From: a candidate division BRC1 bacterium HGW-BRC1-1
Lineage (GTDB): Bacteria; Sumerlaeota; Sumerlaeia; Sumerlaeales; Sumerlaeaceae
Assembly (NCBI GenBank): GCA_002842095.1
Contig: PHCB01000008.1
Location: forward strand, 273,231-316,987
Reading direction: 5' to 3'
DNA length: 43,757 nucleotides
Position 1 is the stretch's first letter; each line of letters starts with the position of its first letter. The translations under genes were made by a program, and so were the position numbers. Of this stretch, positions 1-43,757 are shown one piece after another. The notes beneath the pieces were generated by a model. It was not told the origin of the DNA and did no database searches. It saw nothing but the letters and a program-made list of their open reading frames with translations.

Positions 1-209
1 TCCGCCTCGCGGGGAGTGCCTCGCAGCACCTCCGCGCCAAAACGCGATACGTCATGTTTCGACGTAAATGCAGTCATCATTTCCACATAGCAGCAGCTTA
101 GGCCAAAATTGAAGGGCCAGATCGAGTACTTCCGACCCCAATTGACCAGATCGCTCAGCTTTGCGAAGACGAAGCTTTGGCGGATACTTTGCTCGAAAGA
201 TGGCGCCAC
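1..209 (-). CDS. nuoB: NADH-quinone oxidoreductase subunit B, N-terminal part (cut by window edge)
   Basis: Subunit B of respiratory complex I, a peripheral-arm protein that holds the terminal 4Fe-4S cluster N2 next to the quinone site. Reading the minus strand from a GTG at 207-209 gives about 69 residues containing the family stretch [20 protein letters not shown], then the Cys-Cys pair that ligates N2, and [14 protein letters not shown] before the window ends. The start is chosen because GGAGG (215-219) lies 5 nt upstream of the GTG. The gene begins inside nuoA, overlapping its last 55 bases in another frame, so the two are probably translationally coupled. The remaining three quarters of the protein, and presumably more nuo genes, lie to the left of the window. 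Confidence 0.9.
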
Positions 210-550
210 ATCAAACCTCCGCGCAACCAGATATAGACCAGACCAGAAAAGACAAAAAACAGGAAAAGCATGGCTTTGAAAAAGCCGTCCCACTCCAAGC
301 GATACATGACAATGCCGTAGGTGTAGAGGAAGAGCACTTCCACGTCGAACAGGATGAAGGCGATGCCCACGAGATAATACGGTATCGAGGTGCGGACATG
401 CGCTGGACCAGTTGGAGCTATTCCCGACTCATACGGTTCGTTTTTCACTCTGCTGCGCCGAGGCCATCCAAGCAGGTAGCTCAGACCGATTATGACGCCG
501 GCATTGGCAGTCACCAATAACGCATAAACAATGAAATCAATGTTCAGCAC
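155..550 (-). CDS. nuoA: NADH-quinone oxidoreductase subunit A
   Basis: Small membrane subunit of complex I (131 aa, usual 115-145), near the quinone-binding region. Three hydrophobic segments are visible (about residues 8-28, 58-80 and 90-111). The family signature is clear: [14 protein letters not shown] around residues 40-53 and the conserved acidic membrane motif [12 protein letters not shown] in the second helix. The start is GTG, preceded by GAAGG 8 nt upstream. It is the first nuo gene visible, with nuoB overlapping its 3' end, which is the standard nuoA-nuoB order. The C-terminal tail is Ser/Ala rich, and the downstream GTG of nuoB with its Shine-Dalgarno lies within this gene. Confidence 0.95.
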
Positions 551-822
551 GATTTAGACCTTCATCCTCGTAAACATCCGAGGAGTATTCCGGATGTTGT
601 GATGGGCGTCATTCCTACGATCACCTATAATCATCAAAACCAGTTACACATAGCATTCTGCCATGGGCAAGACAGAAATCCCTAAAACGACTTCGGACCC
701 TAAACCTTTGCCACATCGGCGCTAAGGAATGAGTTTTGAGAATGTGGCAGGGCAAGAGAAAAATTTCACAATGTCAAAAAATAGTGAAGTATTTTGGTCT
801 TATATCGGTCGATAGCTTTAAT
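551..822. other. Non-coding gap upstream of nuoA
   Basis: This 272-base gap lies between the end of the dipeptidase gene and the start of nuoA, both on the minus strand, so it should carry the nuo promoter. A perfect TTGACA is present on the minus strand (772-777), but no good -10 box sits at the right distance. No hairpin with a U-tract follows the dipeptidase stop codon. No coding sequence is apparent. Confidence 0.4.
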
Positions 823-2001
823 TTACTGGGAACGAGCAGCCGGTGGAAGATCGATTGCTTTGCGAGCCCCCTGCTCATTGGCCTCTAAAACCCGAAGAAA
901 ATTTTCCCCCGCGATTTTGCGAATGTCTCCCTCACTGTAACCACGTCGGCGCATCCCTTCAAAGAACGAGGGCATGTGGGAGGCGTTCTCCAATCCGACG
1001 ACCGGAACGATGCCTCCATCCCAATCACTACCAATCCCCACATGGTCGACCCCGGCAATTTTCACCATGTAATCAAGATGATCGAGTACATTGTCCAGAG
1101 TCGGCGGGCGACGATCGAGGATGTTCTTGCGGGCAGGGCGAACAAATCTGTCGTAAAAGTTCACGCCCACAACGCCACCGTTTTGTTTCAGACGTTGCAG
1201 CAGTTCGTCGTCGATGTTTCGCGGGTGGGGGCAGATGGCCGAGGCATTGGAATGAGAGAAAATGACCGGAAGGGTGGAGACATCCAGCGCATCAAGGGCG
1301 GTTTGTTTGGAGGAATGACTGAGATCCACCACCATACCGACCCGATTCATTTCGCGGATAACCTCCCGACCCAGAGCTGTTAAACCCAGCTTGGGATTTT
1401 CCGACTGGGAGGCCGCCCCCCACGCGAGATTGCCGCGCCATGTGATGACCATGCGGGTCACTCCCATGTCGTGGAAGGAGGAAATGAGACGGAGATCGTT
1501 ATTTATGGCAGAGCCATTTTCGATACCGGCCAGAGCGGCAATTTTGCCTTCGGAGGCCGCGCGGCGGACATCAGATGAAGTGCGACAAAAGACGAGACGA
1601 TCATTGTGTCGGGCCACTTGTTTTTGGAGGGCTTCGTACAAGGCCAGGGCGCGCTTGGTTGCTGCCTCGCCTTTGTATTTATCCTGGTCAACCCAGAGGG
1701 CAAACCAGACCACGTTCACCCCTCCGATGCGTAACTTATTGAGGTCGACCTGCCCATCCATGAGCGTCTCGGAAAGGTCATCCCCACGATCCAGAATGCG
1801 ATGCAGTGAATCTACATGGGCATCCAGCACAATGGGCGGTGGCGGGGCCGTGGGGGTTTGAGCTTCCGGCGCTGCTTCCGCCTGCACTCCAACCGGGGGC
1901 TCTGAGGGTTGCGCGCGTCGATACCATTGTCCCTCTGCCGGAAGGGCGCCGAAGAGAACAAGCAGACCAAGCAGGAGGGATGATAAACTTTTCCGGCTCA
2001 A
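823..2001 (-). CDS. Membrane dipeptidase, peptidase family M19, secreted
   Basis: Zinc dipeptidase of the renal-dipeptidase family (M19), which hydrolyses dipeptides, including ones with a D-residue at the C-terminal position. The 392-aa protein has an N-terminal signal peptide (hydrophobic residues 7-20, likely cut after a site near 24) and a Pro/Ala-rich linker to about residue 56. The metal ligands of the family are visible: HVD at 62-64, E161 in GIENGS, H229 in DLSHSS, H250 in FSHSNA and D326 in GIGSDWDG. Expected location is periplasm or outer surface. The start is TTG and overlaps the TGA stop of the upstream gene (TTGA), so translation is coupled to the spermidine-synthase-like gene. 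Why these two are coupled is unknown; roles in peptidoglycan peptide recycling or nutrient scavenging are possible. Confidence 0.9.
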   Translation of the reverse strand: MSRKSLSSLLLGLLVLFGALPAEGQWYRRAQPSEPPVGVQAEAAPEAQTPTAPPPPIVLDAHVDSLHRILDRGDDLSETLMDGQVDLNKLRIGGVNVVWFALWVDQDKYKGEAATKRALALYEALQKQVARHNDRLVFCRTSSDVRRAASEGKIAALAGIENGSAINNDLRLISSFHDMGVTRMVITWRGNLAWGAASQSENPKLGLTALGREVIREMNRVGMVVDLSHSSKQTALDALDVSTLPVIFSHSNASAICPHPRNIDDELLQRLKQNGGVVGVNFYDRFVRPARKNILDRRPPTLDNVLDHLDYMVKIAGVDHVGIGSDWDGGIVPVVGLENASHMPSFFEGMRRRGYSEGDIRKIAGENFLRVLEANEQGARKAIDLPPAARSQ

Positions 2002-4943
2002 GGGGATGGTTGTCCGTTAGCGATCATGGATGCAAAACGCTGGGCTTCTGCCCGATAGGATGCCGCTCTGTCGGTCTGTCCCGCTTTGTCGTAAACTTCG
2101 GCGAGACGATCGGCCGCAGATCGGGCCATTTCCAGAGCACCTGTGGTGGGGTAGGGAGCTTGTCCGACATTTTTCACGATGTTATTCCATTCAGCGACGG
2201 CTCCGGGCGTGTCATTTTGCCGGATCAGAATTTCACCCATCATTAACCTTGCCCACATGTTGCCGGGTTGTCCGGCCACTTTGCGTCGCAGTTCGTCGAA
2301 GCGCAACAGCTCCTGCACCGAAGTGTCGACGGGGTTCATTGCCAGAGCCTTCGCGTATTTTTCATAGGCCCCGATGATGTTCAATCGACGGTAAAGCTTA
2401 TGGCCCTCAATGATCGTCTGAACGGCCTGATAATATTTCTCCAGAGACTCCAGAAATTCTGGAGCCGTTCCGGGGGCAAGAAGGCGAGCAGGATTTTCCT
2501 GCACATTCACAAGGTTGTCGAGGTTGTCGAGAAGGGGAGTGTCGCTGTAGCCATAACGGGGAGACTCAAATTCGAGGTAGGGGAAATCTTCGGTGTTGAG
2601 AATGTCACCTTTGAGATAGTCGTCCAACGCGGATCGCCCCGTTATGAAGCACGAAAGAATTTTTTCCGGCTGTTCGAGCTGGATTTCTGCGAGGTCTCGT
2701 GCCACCGCGGGTTGGGCAATACGCTGTCGCATCTGCTCAATGTCCACCTTCAGAGGTTCTTTCGTGCCAATGAGAAGGATATAATGGGTGGGCTGGTTGT
2801 TCATGAAGAACACTTCCATCTCAGGGAAGACCACGTAGAAGGTCCTTAGGGCAACGCGGAAGGCCTCGTCGCTTAATCCTGCCAGCGGCATCCAGACGAC
2901 CACCATGCCGTCATCCGTGATGTGATCGCGGGTCAGTTGAAAATACTCGAGATCGTAAAGGTTCGCGTTCGATTTATAGCGCAGGTCGGTACAGTCGGTG
3001 GCGATGATATCGTATTTGGCTTTGGTGAAGCGCAGATAGCTGCGCACATCGTCCAGGACGATATTGTAACGGGGGTCAGATTTGTACCATCCGCTGGCAC
3101 CATCGTCGTCCCACAGGGGAGTGCCGGGTACCGGCTTGCCGGTGCGTTTCTCATATTCGGCGGCCTGCATGACAACATCATGATTAGAGGCTGTAAGCAT
3201 GGGTGCTGCTTCCACCACGGTGCGGGTGATTTCGGCGCAATCAATTCGTTCAAGTGAAGGGTGCTGGGTATAGCTATAGCTGGCCCCGCCGCTACCGAAG
3301 CCAACGGTCAGAGCGCTTTTCGGATCGCGAAGGAGGAGCATGGGAACGTGGGCGAGGCTTTTTTGATCGGTGAGGAGCATCGGGTCCGTGCCTGCCACGC
3401 CCACATTGTCCACGTAGATAGTGCGGAAACCGAGCGTGTTTTCGCCCACAGCCACGGTGGCAATGGGGCCTTCTTTGTAAAAGACGGTTTTATCCACTTC
3501 GGTTTCTGGCTGCAAAAAAGCGGGGTGGGGCATGCGGATAAATGCGACCAATATAGTCACAATCCCAATCGCTGCCCAGGCAATCTTCTGGCTTCTTGGC
3601 AGTGTCTTGTCGCTCCAGTAAAGGAGCACTCCTGCCGTGAGTTGTAACGCGCCCATGGCGACAATCGTGTTTGCTGCGCCGATGGTCGGCAGCAGCACGA
3701 AACCTGCTGCGACAGAGCCAATTATCGCGCCGATGGTGTTGACCGCATACAGTCGGCCCACATCGCCACCCACGCCGCGGGTTTCCTGTAATACGACCCT
3801 TACCGCCACTGGAAATGCCATACCCATCAACAGGGTTGGTATCAGCATCACGGCCGCAGTACGGGCAAAGATGAGTGCCACAGCAGCATTCCAGCGGATG
3901 TTGTCGGTGGTTGCGTCGTACTCCCGGAACCAGTCACCCCCCAGCGAGTAAGCGAAATAATACAGCACGAAGAACGAGGCGATGGAAGTGACGCCGATGA
4001 TAATTTGAAGTCCGGCGTAAACCCGGAAGGGGCGGCGAAGCTTTTCCACAAAGGGAGTCATCAGGGCGCTGCCGAGGGTTACGCCCACGAGATATGTGGC
4101 AAGCATGGCCGTGAAGCTATACGTTGTGTTTTTCAGCATGTCGAAGGTGAAAACCAGTGAACGGCTCCAGGCCACTTCGAGGGCCAGGGCAACAAGACCG
4201 GAGACGGCAAAGGCCATGTAGACGAATCGAACCCGGTCAGAGCGCCGTACGGTGGGTTGAACGGAAGTTTGGGAGAGTGGGATGGGCGGGGCAAACATCC
4301 TTGAAAGGGCGATAGCCGCCACACCTGCCAACACATTGATTCCCGCGGCAAAAAGCACAGTGTGGGAAATGCCCCACCAGCGAATGAAAAAGAAGCCCGT
4401 CAGGATGGTTCCCAGTACCGCCCCGAGCGTGTTGACAGCATACAGAAGTCCAATGCGAAGTCCGGCGTTACCACCGTCGGGCGATAGAAACTTTGAGAGG
4501 ATTGGGAGGGTGCCGCCCATCATGGTTGTGGGCAGGAGAAGGATAATAAAAACCAGGACGAAACGGACAACGGAATAGAGAAAGAAGTTCACTCCGAGAG
4601 CCGCGTAAAGGCCATGAAAGACCGGGTCGAGCACCTTCAGCAGAAAGGGCACGAGCAGCGCAAAAACGCCCACGGCAATTTCCAGAACCCCATATATGGC
4701 CAGGTGGCGGTGACGGGTGCGATCTGCAAAACGTCCAAAAAGAAAGCTGCCCAGCGCCAGGCCGCCCATGAATGCGGCGAGAACGGTGCTGACGGAGTAG
4801 ATCGTGGCGCCGAAGATGTTGATGAGGTAGCGTTGCCAGACAACCTGATAGACGAGGCTACTGGTGCCGGTGGCAATAAAGAGCAGAGAAATCGCGATGG
4901 CAGCACCAAGGGCGGGCCGCTTGTTTGTTTGTAAGGGATTCAT
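1998..4943 (-). CDS. Polytopic membrane protein with spermidine-synthase-like domain (MFS/SpdSyn fusion) and C-terminal TPR
   Basis: Large fusion protein of about 981 aa. The N-terminal half has some 14 membrane segments in two related halves: YAVNTLGAVLGTILTGFFF and YAVNTIGAIIGSVAAGF recur about 230 residues apart (near 194 and 424, counted from the upstream GTG). A soluble domain of the spermidine synthase fold follows, with the SAM-binding loop GFGSGGAS near 573-580, an acidic D-D-V-R-S motif near 656 and YDIIATDCTDL near 669-679. The last 120 residues look like TPR helices. The family is known as fused MFS/spermidine synthase; substrate and reaction are generally not established. The ATG at 4941-4943 is chosen because TM1 follows shortly; an in-frame GTG at 5016-5018 would add 25 residues. 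Neither has a clear Shine-Dalgarno. The stop overlaps the TTG of the dipeptidase gene. Confidence 0.8.
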   Translation of the reverse strand: MNPLQTNKRPALGAAIAISLLFIATGTSSLVYQVVWQRYLINIFGATIYSVSTVLAAFMGGLALGSFLFGRFADRTRHRHLAIYGVLEIAVGVFALLVPFLLKVLDPVFHGLYAALGVNFFLYSVVRFVLVFIILLLPTTMMGGTLPILSKFLSPDGGNAGLRIGLLYAVNTLGAVLGTILTGFFFIRWWGISHTVLFAAGINVLAGVAAIALSRMFAPPIPLSQTSVQPTVRRSDRVRFVYMAFAVSGLVALALEVAWSRSLVFTFDMLKNTTYSFTAMLATYLVGVTLGSALMTPFVEKLRRPFRVYAGLQIIIGVTSIASFFVLYYFAYSLGGDWFREYDATTDNIRWNAAVALIFARTAAVMLIPTLLMGMAFPVAVRVVLQETRGVGGDVGRLYAVNTIGAIIGSVAAGFVLLPTIGAANTIVAMGALQLTAGVLLYWSDKTLPRSQKIAWAAIGIVTILVAFIRMPHPAFLQPETEVDKTVFYKEGPIATVAVGENTLGFRTIYVDNVGVAGTDPMLLTDQKSLAHVPMLLLRDPKSALTVGFGSGGASYSYTQHPSLERIDCAEITRTVVEAAPMLTASNHDVVMQAAEYEKRTGKPVPGTPLWDDDGASGWYKSDPRYNIVLDDVRSYLRFTKAKYDIIATDCTDLRYKSNANLYDLEYFQLTRDHITDDGMVVVWMPLAGLSDEAFRVALRTFYVVFPEMEVFFMNNQPTHYILLIGTKEPLKVDIEQMRQRIAQPAVARDLAEIQLEQPEKILSCFITGRSALDDYLKGDILNTEDFPYLEFESPRYGYSDTPLLDNLDNLVNVQENPARLLAPGTAPEFLESLEKYYQAVQTIIEGHKLYRRLNIIGAYEKYAKALAMNPVDTSVQELLRFDELRRKVAGQPGNMWARLMMGEILIRQNDTPGAVAEWNNIVKNVGQAPYPTTGALEMARSAADRLAEVYDKAGQTDRAASYRAEAQRFASMIANGQPSP

Positions 4944-5163
4944 GACAAGTTGGGCATATCCGTGAGTGGGGAGTCTGCGCGCAACTGTTTTCCGCCTGCT
5001 CGCCGTAGAAGCATCCACATATCCAAACGCTTTTTACCCGGTGGCTGGAGTGTGTCTGTTTGGTAGGACTATGCGTTGCGGGTGCGAATTCAGGGAACAA
5101 GGGACCGTCCTGAGGGTTTATTGTGATGGCATTTCACTGCATCCGATTGGTCCTCCTTTTCCA

Positions 5164-6096
5164 ATGAAACCCACAGCCATTATGTTCACCAGAGCCGCCG
5201 TTCTGACAGGAATCCTTGCCTTCGCCTCGGTTTCAGCTTTCGCCGCCCAGGGCTCCAAGGAAGCACCGTCATATGTGCAACCGGCAGAAAACCTTGTGCT
5301 GATCGTGGCGGACCTTCAGCGGCACATTAACGACGATATTTACCGATTCGCCGTGCCAACCGACGTTACGGGGCAAAATATTTTCAGGGTCTCGGCAGCA
5401 CGCCTCGCCAACTACATGACCCTTTATCCGGGGAAAATGGTTGATCTCGCTTCCATGGCCATGGGGCAGGCTTTTGAAAAGCTGGGAGACTATGGCATTG
5501 CAGGGGCAAACTACGAAAAAGCGAAAAGTTCATCTGATCCCCGCGTTGCAAAGGCTGCTCAGGATAACTTAAACCGCGCGGCGCGTTTCGCCGGCATCGT
5601 AAACAAACCTGTAAGCCAGTCCACCCTGCAGGATTATGAGAACGACATCAAACAGAAGGTTGCCGATTTTGATAAGCTCATCGGAGAATTGAAAGGTTCG
5701 CCGTACCAAGCCCAGGCGTTTTTAGAGCGTGAACGCCTGCAACTTCAACTGGCTCAATTCTATGTTGCGATGCGATTCATGCAGCCCTACACGACGGAAA
5801 CGGCCTTGAAGCAGCTCAAATCTAATCTGGAGGCCAACCTCGAAAGTAAAAACCGATATCTGCATCATTTGCTCCTTGCCGATTTCCACTATGCCCTTGC
5901 CCGCGAGTATACGTTATTGAACGATCCGGATGGCGCTGAGTTCAGTTTGAGTGCTTTCGAGGCCTTTACCGATCCAGCCCGAGCGGAGTATCGGATTGTG
6001 GAACAGGCTGATGGCTATCCTGAGAAACTTGAGGCCCGGGCGAAGATGTCCGCTCTGGAGGCCTTTGTGGAAAATGTAACGGAAAGGGCCCGTTGA
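5164..6096 (+). CDS. Secreted helical-repeat protein, function unknown
   Basis: A 310-aa protein with no recognised family. The start at 5164 gives a good signal peptide (MKPTAIMFTRAAVLTG then a hydrophobic run ending SAFAAQ), so it is probably periplasmic; an alternative ATG lies at 5182 and the open frame extends further upstream without a plausible leader. The mature part is almost all helical and shows TPR-like stretches (for example MGQAFEKLGDYGIAGANYEK and YALAREYTLLNDPDGAEFSL). A repeat-type scaffold role is likely, but no catalytic motif is seen. It is followed after 138 bases by the TPR-kinase gene on the same strand, which also has TPR-type repeats, so the two may act together; this is inference from position only. 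No clear ribosome binding site precedes either ATG. Confidence 0.7.
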   Translation: MKPTAIMFTRAAVLTGILAFASVSAFAAQGSKEAPSYVQPAENLVLIVADLQRHINDDIYRFAVPTDVTGQNIFRVSAARLANYMTLYPGKMVDLASMAMGQAFEKLGDYGIAGANYEKAKSSSDPRVAKAAQDNLNRAARFAGIVNKPVSQSTLQDYENDIKQKVADFDKLIGELKGSPYQAQAFLERERLQLQLAQFYVAMRFMQPYTTETALKQLKSNLEANLESKNRYLHHLLLADFHYALAREYTLLNDPDGAEFSLSAFEAFTDPARAEYRIVEQADGYPEKLEARAKMSALEAFVENVTERAR

Positions 6097-6234
6097 GCCA
6101 CCTTGTCTGGGAGATTTCAGCCGACCCGAGAAAACCACAATTGGGGTCGCTCGTTGAGCAAGTCCGTTCTTGACCCCGCCACATTGTCTTCGTGATGTAA
6201 AACCCATCAAGCTGAAGACTCGAGTCACTCCGCC

Positions 6235-9009
6235 ATGCAGAGTATTTCACGCCAGATTTTCAATTTGGCCTATTGGCTTTCCGTTGCAGCCGCGGGCTAT
6301 TTTTTAATTTATCCGCGTCGATCGATAATCGATGGACAATTGACTGAGCTTGTCGGTCCATTCGCGACAGTGCTTTATATAGGCTTGGCGGTCGCTGTAC
6401 TATTTGGCCTGATCTATATAAATCATGCCATCGTCTCAACCTTCATCTCGGTCCATTCAGGAGTGACCGGGGGCGGTCCGGTGAATTATGAAACCGGAAA
6501 TTTCGCGACGAAAGTTGCACGCACCGCAGCTCGTTTGGAAAAACGCGGGGATTTCATCGGGGCGGCCGAAGCCTATGAAACTCTGGAGATGTGGGTTGAA
6601 GCATCAGGTGCCTATGAAAAAGCCGGCCAGTTATCCCGGGCAGCTCAGGCCATGGATAAAGCCGGTTATGCTGATCGAGCGATACGCCTTTATGAATCCG
6701 AAGAGAATTATGAAATGGCAGCAGAGCGCGCAAACGAAGAGGGAATGCGTGAGCGCGCGATGGGGAATTATCGCCAAGCCGGACAACAGGCAGAGCAAAG
6801 CAATCGGTTTGCCCAGGCCGCTGACTATTATGAGAAGGCCCAGGAGTATCAAAAAGCCGGCCGGGTCTATGAAAGCCTCAAGCGCATTGAGGATGCCCTG
6901 CGTTGTTATGCTCGCGCCAACATGCCCGAAAAGATTGAGGAACTGATCCAGCAAATCGATCCGATGCGTTTGATCACCAGGGGAGAAGCGGGGGAGGAAC
7001 TCGTACGTAGAGCGGCCGAAGTTTTGGCGCGTAATGGCAATTTACGCAAGGCCGGTGAATTGCTGGAGGCGGCGCAGGACTATGTGCGGGCGGCAGAGTT
7101 TTACGAGAAGAGCAAAAACTTTGAATTTGCCGCGGAATGCTATCTGAAGGCGGGTCTTTCCGACCGCGGCATCGCAAGTGTGGCCAAGGTTGACGACATC
7201 GTTGTAAAGTCCGACTTTCTGGCCCGAGTTGCGATCAGTCAGGGTGAGTGGGGCGAAGCCGGACGGCAATTCATGGAAGCCGGGAAACTGACACAAGCCG
7301 TGGATGCCTTCAAACGGGCCAAAGATTTTGAAGCCGCAGCAAATGTTTATCTGGAAATGAAGCGGTTCCTGCTCGCGGCAGAAATGTATTCGTTGGGAAA
7401 AAACATCAAGGCTTCGGCCGAAGCCTACGCCAAAGGCCATGACTGGCGTAACGCCGCAGATTGCTTTGAAACCGTGGGTGATTTGCAACAGGCCTTGCTG
7501 GCTTATGTAAACGCAGGGGACTTCTCCCGCGCCGGGCGCCTGGCCCTTCGTCTCAATGATTATCCAAAGGCCATCGAATTCCTCCAACGGGTTCCCCCCA
7601 CTTCCACCGAATGGCGGGTTTCCACTGGATTCCTCGCCTGTGCCTTCTACATGCAACGTCGCATCGATATGGCCCGGGAGCTTTTCGAGAAGGTGATAAA
7701 TGACATCGCCCCTTCCCAGGAAACCCTTCCGATTCTCTATCATTATGCACGTCTGCTCGAAGAGGAGGACCATCAACAGAGCATAAGTTTTTACCGCCGA
7801 ATCCAGGCTGTAAACGTCGCTTTCGAAGACGTCGGGGATCGTGTGGAGCATTTGCAAAGCCTCCCTCCTCCCACCAGAAATCCTTCCTCCTATTACGATT
7901 CGCAGACGGGAGGATCTAATCCGGGCTACGTTATGCCCTCACCCCAGGCGACATCGTCGGGCTACGGGCCACCTGTGCCTCGGACGCCATATGGTGCCGG
8001 CATGCCGCCACCTTCACCTTCTCCCGAACCCGGATCGCTCTGGCCACCTCCCACACCTCCGCAGGGAACAAACATGCGTCCACGGTATCCCACGCGGGAC
8101 TCAACTGTGTATGTGCGAGTGGACACGGAAACTGGAATTATTGAAGGGCAGCGTCCTCCCACGCAAGCGCCTGACACCTGCTTCGGCGAGGAAGGGCGCT
8201 ATCAGATCCGTGAAGAGCTTGGCCGGGGTGGAATGGCTATTGTCTACCGAGCGCTTGACCGACATCTTGAGAGGGAAGTGGCTCTTAAAACTTTCCCCCT
8301 TGCCCGACCCGGACACCATGGGCAGGAGGAAATGTTCCTCCATGAAGCCCGTCTTATTGCTCGTCTTTCTCATCCAAATATCGTAACAATTTATGACACC
8401 GGTCATCTGGACTATCTCTATTACATCGCCATGGAATATGTGCAGGGCGAGAACCTGAAAGCGCTTGTGAAGCGCAAAGGCCCGTTGGGATTGGAGGAAG
8501 TTCGAGGAATCTTCCGGCAACTGGGCGATGCGCTGCAATATGCTCACACGCAGAACGTGCTGCATCGCGATATCAAGCCCGGCAATGTGATCATCCGTGA
8601 TGGTGGCAATATCAAGGTTGTCGATTTCGGTCTGGCCAAGATCCTCAGCGAGGCCGCTCAGGACTCCGTGATCTCCGAGGATTCCCAGAGAACCCTCGTG
8701 GGAACCCCCCAGTATATGGCACCCGAGCAAATCATGGGCAACATCGTGGACGTGCGGAGCGACATTTATTCGCTGGGTCTCACCATGTTTTACGTACTGA
8801 CGGGCAGGACTCCGTTCGACGTGAAGAAGGTCGTGGACCCGTTGGAGATTTCTCGGATGCAGGTGCACTCATCCTTCCCGCGTCCCTCCACTTTGCGGGC
8901 GACGCTTCCTCGCGGCCTGGACGATGTCTTTGTGCGGTGCACTCAGAAAAATCCCGACGATCGCTATGCTTCAGCGCAGGCTTTCCTCGAGGATTTCGAT
9001 TCGTTCTGA
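6235..9009 (+). CDS. Membrane-anchored TPR protein with C-terminal Ser/Thr protein kinase
   Basis: A 924-aa Hanks-type kinase with inverted architecture: two N-terminal membrane segments (about 8-25 and 41-62), a long array of TPR-like helical repeats (about 75-545, many A-x-x-Y-E-K units), a Pro/Gly-rich linker (about 555-640), and the kinase at the C-terminus (about 655-924). Kinase motifs are intact: glycine loop GRGGMA at 663-668, the lysine of VALK near 685, HRD at 777-779 with K781 and N784, DFG at 797-799, GTPQYMAPE in the activation segment and DVRSDIYSLG. All catalytic residues are present, so it should be active. Most bacterial receptor kinases have the kinase N-terminal and cytoplasmic with an external sensor; here repeats and kinase lie on the same side after a short double membrane anchor, which suggests cytoplasmic scaffolding. 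Substrates are unknown. Confidence 0.92.
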   Translation: MQSISRQIFNLAYWLSVAAAGYFLIYPRRSIIDGQLTELVGPFATVLYIGLAVAVLFGLIYINHAIVSTFISVHSGVTGGGPVNYETGNFATKVARTAARLEKRGDFIGAAEAYETLEMWVEASGAYEKAGQLSRAAQAMDKAGYADRAIRLYESEENYEMAAERANEEGMRERAMGNYRQAGQQAEQSNRFAQAADYYEKAQEYQKAGRVYESLKRIEDALRCYARANMPEKIEELIQQIDPMRLITRGEAGEELVRRAAEVLARNGNLRKAGELLEAAQDYVRAAEFYEKSKNFEFAAECYLKAGLSDRGIASVAKVDDIVVKSDFLARVAISQGEWGEAGRQFMEAGKLTQAVDAFKRAKDFEAAANVYLEMKRFLLAAEMYSLGKNIKASAEAYAKGHDWRNAADCFETVGDLQQALLAYVNAGDFSRAGRLALRLNDYPKAIEFLQRVPPTSTEWRVSTGFLACAFYMQRRIDMARELFEKVINDIAPSQETLPILYHYARLLEEEDHQQSISFYRRIQAVNVAFEDVGDRVEHLQSLPPPTRNPSSYYDSQTGGSNPGYVMPSPQATSSGYGPPVPRTPYGAGMPPPSPSPEPGSLWPPPTPPQGTNMRPRYPTRDSTVYVRVDTETGIIEGQRPPTQAPDTCFGEEGRYQIREELGRGGMAIVYRALDRHLEREVALKTFPLARPGHHGQEEMFLHEARLIARLSHPNIVTIYDTGHLDYLYYIAMEYVQGENLKALVKRKGPLGLEEVRGIFRQLGDALQYAHTQNVLHRDIKPGNVIIRDGGNIKVVDFGLAKILSEAAQDSVISEDSQRTLVGTPQYMAPEQIMGNIVDVRSDIYSLGLTMFYVLTGRTPFDVKKVVDPLEISRMQVHSSFPRPSTLRATLPRGLDDVFVRCTQKNPDDRYASAQAFLEDFDSF

Positions 9010-9055
9010 TCTGCAAACAATGTGCGCTGAAGGAAACGTGTTTTATCCCGCATGA

Positions 9056-9101
9056 AATGAAAAACAGGACGACCGGATCTCTAAAGATCCAACCGTCCTG
9101 T
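9056..9101 (-). terminator. Intrinsic terminator of the rplJ-rplL operon
   Basis: On the minus strand, 42 bases past the rplL stop, ACAGGACG and GGATC pair with GATCC and CGTCCTGT around a 6-nt loop, with three G-U wobble pairs joining the two helices into a stem of 16 pairs. A run of five T follows, then TTTC. It shows that the operon ends after rplL and does not run on into rpoB. Confidence 0.88.
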
Positions 9102-9142
9102 GGGTGACTCTGAGCTCCGGGTGGAGCCGCGATGATTTAAGT

Positions 9143-9520
9143 TTACTGAACTTCGACGGTGGCGCCGGCGGCTTCCAGCTGCTTCTTGACCTTGTCGGCC
9201 TCATCCTTGGCGACGTCTTTGACGACTTCCTTCGGAGCGGCTTCCACGAGGTCCTTGGCTTCTTTCAGGCCGAGGCTGGTGATGGCACGGACTTCCTTGA
9301 TGATGGCGATCTTCTTGTCAGCGGGAACGTCCTTTAGGATGACCGTGAACTCGGTCTTCTCTTCGACAGGAGCGGCTCCGGCAGCTGCCGGGCCGGCAGC
9401 GGCGGCCACGGGGGCTGCGCTGACGCCATACTTGTCTTCAATCTTCTTAACGAGTTCGTTAACTTCCATAATCGTCATCGTGTCAATGCGCTCGATGATC
9501 TGATCGATCGAAATGCTCAT
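9143..9520 (-). CDS. rplL: 50S ribosomal protein L7/L12
   Basis: Stalk protein of the large ribosomal subunit that recruits translation factors, bound as dimers to L10. The length (125 aa) is normal. The N-terminal dimerisation domain (about 1-35), an Ala-rich hinge (36-52, [17 protein letters not shown]) and the C-terminal domain ([25 protein letters not shown], then [17 protein letters not shown]) are all recognisable. It lies 78 bases downstream of rplJ and is followed by a strong terminator. In most bacteria rpoB comes next; here the next gene is the TPR-kinase on the opposite strand. Confidence 0.97.
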
Positions 9521-9598
9521 GATATAAACTTTCCTTTAAGGTGTGAAAACTGAGTGGGACTACACATTTGAAACGGAGTGCTGCAACTTGAGCGGATG

Positions 9599-10120
9599 TT
9601 ACCCTTCGGCTTTCTGACGGGCGACTGCGTCAAACGCATACACGACTTTGCAGACAACCTGATTGAGGCCAAATGCGAGTTTCTGCACGGGGCTTGCCAG
9701 GCTGCCAACCAAACGACCAAGCAGCACTTCGCGGCTGGGCATCTGTGAAAGAATCATCAGAGTGGACTTGTCCAGAATCTCGTTGTCCATTTGTCCGCCG
9801 ATGATCTTCAGCTTTTCGTTTTCCTTGGCATAGGCCGCCAGCACCTTTGCAGGGCTGATAGGATCCTTGGTCGCGAAAGCAATGGCGGTTGTCCCTTTCA
9901 GGAAATCGTCCATGGCAGGAAGTCCTGCCTCTTGCAGTCCGATCTTGGCCAAACGGTTTTTGACGATTTTGAATTCGACGTTTTCGTTGCGAAGACGCGT
10001 GCGAAGGTCGGTCATTTCGGCCACCGTAAGTCCACGGTAATCCGTAACAACAATCGACTTGGCGCGCGAGGCACGAAGTTTAACATCGATAACGGCATCG
10101 ATTTTTTCTTGTTTTGGCAT
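9599..10120 (-). CDS. rplJ: 50S ribosomal protein L10
   Basis: Ribosomal stalk base that anchors the L7/L12 dimers and binds 23S rRNA; free L10-L12 complex also represses its own mRNA. The 173 aa match family length, with recognisable KSIVVTDYRGLTVAEMTDLR near 21-40, LRNENVEFKIVKNRLA and the C-terminal helix that carries L12. The start ATG at 10118-10120 has a strong Shine-Dalgarno, GGGAGGTG, 7 nt upstream. A long structured leader lies upstream (10145-10380). The gene is not preceded by rplK-rplA; its upstream neighbour is the divergent 6S RNA-dnaX unit. Confidence 0.97.
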   Translation of the reverse strand: MPKQEKIDAVIDVKLRASRAKSIVVTDYRGLTVAEMTDLRTRLRNENVEFKIVKNRLAKIGLQEAGLPAMDDFLKGTTAIAFATKDPISPAKVLAAYAKENEKLKIIGGQMDNEILDKSTLMILSQMPSREVLLGRLVGSLASPVQKLAFGLNQVVCKVVYAFDAVARQKAEG

Positions 10121-10144
10121 AATTTGTCACCTCCCAACTGTTCA

Positions 10145-10232
10145 GAATGGTTGCGCTCGACTCGAGATCCCTTTGAACGAAGATCCCGAGGAGGCGGGCA
10201 ACCATTCCAAACCGTCTTCGCACATGTGCGAA
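10145..10232 (-). promoter_or_regulatory. Second structured element in the rplJ leader: hairpin near the RBS and a perfect palindrome
   Basis: Between the L10 leader core and the rplJ start there is a perfect 10-bp inverted repeat (GAATGGTTGC at 10198-10207 and GCAACCATTC at 10145-10154, minus-strand reading) enclosing a smaller hairpin. The outer stem ends 9 nt before the GGGAGGTG ribosome binding site. A perfect 16-base palindrome, TTCGCACATGTGCGAA, lies at 10217-10232. These can fold in the mRNA and could make rplJ translation sensitive to structure; function is inferred only. Confidence 0.5.
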
Positions 10233-10274
10233 ATTTAACGCCTTGGAAGTGATGCACAACCACCTCAACTGACA

Positions 10275-10380
10275 ACGGGCGAACCCGTCTGGATCGTCTC
10301 GGCAGGGGCGTTTTATGGCTCTTGCGAGCCGACCTGCTGTCTGGGACAACCTCGGATGAGGTACAACAGACCCTTGGGTC
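10275..10380 (-). ncRNA. Ribosomal protein L10 leader (cis-regulatory RNA)
   Basis: The minus strand carries the conserved core of the L10 leader: AGACAGCAGGT (10332-10342), a hairpin closed by a GCAA tetraloop (GGCTC/GAGCC, 10317-10330), the unpaired ATAA segment, and CCTGCCGAGAC (10296-10306) that pairs with AGCAGG. A further hairpin with a UUCG loop (ACGGG/CCCGT) follows at 10275-10288, and a two-step stem (GTCTG/CAGAC and ACCTC/GAGGT, 10339-10371) precedes the core. In known cases the L10-L12 complex binds this leader and represses rplJ-rplL. A -10-like TATACC lies just upstream at about 10386-10391, but no good -35 was found. Confidence 0.85.
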
Positions 10381-10526
10381 CGCACGGTATAACGCATTCG
10401 CATGCTATTTATTCGGTCACACTTCCGTCATCGCGGGTCGATTTCCTTTGATTCTTCCGCGCTGAAAACGGTAGGTTACAACCGAAGCATGAGCCTCTGC
10501 TACGTTAGTACAGGTTGATCTTTTAT

Positions 10527-10671
10527 TGAGCCAACGCCTTCCAATTGGGAGCCCGATATTTGGTCGTTTTAGGACACGCCCCCTGCGGGGGGATCTCCCT
10601 GGCGGCAGTGAGGGTACCCACCTTAAATGAAGGTTCAATGATATCGGCTTCTACGGCGATGCGGAGGCTCG
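10527..10671 (+). ncRNA. ssrS: 6S RNA (RNA polymerase regulator)
   Basis: 6S RNA mimics an open promoter and sequesters housekeeping RNA polymerase in slow growth. Conserved segments are visible: GAGCCCGATATTTGG (10550-10564) resembles the 5' arm around the central bubble of known 6S RNAs, and CCACCTT, AAGGTTCAA, then CGGCTTCTACGGCGATGCGG (10619-10664) resembles the 3' arm. The ends close by GAGCC/GGCTC and CGC/GCG pairs (10528-10537 with 10661-10670), followed by six T. The length of about 145 nt is short for the family, and the exact ends and the fold of the apical part were not confirmed. It lies 136 bases upstream of dnaX on the same strand; an SRP RNA, often found near dnaX, was considered, but its conserved GGUCAGG...AGCAGCC core is absent. 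Confidence 0.75.
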
Positions 10672-10686
10672 GCTTTTTTATGTGGG

Positions 10687-10788
10687 GCGTTTGGGTTGGT
10701 CTCTTTGGGATTGACCGTAAACACCGCAACGCCGAGACCCACAACGCACGTTAAACAACCAAGATCCGGTGCCCGGAACCAGGGTGCC
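10687..10788 (+). promoter_or_regulatory. Structured dnaX leader of unknown function
   Basis: The 130 bases between the 6S RNA and dnaX are not coding but hold inverted repeats: GGTCTC (10698-10703) with GAGACC (10734-10739), extended by GCGTT (10687-10691) with AACGC (10743-10747), and a second hairpin GGTGCCC/GGGTGCC (10768-10774 and 10782-10788, two G-U pairs) followed by TTT. The dnaX ribosome binding site AGGGG (10796-10800) lies 8 nt after the second hairpin. No known RNA family was recognised. Confidence 0.4.
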
Positions 10789-10807
10789 TTTCGCGAGGGG
10801 ATAACTA

Positions 10808-13003
10808 ATGCCATCAACTCCTGAACAGGACGATTTTCTCGGAGGCAACATCGAGCCCGAGGACGATCTCTTCGCAATGCCATCGGCGGAGGAGCCGGTT
10901 CCTGTTCAAGATTCCAGTGACGATTTCTTCGCGAAGGATGAGACTCCGTCCGCTGCCCAATCAGCCGGTGCGGGGGAATCGTACGTTGTGTTGGCCAGAC
11001 GCTATCGCCCCCAGACCTTCCAGCAATTGGTTGGTCAGGAGAGTGCACGTGCCGCTCTGGAGGGAGCAATTCGTGGTAACCAGATTGGTCACGCCTATCT
11101 GTTTTGTGGCCCGAGGGGGACGGGAAAGACCTCAACCGCTCGCATTCTTGCCAAGGCGGTCAATTGCCTGAATGGGGGGCCCCGACCCGACCCATGCGGG
11201 GAGTGCGCATCCTGCCGGGCCATCACATCAGGCAGCAGTCTTGACGTGATCGAGATTGACGCAGCGTCAAATACGGGTGTCGACAACATCCGCGAATTGC
11301 GGAGCGGTGTTGTCCTGGCGCCGTTTTCACGCTATAAGGTTTATATCGTGGACGAAGTCCACATGCTGTCCATCGCTGCCTTTAATGCTTTGTTGAAAAC
11401 TCTCGAAGAACCGCCGTCGCAGGTTATCTTCGTCCTGGCCACGACTGATCCGCAGAAGGTGCCGGATACGATTGTTTCCCGCTGTCAGGTGTTCCAGTTC
11501 CGCCGGTTTTCAACCGATGAGATCGTAAAGCATCTGGGATCAATACTCGACTCGGAGGCCAGGCAACGTTCCCTTCAGATTGCCGATGAGGACCGCCTGC
11601 CGATTCTTGAAATGATCGCGCGCAACGCAGAGGGTGGCATGCGCGATGCACAGGTGGCCTTGGATCAGGTGCTGGTGCTGTGCCGGGAGCGCATCGATGT
11701 GGAGACCGTGCGCCGGTTTTTGGGCAGCGTTCGTTTCGACCTGCTCGATGCTTTTGTGCGCGGCATTCGTGACCGGCAGACCGAGGAGCTTCTCCAACTC
11801 GTGCAACAGCTAAGCGAAACCGGACAGGATCTGGAACGGTTCACTGCCAGCCTGACAGAGTATTTGCGTGACTTGCTGATCGTTCGTGCAGCCCCGCACA
11901 AACCCGAACTGTTGAATGTCTCCAGGGATCGCTTTGCGGGATTACAGAGTTTGGCGGTGAACCTGCCTATGGCACTGGCCGTCCAACTCACCGATGCATT
12001 CCTGCGCCTTTCCGAAAAGATGAAGACCGCCTCCCAACCACGCTTTTTGCTGGAAGTGGAACTGGTGCGCCTCAGTACCGATGCATCCACGCTGGATGTG
12101 GAAAAATTGATAACTCGCATTGATGAATTGGAACGTCGCCTGCAGGGTGGAGCGGCTTCTGCTAAGGCCATCAAGCCCGGCTTGGCTTCAACTGAAACCA
12201 CGCCATCGGCTGTGGAAACCAAGTCAGAACCTTTAAAATTGATGACAACGGAACCAGCCGCGCCTGGCGGCGATTATGCCCCATCGATCGCGAAACCATC
12301 GCTTGTTCAAGAATCCCCGATGCCCGAAGTCACTCCACCCGTAGTTTCAAAGGTCGTCGAAGAGATCGTTTCTCCTGCTCAGGAGAAGTCCGAGTTGCAG
12401 CAGATGATGGAAAATCTCCAACCCGATGCTTTGATGAAAGAAATCATGGAGAATCTGCCGGATACCTCGTGTGTGCGCATGGCGCTCCAGGACGCGGAGA
12501 TTCTGTCGGTGGGCGACCGCAGCGTTGTTATCGGCGTAAACCCCGGGGATACCTTCACCTATACGCATCTCAGTCGGCCTGCGAATCTTCAACAGCTTAC
12601 CGAAATAACCTGCGTGGCCCTACATCGCAAGGTGAACATCCGGTTGGAGTTGACGCGCAAAGAAGAAGAAACCGCGGTTCCGCCCGAGAAACCGGCAGAG
12701 GCATTCCCGACCACAGCGAAGGCAGAGATTCCTTCAATGACCGAACAATTTGGTGATGAGGACACGATAGTCGAATTCGACGAAGAGCATGTCCGCATTC
12801 CCGAAGAAATCCTCTCCGAAAAAGAGGAGGTTCTTCCGGAGGTAAAAGCTTCGCTGCCTTTGAAGCCCCTGAAGGGAGAAGCCATGACGGCGTATCTGGA
12901 TGAACACGCTGACGTGAACGAGTTGTTTCTGAAAATTCGCTCGGCGTTTCGGTTGCCCGACTCTCAATTTATTTTAAAAGTACGACCCAAGGCAGAAGCC
13001 TGA
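10808..13003 (+). CDS. dnaX: DNA polymerase III subunit gamma/tau
   Basis: ATPase of the clamp loader and organiser of the replisome. The AAA+ module begins near residue 59 (VVLARRYRPQTFQQLVGQ). Walker A GPRGTGKT is at 101-108, zinc-binding Cys at 120, 130, 133 and 136, Walker B DEVH at 182-185 and the SRC arginine finger motif at 224-226. Domain III and a long acidic tau-type C-terminal region follow, for 731 aa in total. An N-terminal extension of about 58 acidic residues is unusual; it contains three similar units (DDFLG at 8-12, DDLFA at 19-23, DDFFA at 38-42). The start is supported by AGGGG 7 nt upstream of the ATG. ybaB follows 26 bases downstream, the widespread dnaX-ybaB order. No obvious tau/gamma frameshift site (A-rich slippery run) was noticed. 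Confidence 0.96.
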   Translation: MPSTPEQDDFLGGNIEPEDDLFAMPSAEEPVPVQDSSDDFFAKDETPSAAQSAGAGESYVVLARRYRPQTFQQLVGQESARAALEGAIRGNQIGHAYLFCGPRGTGKTSTARILAKAVNCLNGGPRPDPCGECASCRAITSGSSLDVIEIDAASNTGVDNIRELRSGVVLAPFSRYKVYIVDEVHMLSIAAFNALLKTLEEPPSQVIFVLATTDPQKVPDTIVSRCQVFQFRRFSTDEIVKHLGSILDSEARQRSLQIADEDRLPILEMIARNAEGGMRDAQVALDQVLVLCRERIDVETVRRFLGSVRFDLLDAFVRGIRDRQTEELLQLVQQLSETGQDLERFTASLTEYLRDLLIVRAAPHKPELLNVSRDRFAGLQSLAVNLPMALAVQLTDAFLRLSEKMKTASQPRFLLEVELVRLSTDASTLDVEKLITRIDELERRLQGGAASAKAIKPGLASTETTPSAVETKSEPLKLMTTEPAAPGGDYAPSIAKPSLVQESPMPEVTPPVVSKVVEEIVSPAQEKSELQQMMENLQPDALMKEIMENLPDTSCVRMALQDAEILSVGDRSVVIGVNPGDTFTYTHLSRPANLQQLTEITCVALHRKVNIRLELTRKEEETAVPPEKPAEAFPTTAKAEIPSMTEQFGDEDTIVEFDEEHVRIPEEILSEKEEVLPEVKASLPLKPLKGEAMTAYLDEHADVNELFLKIRSAFRLPDSQFILKVRPKAEA

Positions 13004-13029
13004 ACCATTACGAATGCAGAGGTGACACG

Positions 13030-13341
13030 TTGTTTGATCTAAAGCAGATTCAGAAAATGCAGCAGGAACTCCAGACCCGCATGGCCAAACTTCAGGAAGA
13101 ACTGAAGACGCAAACCGTGGAAGCCGCATCGGGTGGAGGCATGGTTACAGCCATCGCGAACGGCAATCAGGAATTAATCGGAATGAAGATCAAGCCCGAT
13201 GCAGTAGACCTCGATGATCTTGAAATGCTGGAAGACCTTGTGGTTGCAGCCGTGAATCAGGCGATGGAAAAGGCCAAGGCCCTGAACAATGATCAGATGT
13301 CACAACTGACCGGCGGCATAAACATCCCCGGCCTTTTCTGA
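13030..13341 (+). CDS. ybaB: YbaB/EbfC family nucleoid-associated protein
   Basis: Small DNA-binding protein (103 aa) that forms tweezer-like dimers on DNA. Family features: an N-terminal helix rich in Lys/Gln (KQIQKMQQELQTRMAKLQEE), the turn VEAASGGGMVTAIANGNQEL, then IKPDAVD and a C-terminal helix with Asn/Met. The start codon is TTG, with GAGGTG 5 nt upstream. It is probably co-transcribed with dnaX; recR, often third in this operon, does not follow. The convergent fructosamine kinase gene ends 2 bases beyond its stop and no terminator is visible between them. Confidence 0.93.
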   Translation: MFDLKQIQKMQQELQTRMAKLQEELKTQTVEAASGGGMVTAIANGNQELIGMKIKPDAVDLDDLEMLEDLVVAAVNQAMEKAKALNNDQMSQLTGGINIPGLF

Positions 13342-13343
13342 TC

Positions 13344-14261
13344 TCAATCGCGGAAGCGGTTCAAGATCGACTCAGCCTGAGACCAGTAGCTGCCTCCAAA
13401 AAGCAGCGCGTGGTTGAGCACATGGTACAGATTGTAGATCTCTTTGCGTAGTGGATAACCATCCTTTAGGGGATGTGCTGTCTCATAGGCCGCGCGAAAC
13501 CTTGATGAGAATCCTCCGAACAATTCGGTCATGGCCAGATCCACTTCCCGGTGGCCATAATAGCAGGCCGGGTCGATGAGAGCGGGACGCCCCGAGCCGT
13601 CTCGCATTACGTTTCCCGCCCACAGATCACCATGAACGAGGACAGGTCCTTCAGTGACCTCGCGAAGATGCTGCGTGGCGGCTTCAGCGCATTGCGATGC
13701 CCAGATGGTTTGATCTGCAGAGATTTTTCCAGATCCTCGCAATCTCTGGATCATTGGATGCAAACGCTGTTGGAGAAAAAACTCCGCCCATGTCTCCCGG
13801 GGATGGTTAGGCTGGGGCGTTGAGCCGATGAAGTTGTCGTGGGGAAATCCGAAATATGGTGCCGGCAGGGCGTGCAATGCCGCCAACTCTTTTCCGAGTT
13901 CTTCATCATAATCGGACCTGATTGTAGAGTTTCCATCGGTTGTAGCGAGGTCTTCCAGCATTAGAAAGCCGGGCGTCGAACCACTCTCGGAAGTATCGCT
14001 CCAGCTAAAAACTCGCGGCACCCGCAATGTTTGTGTGGCTGCAAGTGCGTTGAGCCCATCCGCCTCGCGCTGAAACATCGTGGGGGGCGCTGATGGGTTC
14101 CATTTCAGGAATGCGGTAAAGTCGTGGGTAAAAACCAGAAGTGCCGACTGGTTGATACATCCACCGGAAACTGGCTCCGTATGCTTCAATTCAACCTTGT
14201 GTCCGCATATGTCTCCGGCGTGCTTCTCAAGGATTTCTGATAGAGAAGCGGGGAGAATCAT
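13344..14261 (-). CDS. Fructosamine/ribulosamine 3-kinase family protein
   Basis: ATP-dependent kinase of the FN3K family (305 aa, normal length), which phosphorylates the third carbon of ketoamine adducts on proteins so that the sugar falls off. Visible motifs: SGGCINQSA in the nucleotide loop near 32-40, a lysine in FLKWN (53), HGDLWAGN at 210-217 with catalytic D212 and N217, and ID at 229-230 in ALIDPACYYGHREVDLAM, the family hallmark. Bacterial members tend to act on ribulosamines or erythrulosamines rather than fructosamines. It overlaps the upstream phosphatase gene by ATGA, so the two are translationally coupled. It is the last gene of a minus-strand run that begins with glycosyltransferases. 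Confidence 0.92.
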   Translation of the reverse strand: MILPASLSEILEKHAGDICGHKVELKHTEPVSGGCINQSALLVFTHDFTAFLKWNPSAPPTMFQREADGLNALAATQTLRVPRVFSWSDTSESGSTPGFLMLEDLATTDGNSTIRSDYDEELGKELAALHALPAPYFGFPHDNFIGSTPQPNHPRETWAEFFLQQRLHPMIQRLRGSGKISADQTIWASQCAEAATQHLREVTEGPVLVHGDLWAGNVMRDGSGRPALIDPACYYGHREVDLAMTELFGGFSSRFRAAYETAHPLKDGYPLRKEIYNLYHVLNHALLFGGSYWSQAESILNRFRD

Positions 14262-14752
14262 CCCAGTTGGTGACGACCCACGATTTCGTCGAGCAAGGCC
14301 TCGCAGCCTTTTTCCACAACGTCTACCACATAGTCGAACATGGTGGCGCCGTGCGAATAGGGGTCGGGCACTTCAGCGCACGGTGGATCGGCCAGGTGAT
14401 CCATGAGCAGCGAAATCTTAGCACGAAATGGTTGATCCGGCATGAACGGCTTCATATCGCGGAGATTCACGTTATCCATAGCGACCACATAATCAAAATG
14501 ATGGAAATCATCCGGCTTTACAGGCCGGGAGCGATGGGTCAGTTTATGTCCCCTTCGTTCTGCCGCGCTTCGCATGCGAGCGTCCGGAAGCGCACCCTCA
14601 TGATAATCAAGGGTTCCCGCACTGTCGATTTCGATTCGATTTTCCAGGCCGCGATCCCGCACCAATTCTTCCATAATCCCATGAGCCGTGGGGGAGCGGC
14701 AGATGTTGCCCATGCAAACAAACAAAATGCGGACAGCGTGAGGATCGTTCAT
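14258..14752 (-). CDS. Low-molecular-weight protein tyrosine phosphatase family
   Basis: Cysteine phosphatase of the LMW-PTP family (164 aa). The P-loop CMGNICRS runs from nucleophile C13 to R19 and S20; the general-acid Asp is D130 in VPDPYSHG. All catalytic residues are present. Family members dephosphorylate tyrosine in exopolysaccharide control (Wzb type), or act as ribulosamine/erythrulosamine 5-phosphatases in protein repair. The ATGA overlap with the fructosamine-kinase-family gene favours the repair role; the glycosyltransferase genes directly upstream (gap 18 bases) keep the polysaccharide role open. No tyrosine kinase of the Wzc type is seen nearby. Confidence 0.92.
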   Translation of the reverse strand: MNDPHAVRILFVCMGNICRSPTAHGIMEELVRDRGLENRIEIDSAGTLDYHEGALPDARMRSAAERRGHKLTHRSRPVKPDDFHHFDYVVAMDNVNLRDMKPFMPDQPFRAKISLLMDHLADPPCAEVPDPYSHGATMFDYVVDVVEKGCEALLDEIVGRHQLG

Positions 14753-14770
14753 AGAGGTGATTGAGTCTCC

Positions 14771-16885
14771 TTAGGGATGGTGGGCAGATGGTGGATTCGG
14801 TATGAAAGTGTTACCTTCGCTACCGCCAATTAAACTCAAACTGCTCATGTGTCTGAGCAAAGATTGCCAGACCACTTCGGTGTCAAATCCATCCATTACA
14901 AAGGAGGGTGGCAAGCCGACGAGTTCGGCAGGCGTTAGGCGATGGCGGGGAGAGCGCACATGGGCATGAAGGGCAGGGTCCCCGATTCCTCCCCACTGTT
15001 CGGGGCTTGTCGGGCCATAGAGTGTGAAGGTGGGAACGTCCATGGCCATGGCCATGTGCTTGGGGCCTGAGCAGGGGCAGATTAGCAACGATGCCGCACG
15101 GATGCGACCCGCCAGATGCCAGACGGATTCATTGCCACAGGCATTGGTTACGCGATCAAAAGTCTCGGATGCGTTGAACTTCGAACAGATTTCATCTGCA
15201 AAGGCGCTCTGTGATTCATCACCAATCAGGCTTAAGATAATGTTGGGTTGCTTAAGTAAGCGGCGCACAAATTCCACCACCATCTCTTCTGGGATATTTT
15301 TGATGGAATTGCCCGATCCGATCTGGAGGAGAACGAGTTTCATTCCTTCCGGCGGCTGGATAGCTTCAACGAAACCGTCGGGAAGGTGGGCCAAAGGGGC
15401 GAGGATTGGCTTGGAGATTTCGCCTTCAAGGGGCCAGGGCGAGAACAGTTTGCGAAGGTTCAACAACTCGTTCTGAGCCAGATTTTTTACGATGCATCGA
15501 GCCGCAAGTCTTATATCCCGCCTGCGTTTGAACCCATGCTCGCGATCAAAAACATGCCCTATGCCGGCCAGTTCCGAGCGCCAGAGCGCCTCATCACCAA
15601 AATGGTAGTAGGGAGCGAAGACTGCATCGCAACCACGGGGGTCAGAAACGAATTTCACCACCTGTTTGCCGGCATCGGGGCCGTCTTCGATAATTTGCAG
15701 ATCAGGCAAAACGTCTCGCAATAATTCCGGATAACAGGTCCAGACAGCAATTTCTGTGTCAGGATAATTTGCACGAAACAAACGCAATATGGGCTGCAGA
15801 ATGAGCGTGTCGCCAAGATAAGTTGGACCGGCCACAAGGATTCTTCCGGGTGCTTTTGGGAGTTTATAAGCTGGCCGAAGTGTAAGTACGGCCGCATCCA
15901 TAAGACGACCGGCAGAATCTCGAATCCCGCCTTTTATGGCTGCACCCGCGGCTCGAAAATTGCTGAAAATGCGTTGAGGGAAAAAATGCCGCAGGTCGGA
16001 TTGCGCGGCTTTGCTCCATGCCTTTTGCCTGCTTGCCCACAGAAATTCTGCCATCGCCGATCCGGGATCAGATAACGTGCGGAAAGGATGGAAAAAGGGT
16101 GAAACCCTTGCTGCCCACGCCTCGTTCAAAATGTGCGGAAGGGCATCAGGTCGTGGATCGCGCTGCCATGCTGCAGTTCCATCCGCCCTTGCTCTCGAGA
16201 GCACCGCGCTGAAAGCAAGGCGATCATCCGGCACGTTGTGATGAACAACCATCTCGGGATCAACCACGACATTCAAGCCGTCGCGTCGTGCCTCCGCCCA
16301 CCATTGGGCATCTTCGCGACCGGCCAGGTATGTCGTGGTTGCTTCAAACCTGGCTTTTGTTTCGGCGAAAGGTCGCGCCCGCCAAACGTCGATGGGGGCA
16401 CCCATGTTCGCCGTGGCCGGATAGGCGTTTTCATCCCCCGTGAAAAGCCCGGGAGCAGACATGCCGATGGTCCAGAGAAGTTGTGGAGACCACCACCACG
16501 GCCAGTCGTAAGGCCTGGCAGGGATGACAGCTCCTCCGACGGCGTCAGCATGGGCGAGGTGTTTTATCGCACGTGAAATCCAATCATTGGCGGGTACGCA
16601 ATCGTCGTCCGTGAAGAGCAAAGCCTCGCCGCGGGCCTGAGTTATCGCGAGATTGCGCAGACTTGCGTAACTCCCCGCTACCGACCGAGGCGCGCAAATC
16701 CAGCGCAACTGCTCACTTGTCATTTTGGCAAGCCACTCAGGAGTGGCGTCCGTTGACCCGTTGTCGACTACGAGGATTTCGTCATAAGGCCCCAGTATTT
16801 TTCTCACGGCATCTATGCATCTCTGGAGTGATGCGAAGCGGTTTCGCGTAAGAACTGCTACCGTGAGCCGACAGTTCATGGACAA
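14771..16885 (-). CDS. Two-domain glycosyltransferase: GT2 fused to GT9 (heptosyltransferase type)
   Basis: A 704-aa protein with two glycosyltransferase domains. Residues 5 to about 300 are GT2: TVAVLTRNRFASLQRCIDAV, VVDNGSTD at 39-46 and the metal-binding DDD at 93-95. From about 348 the sequence is GT9, the ADP-heptose:LPS heptosyltransferase family: RILVAGPTYLGDTLILQPIL, LLQIGSGNSIKNIPEEMV, and the donor site region CSGPKHMAMAMDVPTFTLYG with GPTSPEQWGG. This single open frame would allow two consecutive sugar additions in a lipopolysaccharide core or glycan. Acceptor and sugars cannot be read from sequence. It overlaps the upstream GT2 gene by 10 bases, so both belong to one operon. Confidence 0.87.
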   Translation of the reverse strand: MSMNCRLTVAVLTRNRFASLQRCIDAVRKILGPYDEILVVDNGSTDATPEWLAKMTSEQLRWICAPRSVAGSYASLRNLAITQARGEALLFTDDDCVPANDWISRAIKHLAHADAVGGAVIPARPYDWPWWWSPQLLWTIGMSAPGLFTGDENAYPATANMGAPIDVWRARPFAETKARFEATTTYLAGREDAQWWAEARRDGLNVVVDPEMVVHHNVPDDRLAFSAVLSRARADGTAAWQRDPRPDALPHILNEAWAARVSPFFHPFRTLSDPGSAMAEFLWASRQKAWSKAAQSDLRHFFPQRIFSNFRAAGAAIKGGIRDSAGRLMDAAVLTLRPAYKLPKAPGRILVAGPTYLGDTLILQPILRLFRANYPDTEIAVWTCYPELLRDVLPDLQIIEDGPDAGKQVVKFVSDPRGCDAVFAPYYHFGDEALWRSELAGIGHVFDREHGFKRRRDIRLAARCIVKNLAQNELLNLRKLFSPWPLEGEISKPILAPLAHLPDGFVEAIQPPEGMKLVLLQIGSGNSIKNIPEEMVVEFVRRLLKQPNIILSLIGDESQSAFADEICSKFNASETFDRVTNACGNESVWHLAGRIRAASLLICPCSGPKHMAMAMDVPTFTLYGPTSPEQWGGIGDPALHAHVRSPRHRLTPAELVGLPPSFVMDGFDTEVVWQSLLRHMSSLSLIGGSEGNTFIPNPPSAHHP

Positions 16886-17829
16886 GGCCGGCCTCTGTCT
16901 GCAAACTCGGCAAAGATATCGCTGTCGCTACGCTTCAGATTGGCGGAGCGATTGCGTCTTTCTTTTTCCACTTCGGGCCATGCAGCGAGTGCCTTCATCC
17001 AGCCGCGCAGCCACAGACGTCCTTCCCCGGGTTCGACAAACGCGGAAGCCACGCGGGCCGGCAGTGATGCCGTAATGGATTGGATGAAAGCTTCATCTGT
17101 GAAATTAAGCCATTGGAAGAACTCACGATTGCGTTGGCGCGTGATGGCAATGGAACGAGCCCCATGGGCGCGAACCATGGAGCCCTGCCCCAAATGGTTT
17201 CCCACGGCCTTCGGGTTGTAAAGATTGCGCCAACCACTTTTCAGGCCGCGATAGGAGATGTCGTAATCCTCCCAATAACCCGGTGAGAATATCGGGTGAA
17301 ATCCTCCGAAATTGAGGAATTGATCGCGACGCATCGCGCAACATCCCCCCTGCACAAACATCGTTGGGCTCAAGGTGGCAGCGTCATCAAACGTAAGCGT
17401 GAATTGGCCATCTTGCAGGGATGCCGCCATGTTTACATGGTTGGGTGTGTGGCCATCCCACTCCACGGTTTTTCCAGAAACCGCAAAAAGTTGATCGTCG
17501 GCTAAGAGGGGTGCTGCAAGTTCGGCAACCATCGGCTCGCGCGGCACCAGGTCATTGTTCACAAAAATCAGAATATCGCCTTGCGCCTGGCGGGCTCCCC
17601 GATTGCACGTTGCCCCGAAGCCGGAGTTCTCGATATTGCGGAGCATGCGTATCGAGGGAAAATCCCGGGCGGCTTGCTCGGCGCTATTATCGGTTGAGGC
17701 ATCATCAATGAGCAAGACCTCTGTCTCGCACCCGGATGCTTGCGCACTGAGCAACGTGGCCGATAAGCAGCGCTGAAGGAATGCTATGCCATTCCAATTT
17801 GCGATGATGATGGATAAGGTCGGGCGCAT
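16876..17829 (-). CDS. Glycosyltransferase family 2
   Basis: GT2 enzyme of the rhamnosyltransferase-like type (317 aa from the chosen ATG). Nucleotide-sugar motifs: TLSIIIANWNGIAFLQRCL at the N-terminus, LLIDDASTDNS, GDILIFVNNDLV (the metal-binding Asp), GGCCAMRR, and WEDYDISYRG, the ED motif of the catalytic base. An in-frame start at 17856 would add nine residues but would overlap the divergent mutY, so the ATG at 17827-17829 is preferred. It is the first gene of the minus-strand operon that continues with the GT2-GT9 fusion, the phosphatase and the kinase. Likely role: envelope glycan or LPS side-chain synthesis, cytoplasmic face. Confidence 0.88.
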   Translation of the reverse strand: MRPTLSIIIANWNGIAFLQRCLSATLLSAQASGCETEVLLIDDASTDNSAEQAARDFPSIRMLRNIENSGFGATCNRGARQAQGDILIFVNNDLVPREPMVAELAAPLLADDQLFAVSGKTVEWDGHTPNHVNMAASLQDGQFTLTFDDAATLSPTMFVQGGCCAMRRDQFLNFGGFHPIFSPGYWEDYDISYRGLKSGWRNLYNPKAVGNHLGQGSMVRAHGARSIAITRQRNREFFQWLNFTDEAFIQSITASLPARVASAFVEPGEGRLWLRGWMKALAAWPEVEKERRNRSANLKRSDSDIFAEFADRGRPCP

Positions 17830-17843
17830 GGTAATTGGTGGGG

Positions 17844-18992
17844 ATGATTTCCACATCCGGTACCGATGTCAATTCCAGCAGCAACGATCCTCCCAAATCT
17901 CTTGGCGAGGAAGAGCGAGTCTTTTTTCGCAAAGCATTGCTGAAGTGGTACCGCCTGAACGCTCGTGATTTGCCATGGCGAAAAACACGCGATCCGTACG
18001 CGATCCTGGTTTCGGAGATGATGCTCCAACAGACTCAGGTCGCGACCGCGCGGGATTATTATGAACGGTTCCTGAAAAGATTTCCCACGGTACGGGATCT
18101 CGCCGCAGCGGATGAGACCGACGTTTTGACCGCCTGGGCGGGGCTTGGCTATTACCGGAGAGCCCGTCTGCTTCATGCTGCCGCCATAACTATTTCCGAG
18201 AAACATGCGGGAGATTTTCCCGCATCTCTGGACCTGTTGCGTGCCTTGCCGGGAGTGGGGGACTACACGGCTGGTGCTCTCGCTTCCTTTGTCTTCGACA
18301 CGCCGGCTGCGTTGGTGGATGCAAACGTATCCCGTGTTTTTGCCCGGTTGCATGCCCTTTGCGAGCCCACAAAAACGAGCTCATCGAAGAAACATTTGTG
18401 GAAGTGGGCGGAGGAATTGCTCTCGCGGCGGCAGCCCCGTCTTTACAACAACGCACTCATGGAACTCGGAGCACTTGTTTGCACTCCCGCAAATCCAAGG
18501 TGTGTGCAATGCCCGGTAATTTCCGTTTGTCGGGCTCATGCATCCGGGTTGGTTACAAGATTGCCGGTACTTCCCGCGACCATCGCCCCCGTCCCACTTT
18601 ATTACGCCGGAGTTGCACTGGTTTGCGGCGAGAAGCTCTTTCTGAGACAGATATCCGAAGGGGGATGGCATGCGGGAATGTGGGAGTTTCCCAAATTCTC
18701 TTGTGAGACTTTGCCAACTAAACCACCGCGGGCATTGCGGAACTTCGTTCATTCCTTGACGCCACACTATGCGTTCGAAGTGCAACCTCACGACTTTCGC
18801 TACTCGGTGACACACCACCGAATTACCCTGCGAATGTGGATTGTGCGCGTCGATCCCGAGTCCACCCCTGCATGCCTACCCGAGGGTGAATGGCTAACCA
18901 TGCAAAATCTGAAAAATCGCCCTTTGCCATCGCCGCAAAAAAGAATTGGCAAATGGGTTGCACAACACGCTCTTATGGACTCATTGCCATGA
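17844..18992 (+). CDS. mutY: A/G-specific adenine DNA glycosylase
   Basis: Base-excision repair enzyme that removes adenine mispaired with 8-oxoguanine. Motifs (numbered from the ATG at 17844, 382 aa): catalytic Glu in SEMMLQQTQ (E58), helix-hairpin-helix LPGVGDYTAGALA near 135-147, catalytic Asp in VDANVSRV (D159), and the 4Fe-4S cluster CTPANPRCVQCPVISVC with Cys 213, 220, 223 and 229. The C-terminal NUDIX-like domain for 8-oxoG recognition is present (YYAGVALVCGEKLFLRQ, GGWHAGMWEFP). A TTG nine bases upstream is an alternative start. The stop overlaps the ATG of hprK (ATGA), so the two are coupled. Confidence 0.96.
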   Translation: MISTSGTDVNSSSNDPPKSLGEEERVFFRKALLKWYRLNARDLPWRKTRDPYAILVSEMMLQQTQVATARDYYERFLKRFPTVRDLAAADETDVLTAWAGLGYYRRARLLHAAAITISEKHAGDFPASLDLLRALPGVGDYTAGALASFVFDTPAALVDANVSRVFARLHALCEPTKTSSSKKHLWKWAEELLSRRQPRLYNNALMELGALVCTPANPRCVQCPVISVCRAHASGLVTRLPVLPATIAPVPLYYAGVALVCGEKLFLRQISEGGWHAGMWEFPKFSCETLPTKPPRALRNFVHSLTPHYAFEVQPHDFRYSVTHHRITLRMWIVRVDPESTPACLPEGEWLTMQNLKNRPLPSPQKRIGKWVAQHALMDSLP

Positions 18993-19972
18993 TAACCGCC
19001 AAGGACCTCACCGTAGAAGTTCTCGTGTCCGCTCTTGAAAAGGACATGGAATTAACCGTGCTTAGTGGCGCCGCAGGTTTACGCAACCACATCCACACGG
19101 CCGAGATGAATCGCCCCGGGCTTGCCTTTGCAGGGTTTTATGACGTTTTCGCCCACGATCGCATTCAGGTGTTGGGCAACACGGAAATGTCCTATCTCCG
19201 CAATCTCAAGCCGGAGGAGCGCGCGCAGCGATTAGACAACACGCTGAACTTCCGGATGCCCTGTCTCATCGTTACCAACGGCAATCAGTTCCCGGAGGAC
19301 AGCCTGCACATTGCGGATCGTTACAGCATTCCGATCATAATGTCCACGGTGCCCACCACCCGCCTCATCAGTCAGCTCAACACCTACCTCGAACAATACT
19401 TTGCGCCCACGGTCAACGTGCACGCGGTACTGCTCGACGTTTACGGTATGGGAACATTACTCCTCGGCGGAAGTGGCGTGGGGAAAAGTGAATGTGCATT
19501 GGAACTCATCGAGCGCGGGCATCGACTGGTGAGTGATGATTACGTTATCCTTCGACGGATTTCGAAAGATCTGATTCTTGGTCGTTCTCCCGACTTCATC
19601 AAGCATCACATGGAAATCCGCGGACTGGGCATCCTCAATATCGAGATGCTTTTCGGGGTGTCGTCGGTTCTCACGGAAAAGTACGTTGATCTGGTTGTGC
19701 AGCTGGAACGGTGGAACGAGTCGGCTAACTACGAGCGCCTGGGTATTGATGATCGCACCCATTCGTTCTTCGATGTCGAAGTTCCCATGTATGTTGTGCC
19801 CGTGCAGCCTGGGCGTAATATATCCATCATGGTTGAAATGGCCGCTCTCACCCAGCGCCTTAAAAAATCCGACATCAACCCGGCCAAAATGCTGGAAGAA
19901 CGACTGCTCAAGTATATGACCGTCGACACCTCTTTCAATAACCCCGGTGACGACAATCCTACGGGAAAATGA
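18989..19972 (+). CDS. hprK: HPr kinase/phosphorylase
   Basis: Bifunctional enzyme that phosphorylates a serine of the PTS protein HPr and reverses this with phosphate, for carbon control. The start is set at the ATG overlapping the mutY stop (327 aa, family length about 310-330); the longer open frame upstream is mutY sequence in another frame. Motifs: VNVHAVLLDVYG with the catalytic His near 145, Walker A GGSGVGKS at 160-167, VSDD at 181-184 and the family signature MEIRGLGILNI at 208-218. In Gram-negatives HprK usually sits near ptsH or rapZ; here it is paired with mutY. ptsI lies 7 kb away in the same window; HPr itself is not seen. Confidence 0.96.
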   Translation: MITAKDLTVEVLVSALEKDMELTVLSGAAGLRNHIHTAEMNRPGLAFAGFYDVFAHDRIQVLGNTEMSYLRNLKPEERAQRLDNTLNFRMPCLIVTNGNQFPEDSLHIADRYSIPIIMSTVPTTRLISQLNTYLEQYFAPTVNVHAVLLDVYGMGTLLLGGSGVGKSECALELIERGHRLVSDDYVILRRISKDLILGRSPDFIKHHMEIRGLGILNIEMLFGVSSVLTEKYVDLVVQLERWNESANYERLGIDDRTHSFFDVEVPMYVVPVQPGRNISIMVEMAALTQRLKKSDINPAKMLEERLLKYMTVDTSFNNPGDDNPTGK

Positions 19973-19987
19973 GCCATTGGAAACAGT

Positions 19988-21286
19988 ATGCGCCTTCGCT
20001 TGAGACTCGTTTGTTCCGCTCTTCTCTGTTGGGTCTGCGTTAGTAGTTTTGCCCAAACCTCCACTCTCTCTCCGGGTTTGGAGATATTGCTTCGCAAGGC
20101 CGGATGGGTCCAAATCGGTCTTCAAAAATCAACCGGCGCCGTAGCGATCCAGGTGAAGAGCGGGGCCGTTTGCATGGGGCCCAGCGGGAAAGTTTACGAC
20201 GGACCCGGAGGCACATTTCGCGCAACGGCCGATCGGAAGGGTATCAACCTGACCTCTCCCGATGGACGTCTGATTCAGGGCGAGTGGTTTGTGGTGGAGC
20301 CCAGGGCAGATGGGTCTGTCGCTACTTGGGAAACATCGGGCAACGGATATCGCGGGCGGGCTCAGCTTGTTCACAACGGCTCCGGGATGAGGGTCATCAA
20401 CCAGATTCGTATCGATGATTATCTCAAAGGCGTCCTCCCCGCAGAGATTGGTTCATCGCCCATGGAAGCATTGAAAGCACAGGCAGTCGCGGCGCGAAGC
20501 GAAACCATTTTCAAGCTCGCGGCAAACCGTCACAAGGCCGATGGTTTCGATCTCTGCACCGGCGAACATTGCCAGGCTTACAAAGGTGTGAAGTTGGAGG
20601 AACAGCCTTCCAACGAAGCGGTGGATGCCACTGCAGGTTATGTGCTGACGAATGCTTCTGGTGCTATTCTCGACGCGGTATACTCGAATGTTTGCGGAGG
20701 AATTACAGCCGGGGCCGAGGATGTGTGGGATAGTGAACCCATCCCGGGTTTGAGGCCGGTTTTTGATTCGCCCGGAAAGGCTGCCGGCGCCGTTGACGTA
20801 AGTTCGGAAGCGGCATTTCGTCGGTTTCTGGATGATAGTTCGCGGGACTTTTTCTGCGACTCGAAAAATGCGGGCTATCCGAAGTATGCCATGAAATATT
20901 TCCGCTGGAAGAAAACAGTCTCGGGTGAGCAGTTGGCGAAGGTTGCCGGTTTCTCTCGGGTGCGAGATGTCGCCGTGGCCGAACGGCGTCCATCCGGAAA
21001 GGTGTGGGTGCTGCGAATTACGGGTGATGGGGGAGTGAAGGATCTCAAAAAGGAACTGCCAATTCGCCGGGCCCTGGACCTCTGGAGCGGACTTTTTTAC
21101 GTGGACGTTACGCGCAATCCGGACGGTACAGTTGCGAACGCCACCTTTACGGGTGGTGGCAATGGCCACGGCGTGGGATTATGCCAGATGGGTGCACGAA
21201 CCATGGCTGCGCGGGGAATGGGTTTTGACCGCATCCTCAACCACTATTACCCTGATGCCCGGGTGGTGCGGGTTTATCGCCCCTGA
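19988..21286 (+). CDS. SpoIID/LytB domain protein, secreted
   Basis: A 432-aa protein with an N-terminal signal peptide (LRLVCSALLCWVCVSSFAQ) and a SpoIID/LytB domain from about residue 140: the signature DDYLKGVLPAEIGSSPMEAL is followed by KAQAVAARSE. The SpoIID family includes the peptidoglycan lytic transglycosylase of sporulation and its non-sporulating LytB relatives; the Glu of LPAEI is the catalytic candidate. The C-terminal GGGNGHGVGLCQMGA is typical of the family. The N-terminal half (30-130) may be an SH3-like or beta-rich cell-wall domain, but this was not recognised clearly. The gene starts 15 bases after hprK on the same strand. Sporulation is not implied; the role is more likely cell-wall remodelling in the periplasm. 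Confidence 0.9.
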   Translation: MRLRLRLVCSALLCWVCVSSFAQTSTLSPGLEILLRKAGWVQIGLQKSTGAVAIQVKSGAVCMGPSGKVYDGPGGTFRATADRKGINLTSPDGRLIQGEWFVVEPRADGSVATWETSGNGYRGRAQLVHNGSGMRVINQIRIDDYLKGVLPAEIGSSPMEALKAQAVAARSETIFKLAANRHKADGFDLCTGEHCQAYKGVKLEEQPSNEAVDATAGYVLTNASGAILDAVYSNVCGGITAGAEDVWDSEPIPGLRPVFDSPGKAAGAVDVSSEAAFRRFLDDSSRDFFCDSKNAGYPKYAMKYFRWKKTVSGEQLAKVAGFSRVRDVAVAERRPSGKVWVLRITGDGGVKDLKKELPIRRALDLWSGLFYVDVTRNPDGTVANATFTGGGNGHGVGLCQMGARTMAARGMGFDRILNHYYPDARVVRVYRP

Positions 21287-21300
21287 GTGAAGCGAAACCA

Positions 21301-21322
21301 CAAAAAATCAGATTTTCTGATT
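21301..21322 (-). terminator. Possible terminator at the end of trpG
   Basis: On the minus strand AATCAGA, a loop of three A and TCTGATT form a perfect 7-bp hairpin (21306-21322), followed by a T-run ending at about 21302. The trpG stop codon lies within the second arm. The stem is AT-rich, so it may be weak. It lies in the 21-base gap between two convergent genes. Confidence 0.4.
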
Positions 21323-21880
21323 AAGAAAATTCTGCAGGATGGTGTGCCCATGGGCTGTCAGAATACTCTCCGGATGAAACTGCACGCCCCATACAGGATG
21401 GGTCTCATGGCGCATCGCCATGACCACTCCCTCGTCCGACCACGCCGTAACCTTTAGATCGGCCGGGAGTGATTCGCGTTCCACTACCAAAGAGTGGTAG
21501 CGGGTCGCTTGGAACGGCGACGGTACATTTTCAAAGAGGGCGTCATTTTCGTGATGCACATGACTCGTTTTGCCATGAACCACGCCCAGGGGCGCACGAA
21601 TCACTTTTCCGCCATAAACCTGCCCGATGCACTGATGCCCCAGGCAGACACCGAGGATGGGAGTCTGTTCGCCAAAGATGCGCACCACCTCCATGGAAAC
21701 ACCGGCATCATCCGGTGTGCATGGACCGGGTGAAATGACAATTTGGCGGGGCGCTATATCCAGAATGGTCGGCATGTCGATCTTGTCATTGCGAACCACT
21801 TTCATCTCGGCCCCGAGTTCGCCAAAGTATTGGACGAGATTATAAGTGAACGAATCGTAGTTGTCGATTATGAGGATCAT
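21308..21880 (-). CDS. trpG: Anthranilate synthase component II (glutamine amidotransferase)
   Basis: Class I glutamine amidotransferase that supplies ammonia to TrpE for anthranilate, the first step of tryptophan synthesis. The 190 aa are normal. Catalytic triad: C79 in GVCLGHQ, H169 and E171 in VQFHPESI. The N-terminal ILIIDNYDSFTYNLVQYFGE and SPGPCTPDDAG are diagnostic. Its ATG lies one base after the trpE stop, so both are translated together. The same subunit often also serves 4-aminobenzoate synthase (PabA), and a dual role is possible here. Confidence 0.94.
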   Translation of the reverse strand: MILIIDNYDSFTYNLVQYFGELGAEMKVVRNDKIDMPTILDIAPRQIVISPGPCTPDDAGVSMEVVRIFGEQTPILGVCLGHQCIGQVYGGKVIRAPLGVVHGKTSHVHHENDALFENVPSPFQATRYHSLVVERESLPADLKVTAWSDEGVVMAMRHETHPVWGVQFHPESILTAHGHTILQNFLNQKI

Positions 21881-21881
21881 A

Positions 21882-23366
21882 TCATTCCATCCCGTGCTCG
21901 GCCATCTCGATGGCCCGGATCATTGCACCGGCTTTGTTGAGAGTTTCCCGGTACTCGCTTTGAGGATCTGAATCGGCCACGATGCCCGCACCGGCCTGCA
22001 CGTACGCATGATCACCCTGCATGACAATGGTGCGGATGGTGATGCAGGAATCGAGATTCCCATTGAAGCTGAAATACCCCACCGTGCCGCCATAGGGCCC
22101 GCGAGAGACATTCTCCAATTCGTTGATGATCTGCATGGCGCGAATCTTCGGCGCACCGCTCAAAGTGCCTGCGGGGAAGGTGGCTTTCAAAACATCGAAC
22201 GCATCCAGTCCGGGAGACAACTCCCCGTGAACATTGCTGACCAGATGCATCACGTGGGAATAGCGTTCCACCACCATCAGATCGTTCACTTTTACCGATC
22301 CGAACTCACAGACCCGGCCGATGTCATTCCTCCCCAGATCAACGAGCATGATGTGTTCGGCACATTCCTTCGGGTCGGCCCGCAACTCTGCTTCGAGGGC
22401 GACGTCTTCAGCATGATTTTTGCCCCGCTGTCTTGTCCCTGCGATGGGCCTCACCTGCACACCACCTTGGTCGGAACGAACCAGGATTTCTGGACTCGAT
22501 CCTGCAATGCGCAACTGGTCAAACTTCAGATAGAACATATAGGGTGAGGGATTGATGGCCCGCAGCGAACGGTAGACGTCGAAATGATCGCAGGAAATGG
22601 GCACATGCAGACGCTGACTCAGCACGACCTGAAACGCGTCTCCGGCAATAATGTACTCTTTGGCCTTCTCCACCATTGCCATGAAGTCGTCTTGAGAAAC
22701 ATTCGAATCCATCGCGACCTCGGACGTGCTGACCGTTCGATCGGTCGGGGGGAGGTGGCGGGCAAGTTGGATCTGAATGGCGTTAATCTTTTGCAAAGCC
22801 TCGTCGTAGGCATTTCCTGCGTCATCGGGATCATGGACGCGGGCGATGCAAAGAATCTTAACACGATGCCGCACATGGTCGAAAATGAGCAGGGTGTCGC
22901 TGATCATGAAATACAGATCGGGCAAACCTAACCCGGCGTTTTCGTGGCGTGGTACCGGCTCGAGGTTCGAAACCTCGTCGTAACTCATGTAGCCTACGGC
23001 CCCACCACAAAATGGAGGGAGGTCTTCGTCGGGGACAAACGTATAATTTTTCAATAACTGGCGGAGACATTCGAGGGGCATCGAATGCCGGAAAGATTCC
23101 CGGCGTCCGTTGGAGTGAACAATCTCCACTTCGTTGCCCTTGCTCTTAAACACCACCTCGGGGTTCGCGCCCAGAAAACTGTACCGGCCGAGGTTCTCGC
23201 CGCCCTCAACACTTTCGAGGAGAAATGCGAAGGGTGATTCGCCCACTTTGCGGAAGGCCGACACGGGTGTTTCCATGTCGGCGATAACTTCACGATAAAC
23301 AGGAATGCAATTACCCTGACGTGCCTTTTCGAGGAAACGTTCGCGGTTTGGAAAATATTGTGCCAT
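21882..23366 (-). CDS. trpE: Anthranilate synthase component I
   Basis: Chorismate-using subunit of anthranilate synthase (494 aa). The tryptophan-binding element LLES is present near 49-52, with RYSFLGANP just after, which favours TrpE over PabB. Catalytic region: IAGSSPEILVR, PIAGTRQRG, DLGRNDIGRV, FPAGTLSGAPKIRAMQII and GPYGGTVGYFSFNG. No tryptophan attenuator or T-box is visible in the 106-base gap upstream, only a short GGGAG/CTCCC hairpin near 23390-23405. hisI lies upstream on the same strand, so two amino-acid pathways may share a transcript. Confidence 0.94.
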   Translation of the reverse strand: MAQYFPNRERFLEKARQGNCIPVYREVIADMETPVSAFRKVGESPFAFLLESVEGGENLGRYSFLGANPEVVFKSKGNEVEIVHSNGRRESFRHSMPLECLRQLLKNYTFVPDEDLPPFCGGAVGYMSYDEVSNLEPVPRHENAGLGLPDLYFMISDTLLIFDHVRHRVKILCIARVHDPDDAGNAYDEALQKINAIQIQLARHLPPTDRTVSTSEVAMDSNVSQDDFMAMVEKAKEYIIAGDAFQVVLSQRLHVPISCDHFDVYRSLRAINPSPYMFYLKFDQLRIAGSSPEILVRSDQGGVQVRPIAGTRQRGKNHAEDVALEAELRADPKECAEHIMLVDLGRNDIGRVCEFGSVKVNDLMVVERYSHVMHLVSNVHGELSPGLDAFDVLKATFPAGTLSGAPKIRAMQIINELENVSRGPYGGTVGYFSFNGNLDSCITIRTIVMQGDHAYVQAGAGIVADSDPQSEYRETLNKAGAMIRAIEMAEHGME

Positions 23367-23472
23367 GATGGGGGAGCGCTCTATCTTTCGAGGGAGGTAG
23401 TCTCCCTTCGGTGGAACGTTAATTCAACCTGCAGTTGCGCCATTAACGCGCAATGATGACAGACTCACACCG

Positions 23473-23865
23473 TCACTGTTTCGACCCGTAGACATCGTCT
23501 GAGTCAAATACCTTCTCGCCTTGTTCGACCCACTTGGCGCCTTCAACTACGCGGTAGAAACAGGAACGATGACCGGTGTGGCAGGCGCCGCCTTTTTGCT
23601 CCACGGCAATGACGATCGCGTCACCGTCGCAGTCCAGGCGGATGTCGAGCACCTTCTGGGTATGGCCCGACGATTCACCCTTAAGCCACAGCTTCTGGCG
23701 TGAGCGGCTCCAGTAGCAGGCCAGCCTGTCGCGCAGGGTTATTTCCAGCGACTCGCGGTTCATCCATGCAAACATCAACACGTCTTTCGTCGCGTTATCC
23801 TGCACGATGACGCCCACAAGGCCTTTATCGTCGAACTTAACAGCTTCCAGCAATTGCTCGTTCAT
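23473..23865 (-). CDS. hisI: Phosphoribosyl-AMP cyclohydrolase
   Basis: Third step of histidine synthesis, opening the purine ring of phosphoribosyl-AMP. From the ATG at 23863-23865 the protein has 130 aa, the usual length of the single-domain enzyme without the HisE pyrophosphohydrolase domain. Metal-binding residues: D78, C79, D80, D82 in LDCDGDA, and Cys 95 and 102 in ACHTGHRSCFYR. SRSRQKLWLKGESSGHTQ is also diagnostic. A longer open frame to 24057 has no family similarity in its extra part and is not accepted. The other his genes are not in this window. Confidence 0.95.
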   Translation of the reverse strand: MNEQLLEAVKFDDKGLVGVIVQDNATKDVLMFAWMNRESLEITLRDRLACYWSRSRQKLWLKGESSGHTQKVLDIRLDCDGDAIVIAVEQKGGACHTGHRSCFYRVVEGAKWVEQGEKVFDSDDVYGSKQ

Positions 23866-24099
23866 GAGAATCCCATCAATCCGGGAATGATTTTCCTCGC
23901 CTTCCAGATGGAGGCGAATCGTTGCATTATACGCTTGGATGCTTGGTTCATTCCCCAAGCCGCGTATGTTGACCGGGGCATTTTTCCTTGCGCGCCGAGA
24001 TAAAATAGGTCGGTCATCACGCATGTAAAAACTGCTTCGGCTCCATTCTGCATCCACTGGTGATGGAAACGAGCAAATTCTTTTTTTCTCGAGGCGAAC

Positions 24100-25374
24100 G
24101 TGCAGAAGATGCGATTTGGCGTGGTGGGACTTGGCTATGTAGGGCTTCCATTATTGGTGGAGGCAGCCGCCAGCGGCTTCGAGGCTATTGGCATTGATCT
24201 GGATGAACGCAAGATTCAGGCGATCAACGCCGGCGAGAATTACATCGAAGACGTTGACGGGAAAAAACTCGCCGAGCTTGTGAAAGCCGGAAGCGTGTCT
24301 GCCACATCGGATTGGGATATAGTTTCCACACTGGATGTGTTGAGCATTTGCGTGCCCACGCCTCTGCGCAAAACCAAGGATCCCGACATTTCTTACATCG
24401 TTAGCGCGGTGGACCAAATCGCGCCCCGTCTGAAAAAAGGACAGGTGATTATCCTCGAGAGCACCACCTATCCGGGCACGACGGACGAGCTTCTTCTGCC
24501 CGAATTCGAAAAGCAAAATATGACCGTGGGCGTGGATTTCTTCCTCGCATTTTCGCCGGAGCGCGTTGATCCGGGTAATCCCGTTTACAACACACGCAAT
24601 ACGCCGAAAATCGTGGGCGGCGTGACGGAAGCCTGCACGAGACGAGCTGTGGAAATTTACTCCAAAATCTTCGACAAGGTTATTTCGGTCTCATCCACTC
24701 AATGCGCCGAAATGGTGAAGCTCCTCGAAAACACTTTCCGCAGCGTCAACATTGGCCTGGTTAACGAGGTCGCGCTGATGTGCGACAAATTGAATCTGGA
24801 TGTGTGGGAAGTCATCGAGGCTGCCGCCACGAAACCTTTCGGCTTCATGCCGTTCTTTCCCGGCCCGGGATTGGGTGGCCACTGCATCCCGATCGATCCG
24901 CACTACCTTGCGTGGAAGCTGCGCACCCTCAATTATACGGCGCGGTTCATCGAACTTGCCAGTGACATAAACAGCTCCATGCCACGCTTCGTGGTGGAAA
25001 AAGTGACCCGCGTTCTCAATGACGATCGCAAATCGGTTAATGGCAGCCGTGTCCTGATTTTGGGTGTGGCTTACAAGCCGAACGTCAAAGACGTGCGCGA
25101 AAGTCCCGCCCTCGATATTATTGGTCTGTTGTCGGGCATGGGAGCAGAGGTTTCATACCATGATCCATACGTGGCTGAAGTTAAGGAGCATGGCCTTGAT
25201 CTACACTCCACCGCGCTCAATGCCGAGTTGCTGAAACAAAGCGACGTGGTAGTTATTGTTTCGAACCATCGCGACGTGGATTACGGCATGGTACTTGAGC
25301 ACGCACCGGTAGTGGTGGACACGCGCAATGCGATCCGCGGCTTGCGCGGTCATGCCCGGGTGGTTAAGCTTTAA
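24100..25374 (+). CDS. Nucleotide-sugar dehydrogenase, UDP-GlcNAc/UDP-ManNAc 6-dehydrogenase type
   Basis: NAD-dependent enzyme that oxidises C6 of a UDP-sugar to a uronic acid for capsule or O-antigen synthesis. The 424-aa protein has the Rossmann motif GLGYVG at 10-15, the catalytic Cys at 262 in PGLGGHCIPIDPHYLAWK, and the C-terminal UDP-binding domain (LILGVAYKPNVKDVRESPAL). The GPGLGGHCIPIDP pattern resembles the WbpA/WbpO-type (UDP-N-acetylhexosamine) branch more than UDP-glucose dehydrogenase. The start is GTG with GAGG 5 nt upstream; an ATG at 24109 is possible. It stands alone, divergent from hisI and convergent with the ylxM-like gene. No terminator was noticed downstream. Confidence 0.93.
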   Translation: MQKMRFGVVGLGYVGLPLLVEAAASGFEAIGIDLDERKIQAINAGENYIEDVDGKKLAELVKAGSVSATSDWDIVSTLDVLSICVPTPLRKTKDPDISYIVSAVDQIAPRLKKGQVIILESTTYPGTTDELLLPEFEKQNMTVGVDFFLAFSPERVDPGNPVYNTRNTPKIVGGVTEACTRRAVEIYSKIFDKVISVSSTQCAEMVKLLENTFRSVNIGLVNEVALMCDKLNLDVWEVIEAAATKPFGFMPFFPGPGLGGHCIPIDPHYLAWKLRTLNYTARFIELASDINSSMPRFVVEKVTRVLNDDRKSVNGSRVLILGVAYKPNVKDVRESPALDIIGLLSGMGAEVSYHDPYVAEVKEHGLDLHSTALNAELLKQSDVVVIVSNHRDVDYGMVLEHAPVVVDTRNAIRGLRGHARVVKL

Positions 25375-25395
25375 GCTCCCTTCGATCAGGAGTGC

Positions 25396-25773
25396 TTAGT
25401 TGGCGTCAACGCTTCCCAGCAATCTTTCGATTTCCGACAGTTCGATTTGAATCCAGTCGCTGGAATAAATAATTCCCTGGCGAGCCACGCGATTGCGCAG
25501 GCCGGCAAGCCTTTCGGCGGCCATTTTTCGGGAAGTATCTTCGGTCGGGGAGGAGAAGCGGCTCACCACGCCAAGGGTGGATTCGTATTCCTCCAACACT
25601 CTCTCTGCGTGACGAACGGCATCATGCACTGCCTGACGCGTGACACTGTCGCGCCTTGCGATCTCTGCAAAGGACAGTCCCTCATTGGCGTGCGACTCCG
25701 CCATGTGGCGTTGTTTCTTGGTTAAGAGCGCGCCATAAACGGCGAGGAGATTCGCCAGCCGGGCACGGCGCAT
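25396..25773 (-). CDS. YlxM-like putative DNA-binding protein (UPF0122 type)
   Basis: Small protein of 125 aa with a sigma-like helix-turn-helix: LLAVYGALLTKKQRHMAESH, then LSFAEIARRDSVTRQAVHDAVRHAERVLEEYE, which resembles YlxM/p13, a family usually encoded next to ffh of the signal recognition particle. ffh is not adjacent here. The C-terminal 45 residues are helical and not conserved to my eye. The start is uncertain: ATG at 25771-25773 is used; a GTG at 25804-25806 and a TTG at 25864-25866 are in frame upstream. tRNA-Cys lies 20 bases upstream of the longest form, so they may share a transcript. Confidence 0.65.
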   Translation of the reverse strand: MRRARLANLLAVYGALLTKKQRHMAESHANEGLSFAEIARRDSVTRQAVHDAVRHAERVLEEYESTLGVVSRFSSPTEDTSRKMAAERLAGLRNRVARQGIIYSSDWIQIELSEIERLLGSVDAN

Positions 25774-25885
25774 GGTGGTTTCAGTCTTGGAAGCTCTTGG
25801 ACTCACTACGGGGCACCTACAATCAACATTTTGGCAACTGGAACGGGTTAAAAAGGTTTTAAACAAAGTCGTACAGGCAAAAAAA

Positions 25886-25960
25886 TGGAGGCGACGAGCG
25901 GATTCGAACCGCTGAATAGAGGTTTTGCAGACCTCCGCCTTACCACTTGGCTACGTCGCC
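25886..25960 (-). tRNA. tRNA-Cys (GCA)
   Basis: A complete cloverleaf on the minus strand: acceptor GGCGACG/CGTCGCC, a T-arm with GGTTCGAATCC, and an anticodon loop with GCA (25926-25928). The discriminator base is U (25889), as expected for cysteine, and CCA is encoded (25886-25888). It lies between lpxI and the ylxM-like gene on the same strand. Confidence 0.97.
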
Positions 25961-25992
25961 ATCCGGGTGTGACTACCTAACATGAGGGCAAA

Positions 25993-26853
25993 CTATTTTT
26001 CAGAATGGCAAGCAAGCATCGCAATGTTGCCGTCCGTGGCCAGAGCGAGCACTTCTTCCCGGTCAAAAAGCAGTGTCTCACCTGCCGAGAAAGCGATGGC
26101 TGAACACTGGGCAGCGATCATTTTCTTCAAGGTTGTGCGGCCAATGATCGGGATATCAAAGCGCATGTCCTGCTGAGGTTTGCTCACTTTGATAACAACG
26201 CAGCCCGGGCCCGCCAACTCTCCGGCTCGCGTTATGCATGCGTCAGTACCCTCAAGCCCTTCCACGGCAACCACCACTAATTCCTTCACCACGATGGTCT
26301 GCCCCACATCGAGGCCCGCAATGGCCTTGGCGAGGGGCATTCCGAATTGAACATCGGCCGCTTCGCGCTCGGTAAGTGGACGCCGGGGTGTCAGAAGTCC
26401 CTCTGCGGGCATTAATGATTTAAGGAAGATTGAGGAATCCATAACCTCGATTCCCTCCTTGCCCAGCTCCCTCGTCACCACGCCCAGAATTGTGTCAGCT
26501 TTGCGGTTGATAGCCCGAGCAAGCATTTTCAATCCACGCGCGTCGAAATGCCTATATTGGAAAATAGAAGAGTGGGGCACCCGCCCTGCTAGGGTGACGG
26601 CCTTGATGTCGTTCTCTTTTAGAATGGAGAGAATCCTGGAGATCTGACCCAGTTCTACCCAGTGGATTTCTGTCGCATCGTGTTCAAGGTCGGGGGATGC
26701 AAAGCCACGAATGGCAATAACCGTTACCGCGACATCTGCTGCGCGAGCAGCCCGAGCAATGAGTTTTGGAAAGTCCCCCTCACCGGCAATCAGGCCCATG
26801 TGACCATGGTTTTGAGCGGGCTTTTCTGTTTCGGTTAGATACTTGGAGGTCAT
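25993..26853 (-). CDS. lpxI: UDP-2,3-diacylglucosamine pyrophosphatase, LpxI type
   Basis: Lipid A pathway enzyme that hydrolyses UDP-2,3-diacylglucosamine to lipid X; LpxI replaces LpxH in several lineages. From the ATG at 26851-26853 the protein has 286 aa. Recognisable: MGLIAGEGDFPKLIARAARA at the N-terminus, VTLAGRVPHSSIF, and the C-terminal domain VVEGLEGTDACITRAGELAG and KPQQDMRFDIPIIGRTTL. It shows that the cell makes lipid A. The upstream open frame, which would add 67 residues, overlaps the shell-protein gene and is rejected. It lies 13 bases downstream of the BMC gene on the same strand, so they are likely co-transcribed. Other lpx genes are not here. Confidence 0.93.
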   Translation of the reverse strand: MTSKYLTETEKPAQNHGHMGLIAGEGDFPKLIARAARAADVAVTVIAIRGFASPDLEHDATEIHWVELGQISRILSILKENDIKAVTLAGRVPHSSIFQYRHFDARGLKMLARAINRKADTILGVVTRELGKEGIEVMDSSIFLKSLMPAEGLLTPRRPLTEREAADVQFGMPLAKAIAGLDVGQTIVVKELVVVAVEGLEGTDACITRAGELAGPGCVVIKVSKPQQDMRFDIPIIGRTTLKKMIAAQCSAIAFSAGETLLFDREEVLALATDGNIAMLACHSEK

Positions 26854-26866
26854 GGGAACGAGAAAA

Positions 26867-27172
26867 TCAGGCTTTACGGCCGGATTTCTTCTTCGCCTGC
26901 ACCGTCTCCAGGGAGGAGATGCCTGGTCCTGTCCGGGCGATAACGTGAGAACTGACCAACTCGCCCACGCGTTTTCCGGCCGCAGCGCCTGCTTCCACTG
27001 CAGCTTTAACAGAGGCCACATCTCCGCGCAGTAACACGGTAACCAGCCCGGCATCGGCCTTTTGTGTTGAGATGATTTCCACCTCGGCTGCCTTCAAGGC
27101 TGCATCGGCGGCCTCAACTGCGCCGATGAATCCGCGCATCTCAATCATTCCCAATGCTTCGTTGTCTGCCAT
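26867..27172 (-). CDS. Bacterial microcompartment shell protein, single BMC domain (BMC-H)
   Basis: A 101-aa protein of the BMC family, whose hexamers tile the shell of carboxysomes and metabolosomes. The fold is clear: ALGMIEMRGFIGAVEAADAA at 6-25, an edge lysine at 27 (KAAEVEI), the pore loop at 38-42, GLVTVLLRGDVASVKAAVEA at 42-61 and HVIAR at 76-80. In canonical hexamers such as PduA the pore loop reads KIGSG; here it is KADAG, placing Asp and Ala at the pore. The C-terminus ends in a basic tail (KKKSGRKA). No other shell gene, pentamer or encapsulated enzyme is in the window, although 43 kb are covered. lpxI follows 13 bases downstream, and ptsI diverges on the other side. A TTGACG box lies on the minus strand at 27238-27243; no good -10 was found. 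Confidence 0.93.
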   Translation of the reverse strand: MADNEALGMIEMRGFIGAVEAADAALKAAEVEIISTQKADAGLVTVLLRGDVASVKAAVEAGAAAGKRVGELVSSHVIARTGPGISSLETVQAKKKSGRKA

Positions 27173-27346
27173 TTGCCTGGTCGCGTTTCATCCTGAAGAA
27201 TATGATATTTTTAAAGATCACCACCTTTTCCACGCGGCGTCAAGAGCAAGCAATTCTCTTTAGAGTTTAAATCTGTCAGTGGGGATGGCACTGCCTCCGG
27301 TAAAAAAAGAGGACTCTTCTTCAAAAGGGGTGATTGACTGCAACCG

Positions 27347-27360
27347 AGTTTCATGAAACT
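27347..27360 (+). promoter_or_regulatory. Palindrome in front of ptsI
   Basis: A perfect 14-base palindrome, AGTTTCATGAAACT, ends 9 bases before the ptsI ATG. It may be an operator, or a hairpin overlapping the ribosome binding region, because no strong Shine-Dalgarno is visible before ptsI. It lies in the 197-base gap between divergent ptsI and the shell gene. Confidence 0.4.
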
Positions 27361-27369
27361 TTCTGGTAG

Positions 27370-29184
27370 ATGACAATACGGGAACGTATATTCGACGGGA
27401 TTGCCGTTTCAGCCGGTTATGCTGTGGGGCGCTCGCATGTGGCCAACCGAGACGCCGGATTGAAAGCCGAGGCACACCCGCTTCATCCCGATGAAGTGGA
27501 CGGCGAAATCTCGCGATTTCTCGAAGCCGTTACGCAGGCGCGTGATCAACTCATGCGAATCCATCGGCAGGTTGCTGAAACCCTGGATGCGAAACATGCG
27601 GAAATTTATCTGGCGCAGTCGATGATGCTCGATGACGCGGACCTTCTTGACGCAACCATTTCCGATATTCGCACCGAATTGCTCAACTCGGAATTCCTCT
27701 TTGCACGTCGCCTGAATCTGCACATCGAGCTGATGCAGCAGTTCGACGATGAGATCCTGAAAGCCCGCGATAGCGACATCATGGATGTCGGAAACCGTGT
27801 GCTGAGAAACTTGCTCAATCCCCATGCCGACGGTCGTTGCGTAACGCTTGAAGCGTGGTGCGTTCTCGTTGCCCACGATCTCCCGCCTTCGGAAGCGACT
27901 CCGTTGTTAAAGGAGAAGGCCATCGGCCTGGTTCTGGAGAAGGGCGGTCCCACCTCCCACACGGCCATCATGGCCAAGGCCCTTGAGATTCCTGCGGTTG
28001 TCGGGGTGCCGGACATCACGAAGTTTATCGAAGAGGGTGCGATCACCATCGTCGATGGGGTTTTTGGTCGGGTGGTCATCAACCCCACCGCAGAAACGCT
28101 GTTGGCCTACGAAGAAAAGCAGCGGGATTATCTCACTTACGAACGCGGTTTGGAAACCCTTCGAGATGTGCCCGGTGAAACGATAGATGGATATTCGGTC
28201 AAATTGCGCTCCAACATTGAACTGCCCGAGGAGATTGCTCACATTGAGGGTCACGGGGCGAAGGGCGTGGGACTGTTCAGAACAGAATTTCTGTTCCTGA
28301 ATCGCTCCGAACCACCATCGGAAGATGAACAGTTTCGGATCTATCGACAAGTGGTTGAGGGTGTAAAACCCGACTCCGCGGTTGTGCGCACAATAGATAT
28401 TGGTGGAGATAAATTTTTCTCCCACATGGGGCTTCCCACCGAGTTAAATCCCTTTATGGGCCAGCGAGCCATTCGGCTCTGTCTCCAACATACCGACATT
28501 TTTCGCACCCAACTGCGGGCCATGCTACGGGCCAGCGCTTACGGGCGGCTTCGTATTCTCATTCCCATGATTTCCGGGATTGAGGAGTTCCTCGAAGTGA
28601 AGCGCCATCTCAAGGCTGTGAAGCAGGAGTTGCGCGCCAACCATCAACCGTTCGATGCCCATATCGAACTCGGCGCGATGATCGAAGTGCCGTCTGCCGC
28701 CGTGGTCGCAGACATGCTTGCGCGGGAAGCGGATTTCTTCTCCATCGGAACCAACGACCTGATCCAGTACAGCCTCGCAGTCGATCGCGGAAATGAAAAG
28801 GTGGCGTATCTCTACGAGCCGCTTCATCCCGCCATTTTACGCCTCCTGCGCACGATCATCAATGCCGGTCACGATGCAGGCATCCCGGTGAGTGTCTGCG
28901 GTGAAATGGCCGGCGACCCCATGATGGCCGTGATCCTTGTGGGCATGGGGATCGACGAGCTTTCCATGAGTTCAATGTCCGTTCCCTCGGTGAAAAAGCT
29001 CATTCGCTCCATCCAACTCAGTGAAGCGAAGTTGCTCGTGGAAGACATCATGGGCCAGAACACCATCGACGGGGTAAAGAAACTCGTCTGGCGTCGTTTG
29101 CGGCGATACGTAAAACAGAACAAGTTGCACGTCAGCCACCTCTCCCACGCCAACGACATGCCCTCGCCGGCTTCTGCTGCGTAA
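27370..29184 (+). CDS. ptsI: Phosphoenolpyruvate-protein phosphotransferase (PTS enzyme I)
   Basis: First enzyme of the phosphotransferase system: takes phosphate from PEP and passes it to HPr. The 604 aa cover the N-terminal HPr-binding and phospho-histidine domains (active H197 in GGPTSHTAIMA) and the PEP-binding barrel with the catalytic C510 in SVCGEMAGDP; GLFRTEFLF and GAMIEVPSA are also in place. No HPr or sugar permease gene is near. Together with hprK it suggests a regulatory phosphorelay rather than sugar uptake. The protein has a slightly extended, basic C-terminal tail (from about 575). Its divergent partner is the BMC shell gene. Confidence 0.96.
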   Translation: MTIRERIFDGIAVSAGYAVGRSHVANRDAGLKAEAHPLHPDEVDGEISRFLEAVTQARDQLMRIHRQVAETLDAKHAEIYLAQSMMLDDADLLDATISDIRTELLNSEFLFARRLNLHIELMQQFDDEILKARDSDIMDVGNRVLRNLLNPHADGRCVTLEAWCVLVAHDLPPSEATPLLKEKAIGLVLEKGGPTSHTAIMAKALEIPAVVGVPDITKFIEEGAITIVDGVFGRVVINPTAETLLAYEEKQRDYLTYERGLETLRDVPGETIDGYSVKLRSNIELPEEIAHIEGHGAKGVGLFRTEFLFLNRSEPPSEDEQFRIYRQVVEGVKPDSAVVRTIDIGGDKFFSHMGLPTELNPFMGQRAIRLCLQHTDIFRTQLRAMLRASAYGRLRILIPMISGIEEFLEVKRHLKAVKQELRANHQPFDAHIELGAMIEVPSAAVVADMLAREADFFSIGTNDLIQYSLAVDRGNEKVAYLYEPLHPAILRLLRTIINAGHDAGIPVSVCGEMAGDPMMAVILVGMGIDELSMSSMSVPSVKKLIRSIQLSEAKLLVEDIMGQNTIDGVKKLVWRRLRRYVKQNKLHVSHLSHANDMPSPASAA

Positions 29185-29245
29185 TCCAACATCTCCACCA
29201 CTGGGAGGATTTCGTTTGCAGAACGGGCGGCCCTATCCAGATTAA

Positions 29246-31000
29246 ATGGCTTCCATGCGGGCCTTATTGACTGACAATCTCTCACTTTTCAGGACGATCC
29301 TTTTTCGCACTTTGCCGGTTACAACCGCCACGGTTGTGTGGGTTATCGTCTCTTTTCAGGTTCATCCGGTTGCAATGCTCCAATCCCTGGTAACCACTCC
29401 CGTACCGCTTACTCCCACAGCCTCATTCCTATGGGTTTTGGTGCCTTTATGCGCTTTGCTCGGACTGATCACAGCAGGATTTTCGACTCTACGTAATCGA
29501 GCATTGGCAGCTTCAGGCCTCATCTCTTTTGCGACTGTGCTGGTTGCATTTGCCCCCCCAACCTGGGTTCTGTTCGTCCTCGTTGGATTGTGGGTCGCAA
29601 CGGTGGCCTACGTTCTGTGGAAAAAGATTAACGGTGACCTGCCGCATGAAAGCTACTTGGCAGAGGGGTGCTGTCTCGTCGCCATACTGGCCGTTGGCTC
29701 CTGGTTCCGCTTCGCAGTACTGACCGGCTTGCTCCATCTCCCCTTGGATATTGACGCCATCACGTTCATGGCCACCGCGGAGAAATCCAATATCTGGAAC
29801 ACCGGTGCGCGGGAGCCGTTGTTCATCTGGATGATCAAGGGGATGGCGCTTTTTGCCGGGGGGTATTCAGCGGAAGCGCTCCGGCTTTTCGGCATCCTTC
29901 TCTCGCTTTTGACCATCATTGTTCTTTTCTATTTCGTGCGACGATTCATCGGTTTGCTCGCCGCCGTGGTCGCTTCCACGCTTTATGCAGTGGCCCCGGC
30001 GTTTGTGTTCTCTGCTCCCAGAGGCTTGCGCGAAGACACCAACATTACTTTTTTTCTACTGCTCGTTTTTGTCTTTCTCAGGGTTCGGAACCGTGCTCCT
30101 CGCACACGAGATTATGTAATATTTGGCGTACTCCTATCGCTGAACATCGGTCTTCGGATGAGCAGTTGGCTCCTTGGCGCCGGCATGTTGGCGATGCTTT
30201 TTGGTTGGAGCATTTGGAGGCATGGTGTTTCGCCGCGTAAAATCTGGCAGCCGATCATGGCACTGCTCATCGCCTTCGCACCTTATCTGCCCTATTTTGT
30301 GTACGCTCAGCGTGAGTTCGGCGACCCGTTTAAGTGCGTGAACATTATTGCCGAGTTTTATGCCAACAATGATTTTGCCGGTCAGCCCGGGTGGCCCTCT
30401 GTTGAGGAGGTGGAAGCCGATAGTTTCTGCGGACCTCCCACCACCATGGCCCAATATATGTTCGTTTTACAGACGCCGCAAGAGATCCTGAGCAAAACGT
30501 TGAACGGGTTTTTCCGCCTCTATCTTTCGCCGCGATGGACGGATTTCCCTTACTGTTCAGCACCCCTGTGGGATCGTTACGGGTATGAGCTAATTTACCA
30601 TTTCGGGAATTTCAATCCACAGTCCCAACCCCTCTTAAAGGGCGGTTGGGTGCATGGCAGCGGTTATCATATCCTGCACGTTCTGGGCTTGCTGGCCATG
30701 CTCCTTCCGGGGCGGCGTATGATTCTGTTCCTCGTTTTTGCCTATCACGCCCCCGGCCTTTTTCTCGCCTCCAAAGTCGATTTCGACTGGCGGCTCCTGA
30801 CTTTAGCCATGGCCTCCTTCTACATAGGCACAGGAGCGTTCGCTCAGAGCGCGGGAGACCTGGTTATCGCAGGTTGGCGACGTCTTTCGGCTGACGAGAA
30901 AAAGGATGAAAGCGAATCTGCTCAGATTAATTCCACGGTTAATCATTTGAAAACATCTCGCCGAAGTAATAAACGGAAGAATGCATCGAACCGCACTTGA
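29246..31000 (+). CDS. Polytopic glycosyltransferase, GT-C (PMT/ArnT-like) fold
   Basis: A 584-aa integral membrane protein with about 12 to 13 hydrophobic helices. The first large loop has DIDAITFMATAEKSN followed by REPLFIWMIKG, an arrangement typical of GT-C enzymes that use polyprenyl-phosphate sugars, in which the acidic residue of the loop is catalytic. FFVRRF and the hydrophobic repeat regions fit PMT_2 or ArnT relatives. The C-terminal 45 residues are charged and Lys/Ser/Arg-rich. The acceptor is unknown: lipid A, a glycoprotein or another glycan. An additional start at the fourth codon (ATG) is possible. It precedes rpiB on the same strand with a 57-base gap. Confidence 0.72.
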   Translation: MASMRALLTDNLSLFRTILFRTLPVTTATVVWVIVSFQVHPVAMLQSLVTTPVPLTPTASFLWVLVPLCALLGLITAGFSTLRNRALAASGLISFATVLVAFAPPTWVLFVLVGLWVATVAYVLWKKINGDLPHESYLAEGCCLVAILAVGSWFRFAVLTGLLHLPLDIDAITFMATAEKSNIWNTGAREPLFIWMIKGMALFAGGYSAEALRLFGILLSLLTIIVLFYFVRRFIGLLAAVVASTLYAVAPAFVFSAPRGLREDTNITFFLLLVFVFLRVRNRAPRTRDYVIFGVLLSLNIGLRMSSWLLGAGMLAMLFGWSIWRHGVSPRKIWQPIMALLIAFAPYLPYFVYAQREFGDPFKCVNIIAEFYANNDFAGQPGWPSVEEVEADSFCGPPTTMAQYMFVLQTPQEILSKTLNGFFRLYLSPRWTDFPYCSAPLWDRYGYELIYHFGNFNPQSQPLLKGGWVHGSGYHILHVLGLLAMLLPGRRMILFLVFAYHAPGLFLASKVDFDWRLLTLAMASFYIGTGAFAQSAGDLVIAGWRRLSADEKKDESESAQINSTVNHLKTSRRSNKRKNASNRT

Positions 31001-31057
31001 ATTGTTGCACAGTGAACAACGGGAATGGAAAACGGCGGTGAGAGAAGGAGGTACAAC

Positions 31058-31537
31058 ATGAAGGTTGCATTTACAAACGACCATGCCGGCTTCCCTGCTC
31101 GTGAGCAGTTGATGAAGAGATTGCATGAGTTGGGCCACGAGGTTGTGGATTTCGGAGCCCAGTCGACGGATTCCGTGGATTATCCCGACTATGCCGTGCC
31201 GGCCGTCGAGGCGCTCATGCGTGGAGATGTGGACCGCGCAGTGTTGGTCTGTGGCAGCGGTGTGGGCATGAGCATTGTAGCCAACCGTTTCCCCGGAGTC
31301 AGATGTGCTCTGGTTACCGACCTCTGGGCCGCCGAGGCAAGTCGCTCCCATAATGATTCAAACGCTCTCTCACTGAGAGAGCGTGAGCAACCCATCGAGT
31401 TAAACGTCCAGATCATGGAAAAATGGCTCGCAACCCCTTTTGAAGGGGAGCGTCATCTTCGTCGGGTTAGAAAAATCGACACCCTGACCGATTCCTGCAC
31501 CCATCAAGAAATAAAGAAAGACGAGAACCTGCATTGA
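31058..31537 (+). CDS. rpiB: Ribose-5-phosphate isomerase B
   Basis: Interconverts ribose 5-phosphate and ribulose 5-phosphate in the pentose phosphate pathway. The 159-aa protein starts at an ATG with GGAGG 7 nt upstream; an earlier in-frame ATG at 31025 is less likely. Diagnostic: [33 protein letters not shown] with the catalytic Cys, [19 protein letters not shown], and [11 protein letters not shown]. The segment following the SHNDSN motif (LSLREREQP) departs from the usual LSLGAR. The stop overlaps the TTG start of glyA (TTGA). Confidence 0.95.
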
Positions 31538-32799
31538 CCGAATCCCGTTTCCCCGATGAGAAACCGTTGAGCCAAGCCGATCCGGAAGTTTTTCAAGCGA
31601 TCAAAGCTGAGGAAGAACGCCAACTGAACACGCTGGAAATGATAGCCAGCGAAAACTTCGCCAGTGCCGCGGTGCTGGAAGCGCAGGGCAGCGTCCTGAC
31701 AAACAAATACGCCGAGGGCCTTCCGGGCAGACGCTACTACGGCGGATGCGTGAACGTGGACGTTGTGGAAAATCTGGCCATCGATCGCGCCAAGGAATTG
31801 TTCAAAGCCGAGCATGCGAACGTCCAACCCCACTCAGGCGCCCAGGCCAACATGGCGGTTTACTTCTCCCAACTGAAACATGGAGACACCGTGCTGGGTA
31901 TGGATCTCGCCCATGGCGGACACCTGACCCATGGCTCCAAGGTGAACTTCTCTGGCGTCTTTTATAACGTCGTGCCCTACGGCGTATCGCGAGAGAGCGA
32001 GACCATCGACTACGATCAGATGGTTTCGAAAGCGCGGGAAGTAAAACCTAAGATGATCATCGCGGGCGCGAGTGCCTATCCGCGACAAATTGATTTCGCT
32101 AAATTCGCAGAAATCGCCAAAGAAGTGGGCGCCGTTTTAATGGTGGATATGGCTCACTATTCCGGTCTCATCGCTGCGGGTGTTTACGACTCACCCGTTC
32201 CCTATGCGGATTTCGTTACTTCCACCACCCACAAAACCCTTCGCGGCCCCAGGGCGGGTGTCATCCTCTGTCGCGAGGAATACGCCAAAGCAGTCAACAA
32301 ATGGGTTTTTCCCGGCATCCAGGGTGGTCCCTTAATGCACGTGATTGCCGCCAAAGCCGTCTGTTTTGGTGAGGCACTGCAGCCCTCCTTCAAGAAATAC
32401 GGTGAGCGTGTCATCAAGAATGCCAGATTGCTGGGGGAGACTCTGGTCGCCGGTGGAGTGCGCTTGGTCAGCGGGGGAACGGATAGTCACCTTCTGCTGG
32501 TGGACGTCAGTCCGCTGGGCATCAGCGGCAAGCAAGCCGAGAAGGCACTCGATGAAGCCGGCATTACTTGTAACAAAAACATGATTCCCTTCGATACGCG
32601 CAAGCCCGCAGAGTCGAGTGGTATTCGGCTTGGCACACCGGCGCTCACCACTCGCGGCATGGACGAAGACGCCATGCGAACCATTGGCGGGTGGATTGTC
32701 CGCGTGCTGAAGGACACTGAAAACGAAGCCGTTCAGCGCGAGGTGAGCGGACTCGTCAAAGAACTGACAGCCCACTACCCATTGCACAAAACAGACTGA
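31534..32799 (+). CDS. glyA: Serine hydroxymethyltransferase
   Basis: Pyridoxal-phosphate enzyme that splits serine to glycine and loads tetrahydrofolate with a one-carbon unit. The 421 aa contain [26 protein letters not shown], the [14 protein letters not shown] stretch, and [14 protein letters not shown] with the PLP-bearing Lys at 234. Its TTG start overlaps the rpiB stop, so translation is coupled. This neighbourhood, rpiB then glyA, occurs in several other bacteria. A strong terminator follows. Confidence 0.97.
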
Positions 32800-32819
32800 G
32801 TAGAACTCAAATCCATTGC

Positions 32820-32857
32820 GGGCAGGGTCTTGAAGTTCTGAGATCCTGCCCTTTTAT
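32820..32857 (+). terminator. Intrinsic terminator after glyA
   Basis: GGGCAGGGTCT (32820-32830) pairs with AGATCCTGCCC (32841-32851), eleven pairs including one G-U, around a 10-nt loop, followed by TTTTATATT. No T-run is seen on the other strand, so it serves the plus strand only. Confidence 0.85.
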
Positions 32858-32885
32858 ATTGGGGGATTCCTCGGGCGGGGGGGGA

Positions 32886-33893
32886 TCAAAACTTGCCGTG
32901 GCGTTTTTCCAATTCGGCGCGATAGGGCGATTTGGGAGTCAGCTTCAGGTGAATGGAGTAATTCTCGCGTGCTCCCTTGAGGTCGCCTTTGCGCTCCAGC
33001 ACATCCCCGATGAGCAGATAAACCTGCGGATCGCTGGGTGCTTCTGCCCGGATTTCCGTGAGGATCGTCAGGGCGGCGTCCATCTTCTGCTGGCGCATAT
33101 ACGCCATGGCGAGGGTTATCCGCAGGGAAGGGTCGTTGTCCCCGCGTAACCTCAGGAACTCCAGAAACCGCACAACGCTTTGAACCTTGTTCTCCGCAAG
33201 AACCCCGGTGAAAAGCTCGGTGGAGTCGAGGGGTTGATTGGGGAAGAGCCCTCGCAAGCGGCGATATAAATAGTCGCCCTGCACATTCTGGTTCATGATG
33301 ATGGCGTTCACCACCCGCGACTGCATCAGCTCGGCGCGGAATTGCGGAAATTCTTCCGCCTTGGAAAGGGCCATGGTTGCCTCGCCGTAATGCTGGCCGC
33401 GATATAGCGATTGGGCGCGCATGCGGTGCATGATATCAGGAGCGACGCGGGGAGCCGGTTCCATATTGAAGAATCGATTAAGAGCCGCACCCGCTTCTTC
33501 AAAGTGTTTCTGGAAATACTGGCTCTGACCCATCAAACGGTAAATCTGGGGAAGGTGTGGCATGAACTGCACGCCATCGGCAAAGGTCTGATCAGCGGCC
33601 GCAAATTTTTCCAGATAGAGTTCATTCGCTCCCAATCGCCAATAGGCATAGCCGTTTCGCGGGTTCAGGCGAATACTGCGTGCAGCCAGTTCCCGCGATT
33701 TGGGGTGGGTTCCGGCCTCATAAAGCGCAATGCTTTGCTGCATGAGTCTCTCTGCTTCATAAAAGGCGCAGGCGCGCAGGATCAAAAATTGTCCGACGAT
33801 TGCTGTCACAATGAGACAGAAGAGAGGCACGAGTCGGATCCACAGAGGTTTTACCGGAGCCGAAGATGTGTGGGCTAAAGCATTGATATTCAT
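32886..33893 (-). CDS. Membrane-anchored TPR protein
   Basis: A 335-aa protein with one N-terminal membrane segment (about 18-40, WIRLVPLFCLIVTAIVGQFL) and a long run of TPR-like repeats (about 50-325), for example AYWRLGANELYLEKFAAADQ and LLIGDVLERKGDLKGARENY. No catalytic motif is seen. Repeat proteins of this kind usually act as scaffolds, here on the periplasmic side if the single helix is an anchor. The gene stands alone between the glyA terminator and the divergent rpoN. Confidence 0.75.
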   Translation of the reverse strand: MNINALAHTSSAPVKPLWIRLVPLFCLIVTAIVGQFLILRACAFYEAERLMQQSIALYEAGTHPKSRELAARSIRLNPRNGYAYWRLGANELYLEKFAAADQTFADGVQFMPHLPQIYRLMGQSQYFQKHFEEAGAALNRFFNMEPAPRVAPDIMHRMRAQSLYRGQHYGEATMALSKAEEFPQFRAELMQSRVVNAIIMNQNVQGDYLYRRLRGLFPNQPLDSTELFTGVLAENKVQSVVRFLEFLRLRGDNDPSLRITLAMAYMRQQKMDAALTILTEIRAEAPSDPQVYLLIGDVLERKGDLKGARENYSIHLKLTPKSPYRAELEKRHGKF

Positions 33894-33974
33894 TGGATTG
33901 TCTTGGCCAATAAGAAGCCCGGAGAGAAGATTGAATTACAAATAAATATTGCCGATGATGGTTGTCTTTAATAG

Positions 33975-33990
33975 TGGCATGAATTTCGCG
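33975..33990 (+). promoter_or_regulatory. Candidate sigma-54 promoter upstream of rpoN
   Basis: TGGCATGAATTTCGCG matches the sigma-54 consensus TGGCAYR-N4-TTGCW at most positions, with the invariant GG and GC exactly 10 nt apart. It reads toward rpoN, 160 bases ahead of its ATG. It could be an autoregulatory promoter, but a single match of this quality could be chance. Confidence 0.35.
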
Positions 33991-34150
33991 TGACGAGGGT
34001 GGTTCGCCATCCTTTAATGCGGCCCATGACCATCGGTCCAGCCTCAGCCTTGCCCCTTGTTGGGATACCGAGGAGGGGCAATGGCATTCGTTGATCGGAT
34101 CCAATCAAGTCTGAGTATGTTCTATCAGAAGGCCTTTTGAGGATGTGTGA

Positions 34151-35722
34151 ATGGCTCTATCGTTAAACCAGGTCCAGGCCCAGAAACAACTGCAGCGGCT
34201 TGTCATGACCCCCCAGATGCAGCAGTCGATTCAACTGCTGCAAATGACCTCCATGGAACTGGAGCAACTGGCTGAAATGGAAATGATGCAAAATCCATTT
34301 CTGGAAATGATGGAAGAAGACGATGATTCGGACGAGCGCGGCATAGCCGAAGAAGTCGAGGGAATTGCAGACGCTGAATCGAATGATGAGCGGTACGACT
34401 CGGACGAAGATTACTCCAGTCACGAGGATCGTGAGTTATCGAAAGACAACGACGCCGATCACTTGGAAGCCACTGCTTCCGAAGCCAAAACGTCCGAAGA
34501 CGATCAGTCTCTGAGTGCCGAGGAGACGGAGCGCTTCGGCGATGTGGACGTTGATTGGGACAACTATTACGATGGTTCAGAAGGCAAAGCATACACGCCC
34601 CCGAACCCAGACGAGGAAGATCGCGACTTTCAGGATTACGTATCGCAACCGGCAAGCCTGTACGATTCGTTGAAATGGCAGCTTGGGATCTCTTCCTTGA
34701 GCGGTCTCGACCTGAAGGTGGGTGAGTTCATTATCGGGAGCATCGATGATGACGGTTACATGCGCCTTCCCCTGGAAGAAATCGCTACAGCAACGGGTGC
34801 CGATGTCGATCGCGTTGGGGGAGTGTTACGCGTAATTCAAAGTTTTGATCCCGTGGGTGTTGCTGCCCGGGATCTGGTGGAATGCCTCATTCTGCAACTC
34901 GAGGCCATGGGAGAGAAAGATCCACAAGTTTACGACATCGTGCGAAATCACCTCGATACCCTTCAGCGCAAGAAGTTCAAAGAACTCGCAAAACTGCTCA
35001 ATGTTGATGAATCCGAAGTGCGTGCGGTCTTTCTAAGGATCGGGCATCTTGAACCGATGCCCGGGCGATCGCGTACTTCGTCGGAAGTTCGCTACGCACT
35101 GCCGGATGTAATGGTTCGTGGTGTTGATGATCGTTATGTGGTTTTCCTGAATGAAGGCAGAATGTCAGGCCTTCGGTTGAACGATTATTACCGCCAGTTG
35201 CTGACCACCCCCGACATGTTCACACCCAAGGAGAAGGACTTCGCTCAGGAAAAGCTGAAGTCTGCCGTGTGGCTTTTGAAGAATATCGAAAAGCGAAAGA
35301 ACACGATTCTCAAAGTCAGCGAAGCCATCATGGATTTCCAGAAGGAGTTCCTTGAGAAGGGAACACCCGGCCTCAAACCCCTTACGTTGCGGGAAGTTGC
35401 GGAGGTGGTGGGTATGCATGAGTCGACGGTGGCTCGCGTGACGACGGGGAAGTATATCGATACGCCTCGCGGGGTTTTTGAGTTGAAGTACTTCTTTAGC
35501 CCCGGCCTCCAAACCGACTCGGGCGAGGACGCGAGCAGCACTTCCATCAAGGATATGCTGGCACGCATGATCGGGAACGAGAATCCTGCCAAGCCACTAA
35601 ACGATCAACGCTTGTCCGAAATGTTGCAGGAACAGGGCGTAACCATTGCGCGGCGTACGGTTGCAAAATACCGGGAGCAGCTCCGCATCCTTCCTGCGAA
35701 ATTGCGTAAACAGGTAGACTGA
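34151..35722 (+). CDS. rpoN: RNA polymerase sigma-54 factor
   Basis: Alternative sigma factor that recognises -24/-12 promoters and needs enhancer-binding ATPases. Region I is Gln-rich (LNQVQAQKQLQRLVMTPQMQ), region II is very acidic (about 55-160), the core-binding domain follows (about 165-340), then the helix-turn-helix (TLREVAEVVGMHESTVARV) and the RpoN box ARRTVAKYRE at 500-509. The length (523 aa) is usual. A possible sigma-54 promoter and an inverted repeat TTGCCCC/GGGGCAA (34050-34056 and 34075-34081) lie upstream. No enhancer-binding protein is in the window. It ends 5 bases from the convergent DUF512 gene, where a short ACTCTC/GAGAGT hairpin (35724-35741) without a T-run lies. Confidence 0.97.
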   Translation: MALSLNQVQAQKQLQRLVMTPQMQQSIQLLQMTSMELEQLAEMEMMQNPFLEMMEEDDDSDERGIAEEVEGIADAESNDERYDSDEDYSSHEDRELSKDNDADHLEATASEAKTSEDDQSLSAEETERFGDVDVDWDNYYDGSEGKAYTPPNPDEEDRDFQDYVSQPASLYDSLKWQLGISSLSGLDLKVGEFIIGSIDDDGYMRLPLEEIATATGADVDRVGGVLRVIQSFDPVGVAARDLVECLILQLEAMGEKDPQVYDIVRNHLDTLQRKKFKELAKLLNVDESEVRAVFLRIGHLEPMPGRSRTSSEVRYALPDVMVRGVDDRYVVFLNEGRMSGLRLNDYYRQLLTTPDMFTPKEKDFAQEKLKSAVWLLKNIEKRKNTILKVSEAIMDFQKEFLEKGTPGLKPLTLREVAEVVGMHESTVARVTTGKYIDTPRGVFELKYFFSPGLQTDSGEDASSTSIKDMLARMIGNENPAKPLNDQRLSEMLQEQGVTIARRTVAKYREQLRILPAKLRKQVD

Positions 35723-35727
35723 AACTC

Positions 35728-37083
35728 TCAGGAAAGAGAGTCCAGGGTCGCGTGCGCGATGTCCGCGGCGGTATCGCCACCCGTTACGATTTCAGCGCCG
35801 GTGCGTTCGCGCAGTTCAGCCAAGGTAACGTCATCGAGAAACCGCTTGTCCCATGCTCGTAGCGCATTGTCCGGGATGATATAGCGATCAAAACCGGGAT
35901 TATCCCTGATGGCCCGTTCGAAATCCGCTCCGGGCAGAAGTCCCGTTACGGTGATGCCCTCCCCGAAGAGCGTGTTGGTTACCGTCAATATTTCAAGTTC
36001 GAGGTTTTTAACGCGTTCATTTATCCGTTCGACCAGCCGCCCAATAACCTTCGCACCCATGGCAGTGGTGATGGCGGCCACGCGCCGGCGGGATGGTAAT
36101 TCTTCCGGCAAAGATTCCAGAAGCTCATCCAGTTCGCTGTAGAGACGATAATACATCCCGACGCCGTTGGCGAGCTGGGGAATTTCGGGATAGCGATCGT
36201 AGGAAGGCGGTTCAAGGCCGGCGATCAAAAAGAATTCATCGCTGGGAAACACGACCGGATAACCCACCTTCCGACGGGTTCGCCCCTGAAGTTTGGAAAT
36301 TATGGGAAGAAAGGCTTTCGCATATTCGGGCGTTACGGGTGGAAGCTGGGGAAGCCTCGCCCGGTGGGACGTCATGCCGAGTGGGACCACCGCAACGGAT
36401 TCCAGCATGGGGTGGAGCGTCGCCAGATCGGCAACCGTTTGGTCCAGAACTTTGCCGTCATTGATGCCGGGGCACAGCACAATCTGTGCATGAATTGCGA
36501 TACCCTTGGAGGTGAGGCGCTTGAGCAGCGGCATGATGGGAGTGATGTTCGGCTTGGCGAGCAGACGCTCACGCACCGCTGTATCCGTGGCGTGAATGCT
36601 GAAAAAAATGGGCGAGAGTTTCATGGTCTCAATCCGTTTCAGATCAGCGGGGGAGAGGTTTGTTCCGGTTATGTAGTTCCCGTAAAGGAACGAAAGGCGA
36701 TAATCCTCGTCCTTGATGTAAAGCTCGCGCCGCATTCCCGACGGAAGTTGATGCACGAAACAAAACACACAGTAGTTCGTGCATCGCTTTATCTCAAAAG
36801 GTTCAACCTCGAGACCGAGCCGTTCGTGAAAGGCCTTGTGGGCGGTGCTGCGCAAGGGCTTTGCATCGGGCGGGGAATTCGCCGGAAGCCACTCCACTGT
36901 GAGCCTTTCCGCCGCACTGTGGAACCAGACATCAATCACATCGGAAATGGGATGGCGGTTGATCGAAAGTAGTCGATCTCCCGGTGCCATCTTCAACCGC
37001 GCGCCGAGACTGTTGGGCTCCACATGTAACACCGTCACACCGGGGACGACCGCGGGTGATGGTGAGGTGGTTAACGACGGCAC
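35728..37083 (-). CDS. PDZ/radical-SAM/DUF512 protein
   Basis: A 451-aa protein with three parts: an N-terminal PDZ-like segment (about 14-70, GARLKMAPGDRLLSINRHPI), a radical-SAM-type motif CTNYCVFC (CxxxCxxC), and a C-terminal DUF512 domain. LYIKDEDYRLSFLYGNYIT is a family hallmark; DUF512 proteins are conserved in many phyla, and their substrate is not known to me. The start is GTG, 3 bases past the resB stop, so it is likely translated together with resB. The link with cytochrome c maturation is position only. The last residues (GGDTAADIAHATLDSL) complete the expected C-terminus. Confidence 0.87.
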   Translation of the reverse strand: MPSLTTSPSPAVVPGVTVLHVEPNSLGARLKMAPGDRLLSINRHPISDVIDVWFHSAAERLTVEWLPANSPPDAKPLRSTAHKAFHERLGLEVEPFEIKRCTNYCVFCFVHQLPSGMRRELYIKDEDYRLSFLYGNYITGTNLSPADLKRIETMKLSPIFFSIHATDTAVRERLLAKPNITPIMPLLKRLTSKGIAIHAQIVLCPGINDGKVLDQTVADLATLHPMLESVAVVPLGMTSHRARLPQLPPVTPEYAKAFLPIISKLQGRTRRKVGYPVVFPSDEFFLIAGLEPPSYDRYPEIPQLANGVGMYYRLYSELDELLESLPEELPSRRRVAAITTAMGAKVIGRLVERINERVKNLELEILTVTNTLFGEGITVTGLLPGADFERAIRDNPGFDRYIIPDNALRAWDKRFLDDVTLAELRERTGAEIVTGGDTAADIAHATLDSLS

Positions 37084-37086
37084 AGG

Positions 37087-38973
37087 TCAGGTAACCTTTT
37101 GACTGTCTGCCAGGGCGGCCATGCGGTGGACCAAACGGTCAAATTCACGGTGGGCGGGTGGCGATGTTCCACGAACCCGCGTGGCGAGAAGAAGCGCTCC
37201 TGACTTTTCATCGAGGAAAGCCCATGTTTCGCGATAGGGAATAAGAAACGCCATCATGGCGCCGATAAGAATGATGATGCTTCCCGTATAAAGCCACAGC
37301 ACGCTTGGGTCTTTCATAAAACCAAGGAATGAAACGTTGCCTTTAACCGTGCCCAGATAAGTCACACGATACCTGGCATTTTCGCCGCCGGTCGCAGCAG
37401 CGGACGAGGACGCCCCGCCATCTTGCTGGGTAGCTGTGGTTAATTCGGTTTCGGACGCGGAAGTGGTCGTGACGTCTGAGACGAGGGGCGAATCAAGAAG
37501 TGAGGGGGAGACCTCTTTCAATTCGAGAAGCGAGCCGGGTTTAACCCAGAATTCACCGAGGGTTGTGGCCGGGTCTTTCTGCGACACCAGAAGTTTTATT
37601 TCGTAATCCATCAAACCCCCGGTTCCCGTGGCTCCCTCACGCATGCGATATTCGACAAATTGCACAGCCATTTCGGGATGAACCTGACCCGCTATGCTTT
37701 GCGCCTCTGGTCGCAGAAACGCCCATTGAGCGCCGTTCGATTTGCCGTTTTTAAAAAACATAATGAGTGTTGCGGGATTGTCGAACTTGTCGTCTGAAGT
37801 CGTCGGTTGACCGCTCTCGTCTATGCGGAAATTCGGAAACAATGCCGCGGGGAGCAGGGCATACTTCGAGGTTGCGAGCTCTTGCTCAAGGGCCGCCATG
37901 GGTGACGGCGAATTGTCACCCTGGCGGGGTGGGAGAATTTCCGATTGGACCGCACCCGTAGCAATTACGTTTTTTGCCGCGAGGTCAAGAATTTGAAAAG
38001 TTCCGTTAGGCCCGAAGTGATCGATTTGGAAAAACAGGTTCTGAGATTTGGGTAGAAGCACTCGCACCGGATCGCCGGGACTGGCATCCAGTTCGACAGC
38101 AGCCCCCGACTCCATATCTGTCACCCGGTAATGGCCCCGGATAATTCTGTCGCTATCGCTGAAGCTGTTCTGAGTAACCTTGAACCCCTTGTATTTCAAG
38201 GGATTGGTCATGTTAACTTCAGCGATCTGGGTGTGGTCTCCGTCACGCAACTCGATCAATGTCGAGTAATACCGAGCCACTGAACTGTTCGGGTGATAAT
38301 CTGCCCGGAAATCCAGATTGCGAAGGGTGAACGGCATCTGTCGTTGGCGAAGGTTGTCGGACGTACTTCCCTTGAGACGGTCGATTCGTGTAAAGTATGT
38401 GGCATGACTCTCTGCCTCGGGAAGAACGATCGTCGAATCAAAGACTCCGAACCCGAGGTCGTCGGCAAGAATGCGGTAGAACCCCGCCGTCATGGTCCAA
38501 AGGAGGCCGATGTGGATGATTGTAGCGCCACATCGCCCGAGGAGACCCCGCTGGGAATACCACGCTGCACCCTTGCGATGGGTAACACTGTAAAAACGGC
38601 GCAGTTCCTGGTCAACCAGCTCAGCGTCAGGGGCTGGCGTGATCGTGGCGGAATGCTGGGAAGCCTCATAAAATGCGGGGGTCGCGATGGTGTTCTTCTT
38701 TTGGCGTAGCGTGAGGGCAATATAGGATTTCTCCCACGAGCAGAGGACCAGGTTTACAAGCAGAAGGCCCATGAGACCAAGAAACCAAGTCGTGTGGAAA
38801 ATGTACTCCCGGCCAAAATCGATCCCCATGTGTGCGTCGGCCCCGATAATCGACCCCGCAATGCAAGCAATGGCAATGAGGGCAATGAGAACAATGCCCA
38901 GTCGGAGCGAGGATAGAAATTTCAAAATGGGCGCCACAAAGTTCTCATTTCGCACGATGGTAATGGGGACCAA
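37087..38973 (-). CDS. resB: ResB-like cytochrome c biogenesis protein
   Basis: Membrane protein of the system II cytochrome c maturation pathway, which with CcsA/ResC delivers haem to apocytochromes. The 628 aa have TM segments near 20-45, 58-78 and 150-170 and a last one near 570-590, with a large periplasmic domain in between. Typical: LSSLRLGIVLIALIAIACIAG at the N-terminus and, near the end of the soluble part, NPLKYKGFKVTQNSF. The start is TTG (38971-38973); in-frame GTGs at codons 7 and 13 are alternatives. ccsA is not adjacent. A low-complexity Ser/Thr/Ala stretch (about 495-530) is unusual. The DUF512 gene follows 3 bases after the stop. Confidence 0.85.
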   Translation of the reverse strand: MVPITIVRNENFVAPILKFLSSLRLGIVLIALIAIACIAGSIIGADAHMGIDFGREYIFHTTWFLGLMGLLLVNLVLCSWEKSYIALTLRQKKNTIATPAFYEASQHSATITPAPDAELVDQELRRFYSVTHRKGAAWYSQRGLLGRCGATIIHIGLLWTMTAGFYRILADDLGFGVFDSTIVLPEAESHATYFTRIDRLKGSTSDNLRQRQMPFTLRNLDFRADYHPNSSVARYYSTLIELRDGDHTQIAEVNMTNPLKYKGFKVTQNSFSDSDRIIRGHYRVTDMESGAAVELDASPGDPVRVLLPKSQNLFFQIDHFGPNGTFQILDLAAKNVIATGAVQSEILPPRQGDNSPSPMAALEQELATSKYALLPAALFPNFRIDESGQPTTSDDKFDNPATLIMFFKNGKSNGAQWAFLRPEAQSIAGQVHPEMAVQFVEYRMREGATGTGGLMDYEIKLLVSQKDPATTLGEFWVKPGSLLELKEVSPSLLDSPLVSDVTTTSASETELTTATQQDGGASSSAAATGGENARYRVTYLGTVKGNVSFLGFMKDPSVLWLYTGSIIILIGAMMAFLIPYRETWAFLDEKSGALLLATRVRGTSPPAHREFDRLVHRMAALADSQKVT

Positions 38974-39114
38974 AACAATAGAGTTTCCCCGCGGAATTAC
39001 CCCAAGGCTATAATATATTCCGATATGGGGAAGAGGCTCATTTTCTAGTTGTTAAATTGTGGTGATCAGCGTGAGGTTTTACCAGAAGCATAAGTTCAGA
39101 ATGAGGATTTTACG

Positions 39115-40449
39115 ATGAAGAGTCGGTTGCTTTTCCATATAGCCTTGGGCGCGTTGATTTTCTCTTGTTCAGCGGGCTTTTCTCAGGATACCGGCGGGGG
39201 CGATACTGGCGGCGGGAATACGGGTGGCGGGAGTACAGGCGGCGGTACTGGAGGCACTGGCGGCGGCGGCAATTCTATTGATTATCCTTCACTCGGAGCC
39301 GCCCAAGCATGGTTTGGTCAGCGCGGTGGAGGCCGGTGGAGTGATCCCATACTTCCCAACGGTGGTAGCACGGGTGCCATGGTGCTTCGTCCCAATAACG
39401 TGGCCGGAAATCCTCCTTCTTTTGTCTTCCCCTCAGGTGCCTTAATTGCCAAACCTAAGAACTTGATCGCGACCCCCAGCGGAAGTTCGAAGGGGCTTCC
39501 AAATGCTCGCGACATGAAGGAGATGACTGCCGAAGAACGGTTGAACGCTAACGCGCAACAACTCGCGGTGACCTCTCCCGTTGCCCAAAAAGCGCTTGCA
39601 AAACTTTCTAACGCCCCAACCACCGCGGGCAATTTTGTGGTCTCGATGATTGCCCGGCCAGAAAACAAAAAATCTGGCGAGTCGGCTATGGCAGCTGCGC
39701 AACTCCTCGTAGCCCTGCCCACCCGTGACGTGGCTCGGCTCTTCACCCACCCCACGGGCGATGTTTCCAACATGCAACTTGCGGACTTTTATACGCAAAA
39801 ACTGCAGGATCTGGCCGGAACCGAACCCCTGGCATTTTCCGGTCGGAAGTTAGTGGTCATCACTGCCCAGGGAGACTCGGCAACATCGTTGCGCGCCGGA
39901 GCTTCGCAGCGTCTCGAAATTGCAGACCTCACCCCGGCGCAGGCGCTGGAACAGATCCTAACAGGTGAAATTCAAAATCCCTCCATTGAGGGAATGAAGA
40001 ATACAGCCATTCAAGTTCTGGCTCAGCAGGATAGTTCCATCTGGCTTCACACAACGGCCGGTTCGGCTTCCGCGCTACCACATCTCAAAGCGGCTTCTGA
40101 AAGCGGGCAATCCGCTGGCAATCCATCGGAAGAACTGCTGGCTCGCGCAACAATCGTTTATAGTGGTGATTCCGGAGTACAAGCGGTGCAGGTTCCGACT
40201 GCCTCTCGGGCTGGACTAAGTCTCACGCTGGCCGATCTCCAGCAGACAGCCCTCGACCAACCCGCGTTGTCGGATATCGAGTGCATCGCTGAAGCAGCAC
40301 ATCCGCAGATGCTCGTTGCGGCCGTTAAAGATTCGGCTGACGCATCTTTGGCGGTGACTAAACTGAAAGCCAATCCTTGGTACGGAGAGAACGCTTCTTA
40401 CCTCGTGCTGCTCCAACACGAGAAGGGCACGGAACTCCTGCTCTACTAA
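39115..40449 (+). CDS. Secreted protein with N-terminal Gly-rich repeats, unknown
   Basis: A 444-aa protein with a signal peptide (LLFHIALGALIFSCSAGFSQ). C18 could be a lipobox cysteine (IFSC), but Phe at -2 is poor, so ordinary cleavage near residue 22 is equally possible. Next comes a Gly/Thr-rich linker (25-53) of GGG[DNST]T units. The remaining 390 residues resemble no known family and look mixed alpha/beta, with few Cys. The start is supported by GAGG 8 nt upstream. A perfect TATAAT lies at 39009-39014, about 100 bases upstream, but without a good -35. A strong terminator follows, so it is a monocistronic, probably well-expressed gene. Confidence 0.7.
   Translation: MKSRLLFHIALGALIFSCSAGFSQDTGGGDTGGGNTGGGSTGGGTGGTGGGGNSIDYPSLGAAQAWFGQRGGGRWSDPILPNGGSTGAMVLRPNNVAGNPPSFVFPSGALIAKPKNLIATPSGSSKGLPNARDMKEMTAEERLNANAQQLAVTSPVAQKALAKLSNAPTTAGNFVVSMIARPENKKSGESAMAAAQLLVALPTRDVARLFTHPTGDVSNMQLADFYTQKLQDLAGTEPLAFSGRKLVVITAQGDSATSLRAGASQRLEIADLTPAQALEQILTGEIQNPSIEGMKNTAIQVLAQQDSSIWLHTTAGSASALPHLKAASESGQSAGNPSEELLARATIVYSGDSGVQAVQVPTASRAGLSLTLADLQQTALDQPALSDIECIAEAAHPQMLVAAVKDSADASLAVTKLKANPWYGENASYLVLLQHEKGTELLLY
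39187..39273 (+). repeat. Gly-rich coding repeat
   Basis: Imperfect 12- to 15-base units encode DTGGG, NTGGG, STGGG and GTGG. Units differ by point changes and keep the frame, so the tract could expand or shrink by slippage without breaking the gene. Confidence 0.6.
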
Positions 40450-40476
40450 TCCAGAGAAACAATCGATCTAATCCCG

Positions 40477-40513
40477 TCGCCTGCCTTCTTCAAGAGGGCA
40501 GGCGATTTTATTT
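40477..40513 (+). terminator. Intrinsic terminator after the Gly-rich protein gene
   Basis: TCGCCTGCC (40477-40485) pairs with GGCAGGCGA (40497-40505), nine perfect pairs, followed by TTTTATTT. It lies 27 bases past the stop codon and is oriented for the plus strand. Confidence 0.9.
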
Positions 40514-40538
40514 GGGTTACTTATCAGGCAAAATATTT

Positions 40539-41294
40539 CTAAAGGAATTTGCCTGCCAGCCACTCAGAAATGACATTTTCGAACTTGTTCACTACCAGGG
40601 TTTTTCCATCATCGCCCTGAACGATAACCATATCATAGCGCATCAGGTTCCGATGTAGAAATATTTCTGATTCAAAATATCCAACCACCAGGGCGCGTTT
40701 CCCCGATCGAAGCTTCACGACAGCCGATGCGTTCGGGTCTCCATTCAGCTCACGATACCCTTCAACATCCTCAACCAAACCACCCGCCCGTAGTCGATCG
40801 ATGACCAGATCGCACCTGCTCGGGGCGTTGGTCGAAACAGGCAGGGGGGCGGACCCCATTCCAGGGTATTGAGGCAGGGGAGAGACTCCGTCCTCATCCA
40901 CCTCGTCTTCCAGATCGTCCAACGCTTGCAGGACTGATGCATTGAGCATTGTGATCTCGGACCTGTTATTGATGCCCGCATCATTTTCAAGCCTGCTCAA
41001 TTCTGCCGCCAGTGTGGCCTCGTCCAGAGCTTCCTTCTGTCGAATCGCTCCCAGCTTCTCGCGAGCGAACCAGACGCTATATCCGATAACTCCGACCACG
41101 AGGATAAGGATGAAAATTTGAAAGAGGTCCAAAAGTGGACTGCCCGTGTTTGCCGGTGGATCAGCAATCGGCTGGTCCGCGAGTGGTGCCGGCTGAGCAG
41201 CAGCCAATGAGCACAGGCATGCAAGGATCACACCCTGGAGAAGGCTGAAAGCAACTTTTAGCGATAGAGGATCAGGGACACGACGATGAGCCAT
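40539..41294 (-). CDS. Membrane protein of unknown function
   Basis: A 251-aa protein with a signal-like N-terminus (residues 12-33) ending in SLAAAQ, a second hydrophobic segment (about 58-75, LFQIFILILVVGVIGYSVWF), a charged, partly coiled-coil segment (80-130) and a C-terminal domain (about 165-251: CDLVIDRLRAGGLVEDVEG, YFESEIFLHRNLMRYD). No family was recognised. The start lies inside the upstream UbiA-family gene, overlapping its 3' end by 37 bases, so the two are likely coupled. The signal peptide supports this start. Confidence 0.65.
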   Translation of the reverse strand: MAHRRVPDPLSLKVAFSLLQGVILACLCSLAAAQPAPLADQPIADPPANTGSPLLDLFQIFILILVVGVIGYSVWFAREKLGAIRQKEALDEATLAAELSRLENDAGINNRSEITMLNASVLQALDDLEDEVDEDGVSPLPQYPGMGSAPLPVSTNAPSRCDLVIDRLRAGGLVEDVEGYRELNGDPNASAVVKLRSGKRALVVGYFESEIFLHRNLMRYDMVIVQGDDGKTLVVNKFENVISEWLAGKFL

Positions 41295-42238
41295 AAGATC
41301 ACGTTGATAATCAGGGCTGGGTCTTGCAAGAAAGTTGATTCCGGCGCACCCCCCTCGTCGCGTTTATAGACGAGGAAGAGATAGCGAAAGATTCCATACA
41401 AAACAAAGGGGAGCGTGTAAATCAGGTAAGGACCGCCGGGAAGAGTCGGTACGCCGATCGTGACATAAAGCGAGTATGAAACCACTGTTGCTGCGGTGGC
41501 CACGCTGACCATCTGGTCTAAAAAAGCAGGGGAGTAGTGCTCCAGCACGGGACGGTGATGTCCCGCATCATCGGACAACAATACCAGTTCATGGCGTCGT
41601 TTGCAGATGATGATAAAAAGTGCCAGGAAGAGAATGCAGGATATAAACCAGGGTGTGATTGCGATCTCCTCACCCGGCAACTCGATGGCTTTCACCCCTG
41701 CAATGGCTCTCAACACGAAACCCATTGCGACGATCATGAGATCAAGAATAACGACGTGCTTGAGCCAGATGGAATAGGCGAGCATGAGCACGAAGTAAAT
41801 CACCGCAAGGGAGGCGAATTCCCAATTGAGCATATAAGACCCCGCAAATGCCACTGCGGCCAGAATCCCGGCCGCAACATAGGCCACGGGAATGGGAAGA
41901 CGACCAGATGCAATGGGCCGTTTACATTTGAGGGGATGAAGGCGGTCGCTGTCTGCATCGCGAATGTCGTTGATGATATAGATCACACCTGAAATCAGGC
42001 AAAACAAAACGAAACCCTCTACGGCGGATCGGACACGATCCGATTCGAAAAAGTGGCGCGAGAAAATCAACCCCGCAAACAGGAGCAGATTCTTGATCCA
42101 TTGCTTGGGGCGCATGGCCGCAAGGATCGCGCTTGGGATTTTCATGATGTCGGACACGCCGCGAACCATGGGACCAGAGGATGCTTGCTGCAACTCTTTT
42201 CGCCGTTGACGACTGGAATCCCCCAATCCAATATGCAT
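41258..42238 (-). CDS. UbiA prenyltransferase family, decaprenyl-phosphate phosphoribosyltransferase-like
   Basis: Integral membrane enzyme (326 aa) of the UbiA superfamily, with eight to nine helices. The motif RPKQWIKNLLLFA and NDIRDADSDRLHPLKCKRPIASG (the DxxxD metal and pyrophosphate site) match the branch that includes Rv3806c, which attaches phosphoribose from PRPP to polyprenyl phosphate. Whether it uses PRPP or an aromatic acceptor is inferred. The start used has GAGGG 4 nt upstream; ATGs at 42169 and 42145 are alternatives and would leave more room for the divergent promoters. The Na/Pi cotransporter gene diverges only 21 bases away. Confidence 0.8.
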   Translation of the reverse strand: MHIGLGDSSRQRRKELQQASSGPMVRGVSDIMKIPSAILAAMRPKQWIKNLLLFAGLIFSRHFFESDRVRSAVEGFVLFCLISGVIYIINDIRDADSDRLHPLKCKRPIASGRLPIPVAYVAAGILAAVAFAGSYMLNWEFASLAVIYFVLMLAYSIWLKHVVILDLMIVAMGFVLRAIAGVKAIELPGEEIAITPWFISCILFLALFIIICKRRHELVLLSDDAGHHRPVLEHYSPAFLDQMVSVATAATVVSYSLYVTIGVPTLPGGPYLIYTLPFVLYGIFRYLFLVYKRDEGGAPESTFLQDPALIINVILWLIVVSLILYR

Positions 42239-42259
42239 AATTCCCTCAGAAGGTTGGCA

Positions 42260-43757
42260 ATGCTCCAGCGGTTTTTTTACTTTTTCCTCATCCGACTATT
42301 ACCCATTTCGCTTATCAGGCTTTTCGGCGCGAAAATCGGCACTTTGCTCTGCATGAGCATGATCTGTTCACCGACCGCCTGGTCGGCAGAACCGGCTCCT
42401 TCCGTAACATTCGTTCAGCCTGCCCAGCACATCAATCATGGTCTGAACGTACGTCCCATCAAACCGGATTCCGTCGATACTGTGAGCATGTTACTCACGG
42501 ATGACCAGGGCCGGCCAACCAGTGGAACTCTGATTCAGGCCTTTCCGGTTCTTCAACCCGATGAGGCCGGTGCGTCCCTTCACATTGACCCGACAACAAC
42601 CTCTTCTTCGGCCGATGGTTCTGCCAGTTTCGATGTGAGCATTGGCAAGCACCCCGGCCGCTATAGAGTGGCCTTCGTCTCGCAATCCACTTCGGGCACC
42701 CAGGGTAAACTTAACCAGGTGGAGTACGTGGCGCAGCCCTCTAATTGGGCAACGATGCTCCTGTTGGGATTGCTTGGTGGTGTGGCTCTGTTTCTCCTCG
42801 GCCTGCGTCTTGCCAGCGAGGGTCTTGAGTCTTTTGCCGCAAAACGCCTGCGCTCGGCACTGGGCAAGCTGACCAGCAGCCAATGGAAGGCCTTGCTGCT
42901 GGGCATAGCCATAACGCTGGTCACCCAGAGCAGCGGTGCAACCACAGTGATGATTATGTCGTTCATCCGCGCGCGGGTGCTGAGCCTGCGCAATTCCCTC
43001 GCAATCATATTGGGCGCGGCTCTGGCCGGAACATTCACCGTGCAGCTCATTGCATTCGATCTGTTCAATTACGCCCTGCCCGCCATCGGAATCGGATTCC
43101 CATTTTATCTCCTCGCCCGTCGTCCGCGTTGGAAAGCGTTCGGACTCGTTTCCATGGGGTTTGGAATGCTATTCCTCGGCATCCACGTCATGACCGATCA
43201 ACTTGCGCCCTTGAAGAATTTTCAATTCTTTCAAGGTGCGGTCAGTTCGCTGGCCTTGCATCCGGGCTGGTCCATGATTCTGAGTGCCGTGTTCACCGCA
43301 GGGGCTCAAAGCAGTGGCGCCACCATGGGTGTGGTGATGGCCCTGGCAAACGAACAAATTCTCAGTGTCGAGCAGGCTGTTCCGCTATTTTATGGAGCGG
43401 CAATTGGCATTTGCGTGACAGGTTTATTAGCCGGTTTTGAAGCTCCGGTCGAAGCCCGACGTCTGGCTTGGGGGCACCTTGTGTTTAAGGTGGCCGGTGT
43501 TCTCTTGTTTCTGCCTCTGGTCGAGCCTCTTGCCTGGGCTGGTAAAGCCGTTACCGAATTTTTTGTTTCCCCAGAGAGCGCCGCGTTCCCGGCTCGCGCG
43601 ATTGCCAATACCTACATGCTTTACATGGCTGTGACTGTGTTGCTTGCGCTGCCATTCACCGGCTTGATTGAGCGTTTGGTTGAAAGATTTGTGCCCGAAG
43701 GTCCGCAAGATAAAATGGACGGCGACACACGCATTAAGTACCTCGACCCCTCCGCCA
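42260..43757 (+). CDS. Na/Pi cotransporter family protein with extracytoplasmic N-terminal domain, 3' end beyond window
   Basis: Sodium-dependent phosphate transporter of the NptA/YjbB type (PF02690). The ATG at 42260 is preceded by GAAGG 6 nt upstream. An N-terminal signal-like region (to about residue 45) is followed by an Ig-like domain (about 50-155, VTFVQPAQHINHGL to GRYRVAFVS), then the membrane part from about 165 with the inverted repeat hallmark QSSGATT (near 224) and the second QSSGATM (near 355). The reading frame is open to the last base (ending DTRIKYLDPSA), so the protein continues beyond 499 residues, probably into a PhoU-like domain. It is divergent from the UbiA-family gene. 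Confidence 0.88.
   Translation, partial: MLQRFFYFFLIRLLPISLIRLFGAKIGTLLCMSMICSPTAWSAEPAPSVTFVQPAQHINHGLNVRPIKPDSVDTVSMLLTDDQGRPTSGTLIQAFPVLQPDEAGASLHIDPTTTSSSADGSASFDVSIGKHPGRYRVAFVSQSTSGTQGKLNQVEYVAQPSNWATMLLLGLLGGVALFLLGLRLASEGLESFAAKRLRSALGKLTSSQWKALLLGIAITLVTQSSGATTVMIMSFIRARVLSLRNSLAIILGAALAGTFTVQLIAFDLFNYALPAIGIGFPFYLLARRPRWKAFGLVSMGFGMLFLGIHVMTDQLAPLKNFQFFQGAVSSLALHPGWSMILSAVFTAGAQSSGATMGVVMALANEQILSVEQAVPLFYGAAIGICVTGLLAGFEAPVEARRLAWGHLVFKVAGVLLFLPLVEPLAWAGKAVTEFFVSPESAAFPARAIANTYMLYMAVTVLLALPFTGLIERLVERFVPEGPQDKMDGDTRIKYLDPSA

Follow-up and report, generated by a model that had tools for sequence, protein, structure and literature searches.

The window, a 43.8-kb stretch (G000:C3:273231-316987) of the draft genome of candidate division BRC1 bacterium HGW-BRC1-1, contains on its minus strand a gene for a 101-residue bacterial microcompartment (BMC) shell protein of the BMC-H type (26867..27172, ATG at 27172). 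The gene lies between ptsI and lpxI, as the first-pass annotation had described. lpxI (25993..26853, minus strand, PF17930 and PF06230) follows on the same strand after 13 intergenic bases, while the ptsI-like gene (27370..29184, plus strand) is a divergent neighbor that we use as a synteny marker only. The window also contains an RpiB of type A (31025..31537, plus strand, PF02502) within a rpiB-glyA block, which we rejected as the compartment RpiB because it is a housekeeping copy that lacks a C-terminal tag. Two RNA genes were additionally observed, a 6S RNA at 10491-10671 on the plus strand (RF00013, 69.8 bits) and a tRNA-Cys (gca) at 25886-25960 on the minus strand, directly downstream of lpxI.

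A domain profile search identifies one full BMC domain in the shell protein (G000:C3:300163-300387; PF00936, 92.9 bits, E 1.2e-26, positions 1-74 of 75) against a curated cut-off of 24.5 bits, and the solved structures closest to it are those of HO-5815, PduA/EutM and similar BMC-H proteins, HO-5815, from the HO BMC, being the nearest natural one. The open reading frame is thus not a chance reading, and its description as a single-domain BMC-H is confirmed. A search of the genome with PF00936 and PF03319 found no second BMC-H, BMC-T or BMC-P in the 43.8-kb window, all other matches lying outside of it. The gene is consequently “lone” within the window but not within the genome, where four more shell genes are present elsewhere.

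Both an unusual pore loop and a basic C-terminus had been reported for this protein and both are indeed present. The loop reads K38-A39-D40-A41-G42 (27047..27061, minus strand) and the tail reads AKKKSGRKA (26870..26896, minus strand). Orthologs of this window-type BMC-H occur in six further genomes of the family, and in all seven proteins D40 is invariant and the last 20 residues include 4-6 Lys or Arg, versus 2-3 in the other BMC-H. Beyond these orthologs, only two of the roughly 450 other BMC domains in the loci that we fetched have Asp at this position. A sequence alignment pairs D40 with the Gly that opens the usual GSG/GGG, equivalent to Gly39 of PduA, whose neighbor Ser40 is the residue that we take to line the pore. 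Thus the Asp that was proposed to be at the pore does occur in the loop, but is aligned beside the presumed pore-lining residue. Together the seven window-type orthologs make up a single clade (support 100/99) on a long branch, and among the family members they share 61-92% identity over their first 80 residues versus 96-100% for the other BMC-H from the same genomes. The other, strongly conserved BMC-H is probably the bulk facet protein. The window BMC-H, more divergent and with its Asp and basic tail, is probably a minor hexamer with a role in tuning permeability or in binding at one of its faces. A specialized minor hexamer is, from its sequence features, its most likely role. A related arrangement is found with the CcmK3/K4 satellite shell genes of beta-carboxysomes, where a distant extra hexamer has been proposed to tune permeability (PMC8217296, PMC5853843). 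The likeness is in the distant extra hexamer gene; the difference is that carboxysomes retain a main locus while here all shell genes are scattered.

The order ptsI / BMC-H > lpxI is retained in 6 of the 7 family members that have shells, which rules out a contig-join error as the source of the BMC-lpxI pair. The pair is embedded in a long syntenic block of about ten genes (trpG-trpE-hisI-UDP-sugar dehydrogenase-ylxM-lpxI-BMC-H-ptsI-rpiB-glyA). Cotranscription of BMC-H and lpxI, as originally suggested, is likely given the 13-base gap, but this does not imply a link to lipid A, as the pair is part of this long conserved block and as the window-type BMC-H of genome G003 has no lpxI beside it in the 12 kb that was read. 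We therefore rejected lpxI as a functional clue and attribute the pairing to general synteny of a housekeeping block. A functional tie between BMC-H and lpxI or the envelope, for example as a scaffold, would agree with the close spacing and with the order conserved in six genomes, but conservation extends to the whole neighborhood, and the G003 gene that lacks lpxI instead has a tagged RpiB about 0.7 kb away, leaving such a tie extremely improbable.

The remainder of this 3.77-Mb draft genome (34 contigs, 94.8% complete) contains a second BMC-H (C2:53434, PF00936) and three BMC-P (C3:329758, C2:193887 and C11:72165, PF03319). With the window gene there are two PF00936 and three PF03319 genes, or five shell genes at five places. 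No further shell gene is present within the roughly 10 kb read on each side of the second BMC-H and of the three BMC-P, and the neighbors of the scattered shell genes (gmk, galT, purH and uridine kinase) look like housekeeping genes by eye. Several candidate cargo genes are likewise dispersed. An aldehyde dehydrogenase (AldDH) of the CoA-acylating PduP/EutE kind (C31:113986-115437, L060 1378..2832; PRK15398, 611 bits) is the sole member of this kind among the few aldehyde dehydrogenases of the genome; its CIAEKEV motif is intact, and its N-terminus has a helix resembling an encapsulation peptide (EP), MDDRTISQIVDEVTRRLQSG, followed by a PTPAPTAG linker. The single-copy DeoC (C24:43527-44402, L065; TIGR00126, 277.8 bits) has an intact VKTSTGF motif and an extension of about 70 residues, in which an EP-like helix, MDNLRPDQIEQIVRAVVERVSAS, and a linker precede the aldolase domain. 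RpiB exists in two copies, with type A in the window and type B, which has a C-terminal extension or tag, at C16:59739 (PF02502). The gene that follows the second BMC-H encodes a flavoprotein-like protein, which matches PF02441 and, weakly, TIGR02536. Its N-terminal helix is amphipathic and is accompanied by a Pro/Ala-rich linker, and its C-terminal segment resembles the RpiB tag by eye. PduL (PTAC, PF06130) was not found in this genome and was rejected as the phosphotransacylase on account of this absence. Together the shell and candidate cargo genes occupy eight sites on six contigs. These four additional shell genes and the tagged enzymes support the earlier proposal that the window BMC-H may supply a distant compartment. 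The refuting condition named there, other shell genes together with a full BMC operon, applies only by half: other shell genes exist, but the search of this genome revealed no BMC operon, and the system is scattered.

A relic, or a lone sheet or tube that is independent of the other shell proteins, would fit the window gene in that it evolves faster than the other BMC-H and is located apart from every other BMC gene. Yet all seven shell-bearing family members have the gene intact and in the same location, its core residues and Asp40 are invariant, and all of the other shell genes are also solitary, so isolation is the rule here. We consider a relic or lone assembly very unlikely, and the initial suggestion of a sheet or tube in place of a classical metabolosome is not needed, with nothing found in its favor.

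A comparison of 41 genomes (this one and 40 others) indicates that the scattered parts occur together. BMC-H is present in 25 of these genomes and BMC-P in 26, nearly always in three copies. AldDH orthologs scoring above 370 bits are present in all 25 genomes that have BMC-H and in none of the 15 that lack both BMC-H and BMC-P (Fisher 2.5e-11, a p-value that ignores shared ancestry), while the single genome with BMC-P only has an AldDH fragment. Among the shell-bearing genomes that lack a PVM locus and in which DeoC was found, 20 of 21 show an extension of at least 50 residues in this enzyme, versus 1 of 8 shell-less genomes; the length hinges on the start codon chosen, and the p-values ignore kinship. 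Individual genomes depart from this pattern; G037, an 84% complete draft, has an EP-like DeoC with no shell found, G014 has shells and a DeoC match without the extension, and in G024 DeoC was looked for and not found. The tagged RpiB of type B was read in 16 shell-bearing genomes. The parts are scattered in the relatives as well, and as these include G004, with its single contig of 3,289,105 bp, a fragmented assembly does not account for the dispersal. In G004 the BMC-T and an RnfC-like protein are at 91 kb, one BMC-H at 586 kb, DeoC at 673 kb, the window-type BMC-H at 875 kb, BMC-P at 906, 1162 and 2850 kb, AldDH at 1143 kb and RpiB type B at 3238 kb. BMC-T and the neighboring RnfC-like electron-transfer protein are present in most relatives; both are found in G001-G004 and G007 and both are missing from the genome studied here and from G005, which suggests their joint loss in these two genomes.

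Across the 16 genomes that were aligned, RpiB type B has a conserved C-terminal extension that reads roughly RKVVTVQDVKDALxRKESLLxDxxTIxTPSVLDL. A profile of this tag was searched over the 10,975 open reading frames of all fetched loci, a set enriched in BMC loci, and besides RpiB it matched only BMC-linked proteins, each match being weak when taken singly (E 6e-5 to 0.008). The matches are to the N-terminus of a class II aldolase encoded in a PVM-like locus, to two flavoprotein-like proteins, of which one is encoded together with DeoC in a compact clostridial locus, and to one protein on a BMC-bearing Acidobacteria contig.

Shell genes with other architectures were observed during these comparisons. 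Single open reading frames of about 295-312 residues with three BMC domains in tandem occur at L057:9190-10128, L058:9007-9888, L030 and L033 (from genomes G031, G013, G035 and G033) and at G009:C311:5576-6394; two such chains could pair to resemble a hexamer. Additionally, a Candidatus Handelsmanbacteria locus encodes a 379-residue protein with four tandem BMC domains (L073:8874-10013), in the vicinity of shell genes with two domains or one and of an AldDH that is close to the one described here.

Comparable sets of genes are also found in compact form. In G039, which belongs to the same phylum but to another class, a single contig has BMC-H, BMC-P, AldDH, an RnfC-like protein, BMC-T, RpiB, two BMC-P and a flavoprotein-DeoC fusion. 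Loci of Bacteroidales, Pseudogracilibacillus (Bacillota), a Mycoplasmatota bin and others combine BMC-H, three or more BMC-P, AldDH, RpiB and DeoC. Compact loci with these parts are the sugar phosphate utilization (SPU) type of the 2021 catalogue, which comprises BMC-H, BMC-P, AldDH, DeoC (PF01791) and RpiB (PF02502) (PMC8217296). The present system shares this parts list, with a DeoC-type PF01791 aldolase and two PF02502 proteins in this genome and with BMC-T in most relatives, but differs in that there is no locus at all, the enzymes and shell genes being on different contigs or far apart, and in that its RpiB has a C-terminal tag, which is absent from the compact loci that were read. The AldDH also resides on another branch of the tree, where the class and one Handelsmanbacteria sequence form a clade apart from G039 and from seven SPU-locus AldDHs (100/100), a sampling that is limited. 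This placement provides no support for common descent with the sampled SPU loci, nor for a compact G039-like locus as the direct ancestor of the scattered system, which we rejected on this basis. Thus, the evidence supports a system that works like SPU, but not one that is a member of SPU. PVM-like loci with a class II aldolase, a lactate/malate dehydrogenase and PduL were observed in G015 (L055:3342-11554), together with acetate kinase, and in G034 (L056:4593-10829); their AldDHs nest inside the class clade that is otherwise linked to scattered shells. The genome studied here is not of this type, as PF06130 is absent and no class II aldolase (PF00596) is recognizable by eye near its shell genes in the stretches that were read.

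With respect to layout, the closest counterparts are the FRAG BMCs of candidate phyla, which have AldDH, a BMC-P triplet and shell genes spread over as many as six sites (Sutter et al. 2021, PMC8217296). The likeness covers all of these features as well as the lack of locus organization: five shell genes at five places without a main locus, as also in G004, and three PF03319 genes here and in most shell-bearing relatives. The difference is that FRAG1-7 were catalogued without an obvious signature enzyme (PMC8217296) whereas here cargo can be proposed, namely tagged DeoC, tagged RpiB and a tagged flavoprotein-like protein. The HO BMC of Haliangium similarly has a BMC-P triplet and AldDH, and some genomes of this type have, as here, a remote PF01791 aldolase with an EP-like extension (PMC8217296), but HO has a main locus and the present system has none.

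The layout of the scattered system is therefore that of FRAG and its parts are those of SPU. We consider it likely that these genes encode a dispersed metabolosome of the FRAG type with SPU-like chemistry, in which the window BMC-H would be one of two facet hexamers, the divergent one. Most likely, judging from the predicted cargo, it helps build a compartment that degrades deoxyribose phosphate, the sugar released from DNA. Inside the shell DeoC would cleave 2-deoxyribose 5-phosphate into glyceraldehyde 3-phosphate and acetaldehyde, AldDH would capture the acetaldehyde as acetyl-CoA before it can escape, RpiB would isomerize pentose phosphate, and phosphotransacetylation would fall to another enzyme in this genome without PduL. 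Alternatively, the metabolosome could be of the FRAG type but draw its aldehyde from another source or from several, with DeoC as one cargo enzyme among others and with a main substrate other than deoxyribose. This would agree with an AldDH lineage distinct from the sampled SPU dehydrogenases, with the use of the same AldDH clade by the class II aldolase loci of G015 and G034 and with FRAG types described without an obvious signature enzyme (PMC8217296). We regard this alternative as rather unlikely, as the DeoC extension tracks the shell and as tagged RpiB, a second SPU marker, is present in 16 shell-bearing genomes.

FRAG and SPU BMCs and their parts were known already; what is unusual is the complete dispersal and the link to deoxyribose phosphate. 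The literature that we searched, which lies largely outside subscription journals, contains no SPU-like assignment for a FRAG-like BMC, no FRAG function and no compartment of this lineage. With somewhat less assurance than for the FRAG-type assignment itself, we favor a complete metabolosome that would be encoded gene by gene at eight or nine unlinked sites throughout much of a class of an uncultured lineage, that would act as a deoxyribose-phosphate compartment and that would include the Asp-pore, basic-tailed BMC-H as a family-specific hexamer. The case would be one of a many-part organelle whose genes are placed singly among housekeeping genes, so that its cargo would be missed by operon-based searches. 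If this interpretation is true, then a FRAG-type BMC gains a chemical function and BMC assembly needs no operon; if tagged DeoC and RpiB are FRAG cargo, then an orphan organelle type acquires a function that can be tested.
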